Source: Flavobacteriia bacterium
GTDB taxonomy: Bacteria > Bacteroidota > Bacteroidia > Flavobacteriales_D > Crocinitomicaceae
Assembly: GCA_016183815.1 (NCBI GenBank)
Contig: JACPDW010000031.1
Location: forward strand, 1-44,301
Length of the DNA stretch: 44,301 bases
Direction: 5' to 3'
Shown here in pieces: positions 1-44,301 of the stretch; positions within the stretch are counted from its first letter, which is position 1; every line of letters starts with the position of its first letter. Under the pieces are notes generated by a model. It was not told where the DNA came from. It saw nothing but the letters and a program-made list of their open reading frames with translations, and did not search any database. The position numbers and the translations under genes were made by a program.

Positions 1-456
1 ATTTGGATTGCCACCACCATTTCCTCCACCACCTAGCGTTTCATCATTCCCACCTCCAGGAACAGGTCCAGGTTCTGGTTCAGCCATTTGGTCACATGGA
101 TCTTGGATTGTATTTATAATTTTGTTAACCAATACCTCTTTCCCTCTTTTGATAGTTCCATTTTTATCAATGTATAGTTGGTAATATTCTTGATCATTTA
201 GCGTGTTGTTTCCATTTCCATTATTTGAAGAACTATCGATGTATGGAATAGAAGTTAATGATGGTATATTTATAGCATTAACATCTGCTTCAAAAAAAGC
301 ATTTTGTTTAACTTTCAATTGACCATTCACATCTAATTTCACACTAGGTGAAGTGGTTCCAATACCCACATTTCCATTGTTTGGAAATACATTTTGCTGT
401 GCATAGATTTTTAAACTAAACAATAAAACAGCTAAGATTAACGTAATTTTTTTCAT
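1..456 (-). CDS. Exported tail-fibre-like repeat protein, N-terminal part (runs off the window)
   Basis: Reading leftwards from ATG at 454-456 the frame stays open to base 1 (152 codons), so the C-terminus lies outside the window. Residues 1-20 are a Sec signal peptide (MKKITLILAVLLFSLKIYAQ). Next comes the segment GNVGIGTTSPSVKLDVNGQL, which I recognise from many Bacteroidota surface proteins resembling phage tail fibres that often end in an S74-type chaperone domain; whether that domain exists here cannot be seen. The visible end is rich in Pro and Gly (PEPGPVPGGG, then GGGGNGGG), like a flexible linker. It is divergent from the tryptophanase operon across a 288-base gap. Export is well supported; the function is unknown, with surface attachment or structure the likeliest inference. 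Confidence 0.75.
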   Translation of the reverse strand, partial: MKKITLILAVLLFSLKIYAQQNVFPNNGNVGIGTTSPSVKLDVNGQLKVKQNAFFEADVNAINIPSLTSIPYIDSSSNNGNGNNTLNDQEYYQLYIDKNGTIKRGKEVLVNKIINTIQDPCDQMAEPEPGPVPGGGNDETLGGGGNGGGNPN

Positions 457-744
457 CTTTATCGTGTATAAATTTACACAAAGCAAAAAAAAAAAACGAT
501 TTTCGCAAATAAAGTTATGAACAATTAAAAATAGTTGTTAACAAAATGAAAGTAGACAACGCCAATATTGGCATCTATGATAATTTTAATTGATCTTTCT
601 TGAATATGCAAACGTTATAAATCTTCCTAATTAGGATCTTCATAGTGTAATTTGAATAAATAAAATTAAACCAAACAAAATTCACAAAAATCTACTTATT
701 TTTGCTCTCAAATTACATAATAAATACTTTCATATTCCATTTCT
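457..744. other. Divergent intergenic region with two 12-bp palindromes
   Basis: This 288-base gap separates two divergent genes and so should hold both promoters. It contains two perfect 12-bp palindromes, GCCAATATTGGC at 561-572 and TCCTAATTAGGA at 625-636, plus an imperfect 16-base inverted repeat TGTATAAATTTACACA at 465-480 just upstream of the leftward gene. A -7-like box lies at 697-704. The palindromes are the size of dimeric-repressor or activator half-sites, but no regulator is recognised. Confidence 0.4.
697..704 (+). promoter_or_regulatory. Candidate -7 box of the tnaA operon
   Basis: TATTTTTG matches the Bacteroidota -7 consensus TAnnTTTG and lies 40 bases before the tryptophanase ATG. 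No convincing TTTG -33 element is seen at the usual spacing, so this is tentative. Confidence 0.4.
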
Positions 745-2127
745 ATGAGTAAAAAAATGAAAACATTAACTGAACCATTCAAAATTAAAATGGTTGAGCC
801 GTTAAAAGTTACTACTGAAGAATACAGAAAATCAGCCCTTAAAAAAGCAAATTACAATCCTTTTTTATTGATTTCAGATGATGTTTTTATCGATTTACTT
901 ACCGATAGTGGTACTGGTGCGATGAGTGAACAACAATGGAGTGCAATGATTCAAGGTGATGAAAGTTATGCAGGTGCAAGAAGTTGGTTGCGTTTAGAAA
1001 AAGTAGTTCGTGACTTAACAGGAATGCCTTTTATTTTGCCTACTCATCAAGGTCGTGCTGCAGAAAGAATTTTATATTCTATTTTAGGTGGAAAAGGTAA
1101 GACTTTTATTAGCAATACGCACTTTGATACCACAAGAGCTAATATTGAATTTACCTCAGCTGAGGCCGTAGATTTAGTTTGTAAAGAAGCAACAGACAAT
1201 CAATCCGATTATCCTTTTAAAGGAAATATGGACATTGAAAGATTCCAACAGGAAATAAGCAAAAGAGGAAAAGAAAATATCGCAGCGGTGATTATGACGG
1301 TTACTAATAATTCTTCTGGTGGTCAGCCGGTTAGTTTAGAAAACCTTAAAAAAGTTAAACAAATATGTGTTGAAAATAATTTACTTTTTGTTTTAGACGG
1401 TTGTAGGATAGCTGAAAATAGTTATTTTATCAGACACAAAGAAAAAGGGTATGAAGACAAAAGTTACAAACAAATAGCTCAAGAAATTTTTGCTTTGTCA
1501 GATGCTTTTGTGATGAGTGCTAAAAAAGATGGATTAGTAAATATGGGTGGTTTATTAACCTTAAGAAATGAAGATTTAGCACTTCAATGTAAAAATTTAT
1601 TGATTATCTCAGAAGGATTTACGACTTACGGCGGTTTATCTGGAAGAGATATGGAAGCACTTGCAGTCGGTTTACAAGAAGTTTTTGAAGACGATTATCT
1701 GCATTATAGAATAAGAAGTACTGCTTATCTTGGTGAACATCTGAAAGCAATGGGAATTCCAGTTGTTTGGCCAATTGGTGGTCATGCCGTGTATGTTGAC
1801 GCTAAAAAATTATACGACCATATACCTGTTGAACAATATCCAGGACAAGCATTAGTTTGTGATTTATATATCAAAGGTGGTCTAAGAACAGTTGAAATAG
1901 GCAGTGTGATGTTCGGAAAGTATGACCAGGAGGGAAAATTGATTCCAGCAGAAAAGGAATTAGTTCGTTTAGCCATTCCAAGAAGAGTTTACACTCAAAG
2001 TCATATCGATTACGTTATTGAAGTTTTTGAAGACATTCTTACTGATAAAAAACAAGCAAAAGGATATAAAATCACGTATGAACCACCTTTTTTAAGACAT
2101 TTTACAGCTCATTTCTCACCCCTTTAG
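745..2127 (+). CDS. tnaA: Tryptophanase (tryptophan indole-lyase)
   Basis: A PLP-dependent beta-eliminating lyase that converts L-tryptophan to indole, pyruvate and ammonia in the cytoplasm. At 460 residues it is near the family length (E. coli 471). The PLP site MSAKKD lies at 257-262, with Lys261 the expected Schiff-base lysine. Three positions separate tryptophanase from tyrosine phenol-lyase, and all read as tryptophanase: Asp128 in HFDTT (Thr in TPL), Ile385 in VEIG (Arg in TPL), and His452 in LRHFTA (Phe in TPL). The ATG at 745 is used; an ATG at 757 (MKTLTEPF) is a possible alternative. It is first in an operon and only 7 bases upstream of the acyl-CoA synthetase gene, which could help turn the pyruvate product into acetate and ATP via acetyl-CoA. 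The operon also ends with pdxH, which makes its cofactor. Confidence 0.95.
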   Translation: MSKKMKTLTEPFKIKMVEPLKVTTEEYRKSALKKANYNPFLLISDDVFIDLLTDSGTGAMSEQQWSAMIQGDESYAGARSWLRLEKVVRDLTGMPFILPTHQGRAAERILYSILGGKGKTFISNTHFDTTRANIEFTSAEAVDLVCKEATDNQSDYPFKGNMDIERFQQEISKRGKENIAAVIMTVTNNSSGGQPVSLENLKKVKQICVENNLLFVLDGCRIAENSYFIRHKEKGYEDKSYKQIAQEIFALSDAFVMSAKKDGLVNMGGLLTLRNEDLALQCKNLLIISEGFTTYGGLSGRDMEALAVGLQEVFEDDYLHYRIRSTAYLGEHLKAMGIPVVWPIGGHAVYVDAKKLYDHIPVEQYPGQALVCDLYIKGGLRTVEIGSVMFGKYDQEGKLIPAEKELVRLAIPRRVYTQSHIDYVIEVFEDILTDKKQAKGYKITYEPPFLRHFTAHFSPL

Positions 2128-2134
2128 CTAATTA

Positions 2135-4183
2135 ATGATAGCAAAAGAGCTGTTTGATCCAAAGAGCATTGTTGTCGTTGGAGCTTCTGATAATAGGAGT
2201 AAACCTGGTGGCAAAGTGTTGTATAACCTCATTGAAAATAATTTTGAAGGGGAAATTTTTGCTGTAAACCCAAAAAGAGTTGACCTTGATGGAATTAAAT
2301 ATTATTCAACAGTTGAAGACTTGCCTTTTGTTGATTTAGCCATCATTGCCATTCCTGCTGAACTTTGTTTACAAACCTGCGAAGTTTTAGCTCTTCAAAA
2401 AAAAACGAAAGCATTTATTATTTTTTCTGCGGGCTTTTCTGAAGTCGGCAATTTTGAGTTAGAAAATAAATTAAGAGAACTTATTCAATCAGTAAATGGT
2501 GTATTGATTGGTCCAAATTGTATTGGAAGTATTCAAAAAAAATATAAAGGAGTTTTTACCTCACCAATTCCAACTTATTACGATGAAGGATGCGAATTGA
2601 TTTCCAGTTCTGGTGCAACTGCTGTATTTATAATGGAAGCAGCGATAACGATTGGATTAAAATTTTCAAATATCTATTCAATTGGAAATGGTTTACAATG
2701 TGGAGCTGAAGAGATTTTGGAACACATGGATGAATCATTTGTAGAAGGGCAAAGTTCAAAAATTAAACTGCTTTATCTTGAACAAATTAGAAATCCATTT
2801 AAGTTTTTAAAACACGCTTCCTCTCTGATATCAAAAGGTTGTAAAATTGCTGCCATCAAATCAGGGATTTCTGAAGAGGGGAGTAGAGCTGCTAGTTCAC
2901 ATACAGGAGCGCTGGCGAGTTCGGACATTGTTGTTCGGGCTCTTTTTAAAAAATGTGGAATTGTCTATTGTAGCAGTAGAGAAGAACTGATAAGTGTTGC
3001 TGGTGTGTTTCAAACAAACGAAATTAAAGGGAAAAATTTTGCTGTAATCACTCATGCCGGTGGATCTGCTGTGATGCTTACTGACACTCTTACCACCAAT
3101 GGACTAAATGTTCCATCTATTGATTCTGAAAAGACTAAAGATTTATTGAAAAAGCTTCATCATGGCTCTTCAGTGAGTAATCCATTTGATTTTTTGGCTA
3201 CTGGAACAGCTGAACATTTAGGTGAAATTATTGATTTTTGTGAAAATGAAACCCTTTTTGATGCCATGGTTGTGGTGTTTGGAAGTCCAGGTTTGTTTAA
3301 TGTGAAAGATGTTTACCTCTGTCTTTTAGAAAAAATGAAAACCTGCAAAAAACCAATTTTCACTGTCCTTCCTTCTGTAATAAATGCTAAAAATGAAATA
3401 GAATTTTTTTTATCTAAAGGTAAAATTAACTTTTCTGATGAAGTAGTATTAGGTCATGCTTTAGCCAATGTGTATTCTGCAAAAAATAATTATTTAAGAA
3501 ATAAAATTCAATTGACTGCGATGGATTTTGCTGGTATTAGAAATATTATTAACGCTAGTGACAATCAATGGCTTCAAAATAAAGAAATTAATGAATTAAT
3601 GCAAGCGGCTGGAATTGAACTTCCATTTTCTGTTGAAATCAAAGAGGAAAAAGAAATTTCACTTTTTTATACTAAATTTGCGTTTCCTTTGGTAATGAAA
3701 GTACAAGGAGTTGTTCATAAAACAGAAGTGAATGGCGTACGTTTTCCTATTCAAAGTGAAAATGAAATGTTATTACATTTTAAAGATTTAATGCAGATAC
3801 AAGGGGCTACATCGGTTTTAATTCAACCTTTTCTTAAAGGTGAAGAATTGTATTGTGGCGCTATTAAACAAGGGGATTTTGGTCATCTTGTATTAGCTGG
3901 TTTAGGTGGTGTTTTTTTGGAATTGTTACACGATACTTCAGGTGCTTTAGCTCCTATTGATAAAGAAGAAGCAAAAGAAATGTTGACAAAATTAAAAGCT
4001 TATCCAATTATTAAGGGATATAGAAATAAAAAAGGAATAAACGAGGAGTCATATATTGATTTAATCACCAGATTAGCCGCTTTGGTTTATGTTGTCCCTG
4101 AAATTGAAGAAATAGATTTAAACCCAATCATAGCTACAGAAGATAAACTTTATCCTGTAGATATTAGAATTAGAATACAGTAA
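2135..4183 (+). CDS. ADP-forming acyl-CoA (acetyl-CoA) synthetase, fused alpha-beta type
   Basis: Predicted to convert acyl-CoA + ADP + phosphate to acid + CoA + ATP (EC 6.2.1.13 type), conserving energy by substrate-level phosphorylation. The order of domains is a CoA-binding Rossmann domain (residues 5-130, starting DPKSIVVVGASDN), a ligase-CoA flavodoxin-like domain containing SSSGATAVF near 152 and the phosphohistidine motif SHTGAL with His256, a middle linker, and a C-terminal ATP-grasp domain from about 470. The ATP-grasp part has HKTEVNGV with His528, matching the second phosphohistidine known in the archaeal beta subunit. 682 residues fits the one-chain form. It ends in a TAATG overlap with the next gene. 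The substrate could be acetyl-CoA or aryl-acetyl-CoA; the tryptophanase neighbour does not decide this. Confidence 0.85.
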   Translation: MIAKELFDPKSIVVVGASDNRSKPGGKVLYNLIENNFEGEIFAVNPKRVDLDGIKYYSTVEDLPFVDLAIIAIPAELCLQTCEVLALQKKTKAFIIFSAGFSEVGNFELENKLRELIQSVNGVLIGPNCIGSIQKKYKGVFTSPIPTYYDEGCELISSSGATAVFIMEAAITIGLKFSNIYSIGNGLQCGAEEILEHMDESFVEGQSSKIKLLYLEQIRNPFKFLKHASSLISKGCKIAAIKSGISEEGSRAASSHTGALASSDIVVRALFKKCGIVYCSSREELISVAGVFQTNEIKGKNFAVITHAGGSAVMLTDTLTTNGLNVPSIDSEKTKDLLKKLHHGSSVSNPFDFLATGTAEHLGEIIDFCENETLFDAMVVVFGSPGLFNVKDVYLCLLEKMKTCKKPIFTVLPSVINAKNEIEFFLSKGKINFSDEVVLGHALANVYSAKNNYLRNKIQLTAMDFAGIRNIINASDNQWLQNKEINELMQAAGIELPFSVEIKEEKEISLFYTKFAFPLVMKVQGVVHKTEVNGVRFPIQSENEMLLHFKDLMQIQGATSVLIQPFLKGEELYCGAIKQGDFGHLVLAGLGGVFLELLHDTSGALAPIDKEEAKEMLTKLKAYPIIKGYRNKKGINEESYIDLITRLAALVYVVPEIEEIDLNPIIATEDKLYPVDIRIRIQ

Positions 4184-4608
4184 TGCAAGTAAAACCCATC
4201 TATATTTTTGTTCTTCTTAGTGTTTTGTTTTTAACCTACTCTTCAGTATTGTACCTATCTGATGAAAAAGAAATTATAATTCAAAGGGCTACTAAAAAAG
4301 ATTTTAGTGCTGAAGGTAAATTGATCTTTCAAAAATACAATTGTCAGGCCTGCCATCAAATCTACTCTTTAGGTGGTTATCTTGGTCCAGACCTAACCAA
4401 TGTATATTCAAAATACAATAATGAAGACGTGATAAAAGCATTTATGAAGGGTGGGTTTAAACAAATGCCTTCCTTTAAATTGACATCCTATGAAGAAAGT
4501 GCTTTAATTCAATTTTTTAAAAAAATGGATAAAACAGGAACGGCGGATATACGAAATTTTGAATTTCAAGCAGATGGAATGATTAAACCAAAACAAGAAA
4601 AAAGATGA
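4183..4608 (+). CDS. NorC-like membrane-anchored cytochrome c
   Basis: A mono-heme cytochrome c expected to pass electrons to the membrane subunit encoded next. Residues 7-25 are a single membrane anchor, with the rest periplasmic. Heme attachment is by CQACH (Cys54, Cys57, His58), and Met95 in KQMPSF is the likely distal axial ligand. The stretch GGYLGPDLTNVY resembles the NorC signature after the heme site. 141 residues is close to NorC. It overlaps the upstream gene by one base (TAATG) and the downstream gene by four (ATGA), showing translational coupling. NorC of canonical NO reductase is the nearest family I can name; the partner has unusual ligands (next entry), so nitric oxide as the substrate is not established. 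I therefore give no symbol. Confidence 0.82.
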   Translation: MQVKPIYIFVLLSVLFLTYSSVLYLSDEKEIIIQRATKKDFSAEGKLIFQKYNCQACHQIYSLGGYLGPDLTNVYSKYNNEDVIKAFMKGGFKQMPSFKLTSYEESALIQFFKKMDKTGTADIRNFEFQADGMIKPKQEKR

Positions 4609-5939
4609 CAAATCCAGGTAAAAAATTTGCTATTTTGGCTTTATTCATGTTATCCATTGCAATTATTGCTGGATTATTGGCATCAATTAGCTATTTGTCT
4701 CCCGAATTTCTTAAAGAAAAAATAGGATTTTCTGTATTGAGACCGGTTCATGTGTCAGCTGTATATTTCTGGATTTCTTTGAGTGCAACCGCTGGCGTTT
4801 ATAGTGCTTTGTGGAACAATAACATGAGTTCCTTTACTTCAAAAATGTCCTATTTCCATTTTGTTTTAATAGCCATATCTGCACTTGGAATTTTAATAAG
4901 TTATTTCTTCAAAAATTTTGGAGGAAGGGAATATTGGGAGTATAATCCTTATTGGGCTATTCCAGTTTTAATTTCTTGGGTTTTATTTTTGATCAATTAC
5001 CTTCACTCGGCTTTAAAAATCAAAAACTGGCCCGTTTATTATTGGATGTGGTTTACTGGAATACTTTTTTTTATCTTTATTTTTATTGAAAATTATTTAT
5101 GGCTAATCCCTTCAATAAGAGAAAGTTTTATTAAAGATTTAACTATCCAATGGAAAGTGAATGGCTCCATTGTTGGAGCTTACAACCAATTGATCTACGC
5201 TACAGCATTTTATCTTATGGATAAAATTACTGATAATAAAGCTCATCAAGTAGGACACAAAAAAATAGTATTTGCAATGTATTTTTTGGGACTAGCTAAT
5301 TTGATGTTTAATTGGAGTCATCATATTTATACTTTACCTAGTGATATGTATGTGAAATATATCGGTTATTTAGTAAGTATGACCGAATGGGTGCTGTTTT
5401 TAAGAACAATATTTCTTTGGAAAAAAACTATTGATGAATTTAAGATTAATGCTCATTATTTTCCTTATCGTTTTTTGATTGCCTCAGAATTTTGGGTATT
5501 TATCAACCTTTTTCAAGCATTATTAATGTCTATCCCTGCAATAAACGCCTATACACATGGAACTCATGTTACAGTGGCACATGCTATGGGAACCACTATC
5601 GGCATCAATACTATGATTCTTTTAGCTGCTCTGTATATGTTTTTTGATGGGAAGAACGATCAAGATTCTCATTCACATAGAAGGTACTTAAAAAATAATT
5701 TTTGGTTTCTTCAAATCTCCTTATTGTTTTTCTTTTTAAGTTTAGATATATCAGGTGTTTTAAAAGGTTTATGGCAAATGGATAAACACGCATTGCCCTT
5801 TTCCGATATGATGGCAAATCTTCATCCATGGTTTATTTTGATGTTTATCTCTGGTTGTGGATTGTTTATCTCACTTGGAATATATTGTTATTACTTATTA
5901 TCAGTTTTACTAAAAAGAATTACTAATTATTCAATATAA
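4605..5939 (+). CDS. Divergent NorB-like heme-copper reductase subunit I
   Basis: A 444-residue polytopic protein with about 12 membrane helices, the length of NorB. NOR-family landmarks are RPVH (His49, a low-spin heme ligand in helix II), GREYWE at 107-112 (NorB GREFLE, calcium/propionate region), adjacent His239-His240 on helix VII, and Glu261 in SMTEW (NorB SALEP). Other expected ligands look changed by my manual alignment. Helix VI, normally H-x3-E-G-x2-E, reads NGSIVGAYN (186-194), giving His to Asn, Glu to Val and Glu to Asn. Helix X, normally HGH, reads HAM (326-328), so the second low-spin heme ligand would be Met328. No norQ or norD maturation genes are adjacent. It could be a specialised NO reductase, another NOR-superfamily enzyme, or a non-catalytic electron carrier. 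Family membership is firm; the activity is not. Confidence 0.75.
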   Translation: MTNPGKKFAILALFMLSIAIIAGLLASISYLSPEFLKEKIGFSVLRPVHVSAVYFWISLSATAGVYSALWNNNMSSFTSKMSYFHFVLIAISALGILISYFFKNFGGREYWEYNPYWAIPVLISWVLFLINYLHSALKIKNWPVYYWMWFTGILFFIFIFIENYLWLIPSIRESFIKDLTIQWKVNGSIVGAYNQLIYATAFYLMDKITDNKAHQVGHKKIVFAMYFLGLANLMFNWSHHIYTLPSDMYVKYIGYLVSMTEWVLFLRTIFLWKKTIDEFKINAHYFPYRFLIASEFWVFINLFQALLMSIPAINAYTHGTHVTVAHAMGTTIGINTMILLAALYMFFDGKNDQDSHSHRRYLKNNFWFLQISLLFFFLSLDISGVLKGLWQMDKHALPFSDMMANLHPWFILMFISGCGLFISLGIYCYYLLSVLLKRITNYSI

Positions 5940-5941
5940 AA

Positions 5942-7120
5942 ATGGAAAATAAATCAGTTAATTTCGATGATGTAAGCATTGCTTTTAGTTACAAAAGTGA
6001 TGCAGAATTGAAACGTATGTTTTTTGTATATCGTTTGATTCAAAAACCTTTTATGGTTAAATTTTTAACAAGGGTTGCCTTTTGGATAATTAAATACAAA
6101 CTTCCATTTAAGTTTCTTTTAAAAAACACCATGTTTCAAGTGTTTTGTGCTGGTGTTGATTTAAATGAAACTAAAAAAACTATGGCTCATTTAAAAAAAT
6201 ATGACGTTTATACTGTTTTAGATTATGTTGCTGAAGGGGATAAATCAGAAGTCGGTTTTAAGAAAAACCTTCAAACGATAATAAAAAATATCGACTGTGT
6301 GAAAAATGAAAGTCCAAATGCTTTTGTAGGTGTAAAAATCTCTGGTTTAGAAGATGTTGAATATCTAAAAACTTTCAAACAAGCAGATTTTGTTGAAAAA
6401 TTTAAGACAGAACATCGACTTCAACTTTTACATGAAAGAGTTGAAAAAATTTGTCAAGAAGGTGATAAAAATAATGTGAAAGTTTATTTTGATGCTGAAG
6501 AAAGAAATACTCAAGATATTTTCGATTATCTAATTGAAGAAATGATGAGAAAATACAACCGTCAAAAAGCAGTGGTGTACAATACTCTTCAAATGTATTT
6601 AAAAGACCGAATTGATTACTTAAATAAATGCATCTCTGAAGCAAAAAACGAACACTTTTTTATCGGAATGAAACTCGTTCGTGGTGCTTATGTTGAAAAA
6701 GAAAGAGAAGAAGCCAAAAAACTAGGTCTTGAAAGTCCAGTTTTTGATACCAAACAAGGAACTGACGATTCTTTTAATCATGCTGTTCAAATCTGTCTTG
6801 AAAACCATGATTTAGTCGCAACTTGTATTGCTACTCACAACATGGAAAGTATTCAAAAAGCGATAATTTTGATACATGAATATCAGATAAATGATCATGA
6901 GAATAAAGTATTTTTCTCACAATTGTACGGAATGAGTGATAATTTAACCTTTAATTTAGCCAAAAATAAATACAATTCATCTAAATATGTTCCTTATGGT
7001 GAAGTAGAAAAAGCCATTCCATATTTGTTACGAAGAGCTGAAGAGAATACTTCAATTGAAGGTCAAGTTAGTAGAGAGTTTGAAATGTTAAAACAAGAAA
7101 AAAATAGACGTAAAATATAA
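5942..7120 (+). CDS. putA: Proline dehydrogenase (monofunctional, FAD-dependent)
   Basis: Oxidises L-proline to pyrroline-5-carboxylate, passing electrons through FAD to the quinone pool at the membrane surface. The TIM-barrel PRODH signatures are visible: MKLVRGAYVEKER around 243-255, the SQLYGMSDNLTF segment, and the C-terminal substrate-binding motif YLLRRAEENT, whose paired Arg contact the proline carboxylate. At 392 residues it is the single-domain form without the P5C dehydrogenase half of enteric PutA. It starts two bases after the NorB-like gene and overlaps pdxH by one base (TAATG). Electrons from proline entering the quinone pool could feed the respiratory-type norCB-like pair upstream; that link is inference. 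Confidence 0.9.
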   Translation: MENKSVNFDDVSIAFSYKSDAELKRMFFVYRLIQKPFMVKFLTRVAFWIIKYKLPFKFLLKNTMFQVFCAGVDLNETKKTMAHLKKYDVYTVLDYVAEGDKSEVGFKKNLQTIIKNIDCVKNESPNAFVGVKISGLEDVEYLKTFKQADFVEKFKTEHRLQLLHERVEKICQEGDKNNVKVYFDAEERNTQDIFDYLIEEMMRKYNRQKAVVYNTLQMYLKDRIDYLNKCISEAKNEHFFIGMKLVRGAYVEKEREEAKKLGLESPVFDTKQGTDDSFNHAVQICLENHDLVATCIATHNMESIQKAIILIHEYQINDHENKVFFSQLYGMSDNLTFNLAKNKYNSSKYVPYGEVEKAIPYLLRRAEENTSIEGQVSREFEMLKQEKNRRKI

Positions 7121-7740
7121 TGGAACACGACCATAGTGATTTTAATAAAGAGATAGATTTTCAATCAAAAGAGAATCCGCTTTTATGGTTTAAAGATTTA
7201 TATCAAGATGCTATTTTAAAAAATTGTACATCTCCTAATGTCATGGTCGTTTCTACTTCTACATTATCTCATCGAATAAGTTCACGAGTTGTTTATTTAA
7301 GAGAAATTCTTGAAGAAGGATTGTGTTTTTATACAAACTACAACAGCAGAAAAGGGAAAACTTTAGAAGAAAATCCTCTTTGTTCAGCACTGTTTTTTTG
7401 GCAGGAATTAGAGATTCAAGTTCGAGTTGAAGGAATTTGTGAAAAATTACCTTCTGAAATGTCTGATATTTATTTTTCATCTCGTCCACGTTTAAACCAG
7501 TTGAATGCTTGGGCTAGCAAACAAAGTGAAAGCATCAATTCTCGTAATGATTTGGAAAAAGCAATGGAATATTATGATAAAAAATTTCCTCAAATTGTTC
7601 CACGACCAGATTTCTGGGGTGGATTTTTAATTAAACCAAACTATTTTGAATTTTGGAAAGGACGTTTAGGTCGTTTACATGACCGATTTTCCTACGAATT
7701 AATCGATAATAATTGGCAAATACAACGTCTAGCCCCATAA
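7120..7740 (+). CDS. pdxH: Pyridoxine/pyridoxamine 5'-phosphate oxidase
   Basis: FMN-dependent oxidase that forms pyridoxal 5'-phosphate from PNP or PMP in the cytoplasm. Recognisable blocks are SSRVVYLRE, FYTNYNSRKG (FMN phosphate binding), the AWASKQS block, PRPDFWGGF, and the C-terminal FWKGRLGRLHDR followed by RLAP, where the Arg/His residues bind the substrate. 206 residues is close to the usual 210-220. It is the last gene of the operon and is convergent with batD after only five bases; no hairpin terminator is visible in that gap. Tryptophanase, first in the same operon, is PLP-dependent. Confidence 0.95.
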   Translation: MEHDHSDFNKEIDFQSKENPLLWFKDLYQDAILKNCTSPNVMVVSTSTLSHRISSRVVYLREILEEGLCFYTNYNSRKGKTLEENPLCSALFFWQELEIQVRVEGICEKLPSEMSDIYFSSRPRLNQLNAWASKQSESINSRNDLEKAMEYYDKKFPQIVPRPDFWGGFLIKPNYFEFWKGRLGRLHDRFSYELIDNNWQIQRLAP

Positions 7741-7745
7741 AAACT

Positions 7746-9458
7746 CTAAACTTCCATTTCTCTTTCCAATTGGATAAGAATATTTTTTCCTTTTTGATAT
7801 ATTTCTTCAATATCCATAAACTCATCAAATAAAGCAAATTGTTTTTCTTCATTCTCTAAATAAAATTGTTCAATCTGTTTTATTAAATCAACTGAAAGAG
7901 GTATTTCATTAAGATTTGCCAACAAAAGTTGAAGAGAACTTGCTTTTTCGCCATTTACTAAACTACTTAAATACAAAATCCAATCATTGTAATTTTTGTA
8001 AATAACTTTTTGGGGTTCATTTTTTGTAATAGCAATTTCTTCTAATTGTTCCCTTAGGTTTTTTATTGTTTGCTTTTGATTTTTTTCAACTGGAATCTCA
8101 GGTTTTTTATTTCTTTTCTTTTTAAGCTGAACAAAAAGTAAGCCACCAGAGATTACTAATAAAAATGGACTAATAATCGACCACCAAAAAGTAAAATCCT
8201 CCTCGTTGTTTGATTTTTTTATTTCTGGACTTGTTGTGGTATGAATTATAGAATTTTGTTGATCGTCTTTATCTTGTGAGGGTTTGAATCCATTATTACC
8301 TATTTGCAACATAATTGGTTTTGAAATTGCCATTTCATATTTGTGCTTATTTGGATTAAAAAAAGCAATTTTAAATTCAGGTAAGGAAACGGCACCTAAT
8401 TGAGTTGCTTTAACAAAATAAGTATATTTTACTGAACCACTTGATCCATTTTTTCCAAATGAAATATTATCCTTAGTTTCAGGGTCAGCATAAAAATGTA
8501 ATCCTTTTGGTAAAGAAAATTTTGGTACTTGTAATTGATGAATATTTCCTTCGCCTTCAAAGCTTAATGTTAATTCAAAAACTTCGCCTAAAGAAATGTT
8601 TTTATTGTTAACAGAACTGTTTAAAGATAATTTCCCGACAATACCTGTAAATTCTATTGGACTATTTTTAGGAAGGGGGACAACTTCAATAATTGCTGCA
8701 TTTGACACAAATGAAATGTCATCTGAAAAAATACTTCCGTTTTCATATTCGATTTTCATCTCAAAAGGTTTTACTTTAATCATTCCAGTTTTTTCTGGGA
8801 AAAATACTCTTTTGTCGTGAGAAAAAGAATAAAATTCTTGACCTTTCAAAACTTCTTTTTTAAGTAATAATCTATTTTTTTGATCAATTTCTTTTTTTTG
8901 AGCATCTCCATCAAATATATATTCTTTATAATCAGACATCATGTTGATATGCAAGCTTGTATAGACTTTTGCTTCTAACAATAAGGCCTCCCCTTCATAC
9001 ACTTTTTCTTTTGATCGTTTAATAATCCCAAAAACGGGCTGTTTCATTATTCGTTGAGAAATTTCTTCTTCAACAGAAGGTGAGAGTTTTTCTTGAACAC
9101 CAATACTTATTTTAATAGGATTGGATTTGTACACTTTTTTTGCTGTCTCCACATAAGCATAAATCGTAAAAGTTCCATTTTCTTTAAAAATTCCTTCTTG
9201 CGAAAGGTAATAAATAGTGGAAATTTCACCAGTTGAATAATTCACTTCTTGCTCCATTCCACTCATACTTCCGTACGAACGCAAAAAAGTTTTTGGAAAA
9301 TCTATTTTAATATTTCCTGAAATATTTGTTTTTACAGTAAATCTTACACGATCGTCAATTTGTGCAGAAGTTTGTTCACACGACAAATGAACCGATACTT
9401 TTTGAGCATTGATTTTAAATAAAGTTAATAAAGTAAAAAATATCAATATAAATTTCAT
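7746..9458 (-). CDS. batD: BatD family protein (Bacteroides aerotolerance family)
   Basis: An envelope protein of the BatD/'oxygen tolerance' family. The N-terminus is a signal peptide (MKFILIFFTLLTLFKINAQ), followed by a long beta-rich periplasmic region, one transmembrane helix around 425-445 (WWSIISPFLLVISGGLLFV) and a charged cytoplasmic tail. I place the start at the ATG at 9458; a longer reading would begin at TTG. This gives a one-base TAATG overlap with batC, typical of the operon. Bat proteins usually come with a MoxR ATPase and VWA-domain BatA/BatB; these are not next to batCD here. The molecular role of the family is poorly known, with envelope-stress or protein-assembly functions proposed. 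Confidence 0.85.
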   Translation of the reverse strand: MKFILIFFTLLTLFKINAQKVSVHLSCEQTSAQIDDRVRFTVKTNISGNIKIDFPKTFLRSYGSMSGMEQEVNYSTGEISTIYYLSQEGIFKENGTFTIYAYVETAKKVYKSNPIKISIGVQEKLSPSVEEEISQRIMKQPVFGIIKRSKEKVYEGEALLLEAKVYTSLHINMMSDYKEYIFDGDAQKKEIDQKNRLLLKKEVLKGQEFYSFSHDKRVFFPEKTGMIKVKPFEMKIEYENGSIFSDDISFVSNAAIIEVVPLPKNSPIEFTGIVGKLSLNSSVNNKNISLGEVFELTLSFEGEGNIHQLQVPKFSLPKGLHFYADPETKDNISFGKNGSSGSVKYTYFVKATQLGAVSLPEFKIAFFNPNKHKYEMAISKPIMLQIGNNGFKPSQDKDDQQNSIIHTTTSPEIKKSNNEEDFTFWWSIISPFLLVISGGLLFVQLKKKRNKKPEIPVEKNQKQTIKNLREQLEEIAITKNEPQKVIYKNYNDWILYLSSLVNGEKASSLQLLLANLNEIPLSVDLIKQIEQFYLENEEKQFALFDEFMDIEEIYQKGKNILIQLEREMEV

Positions 9459-10102
9459 TACCAATCTTTTACGTGTTTATTTGTTTTTTCATTTCCAGAG
9501 GATTCTTTCCTATTTTGACTTGATTTTTTTTTGGTTTCTGCTTCTTTTTTTCTTAATTCATCCAACATTCTGTCCACTTTTTTTTGTTCATTATTTTTTT
9601 CTGATGAATTTTCTTTCTCATTGATTTTGTTGTTTTTCTCTTGTTTTGACTGATTGTTTTTATTTGGAGAAGAGGAATTGTTTTGCTGTTTAATCATTGC
9701 TTTAGCCAAATTAAATCTACATTCTTCATCTTTTGAATTTAAACGTAAAGATTGTTTGTAAGCTTCAATGGCTTCGGAGAGTTTTTGTTGTTTTAGATAA
9801 GTATTACCTAAATTATAATAAGACAAGGCCTTTTGCTCCTTAGTTTTAGCTAAATTAACAGAAGAAGAGTATTTTTTTTCTGCTACATCAAATTTTTCTG
9901 AACGATAGGCATTTTGTGCGATTTCTTGTTTAAAATCATTGGTGTTTGGTGCTTTTTTTTCTATGTTGGAATAAACTTTCGAAGATTCTGTATATTTTTT
10001 ATTTTGATAAAGCTTTCTTGCGTCTTTAATTTGCTTTTCCCATTCTTGAGAAAAACTTAAAAAAGAGAAAAATAAAAAAACTATACAAAATATATAATTC
10101 AT
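9458..10102 (-). CDS. batC: BatC-like tetratricopeptide protein
   Basis: A 214-residue exported or membrane-anchored TPR protein. Residues 1-18 form a hydrophobic signal (ending SFSQ). TPR-like helices follow, clearest at ALSYYNLGNTYLKQQKLSEA and AYKQSLRLNSKDEECRFNLA. From about residue 140 to the end it is a low-complexity region of Lys, Asn, Glu, Gln and Ser. It is upstream of and translationally coupled to batD, as in Bat operons. The next gene upstream is pdhB rather than batB. A scaffold role for a Bat complex is inferred from the family. Confidence 0.8.
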   Translation of the reverse strand: MNYIFCIVFLFFSFLSFSQEWEKQIKDARKLYQNKKYTESSKVYSNIEKKAPNTNDFKQEIAQNAYRSEKFDVAEKKYSSSVNLAKTKEQKALSYYNLGNTYLKQQKLSEAIEAYKQSLRLNSKDEECRFNLAKAMIKQQNNSSSPNKNNQSKQEKNNKINEKENSSEKNNEQKKVDRMLDELRKKEAETKKKSSQNRKESSGNEKTNKHVKDW

Positions 10103-10184
10103 AAGACAAAATTACTAGTTAAACAGATTCTATTTAATTAAAATTTGTTAATTGTTTTGTTTGATGAATTGATATAAATCCTTT

Positions 10185-11165
10185 TTATTTTCTGTACATA
10201 CAAGATTTAATTGCTTCAATTAACCTTTTAACATTTGGTAATGCTTCATCAATTAATGTTGGAGAAAATGCAAATGGAGTGTCTGTTTGTGTAACTCTTT
10301 TCACAGGTGCATCGAGGTAATCAAAAGCATAATGTTGTAAATGGTAAGCAATTTCAGAAGAAATAGATGCTAATGGCCAAGATTCTTCTAAAACAACACA
10401 ACGGTTGGTTTTCTTTACCGATTCAACTACAGTAGAATAATCAATTGGACGAATGGTTCTTAAATCAATGATTTCAATTGAAATTCCTTCTTTTTCAAGT
10501 ATTTCAGCAACTTCAAAAGCTAACTTAATAATTTTCCCAAATGAAACAAGGGTTAAATCTTTACCTTTTCTTTTTACTTCAGCTACTCCAATAGGAATTA
10601 AATATTCGTCTTCAGGAACTTCTCCTTTATCACCATACATTTTTTCAGATTCAAGAAACACCACTGGATCATTATCACGAATAGCTGATTTCAACAAACC
10701 TTTTGCATCAAAAGGACTTGAAGGAGTAATTACTTTTAATCCCGGTACATGTGCATAAAAAGCTTCAAAACTTTGTGAATGCGTTGCTGCTAACTGACCT
10801 GCTTGTCCGTTCCCACCTCTAAATACAATAGGACAAGAATACTGACCTCCAGACATTTGTAACATTTTAGCAGCACTGTTTATGATTTGATCAGCAGCTA
10901 ATATAGCAAAATTCCATGTCATGAATTCAACAATTGGTCTAAGTCCATTCATAGACGCTCCAACAGCAATTCCAGCAAAACCCAGTTCAGCAATAGGTGT
11001 ATCAATTACTCTATTTGGACCAAATTCGTCCAACATCCCTTGAGAAACCTTATAAGCTCCATTGTATTCTGCTACTTCCTCACCTAATAAAAATACGGAT
11101 TTGTCTCTACGCATTTCTTCCGACATCGCTTCTCTAAGTGCTTCTCTGTATTGAATTGTTTTCAT
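10185..11165 (-). CDS. pdhB: Pyruvate dehydrogenase E1 component, beta subunit
   Basis: With an alpha subunit encoded elsewhere, it decarboxylates pyruvate using thiamine diphosphate as the first step of the pyruvate dehydrogenase complex. The sequence shows LLGEEVAEYNGAYKVSQGM near the N-terminus, DTPIAELGFAGIAVGASMNG (transketolase central domain, with the TPP-activating Glu), and the C-terminal ligand-binding domain including DLRTIRPID and VVLEESWP. 326 residues is the family length. Pyruvate dehydrogenase is favoured over a branched-chain oxoacid dehydrogenase by overall likeness to Bacteroidota PdhB, but substrate choice cannot be proven from sequence alone. It appears to be transcribed alone or into batCD, 82 bases downstream. 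Confidence 0.93.
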   Translation of the reverse strand: MKTIQYREALREAMSEEMRRDKSVFLLGEEVAEYNGAYKVSQGMLDEFGPNRVIDTPIAELGFAGIAVGASMNGLRPIVEFMTWNFAILAADQIINSAAKMLQMSGGQYSCPIVFRGGNGQAGQLAATHSQSFEAFYAHVPGLKVITPSSPFDAKGLLKSAIRDNDPVVFLESEKMYGDKGEVPEDEYLIPIGVAEVKRKGKDLTLVSFGKIIKLAFEVAEILEKEGISIEIIDLRTIRPIDYSTVVESVKKTNRCVVLEESWPLASISSEIAYHLQHYAFDYLDAPVKRVTQTDTPFAFSPTLIDEALPNVKRLIEAIKSCMYRK

Positions 11166-11249
11166 GTATGGTTAAAAATGAATGTCAAAATTAATAATAA
11201 ATGATTATTTGTTACTTTTTTGTTTTGGAAATAGTAAAAATGAACTAAC

Positions 11250-12104
11250 TTACTGCCCTTGTAAAAATTCTTGATTTCTTTTTCTATCTTCTTCCGTTCC
11301 GTTATCAGTACAGCCATTTTTTCGTTTTGAAAAAAGTCGTATCCATTTTATTCCAATCTGTACTGGATAATATTTAGAAGAAAACCAATGAAGAGCTTGA
11401 AAAGGAAATTCATACAAACCTAAAACAGGAGCTTGAACAAAGGGAATTAAATAACTTCCCCTTTTAAGTCTAAATCCAAAACCAATCGATAGATGTAATT
11501 GGACTTTTGTGTATGGCGAAAAATGAGCATTATAAGCAGTAAAAGTTGAATAAGTTGCAGGATTTGTAAGCATTTGATATCCTGCATCTATGCCTGGTGC
11601 AAAATCAACAAATCTATTTCCTTTTCCTAAATAAAAAAGATGATGAAGTGAAAATCGTGCTCCAAGATATCCTTGATAAAATTTTGCTTGAGAATTGATT
11701 GGAGTACTTAAAGTTCCATCATTTAGCTTGTTTCTAATTTCTGTTGCTTCGTTAATATGATAAGTTGAAAATTGTATTCCATAATCAAAATAATGATAAA
11801 TTCTTCCAATACGTGAAGTAGTTTTTTTAACATTAAAATGTGCCAATCCAAGACCTAAAAAAAATCCAATTCCTCCTTTGGCTTTAATTTGTGCTTCATA
11901 ACTGATGTCGTCAGTAACATTTTGTGATTTAGATGGAAAAGTATTGGTTAATCCAGCTTCTATCATCAATCCCTTATTGGATAAAACACGATAATCTTTT
12001 GCACCTCCAAAATAGTCTTTTTTGCTTTTTTTATTTTTATAAACACTTTGTGAATAGTAAGTTAACACTAAACAAAATGAAAGTAAGAATAATATAAATT
12101 TCAT
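11250..12104 (-). CDS. Unknown exported protein, likely outer-membrane beta-barrel
   Basis: A 284-residue protein I do not recognise. Residues 1-19 are a signal peptide (ending TYYSQ). The rest has alternating polar/aromatic strands with many Tyr, Phe and Gly (KGGIGFFLGLGLAHF, FSPYTKVQLHLSIGFGFRLK), as in small outer-membrane barrels, but the chain ends in a hydrophilic Arg/Lys/Glu-rich tail instead of a C-terminal aromatic. It begins one base after the MORN protein's stop codon, so the two are probably co-expressed envelope proteins. Confidence 0.6.
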   Translation of the reverse strand: MKFILFLLSFCLVLTYYSQSVYKNKKSKKDYFGGAKDYRVLSNKGLMIEAGLTNTFPSKSQNVTDDISYEAQIKAKGGIGFFLGLGLAHFNVKKTTSRIGRIYHYFDYGIQFSTYHINEATEIRNKLNDGTLSTPINSQAKFYQGYLGARFSLHHLFYLGKGNRFVDFAPGIDAGYQMLTNPATYSTFTAYNAHFSPYTKVQLHLSIGFGFRLKRGSYLIPFVQAPVLGLYEFPFQALHWFSSKYYPVQIGIKWIRLFSKRKNGCTDNGTEEDRKRNQEFLQGQ

Positions 12105-12105
12105 T

Positions 12106-13131
12106 TTAAGATCGTTTTACAAATTTTTCTTTTTTCTTTTTCTTTTTATCTTCAGGCAATTTGTCGTCTTCTTTACCTTTGTTGTCTTGAACGCCAATAG
12201 AACTTTTTAAAATCCCTTGTTCGTCATAAATCTGTTCAAAAATCAAAATATTGTCTTTATAAACGGCTTTTCTTTTTATTTTTTGATCATAAAAATATTC
12301 TTCAAAACGACCATTTTTAATGCCTTTTTGATAGGATTCAATGGACTCAACAAAACCTTGGTAATAAAAGCTTTTAAACTCACCATTTTTTACGCCTTTT
12401 GACCAATTTTCAGTACGAAGTAATTTTCCATCATCGTAAAAATAAGTGGCTTCTCCTTCTTTTTTACCTGCTTTGTAATTCACTTTTTCAATTACAACTC
12501 CTTCTTTATTATAAATGAGGTGTTGACCTTCTAATATTCCTTTTTTGTAACTAATTTCCTGATGTTTTCTTGATTTTGAATAATAAGTTCTTTTGATACC
12601 ATCTAAAACATCATAACTGTAATTTTCCCATAAAGTAGTATCCCCTTTTTTTGTAAAATAAATGTGCTTTCCATGTTTTTGACCAGCAAAATAATTCATT
12701 TCCCATGCTAAAAACTGTGTACTGTCATAAAAATATGTCCATGTACCATTTTCTGCTCCTTGTATATGATTTCTAATCACCATTGGACAACCTGATTGGT
12801 AATAAGCAGTATCAATTCCGTTTTCTCTACCATTTACAAAAGTTACTCGTCTTTCAATAATACCATTGATATGACACGTTTCACACATTCCAGTATAGGG
12901 AGCACCGGACCCTTTTGAATACACAATACTGTTTCCAGGATCTAAATCTAATTTTTCATTACAATCAATAATCCCTGGAATTTTACCACATTCCCATTCT
13001 ATAAAACGTTGACCTTTTTTAGCTTGTGCTTTCTCAAAACATGGTTTTTTTTTCGTCAACATCGAATTGATTTCCTGAGCATTAAGCTGTATTATATTAA
13101 ACAGATAGAATAATAAAATTATCTTTTTCAT
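12106..13131 (-). CDS. Exported MORN-variant (YwqK-like) repeat protein with a CxxCH motif
   Basis: The start is placed at ATG 13131, giving a clean signal peptide (MKKIILLFYLFNIIQLNAQ) and an ATGA overlap with the upstream thioesterase; a longer in-frame start at 13164 would bury the signal. From about residue 90 there are at least eight MORN-like repeats of the form GxxxGxxxxYxxxG, the family often labelled 'YwqK antitoxin'. That label does not imply a toxin-antitoxin pair and none is seen. Residues 83-87 read CETCH, a textbook heme-c attachment motif in a protein predicted to be exported. The C-terminus is a Lys/Glu/Asp-rich tail (KEDDKLPEDKKKKKKEK). Function unknown. Confidence 0.75.
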   Translation of the reverse strand: MKKIILLFYLFNIIQLNAQEINSMLTKKKPCFEKAQAKKGQRFIEWECGKIPGIIDCNEKLDLDPGNSIVYSKGSGAPYTGMCETCHINGIIERRVTFVNGRENGIDTAYYQSGCPMVIRNHIQGAENGTWTYFYDSTQFLAWEMNYFAGQKHGKHIYFTKKGDTTLWENYSYDVLDGIKRTYYSKSRKHQEISYKKGILEGQHLIYNKEGVVIEKVNYKAGKKEGEATYFYDDGKLLRTENWSKGVKNGEFKSFYYQGFVESIESYQKGIKNGRFEEYFYDQKIKRKAVYKDNILIFEQIYDEQGILKSSIGVQDNKGKEDDKLPEDKKKKKKEKFVKRS

Positions 13132-13526
13132 TTTTTTTCTAATTGATTTAAAATTGGAATCCATTCGGGATAAACTGTTGTACTTTTTTGTATATTAAAA
13201 TTATAACAAACCAAAACAGATTCACCCATTGCTTTTAACTCATTTTGAATGAGCAATTCGTATGCCAAAGTAAAACTTTTATTTCCTATTTTTTTAAGTA
13301 GAATAGTAATATTTGCTTTGTCATGTAAATATAAAGGTGAGAGGTACTCTATAGTGTTTTTTCTTAATATTATTCCTTGAGTTTTCCAATCCCAATTCGG
13401 TAAAAGTTGACTAAAATAATGTATTCGAGCATCTTCAAAATAATTTAAGTAAGAGGCGTTATTAACATGTCCCATTAAATCACAATCAGAAAAACGTATA
13501 AAAACAGGAAAAGGAGTTAAATTCAT
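13128..13526 (-). CDS. Acyl-CoA thioesterase, 4HBT/YbgC-like hotdog fold
   Basis: A 132-residue single hotdog domain. The N-terminal motif RFSDCDLMGHVNNASYLNYF carries the Asp and the helix of 4-hydroxybenzoyl-CoA-thioesterase-type enzymes, in which the Asp is catalytic. It probably hydrolyses an acyl-CoA in the cytoplasm; the acyl group cannot be told. It overlaps both neighbours by four bases (ATGA) and so is translationally coupled to the MORN protein downstream and the dehydratase upstream. Confidence 0.85.
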   Translation of the reverse strand: MNLTPFPVFIRFSDCDLMGHVNNASYLNYFEDARIHYFSQLLPNWDWKTQGIILRKNTIEYLSPLYLHDKANITILLKKIGNKSFTLAYELLIQNELKAMGESVLVCYNFNIQKSTTVYPEWIPILNQLEKK

Positions 13527-15394
13527 TTATCTAAGCTACTAAATTCAGAATTATTACTTATATATTCAGGAACAATTTCTTTCATTACTTTAACTAATTT
13601 CATGTTGTCTTGTTCATTAAACAAAGAGATTAAATTGTCAATTTTTTCTTCTATATCTGAATCGTTAATTTTTGTTTTTGCAATTAAAATTTGAGGGTGA
13701 TGTGTTGGTATAGTTCCTTCTTCATCTGAAAGCAATTCTTCATATAATTTTTCCCCAGGTCGTAATCCAGTAAATTCTATTTCAATATCTTTTCCCTCTA
13801 TTAATCCACTTAGTTTAATCATTTTTCTTGCCAAATCAATAATTTTCACTGGTTTTCCCATGTCAAAAACAAAAATATCCCCACCATTACCCATAAAAGA
13901 TGCTTCTAAAACCAATTGACAGGCCTCAGGGATGGTCATAAAAAAACGAGTAATTTTCTCATCGGTAACTGTTATTGGTCCACCTTGTTGAATTTGTTTG
14001 GTGAATAACGGAATTACAGACCCATTTGAACCGAGAACATTTCCAAATCTTGTTGTAATAAATTGACAAGTTGTATTTTTTCTCGATTGGGCATATATTT
14101 CAGCAATTCTTTTTGAACAACCCATTACATTTGTAGGATTCACTGCTTTATCGGTTGAAATCATCACAAACTTATTAACTTGATGTAATATTGAAAGGTC
14201 AACCAAATTTTTTGTTCCCTTTACATTAGTTTGAATTGCTTCAGTGGGATTATCTTCCATTAAAGGTACGTGTTTATAGGCTGCTGCATGAAAAACAAAA
14301 TTTGGTTTAAAATATTGAAAAACCCTTTCCATTCTGTTATAATTTCTTATGTCACCAATAACAATCTCATAATTTAAATCTGGGAAATCTTTTTTGATTT
14401 CATAATCTAATTCAAACAAAGCCGACTCCGCTTGGTCTAATAAAATCATTTTTTTTGGATTAAAATGAGCCAATTCTTTCACCAAACCAGAACCTATCGA
14501 CCCCGCTGCACCTGTTACAAGAATTATCGAAGGATTAAACTCAATTTTCATTTTGTCTAAACTTAAACGGATAGGTGTTCTGCCCAATAAGTCTTCAATT
14601 TTTATATGACTTAATTGTTTTGTAGAAAACTCTCCATTTACCCATTTTTTTGCACTAGGAACTTGTAAAATAGAGATGTCATTTTGTAAACAAAATTCTA
14701 TTACTTTTTTCTTATTCTCTTCATTAGGATGTTGAATAGCAAAAATTATTTTTTGAATAGGGATGTTTTTGTTCAACTGTTCTAAATCATCAAAGCTATA
14801 AATTCTAAGCCCTTCGATATGTGAACTTCTCAGCTTTGGATTGTCATCAATAAAACCTATAATATCGTAATTAATTGCAGAATCATTAGTAATTGTCCTT
14901 TTAGCTACTAAACCAGATACTCCAGTGCCATAAATTAATACAGGAACATAAATTAATTTTTTATCTTTTTTACTCTCTAGGTATAAAAATTTTATTGAAA
15001 ATCTTGCTGTTAATAATAAAAAAGTAGAAACTAAAAAATCAATAATCAATATAGAAAGTGGAAATAAATAATATCCATCTAAATAAAAATGTCGAATAAA
15101 ACCAAATATCAAAAATATCAAACTACATAGTGTATTGGCAAACAAAATTCTTCTAATATCCTCGGAAGAAGTATGTCTAATAAGTCCTTTATGTATATTA
15201 AATAGAAAGAAAATTAGTAGTTTAGTTACAAAAAACACTAAAACATAAGGAGCTAAAATAGACCATTCTTTAGACAAAATCTCAAAGGAGGTATTTAACT
15301 CAAAACGAACTAAGTAAGATAAAAATAAAGATACAGTAGAGATAAAAATATCTAATAAAATTACTTTGATTCTATTGACTTGAAATTGAAACAT
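13523..15394 (-). CDS. Membrane NDP-sugar 4,6-dehydratase (WbpM/CapD type)
   Basis: Likely a UDP-HexNAc 4,6-dehydratase at the inner face of the cytoplasmic membrane, starting synthesis of a modified sugar for capsule, O-antigen or glycan. Four N-terminal membrane helices (about 10-130) precede a first nucleotide-binding domain (PVLIYGTGVSG) and a C-terminal SDR domain with GAAGSIG for NAD(P) and STDKAVNPTNVMGCSK. The Met before GCSK replaces the usual SDR Tyr, as in the large WbpM-type enzymes. I start at ATG 15394 (MFQFQ), 623 residues; the longer frame begins with TTG. No other sugar genes are adjacent. Confidence 0.88.
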   Translation of the reverse strand: MFQFQVNRIKVILLDIFISTVSLFLSYLVRFELNTSFEILSKEWSILAPYVLVFFVTKLLIFFLFNIHKGLIRHTSSEDIRRILFANTLCSLIFLIFGFIRHFYLDGYYLFPLSILIIDFLVSTFLLLTARFSIKFLYLESKKDKKLIYVPVLIYGTGVSGLVAKRTITNDSAINYDIIGFIDDNPKLRSSHIEGLRIYSFDDLEQLNKNIPIQKIIFAIQHPNEENKKKVIEFCLQNDISILQVPSAKKWVNGEFSTKQLSHIKIEDLLGRTPIRLSLDKMKIEFNPSIILVTGAAGSIGSGLVKELAHFNPKKMILLDQAESALFELDYEIKKDFPDLNYEIVIGDIRNYNRMERVFQYFKPNFVFHAAAYKHVPLMEDNPTEAIQTNVKGTKNLVDLSILHQVNKFVMISTDKAVNPTNVMGCSKRIAEIYAQSRKNTTCQFITTRFGNVLGSNGSVIPLFTKQIQQGGPITVTDEKITRFFMTIPEACQLVLEASFMGNGGDIFVFDMGKPVKIIDLARKMIKLSGLIEGKDIEIEFTGLRPGEKLYEELLSDEEGTIPTHHPQILIAKTKINDSDIEEKIDNLISLFNEQDNMKLVKVMKEIVPEYISNNSEFSSLDK

Positions 15395-15467
15395 CTTAGT
15401 TAGCAAAGGTAGAAATCATTTGTTTATACTCAAAAGAATTCTTTCAATTTTATTAGCTTTTGATTGT

Positions 15468-17222
15468 TTAAAAATAACTAATATAACCAAAATGAACTTT
15501 ACCATCTTTTAATTGAATGGCTTGATTAAATTGACTTCCAAGAGCATAACTAATTGCAAAATTCCCTAAATTTGTACCAAAAGTAAACCCTGCTCCAAAT
15601 CCAAATGGAGTATCGTGAATGAATGTTTTTGCTTTATTTTCATACCAAGCTTGGTCATAAAAAAGAAAAACAAATGAGTTTTTGTCTAGTAAAAATCTCG
15701 GTTCTAATGAAAAAACACTTCTTGAGGTGGCGAATAACTCTTCTTCGTTAAATCCTCTAAAACTATTTTGACCTCCAAAACGATAAATTTCATTTTCAAA
15801 ATAATTTGGTGCAATATATACTTCTGTATTGTTAGATATTTTTAAAATAAAACGTTTGCTAACAGGAAAATATTCTTGAACATTTAAGTCAAACTTTGCA
15901 GTTGTTTGTTTTTTAATAAAGTTCGTGTCTTTTGTGGTTCGTTGCCCAGCTGATGCTTCAATTTGAAAAACAAATCCTTTTTTTGGGTTTGGTAAATAAT
16001 CCAATTGTTGCCTTGAATAACCAATACCGTATAAATGGCTTTCTACATTGGATAAATTGCTAAAAGAAGTATTATTATGTCCTGCTTTTAAAACACTTGA
16101 TGAATATCTTTTATACAAAACTTTTAAAATACTACCATCGTTTAAGGTATAGTTTATTCCTCCAGATAACTTTAATTCTAAAAAAGTAGTGTCTCTTTTG
16201 TACAACTGAAATTGCAAATCAATACCAAAAGGCGTCCTAAATAAGTTTGGAAATGTGGTTTGAATTTTCATGTTTTGCGTTTGAGCTTGAAGACTTCTCC
16301 ATTGAAGGTCAATCAACTCTGCCATTTTAAGTGAATTGAGCAATTTTAACCTTACTTCACCTGTTAAAAAATATCTTTTTGAGTTATTTTTATTGATTAA
16401 TGATATATTGTTATTTGGCTGTAATCCTATAACACCATTGATTAAACTTACTGGTTTTGATTTCAAATAAATAAAAATTTCTACGCCTTCTTTTGTAAAT
16501 AAAAGTTCTGAAGGTTTAATTTCTTCTAAAAAGGAGATTTGTTTTATTAAATCTGGAATTTTTCTAATTTTTTTTTGATTAAAAAAATCTCCTTCTTTTA
16601 ATTGTAAGTAGGACAATAAAAATTTTTCTGAAATATGACTATCTCCTGGGAAATGGATTTTCTTAATTTTTAATTTTATACCTACGTCAATTCGTAAATT
16701 GGCATAAAGAACGGAATTTTGGATGTCAATTTTTTCAAAATATGCTTTTACAAAAGGATACCCATTGTTTTCATAAAGATTTATAATGTCTTCCATTAAA
16801 TTGGAAATATCATTCGGTCGAAAAACTATGTTTTGTATTTCTTTTTCTCTATACTTTCCTTTTTTCTTAAGGAATCTCATCTGATCCTCTTCAATAATTA
16901 ACTTAGCTTTTTTAAATTGTTCACCTACATAAAAAGAACAATTAGCGTGTTTATTTTCAAAAGAAACACTGTCAATTGATGCCAATAAATAACCTTTTTT
17001 CATTGCAAAATATCTGAAATCCTTTATATATTTGATTAAGCTTAAACTGTCTTTAAATTTTAAATCTGGATTTTTTTTTACGGTTTTATATGAAAAGTCG
17101 GAAAAAGATAAAGTGTATTTTATTTGACTTAAGCCCAATTCAGAAGAAAAAAGCACAATCGTACTGATGAATATTAATTTCAAAAAATAAGAGTAAAAAT
17201 GTCCTTTTTTTGTGTGTTGCAT
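15468..17222 (-). CDS. Omp85/BamA-TamA-like outer-membrane beta-barrel protein
   Basis: A 584-residue surface-antigen (D15) family protein. After a signal region (about 1-32), residues 35-260 look like POTRA domains (GDSHISEKFLLSYLQLKEGD is a typical POTRA strand/helix). The remainder is a 16-strand-type barrel with the FRGFNEEE motif, equivalent to the conserved RGF of the L6 loop, and it ends in GYISYF, an aromatic C-terminal beta-signal. It is shorter than BamA (about 800), more like TamA-type or accessory Omp85 proteins. A role in inserting or secreting outer-membrane proteins or lipids is inferred from the family. Confidence 0.82.
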   Translation of the reverse strand: MQHTKKGHFYSYFLKLIFISTIVLFSSELGLSQIKYTLSFSDFSYKTVKKNPDLKFKDSLSLIKYIKDFRYFAMKKGYLLASIDSVSFENKHANCSFYVGEQFKKAKLIIEEDQMRFLKKKGKYREKEIQNIVFRPNDISNLMEDIINLYENNGYPFVKAYFEKIDIQNSVLYANLRIDVGIKLKIKKIHFPGDSHISEKFLLSYLQLKEGDFFNQKKIRKIPDLIKQISFLEEIKPSELLFTKEGVEIFIYLKSKPVSLINGVIGLQPNNNISLINKNNSKRYFLTGEVRLKLLNSLKMAELIDLQWRSLQAQTQNMKIQTTFPNLFRTPFGIDLQFQLYKRDTTFLELKLSGGINYTLNDGSILKVLYKRYSSSVLKAGHNNTSFSNLSNVESHLYGIGYSRQQLDYLPNPKKGFVFQIEASAGQRTTKDTNFIKKQTTAKFDLNVQEYFPVSKRFILKISNNTEVYIAPNYFENEIYRFGGQNSFRGFNEEELFATSRSVFSLEPRFLLDKNSFVFLFYDQAWYENKAKTFIHDTPFGFGAGFTFGTNLGNFAISYALGSQFNQAIQLKDGKVHFGYISYF

Positions 17223-17250
17223 TGAGTAAAATTAAAAATTTTCAATACAA

Positions 17251-18765
17251 CTAGAACGAAAATCTTAATCCAAACCTCAATTGATAATTATTGATTCTTA
17301 TATTATAATTTGGTCTTCTTATAAAAGACGTCAAACCCAAACTATTGTTTTGTTCAAAAAATAAGTTAAATCTAGACTGAAAATTTGTTTGAAACCCTAA
17401 TGTTACAATACCCTGAAAGGATTTTCCTAAAAGTGGGGATTTGTTTTTAAATTCTCTTACATTTTGATTTTCTTCATTTGTGATTTTAATTAAAGAGGAT
17501 CTTTTACTCTCTAAATCCATTGATAACCCAAAACGAACATAAGGTTGAATTTTTTTATCTGAAAAAGAATATTTTAATGTAAATGGAAATGAAAATTGAG
17601 TGCTTTTATAAATAAATTGTATTTTAAATAAATTACTATCTATAGAAGAAAAAGAATTGCCCAACTCTTGATTATCTATACGAATTTCACCTTCAGGAGA
17701 GGAAATTTCATAGTCTTCATTTGATTTTTTTGTAATGTATTTTTCAAACTCTTTACTTTTTCCAGATGCTTGAAGTCTATTTATACCACCATTTATACTC
17801 CATCTAGGAGATAATTGATAAGATACTTCAAGAGAATAAACTAAGTTTTTTATTGGATGACGTCGTTTTTTTACTAAATCATTTTGTAAAACAGCTTTTG
17901 CTGTTGGTTGAATAATTCTAGATTGTATTCCTACTGATGGTGACAAACTAATTGTCCATTTATAAATTTTCTTAGCTTTTTCAAGTTTTAAATTTTCAGT
18001 ATTATTTATTTGTTTGTTTTCCTGTATAGTTGTGTCAATAGATTCCTTGTTTTCATGAATTGCTTGTTTTTCTGAACTAACACTGTCTTTTGGAATTTCA
18101 TTTTTATCCTTTTCATTTGTTTCTAATGAAGAAATAATGCCAATATCTTTAGTAGATGTATTTAAACTCTGATCTTCTTGATTTTCTAATTTGGAATGAG
18201 TGTTTGAAATAAAATTTTCATTTTTTGATAGTTCTTTTTCTTTTGTGTTTTTGTCCTCATTTTTTGAAAAATCATTGATTGAAGTTGAATTAAACTTATC
18301 TTTTGATTTATTTTTTGTTCTATCATTTATTTGTTTAGAGGGTTTAATAATGTTACTTTTAGTTTGAATTGAATAGATTTGTGAGGTTTTATTTGAAACA
18401 ATACTATCTTTTTCTTTATTTTGGGAAATTAAATTTTCTGAATTTTGAGAATAATTTATAGTTGAATCTTTTTTCTCTATGATTTCATTTTTTTCTTCAA
18501 CTTTAATTGTCAATTCATTTTGAGTTGGATTTGCTTTGTTTTTGCTTTGAGTTGCATTATTTGTTGTAATTAAATAAATTAAACTTCCAACTAAAATTAT
18601 AGATGAAGAAGATATCCAAAATAAAGGAAGTTTCCACCATGAAGATTGAACGGTAATTTGTTTAAATATTTCAAGAAACAAACCTCTTGGAGGGGAAATA
18701 CTCTCCTCTTCAAAGCGATTTTGAAAGAACTTTCTTAATTCGTTATCTTGATCTAATTCATTCAT
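17251..18765 (-). CDS. Sigma-factor partner: cytoplasmic tail, one TM helix, long linker and C-terminal beta-barrel
   Basis: Coupled by an ATGA overlap to the ECF sigma gene upstream, so it is probably its regulator. Residues 1-43 are cytoplasmic and charged, 44-67 are a single membrane helix (WWKLPLFWISSSS onward), and about 70-265 are a low-complexity Lys/Asn/Ser/Glu/Thr linker with almost no hydrophobic clusters. From about 268 the chain turns into amphipathic strands (SLSPSVGIQSRI, LEVSYQLSPRWSINGGI) and ends NYQLRFGLRFSF with an aromatic terminal residue, like an outer-membrane barrel. One chain could thus reach from cytoplasm to outer membrane. No classical zinc anti-sigma motif is visible; the regulatory role is inference from position. 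Confidence 0.7.
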   Translation of the reverse strand: MNELDQDNELRKFFQNRFEEESISPPRGLFLEIFKQITVQSSWWKLPLFWISSSSIILVGSLIYLITTNNATQSKNKANPTQNELTIKVEEKNEIIEKKDSTINYSQNSENLISQNKEKDSIVSNKTSQIYSIQTKSNIIKPSKQINDRTKNKSKDKFNSTSINDFSKNEDKNTKEKELSKNENFISNTHSKLENQEDQSLNTSTKDIGIISSLETNEKDKNEIPKDSVSSEKQAIHENKESIDTTIQENKQINNTENLKLEKAKKIYKWTISLSPSVGIQSRIIQPTAKAVLQNDLVKKRRHPIKNLVYSLEVSYQLSPRWSINGGINRLQASGKSKEFEKYITKKSNEDYEISSPEGEIRIDNQELGNSFSSIDSNLFKIQFIYKSTQFSFPFTLKYSFSDKKIQPYVRFGLSMDLESKRSSLIKITNEENQNVREFKNKSPLLGKSFQGIVTLGFQTNFQSRFNLFFEQNNSLGLTSFIRRPNYNIRINNYQLRFGLRFSF

Positions 18766-19334
18766 TCTTTATTCTTCATTTTTTTTGCAATAGCAAAGTC
18801 CTTTTCTATAGCATTTTTTAATTCTCTTTTTGCATCAAACAATTGAGATTTAGATGTTCCCTCTGAGATGTTCATCATTTCTGCAATCTCTTTATGGGAA
18901 TAACCCTCAATAAAATAGGCACAAAAAACTTGTTTACGTCCTGGTGAAAGTAATTGGATGAAATGTAATAATTCAGATTGATTTAAATCTTGAAGTAAAG
19001 TTAAATCGATAAATGAATTTTCATATTTACTGCTGTCTTCAACAGCGTTGACTTCTGTATTTTGTTTTCTAAAATGACCTAAGCAACAATTAACGGTAAT
19101 TTTTTTCATCCATGCTTTAAAATTTTTTTCCATTGAAAATTGACCAAGGTTTTTAAAAATAAGCACAAATGCGTCTTGCAATAAATCCTTGGCTTCTTCT
19201 CTATCATTAATGTATCTCAGACAAACGCTGTACAAGAATGGGCTGTATTTGTCGTATAGCTTTTTACATGAACGCTGCTCACCTTTGATACATTGCCTAA
19301 TTAATTCAAATTCTATTTCGTAACTTTCTTGCAC
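18762..19334 (-). CDS. ECF-type RNA polymerase sigma-70 factor
   Basis: Directs RNA polymerase to a regulon, probably of envelope genes. Region 2 is YSPFLYSVCLRYINDREEAK followed by DLLQDAFVLIF; region 4 is LSPGRKQVFCAYFIEGYSHK with the helix-turn-helix KEIAEMMNISEGTSKSQL. The open frame extends upstream to a TTG at 19424, but the added 30 residues are hydrophobic and unlike a sigma factor. I choose GTG at 19334, giving 190 residues beginning VQESYEIEFELI, normal for ECF factors. A TATTTTTG box at 19340-19347 on the same strand sits immediately before this GTG, which would make the transcript nearly leaderless; that is tentative. A membrane/barrel partner follows directly. Confidence 0.88.
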   Translation of the reverse strand: MQESYEIEFELIRQCIKGEQRSCKKLYDKYSPFLYSVCLRYINDREEAKDLLQDAFVLIFKNLGQFSMEKNFKAWMKKITVNCCLGHFRKQNTEVNAVEDSSKYENSFIDLTLLQDLNQSELLHFIQLLSPGRKQVFCAYFIEGYSHKEIAEMMNISEGTSKSQLFDAKRELKNAIEKDFAIAKKMKNKE

Positions 19335-19720
19335 TAAGGCAAAAATAATCTTTTTAATGAATAGATGTAGATTTTTACCAAAAGGTTGGGTGAAATAAAA
19401 AAAAAAAATTAAATCTAGTTTCAAAATGTTTGTTTTTTTGATTCCTATTTTCTCAAAATTAAATTTTAAAACTTATTTTGTACAATTTAATCAATAAGTA
19501 CCACTTCTAAATAAAGAGGTCAATTAAATTATAATTGCTTATATTAAATTTGTGTTAAATTAAATAAATTATGAAAAAATATATACTTATTAAAGAATAT
19601 TGGATTTTTTCCGATAACGGTAATTAGTTCAGCATCAAAAAATATACATTTAGATTCATTTATTAGAAAATCACCAAAACTAGAGTTACGAAGTGTTTTG
19701 GGTTTTCTTGCAAAGACAAA
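19335..19720. other. Intergenic region with an orphan promoter-like box and broken short reading frame
   Basis: A 386-base stretch between the sigma factor (starting leftwards) and the end of the Nfu gene. On the plus strand TAAATTTG (19546-19564 area) matches the -7 consensus and precedes ATG at 19571, which opens a frame of only 18 codons (MKKYILIKEYW...). A shift at the T-run near 19606 would extend it into a hydrophobic, signal-like stretch. This may be the remains of a small exported-protein gene; nothing else is recognised here. Confidence 0.3.
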
Positions 19721-20314
19721 CTATGCATTAACCGCTACAACTTCTTCTATTGAAGGAATATGTTGTTTTAACAAGCTTTCTATTCCGAATTTTAATGTAG
19801 CAGTTGATGAAGGGCAACCTGAACAAGATCCTTTAAGTAATAAATGTACTTTACCGTCCTGATAACCAACAAAATCTATTGCACCGCCATCTCCTTCAAC
19901 AGCTGGACGGACATATTCATCAAGTAATGAAATAATTTCTTCATCAAATTCACTTTTAGTAAATTGAATTGTAGAATTAGTATTGTCACTTTCGTTTCGA
20001 TTTTCTGGAAATTGAATGATTATCTCTTTGTCTTCAGATAACCATTCCTTTATAAACTCACGAACTTCCATTTGTACAAAATCCCAAGGAACCTCTTCTG
20101 ACTTTACAACTGTGATAAAATTTGATGCCATGAATACACCTTTAACAAAAGGAAAAAGAAAAAGTGCTTCTGCCAAAGGAGATTTACCTTTAGCATCTAG
20201 TAATGAATTAAATTCTGCAGATTTAGCGGTAGGGATAATTATTTTATCTGCCACAAACTTTAAAGAATTTGGGTTTGGTGTCATTTCAGCATAAACGTTT
20301 ATTGCTTGTTTCAT
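19721..20314 (-). CDS. NifU-like iron-sulfur cluster carrier (Nfu)
   Basis: A 197-residue cytoplasmic scaffold or carrier that delivers Fe-S clusters to client proteins. The N-terminal half is the Nfu_N domain (AEMTPNPNSLKFVADK near residues 9-24). The C-terminal half is the NifU domain, with EYVRPAVEGDGGAIDFVGY and the cluster-binding CSGC (Cys164, Cys167). Domain order and length match the bacterial/mitochondrial Nfu type. It is flanked by unrelated genes and seems monocistronic. Confidence 0.92.
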   Translation of the reverse strand: MKQAINVYAEMTPNPNSLKFVADKIIIPTAKSAEFNSLLDAKGKSPLAEALFLFPFVKGVFMASNFITVVKSEEVPWDFVQMEVREFIKEWLSEDKEIIIQFPENRNESDNTNSTIQFTKSEFDEEIISLLDEYVRPAVEGDGGAIDFVGYQDGKVHLLLKGSCSGCPSSTATLKFGIESLLKQHIPSIEEVVAVNA

Positions 20315-20401
20315 GTCGTTTTGAAATTAAAGTATAAAATTAAGTAAAATAAGTAATATGCACTATTTTATTGAATTTTTATAATTTTTTTTTAAAAAAT
20401 G

Positions 20402-20431
20402 TTTGCATATTAAATTTTTAGTGTAAATTTG
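20402..20431 (+). promoter_or_regulatory. Bacteroidota-type promoter of the first small lipoprotein gene
   Basis: TTTG at 20402-20405 and TAAATTTG at 20424-20431, separated by 18 bases, match the -33 TTTG / -7 TAnnTTTG promoter of Bacteroidota primary sigma factors. The lipoprotein ATG lies 34 bases after the -7 box. This is the best promoter in the window. Confidence 0.7.
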
Positions 20432-20465
20432 TGCCATTATTAACAAAAATAAAAACTTAATTATT

Positions 20466-20672
20466 ATGAAAAAAGTATTAGTTATTGCTGCTTTAGGAGT
20501 ATTTGTTTTAGCTTCTTGCAAAAAAGACTATGTATGTAAATGTACTATCGATGGAGAAACTTACACTTACGATTTAGGTAAAATCAAGAAAAAAGATGCA
20601 AAAGATGCATGTGATTCTGCTGGAAGTATTTGGTTATTAGCAGGTGGTACTTGTGATTATGAGAAAAAATAA
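20466..20672 (+). CDS. Small cysteine-containing lipoprotein, paralogue of the gene at 21466
   Basis: A 68-residue protein with a lipoprotein signal peptide ending LASC (lipid-anchored Cys18). The mature part has four further Cys: YVCKC, KDAC and GTC. The pattern Cys-x-Cys, GET, then KIKKKDAKDAC recurs in the 68-residue product of 21466-21672, so the two are paralogues. Four mature cysteines allow two disulfides, and the gene between them encodes an exported thioredoxin-fold protein. It has its own strong promoter and a strong terminator 20 bases after the stop, so it may be highly expressed as a single gene. Function unknown. Confidence 0.85.
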   Translation: MKKVLVIAALGVFVLASCKKDYVCKCTIDGETYTYDLGKIKKKDAKDACDSAGSIWLLAGGTCDYEKK

Positions 20673-20690
20673 TTTGTACACAAGTTATTT

Positions 20691-20719
20691 AAAAGGAAGC
20701 TTTAGCTTCCTTTTTTTTT
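20691..20719 (+). terminator. Rho-independent terminator
   Basis: An 8-bp perfect stem AAGGAAGC/GCTTCCTT with TTTA loop (20693-20712), continuing into a run of nine T. It ends the small lipoprotein transcript. Confidence 0.9.
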
Positions 20720-20776
20720 GTTTTAAAATCAAGTTTTTGGATTTGAATTTAAATTTTTTTTAATATTTATCTTATA

Positions 20777-21433
20777 ATGAAAAAAATATATTTCTTCGTA
20801 TTCGTATTAATCAGCACTTTAACTATCGTCTATTTTAAAACAATAGAAAGACTTTTAATAGAAAATAATTTTTCATGGACAATTAGTAAAGCCTTGCCCT
20901 ATTTTTTAGTAGTAGTATTAGGTTTTATTCTAAGTTATTTTATTTACAATTTAGCAAAAACAAAAATAATAAAACTCATATTGTCTGTATTTGTAGCTGT
21001 TTTACCTTTTATTATTTCATTTATTTTCCATCCAATTTATGAAGGAGATTTTTCTCGTGTAGGAACGTCTTATCAATTAAAAAATGACAATCAAGATTTT
21101 CAAACTGTTGATTTAGTAGTATTAACCATTCCTGGCTGTCCATTTTGCCACGAATCTACAATTTATTCGAATAAAATGTTACTAAGACAACCTAGATTAA
21201 AAATAAAATATATTGTTTGCGACACCAATACCCGTGAAATAGAACCATATCAAAAAAAATTGAATAGAAAGATTTCAGTTTCCCTTGCAAAAGATTTAAA
21301 ACTATGTATAAATATTTCACAAGGTTCCTTTCCTACTTTTGTAGCTCTTAAAAATAAGAAGATTGTTGAGAAATGGTCTAATGATCAGTTCGGAGTAAGA
21401 GCAAAAGATTTTGTTGAAAATTTTATTCGATAG
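20777..21433 (+). CDS. Membrane-anchored thioredoxin-fold protein (CPFC)
   Basis: A 218-residue protein with three predicted membrane helices (about 3-20, 40-57, 65-84), leaving the C-terminal domain in the periplasm by the positive-inside rule. That domain has the redox motif GCPFC (Cys121, Cys124) after a beta strand VDLVVLTIP, and GSFPTF with Pro186 as the cis-proline, both thioredoxin-fold hallmarks. It probably oxidises, reduces or isomerises disulfides in exported proteins. It lies between two related Cys-rich small lipoproteins, which are plausible substrates. Direction of electron flow is not predictable; the motif differs from Trx CGPC, DsbA CPHC and TlpA-type motifs. Confidence 0.75.
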   Translation: MKKIYFFVFVLISTLTIVYFKTIERLLIENNFSWTISKALPYFLVVVLGFILSYFIYNLAKTKIIKLILSVFVAVLPFIISFIFHPIYEGDFSRVGTSYQLKNDNQDFQTVDLVVLTIPGCPFCHESTIYSNKMLLRQPRLKIKYIVCDTNTREIEPYQKKLNRKISVSLAKDLKLCINISQGSFPTFVALKNKKIVEKWSNDQFGVRAKDFVENFIR

Positions 21434-21465
21434 CTTTTTTAAGTATTTTTGAAGAAAAAATACGT

Positions 21466-21672
21466 ATGAAAAGTGTAATTATATTATCCTCAACATTAAT
21501 ATTTATTATATTGATGGTGTTTTCATGTTCAAAAGAATATTCTTGTGAATGTTGTTTGTCAAGTAATGGTGAAACAACTTGTACTACATTTAAAATTAAA
21601 AAAAGAAAAAAAGAAGCAGAAGCTGAATGCAAATCTACTGCCTCATTATATTCATACTGCACTTTTAAATAA
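21466..21672 (+). CDS. Small cysteine-rich lipoprotein, paralogue of the gene at 20466
   Basis: A 68-residue lipoprotein: signal peptide ending VFSC (Cys21), then YSCECC, TTC, EAEC and SYC, that is six mature cysteines. Compared with the paralogue it keeps the Cys-x-Cys, the GET turn, the KIKK stretch, the mid Cys and the last Cys, and adds one pair (second Cys of CECC and the TTC). An even number in both fits two versus three disulfides. It starts 32 bases after the thioredoxin-fold gene and is probably co-transcribed with it. Function unknown. Confidence 0.85.
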   Translation: MKSVIILSSTLIFIILMVFSCSKEYSCECCLSSNGETTCTTFKIKKRKKEAEAECKSTASLYSYCTFK

Positions 21673-21676
21673 TTTT

Positions 21677-21726
21677 TTTTTCATATCATTTTTTTTTACA
21701 TTTGTAAAAAAAAATGATATGAAAAA
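21677..21726 (+). repeat. Perfect 23-bp inverted repeat holding a -7 box and a start codon
   Basis: Arms 21677-21699 and 21704-21726 are exact reverse complements (core CATATCAT then a T run, AC, loop ATTT, GT, an A run, TGATATG). The loop and its flanks spell TACATTTG (21697-21704), a match to the -7 consensus TAnnTTTG. The ATG of the PKD adhesin is 21719-21721, inside the right arm. A transcript starting from this box would lack the left arm, whereas read-through from the thioredoxin gene would fold the start codon into the hairpin. There is no U-run after the hairpin, so it is not a classical terminator. Confidence 0.85.
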
Positions 21727-24208
21727 GATTTATTCTTTAGTTTTGTTTTTGTCATTGTTGACAATTTTTAGTAATAAAGTCTTATCTCAAGATTTTACAC
21801 ATGACTATACTGGTGCCTGCCCTGATGTAATTGTTAACTTTCAATATACAGGAAACAATCCTGACGTTGTATATTTTTATTGGGACTTTGGTGATGGGGA
21901 ATCTGATCAAGGTACTAATACATCAACAAGTCATAATTATACAACTTCTGGTGATTATTATGTTTATTTGAGCTTGCTTGATATTAATTTTAATTTTATT
22001 GATAATTCTTATACATTATTGAGCATAGGTGGAGGAACTAACTACATTGTTTCAAATGTATTATTTGCATCAGTTGGTCAAAATGTAAATTTTTCAATCG
22101 ATGGTGAAGGAACATTTTCGTCTATTTTATGGAATTTTGGTGATGGCACACAAAGTACAGAATTTTCTCCAACTCATTCCTATTCAAATGTAGGTGTGTA
22201 TAATGTAACAGCTTTAACACAGAATGATTGCGGTCAAACACTTTTAGAATATCAAATTGCAGTTTCAGATTATACTTTTACCTATTCGTCATTAGATTCG
22301 TGCGCGAACTCTACTTTTGACTTTGAACCAAATATTACAGATAGTACTGGATTAAACTTTTTTTGGGATTTTAGTGGAATTGAGGTATCTGAAGATATGA
22401 CACCATCAATTGAATTTGCAAACCCAGGACAATATATTGTAAATTTTTATGTCACAGATGAAAATTGGAATATTCTTGGTGGATATACCGATACGGTGAA
22501 TGTAAATGGAGATATTTACACAATTTCGGCAAACCCTTCTTCATCTAGTCCAAATACACCAATCGAATTTACAATTATAGGTGATCAAATACCTTCTTCC
22601 GTTGTATGGGACTTTGGAGATGGCAATACCTCAACAGAAATGTCTCCTACACATATTTATACCACTACAGGTGAATATTATGTAACAGCAACTGTACCTT
22701 CGTTTTGTGGAGATATCACTTATACCACCAATGTAAATATTTCTAATATTGATTTTACTTTTACATTAAGTTCAGAATGTTCTCCTTCACAAGTTAGTTT
22801 TCAATATACAGGTACAGAGCCAGGAGTGATAAATTATTATTGGGAATTTGGTGACGGACAAAGTAGTTGTTGTGATGAAATTAATCCTGTTCACGATTTT
22901 AGTAATGGGGGAGATTATGCTGTTTATCTATGGGCGTTTGATTCACTTGGGAATGCCTTGGGATATATTTATAAAAATATACACATTGGAAGTGGCTATT
23001 ACAACGAAATATCACATACTACTTGCGGTTCATACGATTGGAATGGACAGACTTATACACAATCAGGTACTTATACTTTTTCCACTCAAACACAAGATTT
23101 GTGCGATTCAACAGTTGTATTAAACTTAACGATTGCTGATTTTATTGAAAATAATAGCAATGTAAATGCGTGTCAAACTTATACTTGGCCTGTAAATGGA
23201 ATGACATATACTTCTTCTGGAGTTTATTCAGAAACTTATACAAGTTCTCAAGGATGTGATTCTATTGTTTCATTGAATTTATCAATAGGGAATCCGAGTA
23301 CTGGAGAAACATCAGTAAGTATTTGTAATTCTTATTATTGGAGTTTGTCAAATGAAATCTATACCCAAAGTGGAGATTATACAGCTACTATTTCAAATAT
23401 TTATGGTTGTGATTCAACGGTAACACTTCATTTAACAATTATTGAACCTTACCAAACAGTTGAAGATGTTTCTGCTTGTAATTTTTACATCTGGGAAGTA
23501 ACTGGACAGTTTTTATTTATGTCTGGTACCTATACTGAAACACTGATGGCAACTAATGGTTGCGATTCTATATTGACTCTGAATTTGTCAATCGGTTACC
23601 CGACTTTTGGTTCAGAAACACAATCTGCTTGTGATAGTTATACTTGGCCTTTAGACGGACAAACTTATTATGAAACAGGTTCCTATTTTGCTACCATTCC
23701 GAACGCTTTAGGTTGTGACTCGCTTGTCACTTTAGATTTAACCATTAATGCAATTGATAATTCAGTTTCTGTTGTTGGAATTACCATCACAGCAAATGAA
23801 GTTGATGCTCAATATCAATGGTTAGATTGTAACAATGGAAATACTCCTATTGTTGGTGCAAATTTACAGTCTTTTACCCCAACTCAAAATGGTTTATATG
23901 CAGTTCGCATCACTAAAAATTCTTGTACTGAGGAAAGTGATTGTGTTACAATATCTAGTGTTGGTATAAATGAATCAACTTCTTCTAAGATTGGCATTTA
24001 TCCTAATCCATTTGAAAATTTTATAATGGTTAATAGTGAATCGAAAAACATAAAATATTCGATTTCTGAAATTAGTGGAAAAATTGTTGAATCAAACCAA
24101 ATGATACAAAACAGCAAAATTAACACTGCCCACTTACAAAAAGGAATTTATATTATTGAATTGTTTGACAATAATGACAAAGTAATGCATAAAGTGATAA
24201 AAGAATAA
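21719..24208 (+). CDS. T9SS-exported adhesin-like protein with PKD domains and Cys-bearing repeats
   Basis: An 829-residue surface or secreted protein. The frame is open back to 21545, but only the ATG at 21719 gives a signal peptide (MKKIYSLVLFLSLLTIF...SQ) and it avoids overlapping the upstream lipoprotein gene. Residues about 30-420 hold five PKD-like domains (WDFGDG near 55, WNFGDG near 137, a degenerate WDFSG near 215, WDFGDG near 297, WEFGDG near 374). Residues about 430-675 hold five repeats of about 42-50 residues, each with a Cys at the start, Y-x-W, a SG-x-Y turn and a closing CDS motif, suggesting one disulfide per repeat. The end, from GIYPNPFEN, is a type A T9SS sorting domain. 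Binding to polysaccharide or cells is inferred. Confidence 0.88.
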   Translation: MKKIYSLVLFLSLLTIFSNKVLSQDFTHDYTGACPDVIVNFQYTGNNPDVVYFYWDFGDGESDQGTNTSTSHNYTTSGDYYVYLSLLDINFNFIDNSYTLLSIGGGTNYIVSNVLFASVGQNVNFSIDGEGTFSSILWNFGDGTQSTEFSPTHSYSNVGVYNVTALTQNDCGQTLLEYQIAVSDYTFTYSSLDSCANSTFDFEPNITDSTGLNFFWDFSGIEVSEDMTPSIEFANPGQYIVNFYVTDENWNILGGYTDTVNVNGDIYTISANPSSSSPNTPIEFTIIGDQIPSSVVWDFGDGNTSTEMSPTHIYTTTGEYYVTATVPSFCGDITYTTNVNISNIDFTFTLSSECSPSQVSFQYTGTEPGVINYYWEFGDGQSSCCDEINPVHDFSNGGDYAVYLWAFDSLGNALGYIYKNIHIGSGYYNEISHTTCGSYDWNGQTYTQSGTYTFSTQTQDLCDSTVVLNLTIADFIENNSNVNACQTYTWPVNGMTYTSSGVYSETYTSSQGCDSIVSLNLSIGNPSTGETSVSICNSYYWSLSNEIYTQSGDYTATISNIYGCDSTVTLHLTIIEPYQTVEDVSACNFYIWEVTGQFLFMSGTYTETLMATNGCDSILTLNLSIGYPTFGSETQSACDSYTWPLDGQTYYETGSYFATIPNALGCDSLVTLDLTINAIDNSVSVVGITITANEVDAQYQWLDCNNGNTPIVGANLQSFTPTQNGLYAVRITKNSCTEESDCVTISSVGINESTSSKIGIYPNPFENFIMVNSESKNIKYSISEISGKIVESNQMIQNSKINTAHLQKGIYIIELFDNNDKVMHKVIKE

Positions 24209-24228
24209 TTATATTTTTATAGTTTTTA

Positions 24229-24270
24229 ATATAAGCTCAAACGAAAGTTTGGGCTTATATATTTTTTTTT
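24229..24270 (+). terminator. Rho-independent terminator of the PKD adhesin gene
   Basis: A 14-bp stem (24229-24242 with 24247-24260, one G-U pair) closed by a GAAA tetraloop and followed by nine T at 24262-24270, starting 20 bases after the stop codon. Confidence 0.92.
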
Positions 24271-24783
24271 CAGACAAATCAAATCAATTCAATTTAAATT
24301 TATGATTAATAGATGTTTATATTAGATAAAATTTACCCCTTGCTAATTAATAACCTGAGTTCGATTATTAAAATTGGATTCAGACCGCTCAAAAACAATG
24401 AGTTACGAATGACGCTTTTGAAGATTTATCGAGATAAATCGATAAAGGGTTGTGAAGTAAATCGTTGTTTATCAGCGGAATATTTTTTTACTTTATATAA
24501 AAACCTGTTATACTTCGTTGTTTTCTCTCGATTTAGCCAGCTAAATTTTCGATCAAAATCCTTGTCTAACAGTTCTTTATATTAATCTGAATTTCAATTT
24601 TACTATCGAACTAGGTTAATACAATATACAATTTTAATAAGTCCAAAATTTTAAAATATGCCGATACAATATGAAAATATACACCGCCAAAGGCAACATC
24701 GAAGATAATTTTTAATTAGTCTATAATGAATATGTAATCGGTATTACTTTTTATTATAGATTATATAATCTATGTATTTTATA
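24271..24783. other. Gene-free stretch with several inverted repeats
   Basis: About 510 bases with no gene I can support. A 90-codon open frame (24313-24585) has no recognisable domain and low plausibility. Small perfect inverted repeats lie at 24423-24440 (GATTTATC/GATAAATC) and 24531-24546 (ATTTAGC/GCTAAAT). It may be the wreck of an old gene or mobile element, or it may encode a structured RNA; the sequence does not decide. Confidence 0.4.
24721..24773. repeat. Nested inverted repeats and an 18-bp palindrome
   Basis: ATAGATTATATAATCTAT at 24756-24773 is a perfect 18-bp palindrome, 10 bases downstream of the DUF5606 stop (leftward). Overlapping it, CTATAAT (24721-24727) pairs with ATTATAG (24753-24759), enclosing GTAAT/ATTAC with a CGGT loop (24734-24747). 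Only one of the overlapping folds can form at a time. No U-run follows on either strand. Confidence 0.6.
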
Positions 24784-25371
24784 CTATTTTCCTCTAGATG
24801 AACCTGTTTTGATTGGACTAGCTTTTTTAGTGCCAGCAGATTTTAAATTAGTTTTAGAAGTGGTTTTAACATCTTTTTTAATAACTTTTACTTTATTTGG
24901 AGATTCTGATTTTACTTTTTTCTTTTCGGGTTTTTCACCTTTTTCTAAAGTCTCAGTTTCTTCAACTACTTCTTCACTAATTTCTTCTTTTGCAAACAAA
25001 TCTCCGGTTTTGTGAAGTAAGTTATACCATTGAAATATTTTCTTTACATCAGAAAGATAAACTCTTTCTTTATTGTAGTTTGGTAAAATTTCAGTTAAAT
25101 AATTTTCTAAATTTTCTTTATTTTCTTTATAAGAAATACAATTATTTTTATCTTCTTTTTCAATAATTTTTAGAAAAACATCCTTTAAAGATACGTCTTC
25201 ATCATAGGTATAAATGCTAATGTCATCTAATGCGGAAATCTTATCTTTTGTGTAGGCTGGAAAACGTTTTTTATCCTCTAAAGATTCTACAATAATATTG
25301 TTTTTACTTTGAGCTACAACCTTATATAGCCCTGGTTTACCTGAAATAGAAATGATACCTTTTAAATTCAT
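24784..25371 (-). CDS. DUF5606 family protein
   Basis: A 195-residue cytoplasmic protein. The N-terminal 130 residues match the Bacteroidota DUF5606 family as I recall it (MNLKGIISISGKPGLYKVVA start, and KDKISALDDISIYT), with an SH3-like beta start and a helical second half (VKKIFQWYNLLHKTG). The C-terminal 65 residues are a disordered Lys/Glu/Ser/Thr tail of basic character, as in many nucleic-acid- or ribosome-associated proteins. No biochemical role is known to me. It stands alone, and its downstream side carries the palindromic element at 24721-24773. Confidence 0.75.
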   Translation of the reverse strand: MNLKGIISISGKPGLYKVVAQSKNNIIVESLEDKKRFPAYTKDKISALDDISIYTYDEDVSLKDVFLKIIEKEDKNNCISYKENKENLENYLTEILPNYNKERVYLSDVKKIFQWYNLLHKTGDLFAKEEISEEVVEETETLEKGEKPEKKKVKSESPNKVKVIKKDVKTTSKTNLKSAGTKKASPIKTGSSRGK

Positions 25372-25559
25372 AATTAATATTAAACATGCAAACTTACATA
25401 TTATTATTTATACGACAAAAAATATGCCATTTTAAAAAATGGTTTCTTTTTAAAGATTTTGAAATAGTTTTTTCTTAATTTTTAAATGAGATACAAATGT
25501 ATGATTTTAACTATCAAGATAAATTTCTTAAATATAGATACTTGGATTGATTACTATAA

Positions 25560-28500
25560 TTATAGCTTAACTAATTTTACATTTATATCTTGACCTTTAT
25601 TTTCCATATAATAAATCCCACTTGCCAAAGAACTTAAATCAACAATTTTAGTTGTATTCCCATTGATTTGTAGAGATTGGATCTTTTGACCTTGAGTATT
25701 TGTGATTATAAAAGTTTGATTTGTTTTAGTATTATTGAAAATTTGAACAGAGTTTGAAAATGGATTTGGAAAAACTGAAATGTTATTTTTCGTAGTTATT
25801 TCTGAGTTTGAAAGTTGATTAGTGCTCATACAATTAGAAGTAGATACACAACCTTCAAAAGTAACAACTACATAATAACTTCCTGCTTGAGAAGGATAAA
25901 ATATTTGTTGATTTGCCCCTTCAATCATCTCCATTGTTTCACAAGAATACCATTGATAAGCACTTCCTTCTGTAACAGACATTAGTCCACTTTCAAATTG
26001 ATCTATGACTGCGTTGCCATATACCTCAAAAATAATTATATTGCTTATATCTGTATTTTCATTTGCACATTCATTATCGGTTAATATTTTACAATAGACA
26101 TAATCACCATTTAATAAACCTGTTATTTCAATAGTAGGTGAATTATCACCAGTTAACACACCATTCCAAAACCAATTATAATCAGCATTTTGACCTATGT
26201 TTTGTACTGTACTTGTAAAAGTTACAATTTCCTCAGGACAGATCTCAACATCACTAGCACTTATATTTACAGTGGGGCTTGTTATTGGCAATATTTCTAA
26301 TACTATTTCATTACTTTGAACAGGATTTTCGATTGTACATGTTTCACTGCTAATTAACTCACACGAAATAATATCATTATTGGTTAATGAAGATGACGAA
26401 AAATTGGGACTTGAGCCAGATGGTACTCCATTTACATACCATGAATATTGAGGATTTACCCCACCTCCATTAATGGTTGAATATAAAGATACCAAATCTC
26501 CCTCACAAACACTAATATCTGGACTATTAATACTAATTGTTGGATTTATTGGCGATAATTGATTTATTAATTTAGAAGCAGAACTTTTACAACCTTTATT
26601 ATTCACAACTTCTAATTCAATATTTTGAGCACTACTTACGTTGATTTGTGAAGTGGATTCACCAGTGCTCCATAAATAATTTTCAATGGTTTCTGAAGTA
26701 TTAACTCCTAATACAATTGGGTCGATACATAATTCATTTGGACCTGAAATTTGAATATTAAAATTAGTTTCTAATAAAAGGTTAAAAGCATGAGCTTTTC
26801 CATAACCGTATGCAAAGTTTGGAACTGTACCTGTGTATTGGTCTGTAAAAGCTGTATTGATTAAATCATCTTTAAAATCTTGATAAGTTGAAAGAGGACA
26901 TTTCTCTAGATATAGAGCTGCGATGCCAGCAACAACGGGAGATGCCATCGAAGTGCCACCGTTTCGAGCAAACCAACCACCTTGTAAAACTTTAAATTGT
27001 TGTGCAGGATTTTCTAGAATACACAAAGGTGCAGGAGCAAATGAACCATCGCCAGATGCAGAAATCTCTGGTTTTATAATATTTGTTCTTGTTGGCCCTA
27101 TACTTGATGAGCTTGCTAAAGCTCCTCTTGGAGGAACAACAGCAGAATTGTCTTGTAAATCGCCATTGTTGTCAATATACATAACTCTGTTTCTCAAATT
27201 TGCAACCGATACAATTTTATCTGAACAATTCCAATCTGAAACAATGGATTGTAAAGAGTCTGGTAAAACATAATTCACAATATTTGGGTAGGTTAACACA
27301 TCAGGTATGTTTTCAACTATTTGATAAGCATCACCATAATTTGCTCCAGTCCATGCGTCATAAACACCGCTTCCTGAAGTATTAAAAGAAATGTAATAAT
27401 TTGTTGAATCAATGCGTTTTATATGTGCAAACATATTATAGGCATTTGCTTGAGGACCTGAATATATATCAATTAATGCTATAGTGTCGCCTGTTGGACT
27501 TAAAATATATTCATTTATTTCAGTACCAAGTGTGTTTAAAACATTATAAGTATTTGTTTGACCTCTTGTTTCATAATTTGAATTTGGATTAATAGCAGAG
27601 AAAGAATAATTAATGTTAAACACTTCACTTTGATTGCCCCAAAGATCAAAAAAAGCTGAATTAGTTCCAAAAGCACCAGCTGGGTTATTAGCTAGCCAAA
27701 TAAAAGAGGGAGTACTAGTAACTACATTGTGTACATGAAAATTCTTAAAATCACCTCCATTTCCTGCTGAGGATAAAATAATACGACCTTCTTTTTCATC
27801 GAGTAAGGTATTCATCAATTCAGAAGCAGGATCTTCTCCATCATGAGAACCAAAATAGGAACCTAAACTAATATTAATTACAGCAGGTAAACCATATTGA
27901 TCAGCAATTTTAAAAATATAATCACAAGCATCAGCTACTCTGAGGGTCCAATTATTTCCATCATCAAAATTAAAATCAACGATGATAATTTTAGATTCCG
28001 GAGCCATTCCTGCATTGGTGCCATTTGCTAATCCACCACCTGATCCAGCACCTGCTACTGTAGTTCCATGACCTATATTGCATTGCAATGGCAACAAGGT
28101 GTCGTTCAAATCTATAGAATCAAAAATTTGACCATATCCATATTCTTCGGGAGTTCTTTCGGGGTCAACAGCCATATTGTGGTCCCAATACCTAATAATT
28201 CTTGAATTTCCATTTTCATCTTTAAAATCAGGGTGTTGATAATCACAACCTGTATCAATATAACCAATTATGACATTTTTGCCTGTATATGCTTGTGTAA
28301 GTGGGCTTTGTCCAGAATGAACTTCATTAACAAAATGCATTGCACGGGAAGAATCATTGAGTAATACAGGAGAATGAGAAGAAAAGTAAAAATCATTTAT
28401 TTTATTTTCAGAAATTAATTGATTTATGTCAGTAGGTGTACAAGTTACATAGATGTAATTTTCCGTGCTTTTTTTAATTTTTATCTGATTATTTTTTTTG

Positions 28501-28655
28501 ATATCTTCGAGATTCACACCTTTGGAATCTATTGCAAAAGGCATTTTTTTACTTCCTTCTTCTTTTAAAAGCAATTCAAAACCGAATTTATTTGATTGAG
28601 AATAAAAGGTGTTAATCAAGAAAAATAAATTAAAAAATAAAACGATTTTTTTCAT
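25560..28655 (-). CDS. Subtilisin-like serine protease (S8) with T9SS sorting domain
   Basis: A 1031-residue secreted protease. The signal peptide is residues 1-20. The catalytic triad is Asp134 (YIDTGCDYQHPDF), His196 (GHGTTVAG) and Ser569 (GGTSMASP), with the oxyanion-hole Asn in SSAGNGG. The roughly 370 residues between His and Ser include a large insertion, as in C5a-peptidase/lantibiotic-type subtilases. Ig-like repeats follow (about 690-930; pattern VCEGDLVSLYS, EICPEEIVTFTS), then a type A T9SS C-terminal domain starting around NISVFPNPFSN. It probably degrades proteins outside the cell or matures surface proteins. It is monocistronic by spacing. Confidence 0.92.
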   Translation of the reverse strand: MKKIVLFFNLFFLINTFYSQSNKFGFELLLKEEGSKKMPFAIDSKGVNLEDIKKNNQIKIKKSTENYIYVTCTPTDINQLISENKINDFYFSSHSPVLLNDSSRAMHFVNEVHSGQSPLTQAYTGKNVIIGYIDTGCDYQHPDFKDENGNSRIIRYWDHNMAVDPERTPEEYGYGQIFDSIDLNDTLLPLQCNIGHGTTVAGAGSGGGLANGTNAGMAPESKIIIVDFNFDDGNNWTLRVADACDYIFKIADQYGLPAVINISLGSYFGSHDGEDPASELMNTLLDEKEGRIILSSAGNGGDFKNFHVHNVVTSTPSFIWLANNPAGAFGTNSAFFDLWGNQSEVFNINYSFSAINPNSNYETRGQTNTYNVLNTLGTEINEYILSPTGDTIALIDIYSGPQANAYNMFAHIKRIDSTNYYISFNTSGSGVYDAWTGANYGDAYQIVENIPDVLTYPNIVNYVLPDSLQSIVSDWNCSDKIVSVANLRNRVMYIDNNGDLQDNSAVVPPRGALASSSSIGPTRTNIIKPEISASGDGSFAPAPLCILENPAQQFKVLQGGWFARNGGTSMASPVVAGIAALYLEKCPLSTYQDFKDDLINTAFTDQYTGTVPNFAYGYGKAHAFNLLLETNFNIQISGPNELCIDPIVLGVNTSETIENYLWSTGESTSQINVSSAQNIELEVVNNKGCKSSASKLINQLSPINPTISINSPDISVCEGDLVSLYSTINGGGVNPQYSWYVNGVPSGSSPNFSSSSLTNNDIISCELISSETCTIENPVQSNEIVLEILPITSPTVNISASDVEICPEEIVTFTSTVQNIGQNADYNWFWNGVLTGDNSPTIEITGLLNGDYVYCKILTDNECANENTDISNIIIFEVYGNAVIDQFESGLMSVTEGSAYQWYSCETMEMIEGANQQIFYPSQAGSYYVVVTFEGCVSTSNCMSTNQLSNSEITTKNNISVFPNPFSNSVQIFNNTKTNQTFIITNTQGQKIQSLQINGNTTKIVDLSSLASGIYYMENKGQDINVKLVKL

Positions 28656-28767
28656 AAAATAAATTTGAGATAAAAATACAAATTATAATTCATATAAATT
28701 CAGTAAAGTTTCAAAACTACCATTTTAATTAATATTTTTAAAAGATTAATTATCAAATTTTCTAAAA

Positions 28768-30312
28768 TTATTTAAAGAAACTAAATCTTTTTGGAAAATA
28801 AATACAATCAATTTGATACAAATCCAATAAAGTATTAGTTATATGTCTTAGTTTTAATTTGTTTTTAAATTGATATTTTGAATATGAATATTCATTTTTC
28901 ATTTTATTGTTCAACCAAATAAAACATGGAACATTTGTCATATATTTTGATGGTAGTAAAGCTTGATTATGCCCGACAAAAAAACGATAATCATAAACTT
29001 CGTCTCCATGATCAGAAAAATAAGTAAGCGAAATAGAAAAATCTTTGTAAAATTTTAAGTTTTTAATTAATTGATATACAATATAGTCATTAAATAAAAC
29101 AGAGTTGTCGTACTGATTAATTATTAATCCTGCTTTTTCCCCAAATTTTGAATTAATATTTTTAAACTTATCAAACTTTTTCGAATAATTTTTTTTATAT
29201 GGAGTATGAGTTCCTTTAAGGTGTACAAAGATTACTTGTTTTTTATGTTCATTTTTTTTAATTAATTTTCTAAAATGTTTTAAAACATGATAATCAGTTG
29301 CAATTGAATTGATTGGATTTATAAATTTTGAGTATTTAGAACGTTTTGAAATAATTGTAACTGGAGTATTACTTTTTTCAAAATATGGTTGATTGCTTAA
29401 CCAACAAGTATAAAAACCAGAAATATTTAAAATATCTATAATACTGGATTTTTTTTTGTTATTTATTGAAAAGGTAAGTATATCTTGTAAAGATTCAATA
29501 GTATGAACTTTTTCTGTGTGAACATTTGTAAATAATATTAGTTCGTTTTTAATTTTGCTAAGTAAAGGATTGGTTTTTCTTTTATATCCATATAGACTCA
29601 TGTGGTGTGCTGATGTGGATTCACCTATTACAATAATATGAAGTTCTTTTCTTGTTTTGTTTTTAATTAATATGGTATTTTTATTAAGTGGCTCATTACT
29701 AGCGTTTTTGAGTTTGTTGTAACTGGCATTAAAATCAATCCATGCTTTTATCATTCTGATAGTAGGGATATTAGTTATATAACTCAAATTAAATCTAATT
29801 AATAAAGGACTTAAAAGAATGAGAAATATAAACATAAATTTAATTGATTTTATTTTTAAATATATTTTTAATTTATAAAAAAATATTAAACATACAATGT
29901 AAAAACCTAAATAAAATACATGATACCACTCAATATAAGTAAAGAAAAAATCATAAGCTAATTCACTATTAAAATGACCTAAAGTAATATAACTTGATTC
30001 ATGAAAATTTACTTTGAAAACAAATAGGTGATATAATTCGAGAAAAGAAGGAGGTGAAATAAGAAAAATTAGAATAACTAAAAAAAGGTTTTTAAAACTT
30101 TTTAGAAAATAAAAAGGGACATTAATAATTATACAAAAAATGCAATGCCAAAAAATTAAAAGTACAAAATGAATAATTAAATTTTTATTTATTGAGTCTG
30201 TAAGATTTATAAATGTTATAATATCAATGATAAATATTGGTGCAAATAAGATTAAAAAGATATTAATTCTTATTGGGTCAATTTTAAGATTTAACTTTTT
30301 TATAATAGCCAT
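28768..30312 (-). CDS. Phosphoethanolamine-transferase-like membrane sulfatase-fold protein (EptA/CptA type)
   Basis: A 514-residue inner-membrane enzyme. Five membrane helices occupy about residues 15-175, followed by a periplasmic alkaline-phosphatase-superfamily domain. The nucleophile motif is IVIGESTSAHHMSLYGYKRK, like GEST of CptA. Later metal-site motifs are FVHLKGTHTPY and YFSDHGDEVYDYR with VGHN. Family members move phosphoethanolamine onto lipid A, LPS core, glycans or proteins; the acceptor here is unknown. The DNA is more AT-rich than its neighbours, and it stands alone between long AT-rich gaps, so recent transfer is possible but unproven. Confidence 0.83.
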   Translation of the reverse strand: MAIIKKLNLKIDPIRINIFLILFAPIFIIDIITFINLTDSINKNLIIHFVLLIFWHCIFCIIINVPFYFLKSFKNLFLVILIFLISPPSFLELYHLFVFKVNFHESSYITLGHFNSELAYDFFFTYIEWYHVFYLGFYIVCLIFFYKLKIYLKIKSIKFMFIFLILLSPLLIRFNLSYITNIPTIRMIKAWIDFNASYNKLKNASNEPLNKNTILIKNKTRKELHIIVIGESTSAHHMSLYGYKRKTNPLLSKIKNELILFTNVHTEKVHTIESLQDILTFSINNKKKSSIIDILNISGFYTCWLSNQPYFEKSNTPVTIISKRSKYSKFINPINSIATDYHVLKHFRKLIKKNEHKKQVIFVHLKGTHTPYKKNYSKKFDKFKNINSKFGEKAGLIINQYDNSVLFNDYIVYQLIKNLKFYKDFSISLTYFSDHGDEVYDYRFFVGHNQALLPSKYMTNVPCFIWLNNKMKNEYSYSKYQFKNKLKLRHITNTLLDLYQIDCIYFPKRFSFFK

Positions 30313-30636
30313 TTAGGTATTTTATTTGCAAATGTTGTTTGAATAATATAAACTCTTAATATCATGTATTTTAAATATAATGTACATATTTAATTTTTAT
30401 CAATTTTAGTTCATAATCAATATTTTCAGCTATAAAAATCTTTTTTAAAATATTCCTTTTATTTATGTTGATTAAATCTTGTATCTTACTATTTAAAAGC
30501 ACTTTGATAAAGCATGAAAAATTGAATTTAGATAATTAGATAAAATTATGTATATTTTTTTTTGTTTTAAAAATTAATTAATTTAATGTAGATTTGTAAA
30601 ATAAATACAAATTTGTTTAAAATTAATATTAATTCT
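30313..30636. other. Divergent AT-rich promoter region
   Basis: 324 bases between two divergent genes. TAGATTTG at 30589-30596 fits the -7 consensus for the rightward subtilase operon; the TTTG at 30561-30564 is 24 bases upstream of it, longer than usual. No clear box is seen for the leftward transferase, and no other gene is visible. Confidence 0.4.
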
Positions 30637-32217
30637 ATGGCACTAAAATTTTTTCACTTTTTTTTATTGATTAGTTTATCTTTAAATGTGTGTTTATCAC
30701 AAGCTTGTGATCCTGAAATCCTTAATTGGTACAATAAAAAATCCCCGGGAATGAATACAGAAAAGGCCTACAAAAAGGTTTCTAGTAAAAAAAGTAAAAC
30801 TGTAATTGTGGCTGTAATTGACTCTGGAATAGACATCGAACATGAAGATTTAAAAGGAAAAATTTGGACAAATCCCAAAGAAATCCCAAACAATAAAATT
30901 GATGACGATAAAAATGGGTATATTGATGATATTCATGGCTGGAATTTTTTAGGAGGCTCAGATGGGAAGCATCAACAGTACGCCTGTTTAGAAAAAACAA
31001 GAATTTATAGAGATTACAGAGATAAATACGAAAAAATCGAGCCGAATCAGGTGTCAAATTCAGAGTTGAAAGAATACGAGCTTTATAAATTGTTGAGAAA
31101 AGAAGTTAGAGAAGAGAAAGAACAATACGAACAAATTCTAAGTCAAATAGATATGTTGCCTATGATTATAAAGATGGTTCCTGATATGGTTTCTAATGCA
31201 ATAGGAAAAAAAAATTATACCAAAAAAGACTTAGAAAAGTGGAAACCAACTGATGAACAGATGTCACAGATAAAAGATTTGGCATTAGCAATTGAAAATG
31301 GTGAGTTAAGTGATGAGGCTATTAAAGAACAGAAAGATCAAGTTTATGCCATGGTGAATTACCATTATAATGTAAATTATAACGATAGAGAAATTGTAGG
31401 TGATAATCCAAAAGATTTTTCACAAAAAAACTATGGAAACAATGATGTTGAAGGTCCAGATGCTTTACACGGAACACATGTAGGTGGTATAATTGCATCA
31501 ATTAGAGGCAACAATATAGGTAATGATGGAGTTGCTAGTGATGTTTTACTGATGTCATTACGTGCGGTTCCTGATGGAGACGAACAAGATAAGGACATAG
31601 CATTTGCAATTCGATATGCGGTTGATAACGGTGCTCAAATTATTAATATGTCTTTTGGAAAACAATATTCTCCTAATGCAAAAGAAGTTTATGAAGCATT
31701 AAAATACGCTGATTCCAAAGGGGTTTTATTAGTTCATGCCGCTGGAAATGAAAATAAAAATATAGATGAAAATGAAAAATATCCAACTGCAAAATATACT
31801 TTTCAAAATGAAAAATTCGTTCATTATCTGAGTATTGGTGCGAATACTAGATTTAGTAAAAACACTTTGGCTGCTTCCTTTTCAAACTTCGGAAAAGTTA
31901 GCGTTGATGTTTTTGCACCAGGTCATGATATTTTTAGTACTGTTCCACAAAGTGCTTACAAAAAACTGAACGGAACATCTATGGCCGCTCCTATGGTTAG
32001 TGGTGCTGCTGCTTTTTTAAAATCTTACTATTCGGAGTTAACAATGATGGAAATTAAAGATATTTTGATTGCTTCAGCAAAAAATTATAGTACTAATAAA
32101 TGTGAAAAACCAGGAACAAAAGAACTTGTCGATTTTGGCACTCTTAGTGTTTCAGGTTCAGTAATTGACTTAAATACAGCAGTTTCATTAGCAGAAAAAA
32201 AAATAAAATCTAAATAA
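30637..32217 (+). CDS. Subtilisin-like serine protease (S8) with a long Asp-His insertion
   Basis: The ATG at 30637 gives 526 residues and a signal peptide (MALKFFHFFLLISLSLNVCLSQ); a longer frame starts at TTG 30613. Triad residues are Asp62 (AVIDSGIDIEHEDL), His278 (LHGTHVGG) and Ser448 (NGTSMAAP). About 215 residues separate Asp and His, much more than in subtilisin (about 30), with a charged helical insert (KEVREEKEQYEQIL). There is no T9SS domain, so it is probably periplasmic or released differently. It heads a tightly spaced operon with two lipoproteins and a nuclease, so an envelope-quality role is possible; that is inference. Confidence 0.9.
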   Translation: MALKFFHFFLLISLSLNVCLSQACDPEILNWYNKKSPGMNTEKAYKKVSSKKSKTVIVAVIDSGIDIEHEDLKGKIWTNPKEIPNNKIDDDKNGYIDDIHGWNFLGGSDGKHQQYACLEKTRIYRDYRDKYEKIEPNQVSNSELKEYELYKLLRKEVREEKEQYEQILSQIDMLPMIIKMVPDMVSNAIGKKNYTKKDLEKWKPTDEQMSQIKDLALAIENGELSDEAIKEQKDQVYAMVNYHYNVNYNDREIVGDNPKDFSQKNYGNNDVEGPDALHGTHVGGIIASIRGNNIGNDGVASDVLLMSLRAVPDGDEQDKDIAFAIRYAVDNGAQIINMSFGKQYSPNAKEVYEALKYADSKGVLLVHAAGNENKNIDENEKYPTAKYTFQNEKFVHYLSIGANTRFSKNTLAASFSNFGKVSVDVFAPGHDIFSTVPQSAYKKLNGTSMAAPMVSGAAAFLKSYYSELTMMEIKDILIASAKNYSTNKCEKPGTKELVDFGTLSVSGSVIDLNTAVSLAEKKIKSK

Positions 32218-32219
32218 TT

Positions 32220-33683
32220 ATGAAAACATTTGTTCAACTATTCTATTTGTCAGTATTAGTTACTTTTATTTTTTCTTGTTCTTCAAAAAGTAGTAATAGT
32301 CTTGATAATAGCACTTTGGCTTATTTAAATGGCAACTCCAATGCTCTTGTTTTTGGTAAAATCGATTTAGAAGGAATTCTTAATAAAACTTCATATAAAG
32401 AAATTCCTAAAATGGGAGTTTTAATTGTTGAAGAGTTAAAAAAATTTAAAGGGGCACTAGATTTGAGCCAAAAAATAAATTTTGTTTTGGAAGGTCCTTT
32501 TGAAGAAAACAACCCAAAAAGAGGATTGCTTTTTTCGAAAATTAAGAACGAAGATTCCTTAAAAAACAAGATCTTGTCTATGGGTTATTCGTTACAAAAA
32601 AGAGGCAACTTGCAATTTTTTCAAGACAAAGAAGTTGCATTAGGATTTCAAGATGATTTGCTAGTTTTATTTACTCAAAAAGGTGAATATCAAGCAAAGA
32701 CAATATTTCCTGAAATTTTTAAATCATGTAAAAAAGATCCAATTACAGGTAAAACTGAAAAAATTCTTTCTGAAAAGGGAGACATCATTATAGGTGTAAA
32801 TTATGAAAATTTGTATAAATCTTCTGTAACTGGCAGTATTAATAAAGAAAAGCAAGAAGAATTTAAGCGAATGATGGAGGATTCCTATACTTCAATTCAA
32901 TGGTTTTTTGAAAATGGATATGCTCAAATGAACATACAAAATTTATTTTCTGATGCTTGGTTGAAACGTTTGACATTAACAAGTGATGCCTCTGGTGAAA
33001 TATTAAAAAAACTAGGAAAAGGTAAAGCAAATATTGGACTTTCAATTTTAATGGACACTGATAAATTACAGAGCATAGTTGATGATTACGCTTCAAACTC
33101 GATAGATGATTTTTCAAATAGTAGTTTTGAATTCGGTGGTCTATTATCGAGCTTTGGTAACAAACCATTTAGTGGAATTTGGAATGGAAAATTAGGACTT
33201 GTTCAAGTAGGAGATGTAAAAACAGACGGAAGTTTTATTCCTGAAATTAATTTTTTTATGGGCTTAGGTCACAAAGGAAAAACTTTGATAGATTTTGTTA
33301 AAGCTTTTATGCCAGGAACTGTTCAAAATCCAGATGGTACAATTACAAGTAATGGCATGAATTTCACTTTAAATGAAAAAGAAATTTCTGGTTCAACGAA
33401 AAAAAATAATTCATATAGCACCTTGGAAATTCCAAATTTTGCAAAAGGTTTTGGCACAAAAGGAATTCAATTTTTCGCTGATTTTGACAAATTAGACATT
33501 AAAAGTTTAGAATTAGAAGACAATCAGAAATTCATTTATGCCATTAAAAATATTCATTTTGAAATGGATAATGAAAAAGGCAAATTGATAATTAATGGAA
33601 AAAATGCTTCTCAAAACATCTTAAAACAAATGATTGATGTGTATGTAGATGATATTAAAGATAAAATTGGTCATATTAATTAA
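32220..33683 (+). CDS. DUF4836-like lipoprotein
   Basis: A 487-residue lipoprotein with a signal peptide ending IFSC (Cys20). The opening mature segment (TLAYLNGNSNALVFGKIDL, then a 'promoted to Ile-Leu-Asn' helix) and the overall layout of a beta/alpha domain repeated with SILMDTDKLQSIV in the middle recall DUF4836 of Bacteroidota, by pattern memory rather than an alignment. It starts two bases after the subtilase stop and overlaps the next lipoprotein by one base (TAATG). Function unknown; it sits in the envelope next to a protease. Confidence 0.65.
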   Translation: MKTFVQLFYLSVLVTFIFSCSSKSSNSLDNSTLAYLNGNSNALVFGKIDLEGILNKTSYKEIPKMGVLIVEELKKFKGALDLSQKINFVLEGPFEENNPKRGLLFSKIKNEDSLKNKILSMGYSLQKRGNLQFFQDKEVALGFQDDLLVLFTQKGEYQAKTIFPEIFKSCKKDPITGKTEKILSEKGDIIIGVNYENLYKSSVTGSINKEKQEEFKRMMEDSYTSIQWFFENGYAQMNIQNLFSDAWLKRLTLTSDASGEILKKLGKGKANIGLSILMDTDKLQSIVDDYASNSIDDFSNSSFEFGGLLSSFGNKPFSGIWNGKLGLVQVGDVKTDGSFIPEINFFMGLGHKGKTLIDFVKAFMPGTVQNPDGTITSNGMNFTLNEKEISGSTKKNNSYSTLEIPNFAKGFGTKGIQFFADFDKLDIKSLELEDNQKFIYAIKNIHFEMDNEKGKLIINGKNASQNILKQMIDVYVDDIKDKIGHIN

Positions 33684-34588
33684 TGAAGTTTTACATTCAA
33701 TTTTTTTTTCTTTTTCTTTCATTTTTCACACTATTTTCCTGTGAAAGCATTAAATATCAACCTGTTGAAACTCCAGCTCAAAAGGAAAAAACTAGAATTA
33801 AATCAATTGAAGATCAGCTGTTTGAAACTTTTAAAAACAAAGAGATTAAATATCAGTCTGTCGCTTTTGGTACAGGCAAAATTGTAAAACCAACAGTTTA
33901 TTTTACACTTGATTCTTTGTATCAAAAAAAGTACATTTTAGAAAAAAAAGGAAAGATTGACAATGAGTTAGAAAATGAAATAGATAAAACTGTAAATTTA
34001 ATTCTCTCTGACACCAGTCAAATTTATTTTATTGAAAATCACGTTTTCACAAGTATAGAATTTGGTCAAAAATTCATTCAAAATGCCCAAATAATCTGTG
34101 ACAAAAAGGATAAGATTCAAACTATAGACATAATTGAAAGTTATCAAATACCATCTCATTTAGATACTTATTTTTCAAAATGGGTTTTTAATGAATCTTT
34201 TGTACATAGTGGTTATACTGTTGATGAAAATGAACTTGCTTTTTATACCTTTTATCGTTCAGTTTTTGACAAACTCGAAGGCAATGAAAAACAACTTTTT
34301 TTAATTCATGTTTTAGAGTTAATGAAAATTGCTGACGATTATGATACATTAGAAAAAGGTCAACTTATACATGCGTTGTTAAACAAACATTTCAAAGGTA
34401 ATTCTTTGTTGACAGAAGAACTTCAAATTGACAATATTTCTGAAGAAAGTGATGAATTCGGAAATATACTTTCATATTTTGTGGAGCTTATTCATATTAA
34501 AAGTGGATTAACGAAAAAATACTTGGTACAAATGAATCCTTTTTTAGAAATCATCGATAAAAAAGAGCAAAATTTTGAAAAAAAATAA
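33683..34588 (+). CDS. Unknown lipoprotein
   Basis: A 301-residue lipoprotein with signal peptide ending LFSC (Cys20). No family recognised. The mature part is mixed alpha/beta and rich in Lys, Glu, Phe and Tyr, with a helical segment near 215-245 (KQLFLIHVLELMKIADDYD). Its position, overlapping the DUF4836-like lipoprotein by one base and three bases before the nuclease gene, makes it part of the same operon. Confidence 0.7.
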   Translation: MKFYIQFFFLFLSFFTLFSCESIKYQPVETPAQKEKTRIKSIEDQLFETFKNKEIKYQSVAFGTGKIVKPTVYFTLDSLYQKKYILEKKGKIDNELENEIDKTVNLILSDTSQIYFIENHVFTSIEFGQKFIQNAQIICDKKDKIQTIDIIESYQIPSHLDTYFSKWVFNESFVHSGYTVDENELAFYTFYRSVFDKLEGNEKQLFLIHVLELMKIADDYDTLEKGQLIHALLNKHFKGNSLLTEELQIDNISEESDEFGNILSYFVELIHIKSGLTKKYLVQMNPFLEIIDKKEQNFEKK

Positions 34589-34591
34589 ATT

Positions 34592-35959
34592 ATGTTTGCT
34601 GTTATTGATGTAGAAACGACAGGTGGAAGTCCAAAAAATTCTAAAATTACAGAAATTGCAATTTACAAAACTGATGGACAAAAAATCATCGACCAATATG
34701 AAACTTTAATAAATCCTGAACAAAAGATCCCTGAATTTATTATCAAACTTACAGGAATTTCAAATGAATTGGTAAAAAATGCACCTAAATTTTTTGAAGT
34801 AGCTAAAAACATAATTGATTTTACAAAAGAATGTGTTTTTGTTGCTCATAATGTCAGTTTTGATTATTCAATGTTAAGAAATGAATTTAAAAGTTTAGGT
34901 TTTGATTTTCGCTTACCTCATTTATGTACAGTAAGAACAGGGAAATTCTTACTACCAGGACATCCTTCTTATAGTTTGGGCAAGTTATCTCATTCTTTAG
35001 GTATAGAGTTAAAAAATCGACATAGAGCTGCTGGTGATGCACTTGCAACTACTTTAATTTTTCATAAAATCTTTGAAAAAGGATTGAGTAATGTTGAGAA
35101 ATTTATTCAAAAAGAAATCAATCCAAAATCATTACATCCAAAATTTGACCTTGAATTTTATGATGAAATCCCAAATAAAACTGGGGTTTATAAATTATTT
35201 AATGAAAATAATCGTTTGATTTATATTGGAAAAAGTAAACACATTAAAAAAAGGTTAGACCAACATCTTAAAAATACAACAAGCAAAAAAGGAATTACAA
35301 TGCGCAGCGAAATTGCTCGTGTCGAATTTGAATTGACGGGATCAGAGCTTATTGCTTTGTTGTTAGAATCGTCATTAATTAAACAATTTCAACCACTTTA
35401 TAATAGAAAATTAAGAAGATCTATGTTTCCAGTAGGACTTTATTCTTCTTATAACGAAAAAGGTTATATTGAACTTTACATTGAAAAAAGTAAAAATCAA
35501 AACGATGTAGCCATTTGCCTATTTTCCAACACAATTGACGCCAAAAAATACTTAGAAAATGTTATTAAAACTTATGTTTTATGTAGCAAATTATGTCAAT
35601 TGGAAAAAAGTCCAACTTCATGTTTTATGTACGGTTTAAAACAATGTTTTGGTGCATGTATAGAAAAAGAAAGTGCAGAAAAATACAATCTTCGAGTTTT
35701 ACAATTTATTGAAAGGCAAAAATGGGAACATACAAATATGTATATTTTAGAAAAAGGTATTCATAAAAATGAAAAATCTATTTTATTAATTGAAAATGGT
35801 CAATACAATGGCTTTGGATGGATTCCTATTTACGCACTGAGAAAAGAAAAAACTTATTGGAAAAACTTCATTACAGCACAAAAAGAAGACAACGATGCTA
35901 GAGAGATTATACATTCTTATATGCGGAAAAATAAAGAATTACAACTCGTTCCTTTTTGA
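34592..35959 (+). CDS. DEDDh exonuclease / GIY-YIG nuclease fusion (PolIII epsilon-like plus UvrC/Cho-like)
   Basis: A 455-residue cytoplasmic DNA-processing enzyme. The N-terminal exonuclease (about 1-165) has FAVIDVETTG (Asp, Glu), AHNVSFDYSML (Asp) and NRHRAAGDALAT (His, Asp), a full DEDDh set. The second domain (about 190-275) is GIY-YIG: KTGVYKLF with YIGKSKHIKKRLDQHL, with a catalytic Arg in the RL step and Glu in LLESSLIKQFQP. The last part, with Cys residues (CSKLCQLEKSPTSC, CFGACIEK), resembles the UvrC/Cho cysteine region that can bind a metal. Such fusions are known in bacteria and presumably incise and resect damaged DNA. It is odd as the last gene of an envelope operon. Confidence 0.87.
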   Translation: MFAVIDVETTGGSPKNSKITEIAIYKTDGQKIIDQYETLINPEQKIPEFIIKLTGISNELVKNAPKFFEVAKNIIDFTKECVFVAHNVSFDYSMLRNEFKSLGFDFRLPHLCTVRTGKFLLPGHPSYSLGKLSHSLGIELKNRHRAAGDALATTLIFHKIFEKGLSNVEKFIQKEINPKSLHPKFDLEFYDEIPNKTGVYKLFNENNRLIYIGKSKHIKKRLDQHLKNTTSKKGITMRSEIARVEFELTGSELIALLLESSLIKQFQPLYNRKLRRSMFPVGLYSSYNEKGYIELYIEKSKNQNDVAICLFSNTIDAKKYLENVIKTYVLCSKLCQLEKSPTSCFMYGLKQCFGACIEKESAEKYNLRVLQFIERQKWEHTNMYILEKGIHKNEKSILLIENGQYNGFGWIPIYALRKEKTYWKNFITAQKEDNDAREIIHSYMRKNKELQLVPF

Positions 35960-36085
35960 TTCCATGTCAAAATGAGTTTTATCAAATTAAAAGCAAAATT
36001 TTCAAAAACAAGATGATAATTGTAGAAACAAACTTTTTTCGATTCAAATCGAGATTAAATTAACAATGATTTAGTGTATAAAATT

Positions 36086-37330
36086 TTATTTTAAAATTTC
36101 TACAACTTTTCCATTTTCGCCCCATAAAACTAGATTTTCAGGAATTTTAAATCGACTATCAGAGGAGTTTACATTAACTTGATTTTCATTTTCATATAAA
36201 ATTGTTCGTATTTCAATTTTATTTTTACTAACAAATATCCAATTAAATTGATTGACTGCTTCAGCGTCTCTTGTCCAACTTTTTTTGTCGTCGGCTTTTC
36301 TTAAAGGAGCACCCCAACAACCTTCGCCTGCATAAACAATTCCATTTTTATCGTCTCTAACAAAACCTTCATCAGCATTTGTATCTTTACTACTAACAAT
36401 AGGGTAGGTTATTTTTGCAGTATGTGAATCGTTTTCAAGACATAATTTTAAATTAGTGTATTTCTCAAATAAAGGTACAAAATGTTTATACTGATTTTCC
36501 ATCTCCTTTTTATGTGCTACATGTGGACGAACTGGTCTATGATATTGAGCTATTTGCCAATGAAAATTTTTGTGATCTTTTAATGTTTTTGACAAGAATC
36601 GTTTCTGACCAAGAAATTTAAGAATTTCTGAATTCAAAGAAATTACATTTAATAAATTATCTCCAAATTCTGTATTAAAAACTACTTTCCTATTAGGAAC
36701 ATCAAAAAGTTTTACCAAAACCTTATTCGTTTTTTCATGATTTCCTCTAGTAATAACTAAAGGAGTAATTCTTCCATCATCAGCAATACTTTTTTCCCAA
36801 TCTTCAAACCAATCTTTCCATTGTTTTGGCACATCTAAACCAATAAAATCTCCATTAAATAAAACCACATCAGCTTTTAATTTTGCAAGCATTTTGTTTG
36901 CTTTTGTACGAACAACACGATTGTCTCTTGAATCACCTCCTGCAATAATACTTAAAGTATCATTCTCTGATTTACTAACAGTTTCAAAATAAAAAGTTTT
37001 TGAAGTGTCTTCAGAATCAATTATATAAAAATAATATTTTGTTTTTGCTTGTAAATTATTTAACCTTACAATTTGAGTGGAAAATTTATAAAAATGATTT
37101 TTTTTATTTACAGAATGAGCTATTACTTTTTCATCATTGGAAGAATATAACTTCAAAATAGGATTTTTTCCTTTTTTTTGATTCCATATAATACTAACAG
37201 AATGGCAAGCATTATTTCTAAAAATCATTCTGATATAATCTACCTCTGCATAAAGCGAATTGATAAGTGAAATCTGAAACAAGAAAAAGATAGAATAAAT
37301 AAAATTTTTTAGGAACGGTTTTATTTTCAT
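36086..37330 (-). CDS. Exported purple-acid-phosphatase-like metallophosphoesterase
   Basis: A 414-residue protein with a signal peptide (about 1-28), an N-terminal fibronectin/PAP-N-like domain (about 30-120) and a calcineurin-like phosphoesterase domain. Metal motifs are GGDSRDN (Asp133; the family usually has GDxG), NGDF (Asp161), GNHE (Asn197, His198), YHRPVRPH (His264) and NDSHT (301-303). The last is normally GHxH; here the first His is Asp301 and only His303 remains. The changed ligand could alter metal preference. Probably a secreted phosphatase or phosphodiesterase. It is convergent with the nuclease operon. Confidence 0.83.
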   Translation of the reverse strand: MKIKPFLKNFIYSIFFLFQISLINSLYAEVDYIRMIFRNNACHSVSIIWNQKKGKNPILKLYSSNDEKVIAHSVNKKNHFYKFSTQIVRLNNLQAKTKYYFYIIDSEDTSKTFYFETVSKSENDTLSIIAGGDSRDNRVVRTKANKMLAKLKADVVLFNGDFIGLDVPKQWKDWFEDWEKSIADDGRITPLVITRGNHEKTNKVLVKLFDVPNRKVVFNTEFGDNLLNVISLNSEILKFLGQKRFLSKTLKDHKNFHWQIAQYHRPVRPHVAHKKEMENQYKHFVPLFEKYTNLKLCLENDSHTAKITYPIVSSKDTNADEGFVRDDKNGIVYAGEGCWGAPLRKADDKKSWTRDAEAVNQFNWIFVSKNKIEIRTILYENENQVNVNSSDSRFKIPENLVLWGENGKVVEILK

Positions 37331-37370
37331 TTATTTAAAAATAATATTTACAAATTTACTCGAATTTATT

Positions 37371-37378
37371 TACTTTTG
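37371..37378 (+). promoter_or_regulatory. Candidate -7 box of the universal stress protein gene
   Basis: TACTTTTG matches TAnnTTTG and lies 26 bases before the ATG at 37405. No good -33 element is seen. Confidence 0.4.
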
Positions 37379-37404
37379 ATACTTGATTTAGTTAATACTT
37401 GTGT

Positions 37405-38205
37405 ATGAAAAATATACTAATTGCCACAGACTTTTCGTCAAATGCTCAACATGCCTGCAAAATTGGAGTTGAAATAGCCCACAAAATGAATGCAAAAATA
37501 CATCTTTTACATGTATTTGCACTGCCCATTGTAAATCCAGAGTTGCCAGAATTTTATGACTTTAAAGGGTATTATGACATAAAGTTTTCTTTGTTAGAAA
37601 AAGCTATACATCGATTGCCTATTGGTGATTTAGAATTTAAAATACATTGTGAGGCAGGGATTTCATTTCCTGATCAGGCGATGGAAATATGCGAAAAAGA
37701 AAACATTGATTTGTTTGTTATTGGTCATACAGGTTCAAGTGCTTTAGAAGAATTATTTATTGGAAGTAATACCACTCAAATTTTGCTCAACAAAAAAATT
37801 CCTATTTTATCCATTCCGTTATCATTTCAATGGAAAGAAAAAATGAAATTAGCTTTTGCTTATGACAATAAACCACTTAATAATGCAAAATCAATACAAT
37901 CATTAAGAACTTTTGCTTCAAAATATTCTGATAAAATATTTGCTTTTCATGTAGCTAATTACAATAATAGCGAAGAAGTTTATACTCATTTAAAACAATT
38001 TATTCCTTTTAATGAATTTGAATTGACCACTCAGGTTGATGAAAATGTAAACGATGGAATTTTAGAATATGTGAGTAATCAATCTATGGATATACTTTGT
38101 ATTATTCCTAGAAAACACTCTTTTATTGACCGTTTGTTTCATGTAAGTTATACTAAAGAATTTTCTAGATATTCTGCAATTCCTATTTTAACTTTACCTG
38201 AATAG
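37405..38205 (+). CDS. Universal stress protein with two UspA domains
   Basis: The ATG at 37405 (MKNILIATDFS) is the start; the upstream TTG in frame is not needed. Of 266 residues, 1-140 form the first UspA domain: the N-terminal ATDFS signature is complete, and VIGHTGSSALEELFIGSN matches the ATP-binding G-2x-G-9x-G(S/T/N) loop of the ATP-binding subclass. Residues 148-266 form a second, degenerate UspA domain (LAFAYDNKPL start, end SRYSAIPILTLP) without the loop. Such tandem Usp proteins are common in Bacteroidota and respond to stress or starvation. No partner gene is adjacent. Confidence 0.88.
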   Translation: MKNILIATDFSSNAQHACKIGVEIAHKMNAKIHLLHVFALPIVNPELPEFYDFKGYYDIKFSLLEKAIHRLPIGDLEFKIHCEAGISFPDQAMEICEKENIDLFVIGHTGSSALEELFIGSNTTQILLNKKIPILSIPLSFQWKEKMKLAFAYDNKPLNNAKSIQSLRTFASKYSDKIFAFHVANYNNSEEVYTHLKQFIPFNEFELTTQVDENVNDGILEYVSNQSMDILCIIPRKHSFIDRLFHVSYTKEFSRYSAIPILTLPE

Positions 38206-38468
38206 ATATTATTGTAAATTATTGATTATATAGAGTTTTGCAATATAATTTGTGTCTGTTATAAAAAAACACTTTTAAGTTTATTTGTTTGTATTTCCAT
38301 TGAAAAACATCTTTTTTTTAAGAGTTTTTCGAAAATTAAAATTTGTTCCAATTATACTAAATACTTTATTTAATATGCTTATAATAATATGTATCCCAGA
38401 AAAAAGCTGAAAAAAAATGCCGTCAAATTTTGACGGCTTTTTTATTTCATAGAAAAATATTACTTTTT
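38206..38468. other. Convergent gap with a shared terminator
   Basis: 263 AT-rich bases between the ends of two convergent genes. Apart from the hairpin at 38411-38443 nothing is recognised; the first 200 bases carry no gene. Confidence 0.5.
38411..38443. terminator. Bidirectional rho-independent terminator (USP / ahcY)
   Basis: GCCGTCAAA and TTTGACGGC pair perfectly at 38419-38437, with six T on the right and a run of A on the left. It can stop rightward transcripts of the stress protein and, with an eight-T run, leftward transcripts of ahcY. Confidence 0.9.
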
Positions 38469-39782
38469 TTAATATCTATAATGTTCAGCTTTATAAGGAC
38501 CTTCGATTTGAACTCCTATATAATCCGCTTGATCTTTTGATAGTACTTCTAATTCAACTCCAATTTTTGCCAAATGTAATTTTGCAACTTTTTCATCTAA
38601 ATGTTTAGGAAGCATATATACTTTATTTTCATACTTATCGGAATTAGTCCATAATTCAATTTGAGCTAAAGTTTGATTTGTAAAAGAATTTGACATTACG
38701 AAAGATGGATGACCTGTTGCACATCCTAAATTAACTAATCTACCTTCCGCCAAAACAATAATTTCTTTGCCATTCAAATTGTATAAATCTACTTGAGGTT
38801 TAATTTCAATTTTAGATTGACCGTGATTTTTGTTTAACCAAGCCATATCAATTTCGTTATCAAAATGCCCAATGTTACATACAATGGCTTTGTCTTTCAT
38901 TTTTTCAAAATGACGACCAACTACGATATCTTTATTTCCCGTTGTTGTAACGATAATATCTCCTAAGTGAACTACAGAATCTAGTTTTTTCACTTCAAAT
39001 CCATCCATAGCTGCTTGAAGAGCACATATAGGGTCAATCTCAGTAACAATAACTCTTGCTCCTGCACCTTTTAATGAAGCAGCAGAACCTTTTCCTACAT
39101 CACCATATCCACAAACCACAGCAACTTTACCTGCCATCATTATATCTGTAGCACGACGAATAGAATCCACTAATGATTCTTTACATCCATATTTATTATC
39201 AAACTTTGATTTTGTTACAGAGTCGTTTACATTAATAGCTGGCATTACTAAAGTGCCATTTTTTACTCTTTCATATAAACGGTGAACACCTGTTGTTGTT
39301 TCTTCAGAAAGTCCTTTAATTCCAGAAGCTAATTCGGGATATTTATCAAAAACCATATTAGTTAAATCCCCACCATCGTCTAAAATCATATTTAGTGGTT
39401 TTCCATCTTTAAAAGCAAACAAGGTTTGTTCAATACACCAATCAAACTCTACTTCATTCATTCCTTTCCATGCGAATACAGGAATTCCAGCTTTTGCAAT
39501 TGCAGCAGCTGCATGGTCTTGCGTTGAAAAAATATTACAAGAAGACCAAGATACTTCTGCACCTAAATCTACTAATGTTTCTATTAACACAGCAGTTTGA
39601 ATGGTCATGTGTAAACATCCAGCAATTCTAGCACCAGCAAGAGGTTTTGTTTTGCCATATTCTTCTCTTAAGGACATCAAACCAGGCATTTCAGCTTCTG
39701 CCAACTTGATTTCTTTTCTGCCCCAATCACCTAGATTTATGTCTTTTACTTTAAAACTCACTTTTTCTTTAATTTGATCCAT
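38469..39782 (-). CDS. ahcY: S-adenosylhomocysteine hydrolase (adenosylhomocysteinase)
   Basis: NAD-dependent enzyme that splits S-adenosylhomocysteine to homocysteine and adenosine, clearing the inhibitor made by methyltransferases. At 437 residues it is full length. Recognisable parts are [38 protein letters not shown], the NAD-binding [26 protein letters not shown], and the conserved C-terminal [10 protein letters not shown]. It ends at a bidirectional terminator and appears monocistronic. No SAH riboswitch-like structure is seen in the AT-rich leader. Confidence 0.98.
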
Positions 39783-39936
39783 ATTTAAATATAATAAACA
39801 ACAAAATTACAAAAAATATTTTAATTGAACAAATATAATTTAGCAATCCAACAATTTAAAAAATTAAAAGTATAGATTTTAAAAAGTATAAAACAGTATT
39901 TGTTTTTTTAGATATAATTTCGCATTTTAAAAATTT

Positions 39937-41268
39937 ATGAATGATTTTTTTAATAAATTAAGAATTAAAGAATTTGGCAGATTAGATCAAAATAATCAAA
40001 TTTATCTCGATTATACTGGTGGGAATTTGTACCCAGACTCTCTAATAAATAAGCACCAAAAATTGCTTAAAAATTCAGTTTTTGGCAACCCACATTCATT
40101 TAATCCAACTTCATTAACATCAACAAAGTTATGCGAGGAAGCTCGTCAAAGTGTACTGGACTATTTTAGTGCTAAAGACTACTATTGTGTTTTTACACTT
40201 AATGCAAGTCATGCTTTACAAATTGTAGGCGAATCTTTTCCTTTTAATGAAAAGAGTCATTTTTTATTGTTTTCAGATAATCATAACTCAGTTAATGGAA
40301 TTAGAGAATTTTGTAGAAGTAAAAAAGGCACTTATTCCTATTCAAAAATTAATGTTGAAGATTTGAGGATAAATAAAATTGAATTAGAGAATCAATTAAA
40401 TGATTATTCAGATAAAGAAAATAAACTCTTTGCCTTTCCTGCTCAATCAAATGTATCTGGAGTGAAACATTCGTTAGAATGGATAAATGTTGCTCAAAAA
40501 AAATCATGGTATGTATTGCTCGATGCTGCGGCATTTGTACCTACTTCTAAGTTAGACTTAAGTTTATATAAACCTGATTTTGTTTCAATATCTTTTTATA
40601 AAATTTTTGGGTACCCAACGGGTGTTGGTTGTCTTTTGATAAAAAAAAGCTCTTTTCATGTCCTAAAAAAACCTTGGTTTGCTGGAGGTACAGTAAGTTT
40701 TGCTTCGGTTTCAGAACCTACTTATTATTTACATGAAAATCATGAAAAATTTGAGAATGGAACAATAAATTATTTATCAATACCTGCAGTAAAGTTTGGT
40801 GTTGAATTTATTGAATCGATTGGTATTGATAATATAAATCAACATGTAGGTTCATTAACAAATTATTTGTTAAATCAACTAAAAAAACTGAAACATCAAA
40901 ATGGACAAGAATTAATACATATTTTTGGTCCCAAAGACTTAGAAGATAGAGGTGGGACTGTTATTTTTAACATTGAAAATAAAAACAATAATCACTATCC
41001 TTTTGAAGAAGTAGAAAAATTAGCTAATAGTGCTAATATTTCACTTAGAACTGGTTGTTTTTGTAATCCAGGAATTGATGAAATTAATCATTGTGTTAGT
41101 CATGATGATTTACTTATTTTTTTTACTAGTTTGAGCAATGATGATGTTCTGGATTTAGTTAAAAAATTAAAGAGAATACGTGGAGCTATCCGTGTTTCTT
41201 TGGGGATTGCAAGTAATAAAGAGGATATAGATAAATTAATACAGTTTTTAAAATCCTTTTTAGAATAA
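39937..41268 (+). CDS. Class V aminotransferase-fold protein like the molybdenum cofactor sulfurase NifS domain
   Basis: A 443-residue PLP enzyme. It resembles the N-terminal half of eukaryotic Moco sulfurase (MOCOS/ABA3) more than IscS/SufS: IYLDYTGGNLYPDSL, FGNPHSFNPTS, SDNHNSVNGIRE, then SFYKIFGYPTGVGCLL with the PLP Lys222, and RTGCFCNPG with Cys374 and Cys376 as the candidate persulfide cysteine. In MOCOS this domain takes sulfur from L-cysteine to sulfurate Moco of the xanthine dehydrogenase family. The C-terminal MOSC domain of MOCOS is absent, and no molybdoenzyme is nearby. Its last nine bases overlap the end of the convergent AlkD-like gene. Alternative: another cysteine desulfurase-type role. 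Confidence 0.8.
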   Translation: MNDFFNKLRIKEFGRLDQNNQIYLDYTGGNLYPDSLINKHQKLLKNSVFGNPHSFNPTSLTSTKLCEEARQSVLDYFSAKDYYCVFTLNASHALQIVGESFPFNEKSHFLLFSDNHNSVNGIREFCRSKKGTYSYSKINVEDLRINKIELENQLNDYSDKENKLFAFPAQSNVSGVKHSLEWINVAQKKSWYVLLDAAAFVPTSKLDLSLYKPDFVSISFYKIFGYPTGVGCLLIKKSSFHVLKKPWFAGGTVSFASVSEPTYYLHENHEKFENGTINYLSIPAVKFGVEFIESIGIDNINQHVGSLTNYLLNQLKKLKHQNGQELIHIFGPKDLEDRGGTVIFNIENKNNNHYPFEEVEKLANSANISLRTGCFCNPGIDEINHCVSHDDLLIFFTSLSNDDVLDLVKKLKRIRGAIRVSLGIASNKEDIDKLIQFLKSFLE

Positions 41269-41946
41269 AATTTGGTTTTTTAAGGCTTCTCTTTTTGCTA
41301 AACCCACAATATTATTTTTATTTATAAATTCAAAAACAATATCTCGATTGGTTTTTGCATATTCTCTCAAACTCCAACCAATGGCTTTTTGAATAAAAAA
41401 ATCTTTTTTGTCTTTTAATATAAAAATGTATTTTGACAGTAAATCGAAATTAGTTTTTTCTTTGAATTTTAATTGAAAAATTAGGGTTGATCTTTCGAGC
41501 CAAAGATTGTTTGAGTTTGACCAATTATCACAAATGTATTCTACTTTGTTTGGATACTGTAAAAAATAGTTTGACAAACAGTTGCTTGCTAATAAATCAA
41601 CACTATCCCACCATGATTTGTGGCTAATTAAATGCGATAAACAATCTATGTCTTCTTCTATCCAAAGTGTTTTTTTCCATTTTTTCATCCAATCAATTGC
41701 AATATATTGATACTCTCTATATTCCAAATCCCATAATAAAAATATTAATTCAAATTTATTTAGTGCGTTTGTCTTTTGTTTCCAAACTTGAAAATATTTT
41801 TGTTGTATTTCTTTTCTTTTAGGAGAAGAGATGCCATAAAATTCAAATTTATTTTTCATGTATTTTTTCATTGAAATAGCTTTTTCAATTTTTTGATAGC
41901 TGTTCAACTCTTTTTCTAATAGCAATAATTGATACATTTTCTCCAT
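41260..41946 (-). CDS. AlkD-like DNA alkylation repair protein
   Basis: A 228-residue all-helical HEAT-repeat-like protein of the AlkD family of DNA glycosylases that remove bulky or cationic alkylated bases. Family segments visible are SHKSWWDSVDLLASN, WLERSTLIFQLKFKEKT and FFIQKAIGWSLREYAKTN, which contain the Trp, Asp and Arg residues lining the DNA-facing cleft. The start is taken at ATG 41946 (MEKMYQLLLL); the longer frame begins with TTG. It is divergent from the SGNH hydrolase gene and convergent with the class V enzyme. Confidence 0.88.
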   Translation of the reverse strand: MEKMYQLLLLEKELNSYQKIEKAISMKKYMKNKFEFYGISSPKRKEIQQKYFQVWKQKTNALNKFELIFLLWDLEYREYQYIAIDWMKKWKKTLWIEEDIDCLSHLISHKSWWDSVDLLASNCLSNYFLQYPNKVEYICDNWSNSNNLWLERSTLIFQLKFKEKTNFDLLSKYIFILKDKKDFFIQKAIGWSLREYAKTNRDIVFEFINKNNIVGLAKREALKNQILF

Positions 41947-41999
41947 TTGAAAATGCAATAATATCTATTTATTTCAAAAAAAAATACTATCGATTAAAA

Positions 42000-42007
42000 T
42001 AATTTTG
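42000..42007 (+). promoter_or_regulatory. Candidate -7 box for the SGNH hydrolase gene
   Basis: TAATTTTG matches TAnnTTTG. It overlaps the TTG codon at 42005 and lies 12 bases before GTG 42020, so it helps reject the TTG as the start and implies a very short leader. Confidence 0.4.
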
Positions 42008-42019
42008 CATAAAAAAATC

Positions 42020-43264
42020 GTGAAATTAATTTTTATCACTCTATTTGTTACAATTAGTTTAAACTACTTTTCTCAAACAAGTACAAAAAATGTATTGTTT
42101 ATTGGAAATAGTTATACTTCAGTAAATAACTTACCTGAAATAACCAAAAAATTAGCTCTTTCAACTGGTGATAGCTTGTATTATGAAACACATACGCCTG
42201 GTGGTCAAACTTTAGAAGGACATTGTTCAGATCCCACTGCCATTCAAAAAATTAACAGTAAAATATGGGATTTTGTGGTTTTACAAGAACAAAGTCAAAG
42301 ACCTTCATTCCCTGATGAACAAGTTCAAGTAGAGGTGTTTCCCTTTGCTCAAAAATTGGATAGTATAATTCTTTCAAAAGATTCATGTATTGAAACTATG
42401 TTTTATATGACTTGGGGTCGAAAAAATGGTGATGCATCAAATTGTGCATTTTTTCCACCATTGTGTACTTATCAAGGTATGGATAGTCTTTTATATTTAA
42501 GGTATATGCAAATGGCTGAAGAAAATAATGCAGTTGTTTCGCCAGTTGGAGCTTTATGGAATTATATTAGATCAGTATATCCTGAAATAGAATTATATTC
42601 GTCTGATGAAAGTCATCCTTCCTTACTTGGAAGTTATGCCGCTGCTTGTTGTTTTTACTCAACAATATTTTTAAAAAATCCACTATTGATTACTGAAAAT
42701 TATTCGATTGACGTACTTACAGCTGAAAAGATACGAAACGCTGCTAAAATCGTCGTGTATGACAGTCTTTCAAAATGGAAGTCTTTTTTGTATATGCCAG
42801 TTGCTTCATTTGAATATACAATCAATGGAGATTCTATTATATGTTTAAACCAATCTTTAAATTCTACAACTTACGAATGGTATATCAATAATCAGTTCGT
42901 ATCAAATGATGAAAATATTACTGCTGAAATTCTAAATGATACAATTTTTATTCACTTAGTTTCAGCGCGTTGTAATTCTAACGACACTATACAATTGATG
43001 TATATTAAAGACCTAACTCAATTGGATACAATTAATAAGGTTAAATTTAATATTTTTCCAAATCCATTTGAAAGAGAATTAATATTTGAAGATGAGACAA
43101 ATATTCAGTCTTTAGAACTTTTTTCTTTAGATGGTGTATTAATATTAAATGAAACGTTGCTTGGTTTTAAAAATCATATTATTAGTTTATCCAAGGGTAA
43201 TTATTTTTTAAAAATAATATTTTTAGATAACACAATAGGATATTACAAAATTATAAAAGAATAA
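42020..43264 (+). CDS. T9SS-exported SGNH/GDSL-type hydrolase
   Basis: A 414-residue secreted protein. No ATG fits; GTG 42020 gives a clean signal peptide (MKLIFITLFVTISLNYFSQ), while the TTG at 42005 overlaps the putative -7 box. The catalytic domain starts NVLFIGNSYTSVNNLP with Ser31 as the likely nucleophile (block I of SGNH hydrolases, GNSY instead of GDS). The Gly of TPGGQTLEGH, QEQSQRP (block III-like) and DESHPS with the catalytic Asp/His follow. From about residue 340, NIFPNPFERELIF begins a type A T9SS sorting domain. Substrate is probably an ester of an extracellular polysaccharide or lipid; unproven. Confidence 0.85.
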   Translation: MKLIFITLFVTISLNYFSQTSTKNVLFIGNSYTSVNNLPEITKKLALSTGDSLYYETHTPGGQTLEGHCSDPTAIQKINSKIWDFVVLQEQSQRPSFPDEQVQVEVFPFAQKLDSIILSKDSCIETMFYMTWGRKNGDASNCAFFPPLCTYQGMDSLLYLRYMQMAEENNAVVSPVGALWNYIRSVYPEIELYSSDESHPSLLGSYAAACCFYSTIFLKNPLLITENYSIDVLTAEKIRNAAKIVVYDSLSKWKSFLYMPVASFEYTINGDSIICLNQSLNSTTYEWYINNQFVSNDENITAEILNDTIFIHLVSARCNSNDTIQLMYIKDLTQLDTINKVKFNIFPNPFERELIFEDETNIQSLELFSLDGVLILNETLLGFKNHIISLSKGNYFLKIIFLDNTIGYYKIIKE

Positions 43265-43517
43265 AATTCTAAATTTTTTTTGTATTTTAATTGAATTTAC
43301 TCTTTTTCATTGAATATATTATCAAACTTAAAATTATAGAATTTATATTAATAAGTATAAAAATAATCTTTTTTAAAATTTGATAATTATTTATACTCAC
43401 TTATAGTCAAATTTTACTCACTTGTGTATTTACTCAAAAAAAGTAAATAATAAGAAATACTTTTGCAATTGTTAAACAAGAAATATTTAGAAATAAACAA
43501 ATTTCATTACTATAATT
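43265..43517. other. AT-rich gap before the pseudogene
   Basis: 253 bases without a gene. A -7-like TACTTTTG lies at 43458-43465, preceded by an inverted repeat ATTTACT/AGTAAAT (43428-43448) and three copies of TTTACTC or TACTCAC nearby. These may be the old promoter and operator of the broken gene that follows. Confidence 0.35.
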
Positions 43518-44206
43518 ATGAATTTAACAACTATGAAAAAATTACATAAAATCAAGACTACATTATTCTTAATTATTTGTATTGCATTGAGCTTTGAATA
43601 TAAAGCTCAAACAACAGGAATGATTATCGAACCTGCTACAGGAGTATCTGCTTCAATTTTAGATCCAAATGGTGATGGATATATTTCTACTACCACGTTA
43701 GGGTTTTAGTTGATATAGATAATCTTATCGGACCAACAGATGATTGTTATCAAGCTGGAGTAAATCCTGGATTTGAATTAGAAATAGTGTTATGTACAAA
43801 ATTTGGTGTAAGAATTTATGATCATAGAAGTTCAAATCCAACACCTTGTACACCCGTATTTAATTACTTGCCTGAAAGAATTCAAAAATCTATAGCAGCT
43901 TCTACCGTTTGTACTCAAATTAATTTCTTTTTAGAATATTATGTAGATTGGGCAGATTTAACTTCTCAGTTTGGGATTGACGAAAATACTTCCACTATGA
44001 GATATGCCATTGTAGATAATATGGCAGCAGATAAATCTACCATGTGAAATCCAAGTTCTGCTTCAGACATTGGTGGAATAGATGATTCTGCTTGTGGAGA
44101 TTTAGCATCCTGCTTTACAACAATTATTACAAATCAACCGCCATGTGCACCTAGTTCTACAACGTCAAACTGTCTAAAAACCCCATATAAGTTACTAACA
44201 TTCTAA
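43518..44206 (+). pseudogene. Broken T9SS-organism surface protein gene (frameshift/deletion, stop codon, IS-truncated end)
   Basis: The intact start (MKKLHKIKTTLFLI..., signal peptide, SILDPNGDGYISTTTLGF) ends at a TAG at 43707-43709. The next homologous piece continues in another frame (VLVDIDNLIGPTDDC, NPGFELEIVLCTKFGVRIYD), then SQFGIDENTSTMRYAIVDNM, and meets TGA at 44045-44047 where the pattern expects a Cys codon. It then goes on in frame (NPSSASDIGG) to about 44165. The order matches a large Bacteroidota exported protein that I recall as 'DPNGDGYVSTTTSGF...GFEIEI'. About 80 residues seem missing between the first two pieces. The 3' end is cut off by the IS element from about 44170. 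Confidence 0.75.
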
Positions 44207-44301
44207 TTGTGAATATCTTAATGCTTTATTGTTTGTTTATTATATTGATTTTCAGTATCTTTACACTATGAAATTCATAAAAGGTAAAAACAGAGATCAA
44301 A
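44170..44301 (+). mobile_element. Left end of an IS1182-family insertion sequence (partial)
   Basis: From about 44170 (ctgtctaaaaacccc) the sequence no longer matches the pseudogene and leads to a transposase start at 44268. The exact edge cannot be fixed without the other end and its terminal repeat. The element interrupts the pseudogene's 3' part. Confidence 0.6.
44268..44301 (+). CDS. IS1182-family transposase, first 11 codons (runs off the window)
   Basis: ATG at 44268 opens MKFIKGKNRDQ, which matches the start of many IS1182-family DDE transposases (MKFIxGxNRxQ...). Only 34 bases are in the window, so the call rests on this short signature and on the loss of pseudogene homology just upstream. 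Confidence 0.6.
   Translation, partial: MKFIKGKNRDQ

Follow-up and report, generated by a model that had tools for sequence, protein, structure and literature searches.

A mainly Bacteroidota family of NorB-like proteins with methionine at the low-spin heme position and no conserved metal ligand on helix VI

The window analysed here, a stretch of 44,301 nucleotides from a Flavobacteriia bacterium, carries a gene for a NorB-like subunit whose family keeps four of the six histidines of the heme-copper superfamily. The pattern is the same in all 76 sequences compared: four histidines are retained, and the helix VI metal histidine and the second histidine of the low-spin heme are absent. Heme-copper enzymes are described, in an excerpt of PMC3413370, as sharing six conserved histidines, the signature of the superfamily, and here is a large and well-kept family of relatives that lacks two. 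By homology (a COX1 match and a 12-helix fold) the protein belongs to the superfamily; by the six-histidine rule the family is a relative and not a member because four of the six are kept in 76 of 76 sequences. Judging from sequence, we give about an even chance to the reading that this is a deeply branching family of NOR-like complexes which takes electrons from cytochrome c and reduces NO at a rebuilt site. With hundreds of relatives, and with most of the sampled carriers also bearing NosZ, the protein may represent a nitrogen-cycle enzyme that has been overlooked.

The open reading frame, at 4605-5939 of the forward strand, on which all features below lie, starts with ATG at 4605, stops at 5937-5939 and encodes 444 amino acids. 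The product has a COX1-type fold, matching Pfam COX1 with an E-value of 3.9e-37 over residues 5-417, and the antisense strand across the frame is full of stops. As in cNOR, a heme c subunit is encoded directly upstream: the gene at 4183-4608, whose end overlaps the NorB-like start by four bases, encodes a membrane-anchored c-type cytochrome of 141 amino acids resembling NorC. The protein contains the motifs CQACHQ and then GGYLGPDLT. Its heme c motif, C54-x-x-C57-H58 (4342-4356), and Met95 (4465-4467), the presumed sixth ligand of the heme, are each present in 80 of 80 NorC-like sequences; these were chosen through a CxxCHQ pattern, outside which Met95 lies, with three canonical NorC excluded. 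The NorC-like gene cluster accompanies the NorB-like gene in 79 of 83 loci.

Conservation was assessed in an alignment of 76 different sequences, that of the window included, with a minimum pairwise identity of 38% and a mean of 53%. The NOR-family landmarks named by a sequence-only reading of this DNA, His49, GREYWE, His239-His240, Glu261 and His326, are all present in the translation. His49 (4749-4751, 76 of 76) on helix II aligns as the first axial ligand of the low-spin heme b. GREYWE, residues 107-112 (4923-4940), was placed by alignment, its Glu112 matching the final glutamate of cNOR GRKFLE. His239-His240 (5319-5324, 76 of 76), on helix VII, are the two remaining non-heme-metal ligands, and Glu261 (5385-5387, 76 of 76), the equivalent of cNOR Glu280, is a candidate third. 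In all, the invariant positions are His49, Glu112, Glu162, Gln182, Trp183, Lys184, Gly187, Gly191, Asn194, Asn232, Asn236, His239, His240, Ser258, Glu261, His318, His326 and Met328.

On helix X the motif is His326-Ala-Met328 (5580-5588), with the histidine and the methionine both in 76 of 76 sequences. His326 aligns with the proximal histidine of heme b3 and Met328 with the histidine of the low-spin heme. The motif aligns without gaps with canonical cNOR, represented by L021 of the same phylum (375 bits against P. aeruginosa NorB), so the assignment of methionine to the low-spin-heme position, proposed earlier from the sequence, is secure. Family sequences were gathered with the peptide patterns FGGREYWE and [NK]WPVYxWM, and Met328 was therefore not selected for. 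Across the collected loci it recurs in 143 of 143 frames of at least 300 residues that contain FGGRE(Y/F), redundancy included, and its conservation is far beyond chance. A methionine ligand usually raises the potential of a heme, and Met328, if it binds as its place on helix X predicts, should do so for heme b.

Helix VI differs from cNOR throughout its ligand set. The segment QWKVNGSIVGAYNQ, residues 182-195 (5148-5189), is without metal ligands. In the register that we prefer, Asn186, Val190 and Asn194 occupy the places of cNOR His207, Glu211 and Glu215. The sequence-only reading had expected this Asn/Val/Asn set to be conserved in one clade, which holds for Val190 (V 73, T 1, I 1, S 1) and for Asn194 (76 of 76) and fails for position 186 (N 63, Y 10, A 2, S 1). 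The last distribution also disposes of Asn186 as a conserved substitute ligand. Might another histidine stand in for the one that is missing? Besides the kept ligands, the only His-rich columns are 318, which is histidine in cNOR too, and 321 (72 of 76; leucine in the rows of cNOR); the lost histidine is therefore not replaced by any invariant new one.

The helix VI register is less secure than that of helix X. MAFFT, and hhalign to cNOR, place Asn186 at the histidine position; HMMER to 3o0r, and hhalign to cbb3, place Gly187 there instead. Superposition of a model of helices I-VI (pLDDT 88.2) with structures of cNOR (two) and cbb3 (three), at Z 16.7 to 21.6 and an rmsd of 2.2-2.4 over 200-203 aligned residues, puts Asn186 at the histidine position, provided that helix VI is gapless and that entry numbers equal the sequence index, as the superposition gives range ends only. 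Residue 208 pairs with 229 in 3o0r, 216 in 4xyd, 229 in 3mk7, 286 in 6xkw and 293 in 9g83. The histidine numbers of the cNOR and cbb3 entries were counted from alignments, leaving out the cbb3 rows 9g6b and 8smr; those of the bovine, bo3 and qNOR structure entries also used for the register are ones that we take to be correct. Superposition via A-family rows would give 187, and via some qNOR rows 190. A register one residue later, suggested by anchoring on Trp183 and placing Gly187 at the histidine position, was dropped as first choice after the superposition with cNOR and cbb3 gave Asn186. Neither register puts a histidine or a glutamate at the helix VI ligand positions. The proposed loss of one histidine and two glutamates thus stands in both, and the alignments and the superposition bring no other histidine to the metal position. 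Helix VI offers no conserved ligand, and the non-heme metal site cannot therefore be that of cNOR.

The AlphaFold2 model of the whole NorB-like protein (pLDDT 89.1, pTM 0.91) resembles two cNOR structures with Z values of 35.6 and 34.4 and cbb3 structures with 35.7-37.3. Searched against solved structures, the 76-row family profile finds cNOR first (4xyd, E 1.7e-23; 3o0r, E 9.3e-17; best cbb3 8.5e-14). The single-sequence query ranks the cbb3 entry 6xkw first (3e-10) and cNOR 4xyd third (2.2e-9), and among NCBIfam models ccoN matches best, though far under its cut-off. The family is roughly equidistant from cNOR and cbb3. With cNOR, for example that of Pseudomonas aeruginosa (3o0r) or Roseobacter denitrificans (4xyd), it shares a two-subunit build with a c-type cytochrome NorC, the 12-helix NorB fold, His49, GRxxxE, the histidine pair, the Glu280 equivalent and the heme b3 histidine. 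It differs in its low identity (18-19%), in lacking the helix VI histidine and both glutamates, in having methionine for the low-spin-heme histidine, in forming a separate clade on a long stem (support 100/99), and in having NorQ/NorD near in only four of 83 loci. Cytochrome cbb3 oxidases, of the C-family, have the same fold and lie at a similar distance in the tree, but they keep all six histidines and a catalytic tyrosine on helix VII. The family is without two of the histidines and without the tyrosine, whose position, six before the histidine pair, is taken by Leu233 and is leucine in at least 90% of the family.

In a maximum-likelihood tree of 57 rows, a branch with support 100/99 separates 27 chosen family members from all other rows. 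These sampled members group together, with full support, apart from cNOR, qNOR, NOD and cbb3, each of which is itself a single group. In this tree, whose root was not inferred, the stem of the family measures 3.83; that on the cNOR/qNOR/NOD side measures 2.85 and that on the cbb3 side 3.37. With a stem no shorter than those of the other groups, the family is not a recent offshoot of cNOR.

Several other members of the superfamily related to NOR have altered active-site residues, among them eNOR, sNOR, gNOR, bNOR (CuANOR) and nNOR. In eNOR, sNOR, gNOR and bNOR the changed residue sits four after the helix VI histidine, an arrangement also seen in five of our sequences (L192, L194, L195, L202 and L203). 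The present family differs in that the helix VI histidine itself is gone and in that its kinship is with the C-type/cNOR branch. We know of no heme-copper enzyme with a metal site of two histidines and one glutamate, or with a His/Met low-spin heme. An excerpt of PMC8756737, whose Table A4 lists active-site residues for cNOR, qNOR, sNOR, eNOR, gNOR and CuANOR, gives the changed residue as Q in eNOR, N in sNOR, D in gNOR and N in CuANOR. An excerpt of PMC11388526 treats bNOR and eNOR, together with the proposed sNOR, gNOR and nNOR, as related to the B-family enzymes, and nNOR was compared by this kinship alone. Compared by description with such partial accounts, none of cNOR, qNOR, sNOR, eNOR, gNOR, CuANOR, bNOR or nNOR fits. 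Our search of the open-licence PMC literature found no description of the family, or of a His/Met low-spin heme in a NOR; the family may already be named in Murali et al. (PNAS 2024), which defines the newer NOR families.

NO dismutase had been offered as a parallel, and it proves to be a neighbour, not a relative of the same clade. All 11 sequences of long NOR relatives encoded near the gene, of which two are identical, carry GISHN and FSTLQ. These are the His-to-Asn and Glu-to-Gln changes that an excerpt of PMC3413370 describes for NOD, which it gives as lacking heme c and a proper quinol site. Like NOD (Methylomirabilis DAMO_2434/2437, strain HdN1, Muricauda), the family is a NOR relative with a changed metal site which occurs in NosZ-bearing Bacteroidota. 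However NOD is a long qNOR-type chain in which the histidine pair becomes HN and the glutamate Gln, the sequences inspected keeping the helix VI histidine and both helix X histidines; the family has 444 amino acids, HH and Glu261 in 76 of 76 sequences, a heme c partner and a clade of its own far off in the tree. In seven of the eight NOD-bearing carriers both genes are on one contig, adjoining at 1.3-4.8 kb in six and 17 kb apart in one. NOD lies in the flanks of three of 83 loci (L079, L096 and L099), some of them perhaps in the same genomes.

How widespread is the family? A species-level genome collection was scanned, and 365 of the 385 pattern matches obtained encode a relative (tblastn E up to 1e-3). 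Among the best 80 of these 365, 77 come from Bacteroidota lineages by title, two (L076 and L093) are titled 'bacterium' and one (L090) is from Thermoanaerobaculia, an 11.6-kb MAG contig that is possibly misbinned. Some listed carriers are isolates: Flavobacterium antarcticum (DSM 19726, L092), F. orientale, F. proteolyticum and Planktosalinus lacus among them. Relatives were sought on viral contigs and plasmids and none was found there. Eight of 395 genomes of a phylum sample (E 1e-60) and 79 of 396 of a class sample are carriers; the draws differ in composition and neither fraction is a true frequency. Two genomes of other classes among the 395 hold only partial genes, at contig ends.

Genomic associations were counted in the class sample, where carriers were defined by an E-value under 1e-100 (80 rows, 79 genomes), residues being read only in carriers with loci. 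NosZ exceeds the cut-off in 70 of 79 carriers as against 20 of 80 non-carriers (Fisher p 8e-17), the latter being 80 of 317, hand-picked rather than random, 19 of them without a match in the carrier scan. The association persists within the 15 families that hold both kinds (42 of 44 against 8 of 40, CMH p 1.7e-10). NosZ shares a contig with the family gene in 19 of 70 carriers and starts within 25 kb in 18. Canonical cNOR occurs in four of the 79 carriers, qNOR in one and NOD in eight; none of the three was found in 66, by a profile of two cNOR sequences that very distant NORs could escape. The 20 NosZ-positive non-carriers hold cNOR in three, one of these a fragment, and qNOR in one, and the absence of a known NOR of these types is therefore common among NosZ bacteria anyway. 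Nor is the family simply a replacement, since cNOR is present in four carriers, and close to the family gene in three of 83 loci, and NOD in eight carriers.

The source of NO was also considered. NirK exceeds the cut-off in 14 of 79 carriers and not in 65, with a near miss in G123 and a split gene in G260 besides the 14, and full NirS is present in one; NO need not therefore come from the cell itself. Of the 14 with NirK, five have cNOR, qNOR or NOD. Three of the nine with none of these (G083, G289 and G390) encode sNOR-like (H-x3-N) proteins, and G083 and G289 also eNOR-like (H-x3-Q) ones. Six genomes (G060, G126, G230, G238, G329 and G383) combine NirK and NosZ with other PF00115 proteins over the cut-off that are only oxygen-reductase-like, a set that shrinks to G126, G230, G238 and G383 if L191 and L193 are wrongly read as oxygen-reductase-like. 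These two had been candidates for lacking the cbb3 tyrosine, which was rejected because the tyrosine six residues before HH and the six histidines are kept. A flavodiiron search in G000, G126, G230, G238 and G383 gave one match over the cut-off, a 234-amino-acid frame of G238. The genome of the window (3.24 Mb, 44 contigs, 100% complete) has NosZ on a different contig and one other COX1 protein, of oxygen-reductase type with HPEVY; profile searches at E 0.001 found no NirK, NirS or canonical NOR in it.

The residues and how well they are conserved, the clade, the cytochrome partner and the NosZ linkage are observations, and from them we would predict the heme loading, the metal and the reaction as follows. 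A periplasmic c-type cytochrome would donate electrons to the NorC-like subunit at its heme c (His58/Met95). A low-spin heme b ligated by His49 and Met328 would receive them next, and then heme b3 on His326, where NO would most likely be reduced to N2O; NosZ of the same cell could take this N2O on to N2. A metal would still be bound, by His239, by His240 and, as the likely third ligand, by Glu261, leaving positions open for NO. That His239 and His240 are invariant argues that the metal site is in use, since in an unused one the pair would be expected to be lost. In cNOR, according to an excerpt of PMC3431322, a water lies between FeB and Glu280, Glu211, Glu280 and Glu215 form one hydrophilic pocket, and simulation indicates that loss of Glu211 probably destroys FeB coordination. 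Two of these three glutamates are missing here. The NO-reductase reading is weakened because cNOR, on that partial account, needs helix VI, and also because the single-sequence search ranks cbb3 above cNOR and the best NCBIfam match is ccoN. The fullest version of it, in which a whole family in Bacteroidota reduces NO at heme b3 and a His239/His240/Glu261 metal fed by a His/Met heme and so supplies the missing NOR of many N2O reducers, is a serious but doubtful proposal. If the family does act on NO, rebuilding of the binuclear centre does not require helix VI, and a gap is filled in genome-based counts of NO and N2O turnover.

Alternatively the protein is not an NO reductase but an NO-binding or electron-carrying heme protein serving NosZ or an NO-defence module, its binuclear centre dead and only the heme pair of consequence; it might be a sensor, an NO store or an electron conduit. 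The absence of a conserved helix VI ligand in 76 sequences is what such a protein would allow, its constant companion is NosZ and not a nitrite reductase, and a canonical NOR or NOD is also present in some carriers. We nevertheless think it unlikely, for a dead site would drift and here His239, His240 and Glu261 are invariant and the heme c ligands of the NorC-like partner are kept. Were it to have no activity on NO, the N2O module would still have a conserved heme partner in need of explanation.

Dismutation of two NO to N2 and O2, or to another product, with little need of outside electrons, would suit a relative of NOD, whose metal site is altered too and whose gene is so often adjacent. 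It is an improbable reading: the altered residues differ, the tree separates the two with full support, the family keeps a heme c partner where NOD, as partly described, has neither heme c nor a proper quinol site, and the presence of both genes in one cluster argues for different jobs. Less probable again is the reverse reaction, in which a high-potential His/Met heme would oxidise b3-bound NO to nitrite and pass electrons to cytochrome c. The potential expected of a methionine-ligated heme, the high nitrite/NO couple and a NorC-like partner able to take electrons speak for it, but we know of no relative that oxidises NO to nitrite, and the company of NosZ and anaerobic genes calls for an electron acceptor rather than for further reduced cytochrome c. 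A cbb3-type cytochrome c oxidase is hardly credible despite the slightly highest fold scores and the first place of cbb3 in single-sequence searches, given Leu233 at the tyrosine position, the missing third copper ligand and low-spin-heme histidine, and true cbb3 genes in the same genomes.

The gene surroundings were compared in 83 loci with flanks of up to 8 kb; neighbours were named mostly by eye and the counts have no random-gene baseline. An Rrf2 regulator is encoded in the flanks of 41 loci, and 48 of the 49 Rrf2 proteins have a spaced three-cysteine pattern. DUF2249/ScdA_N/hemerythrin proteins follow with 19 loci, nos genes of any kind with 18, those for anaerobic ribonucleotide reductase (nrd) with 16 and a globin with eight. 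A nos gene or any of Rrf2, DUF2249, Ric, hemerythrin, globin and NorQ is found in 52. The lack of norQ and norD nearby, remarked on for this locus, is general: NorQ occurs in four loci, in three of which (L026, L029 and L051) canonical norCB, norQ and norD lie shortly ahead of the variant pair.

In the window the pair forms part of a tight run of genes on the same strand: a tryptophanase/tyrosine phenol-lyase family gene (745-2127), an ADP-forming acyl-CoA synthetase type gene (2135-4183) directly upstream of and overlapping the NorC-like start, the NorC-like and NorB-like genes, a proline dehydrogenase gene (5942-7120) directly downstream and PdxH. Neighbours labelled by eye as tryptophanase/tyrosine phenol-lyase type occur in 45 of 83 loci, as proline dehydrogenase type in 22 and as acyl-CoA synthetase type in 12. 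This linkage to genes of amino-acid catabolism weakly suggests a respiratory role rather than detoxification alone.

The NorB-like subunit and its NorC-like cytochrome lie within an operon-like run of amino-acid catabolic genes (745-7740 in the window), whose catabolic members comprise a tryptophanase/TPL family protein, an acyl-CoA synthetase of the ADP-forming type and proline dehydrogenase. Parts of this run are repeated at other loci.

Genes for NO dismutase (NOD), a long NOR relative, are also found in Bacteroidota (L138, L139, L140, L141, L142, L143, L144, L145, L079, L096 and L099), and carry the HN and STLQ signature. At most of these loci the NOD gene is placed 1-5 kb from a variant NorCB pair, and the two may form a combined NO module.

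Other proteins recur in the vicinity of the pair. One, of about 600 residues with FHIPVMGLAYTID close to the N-terminal start, is present in 30 of the 83 neighbourhoods (L088:631-2439, minus strand, and 29 other loci); a single representative scanned against Pfam gave no match at E 1e-4. Two further membrane-type proteins of 405-430 residues are seen repeatedly (L095:2539-3828, minus strand; L084:13978-15192, plus strand). One displays a weak COX1 match (E 1.6e-6, below the cut-off), the other no Pfam match at E 1e-4.

Some genomes carrying the variant also encode sNOR-like (H-x3-N; L192, L202 and L203) and eNOR-like (H-x3-Q; L194 and L195) proteins. L191 (genome G329) and L193 (genome G060) represent a C-type heme-copper branch that carries the motifs HSH and GTHHFIF. 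This branch is placed in the tree as sister to cbb3 and retains six histidines, together with a tyrosine six residues ahead of HH.

L006 is a divergent member of the variant family with tyrosine at helix VI position 186, where the window protein has asparagine. Read by eye, a Crp-type regulator lies upstream, with another cytochrome c gene and the start of a NarG-like gene downstream.
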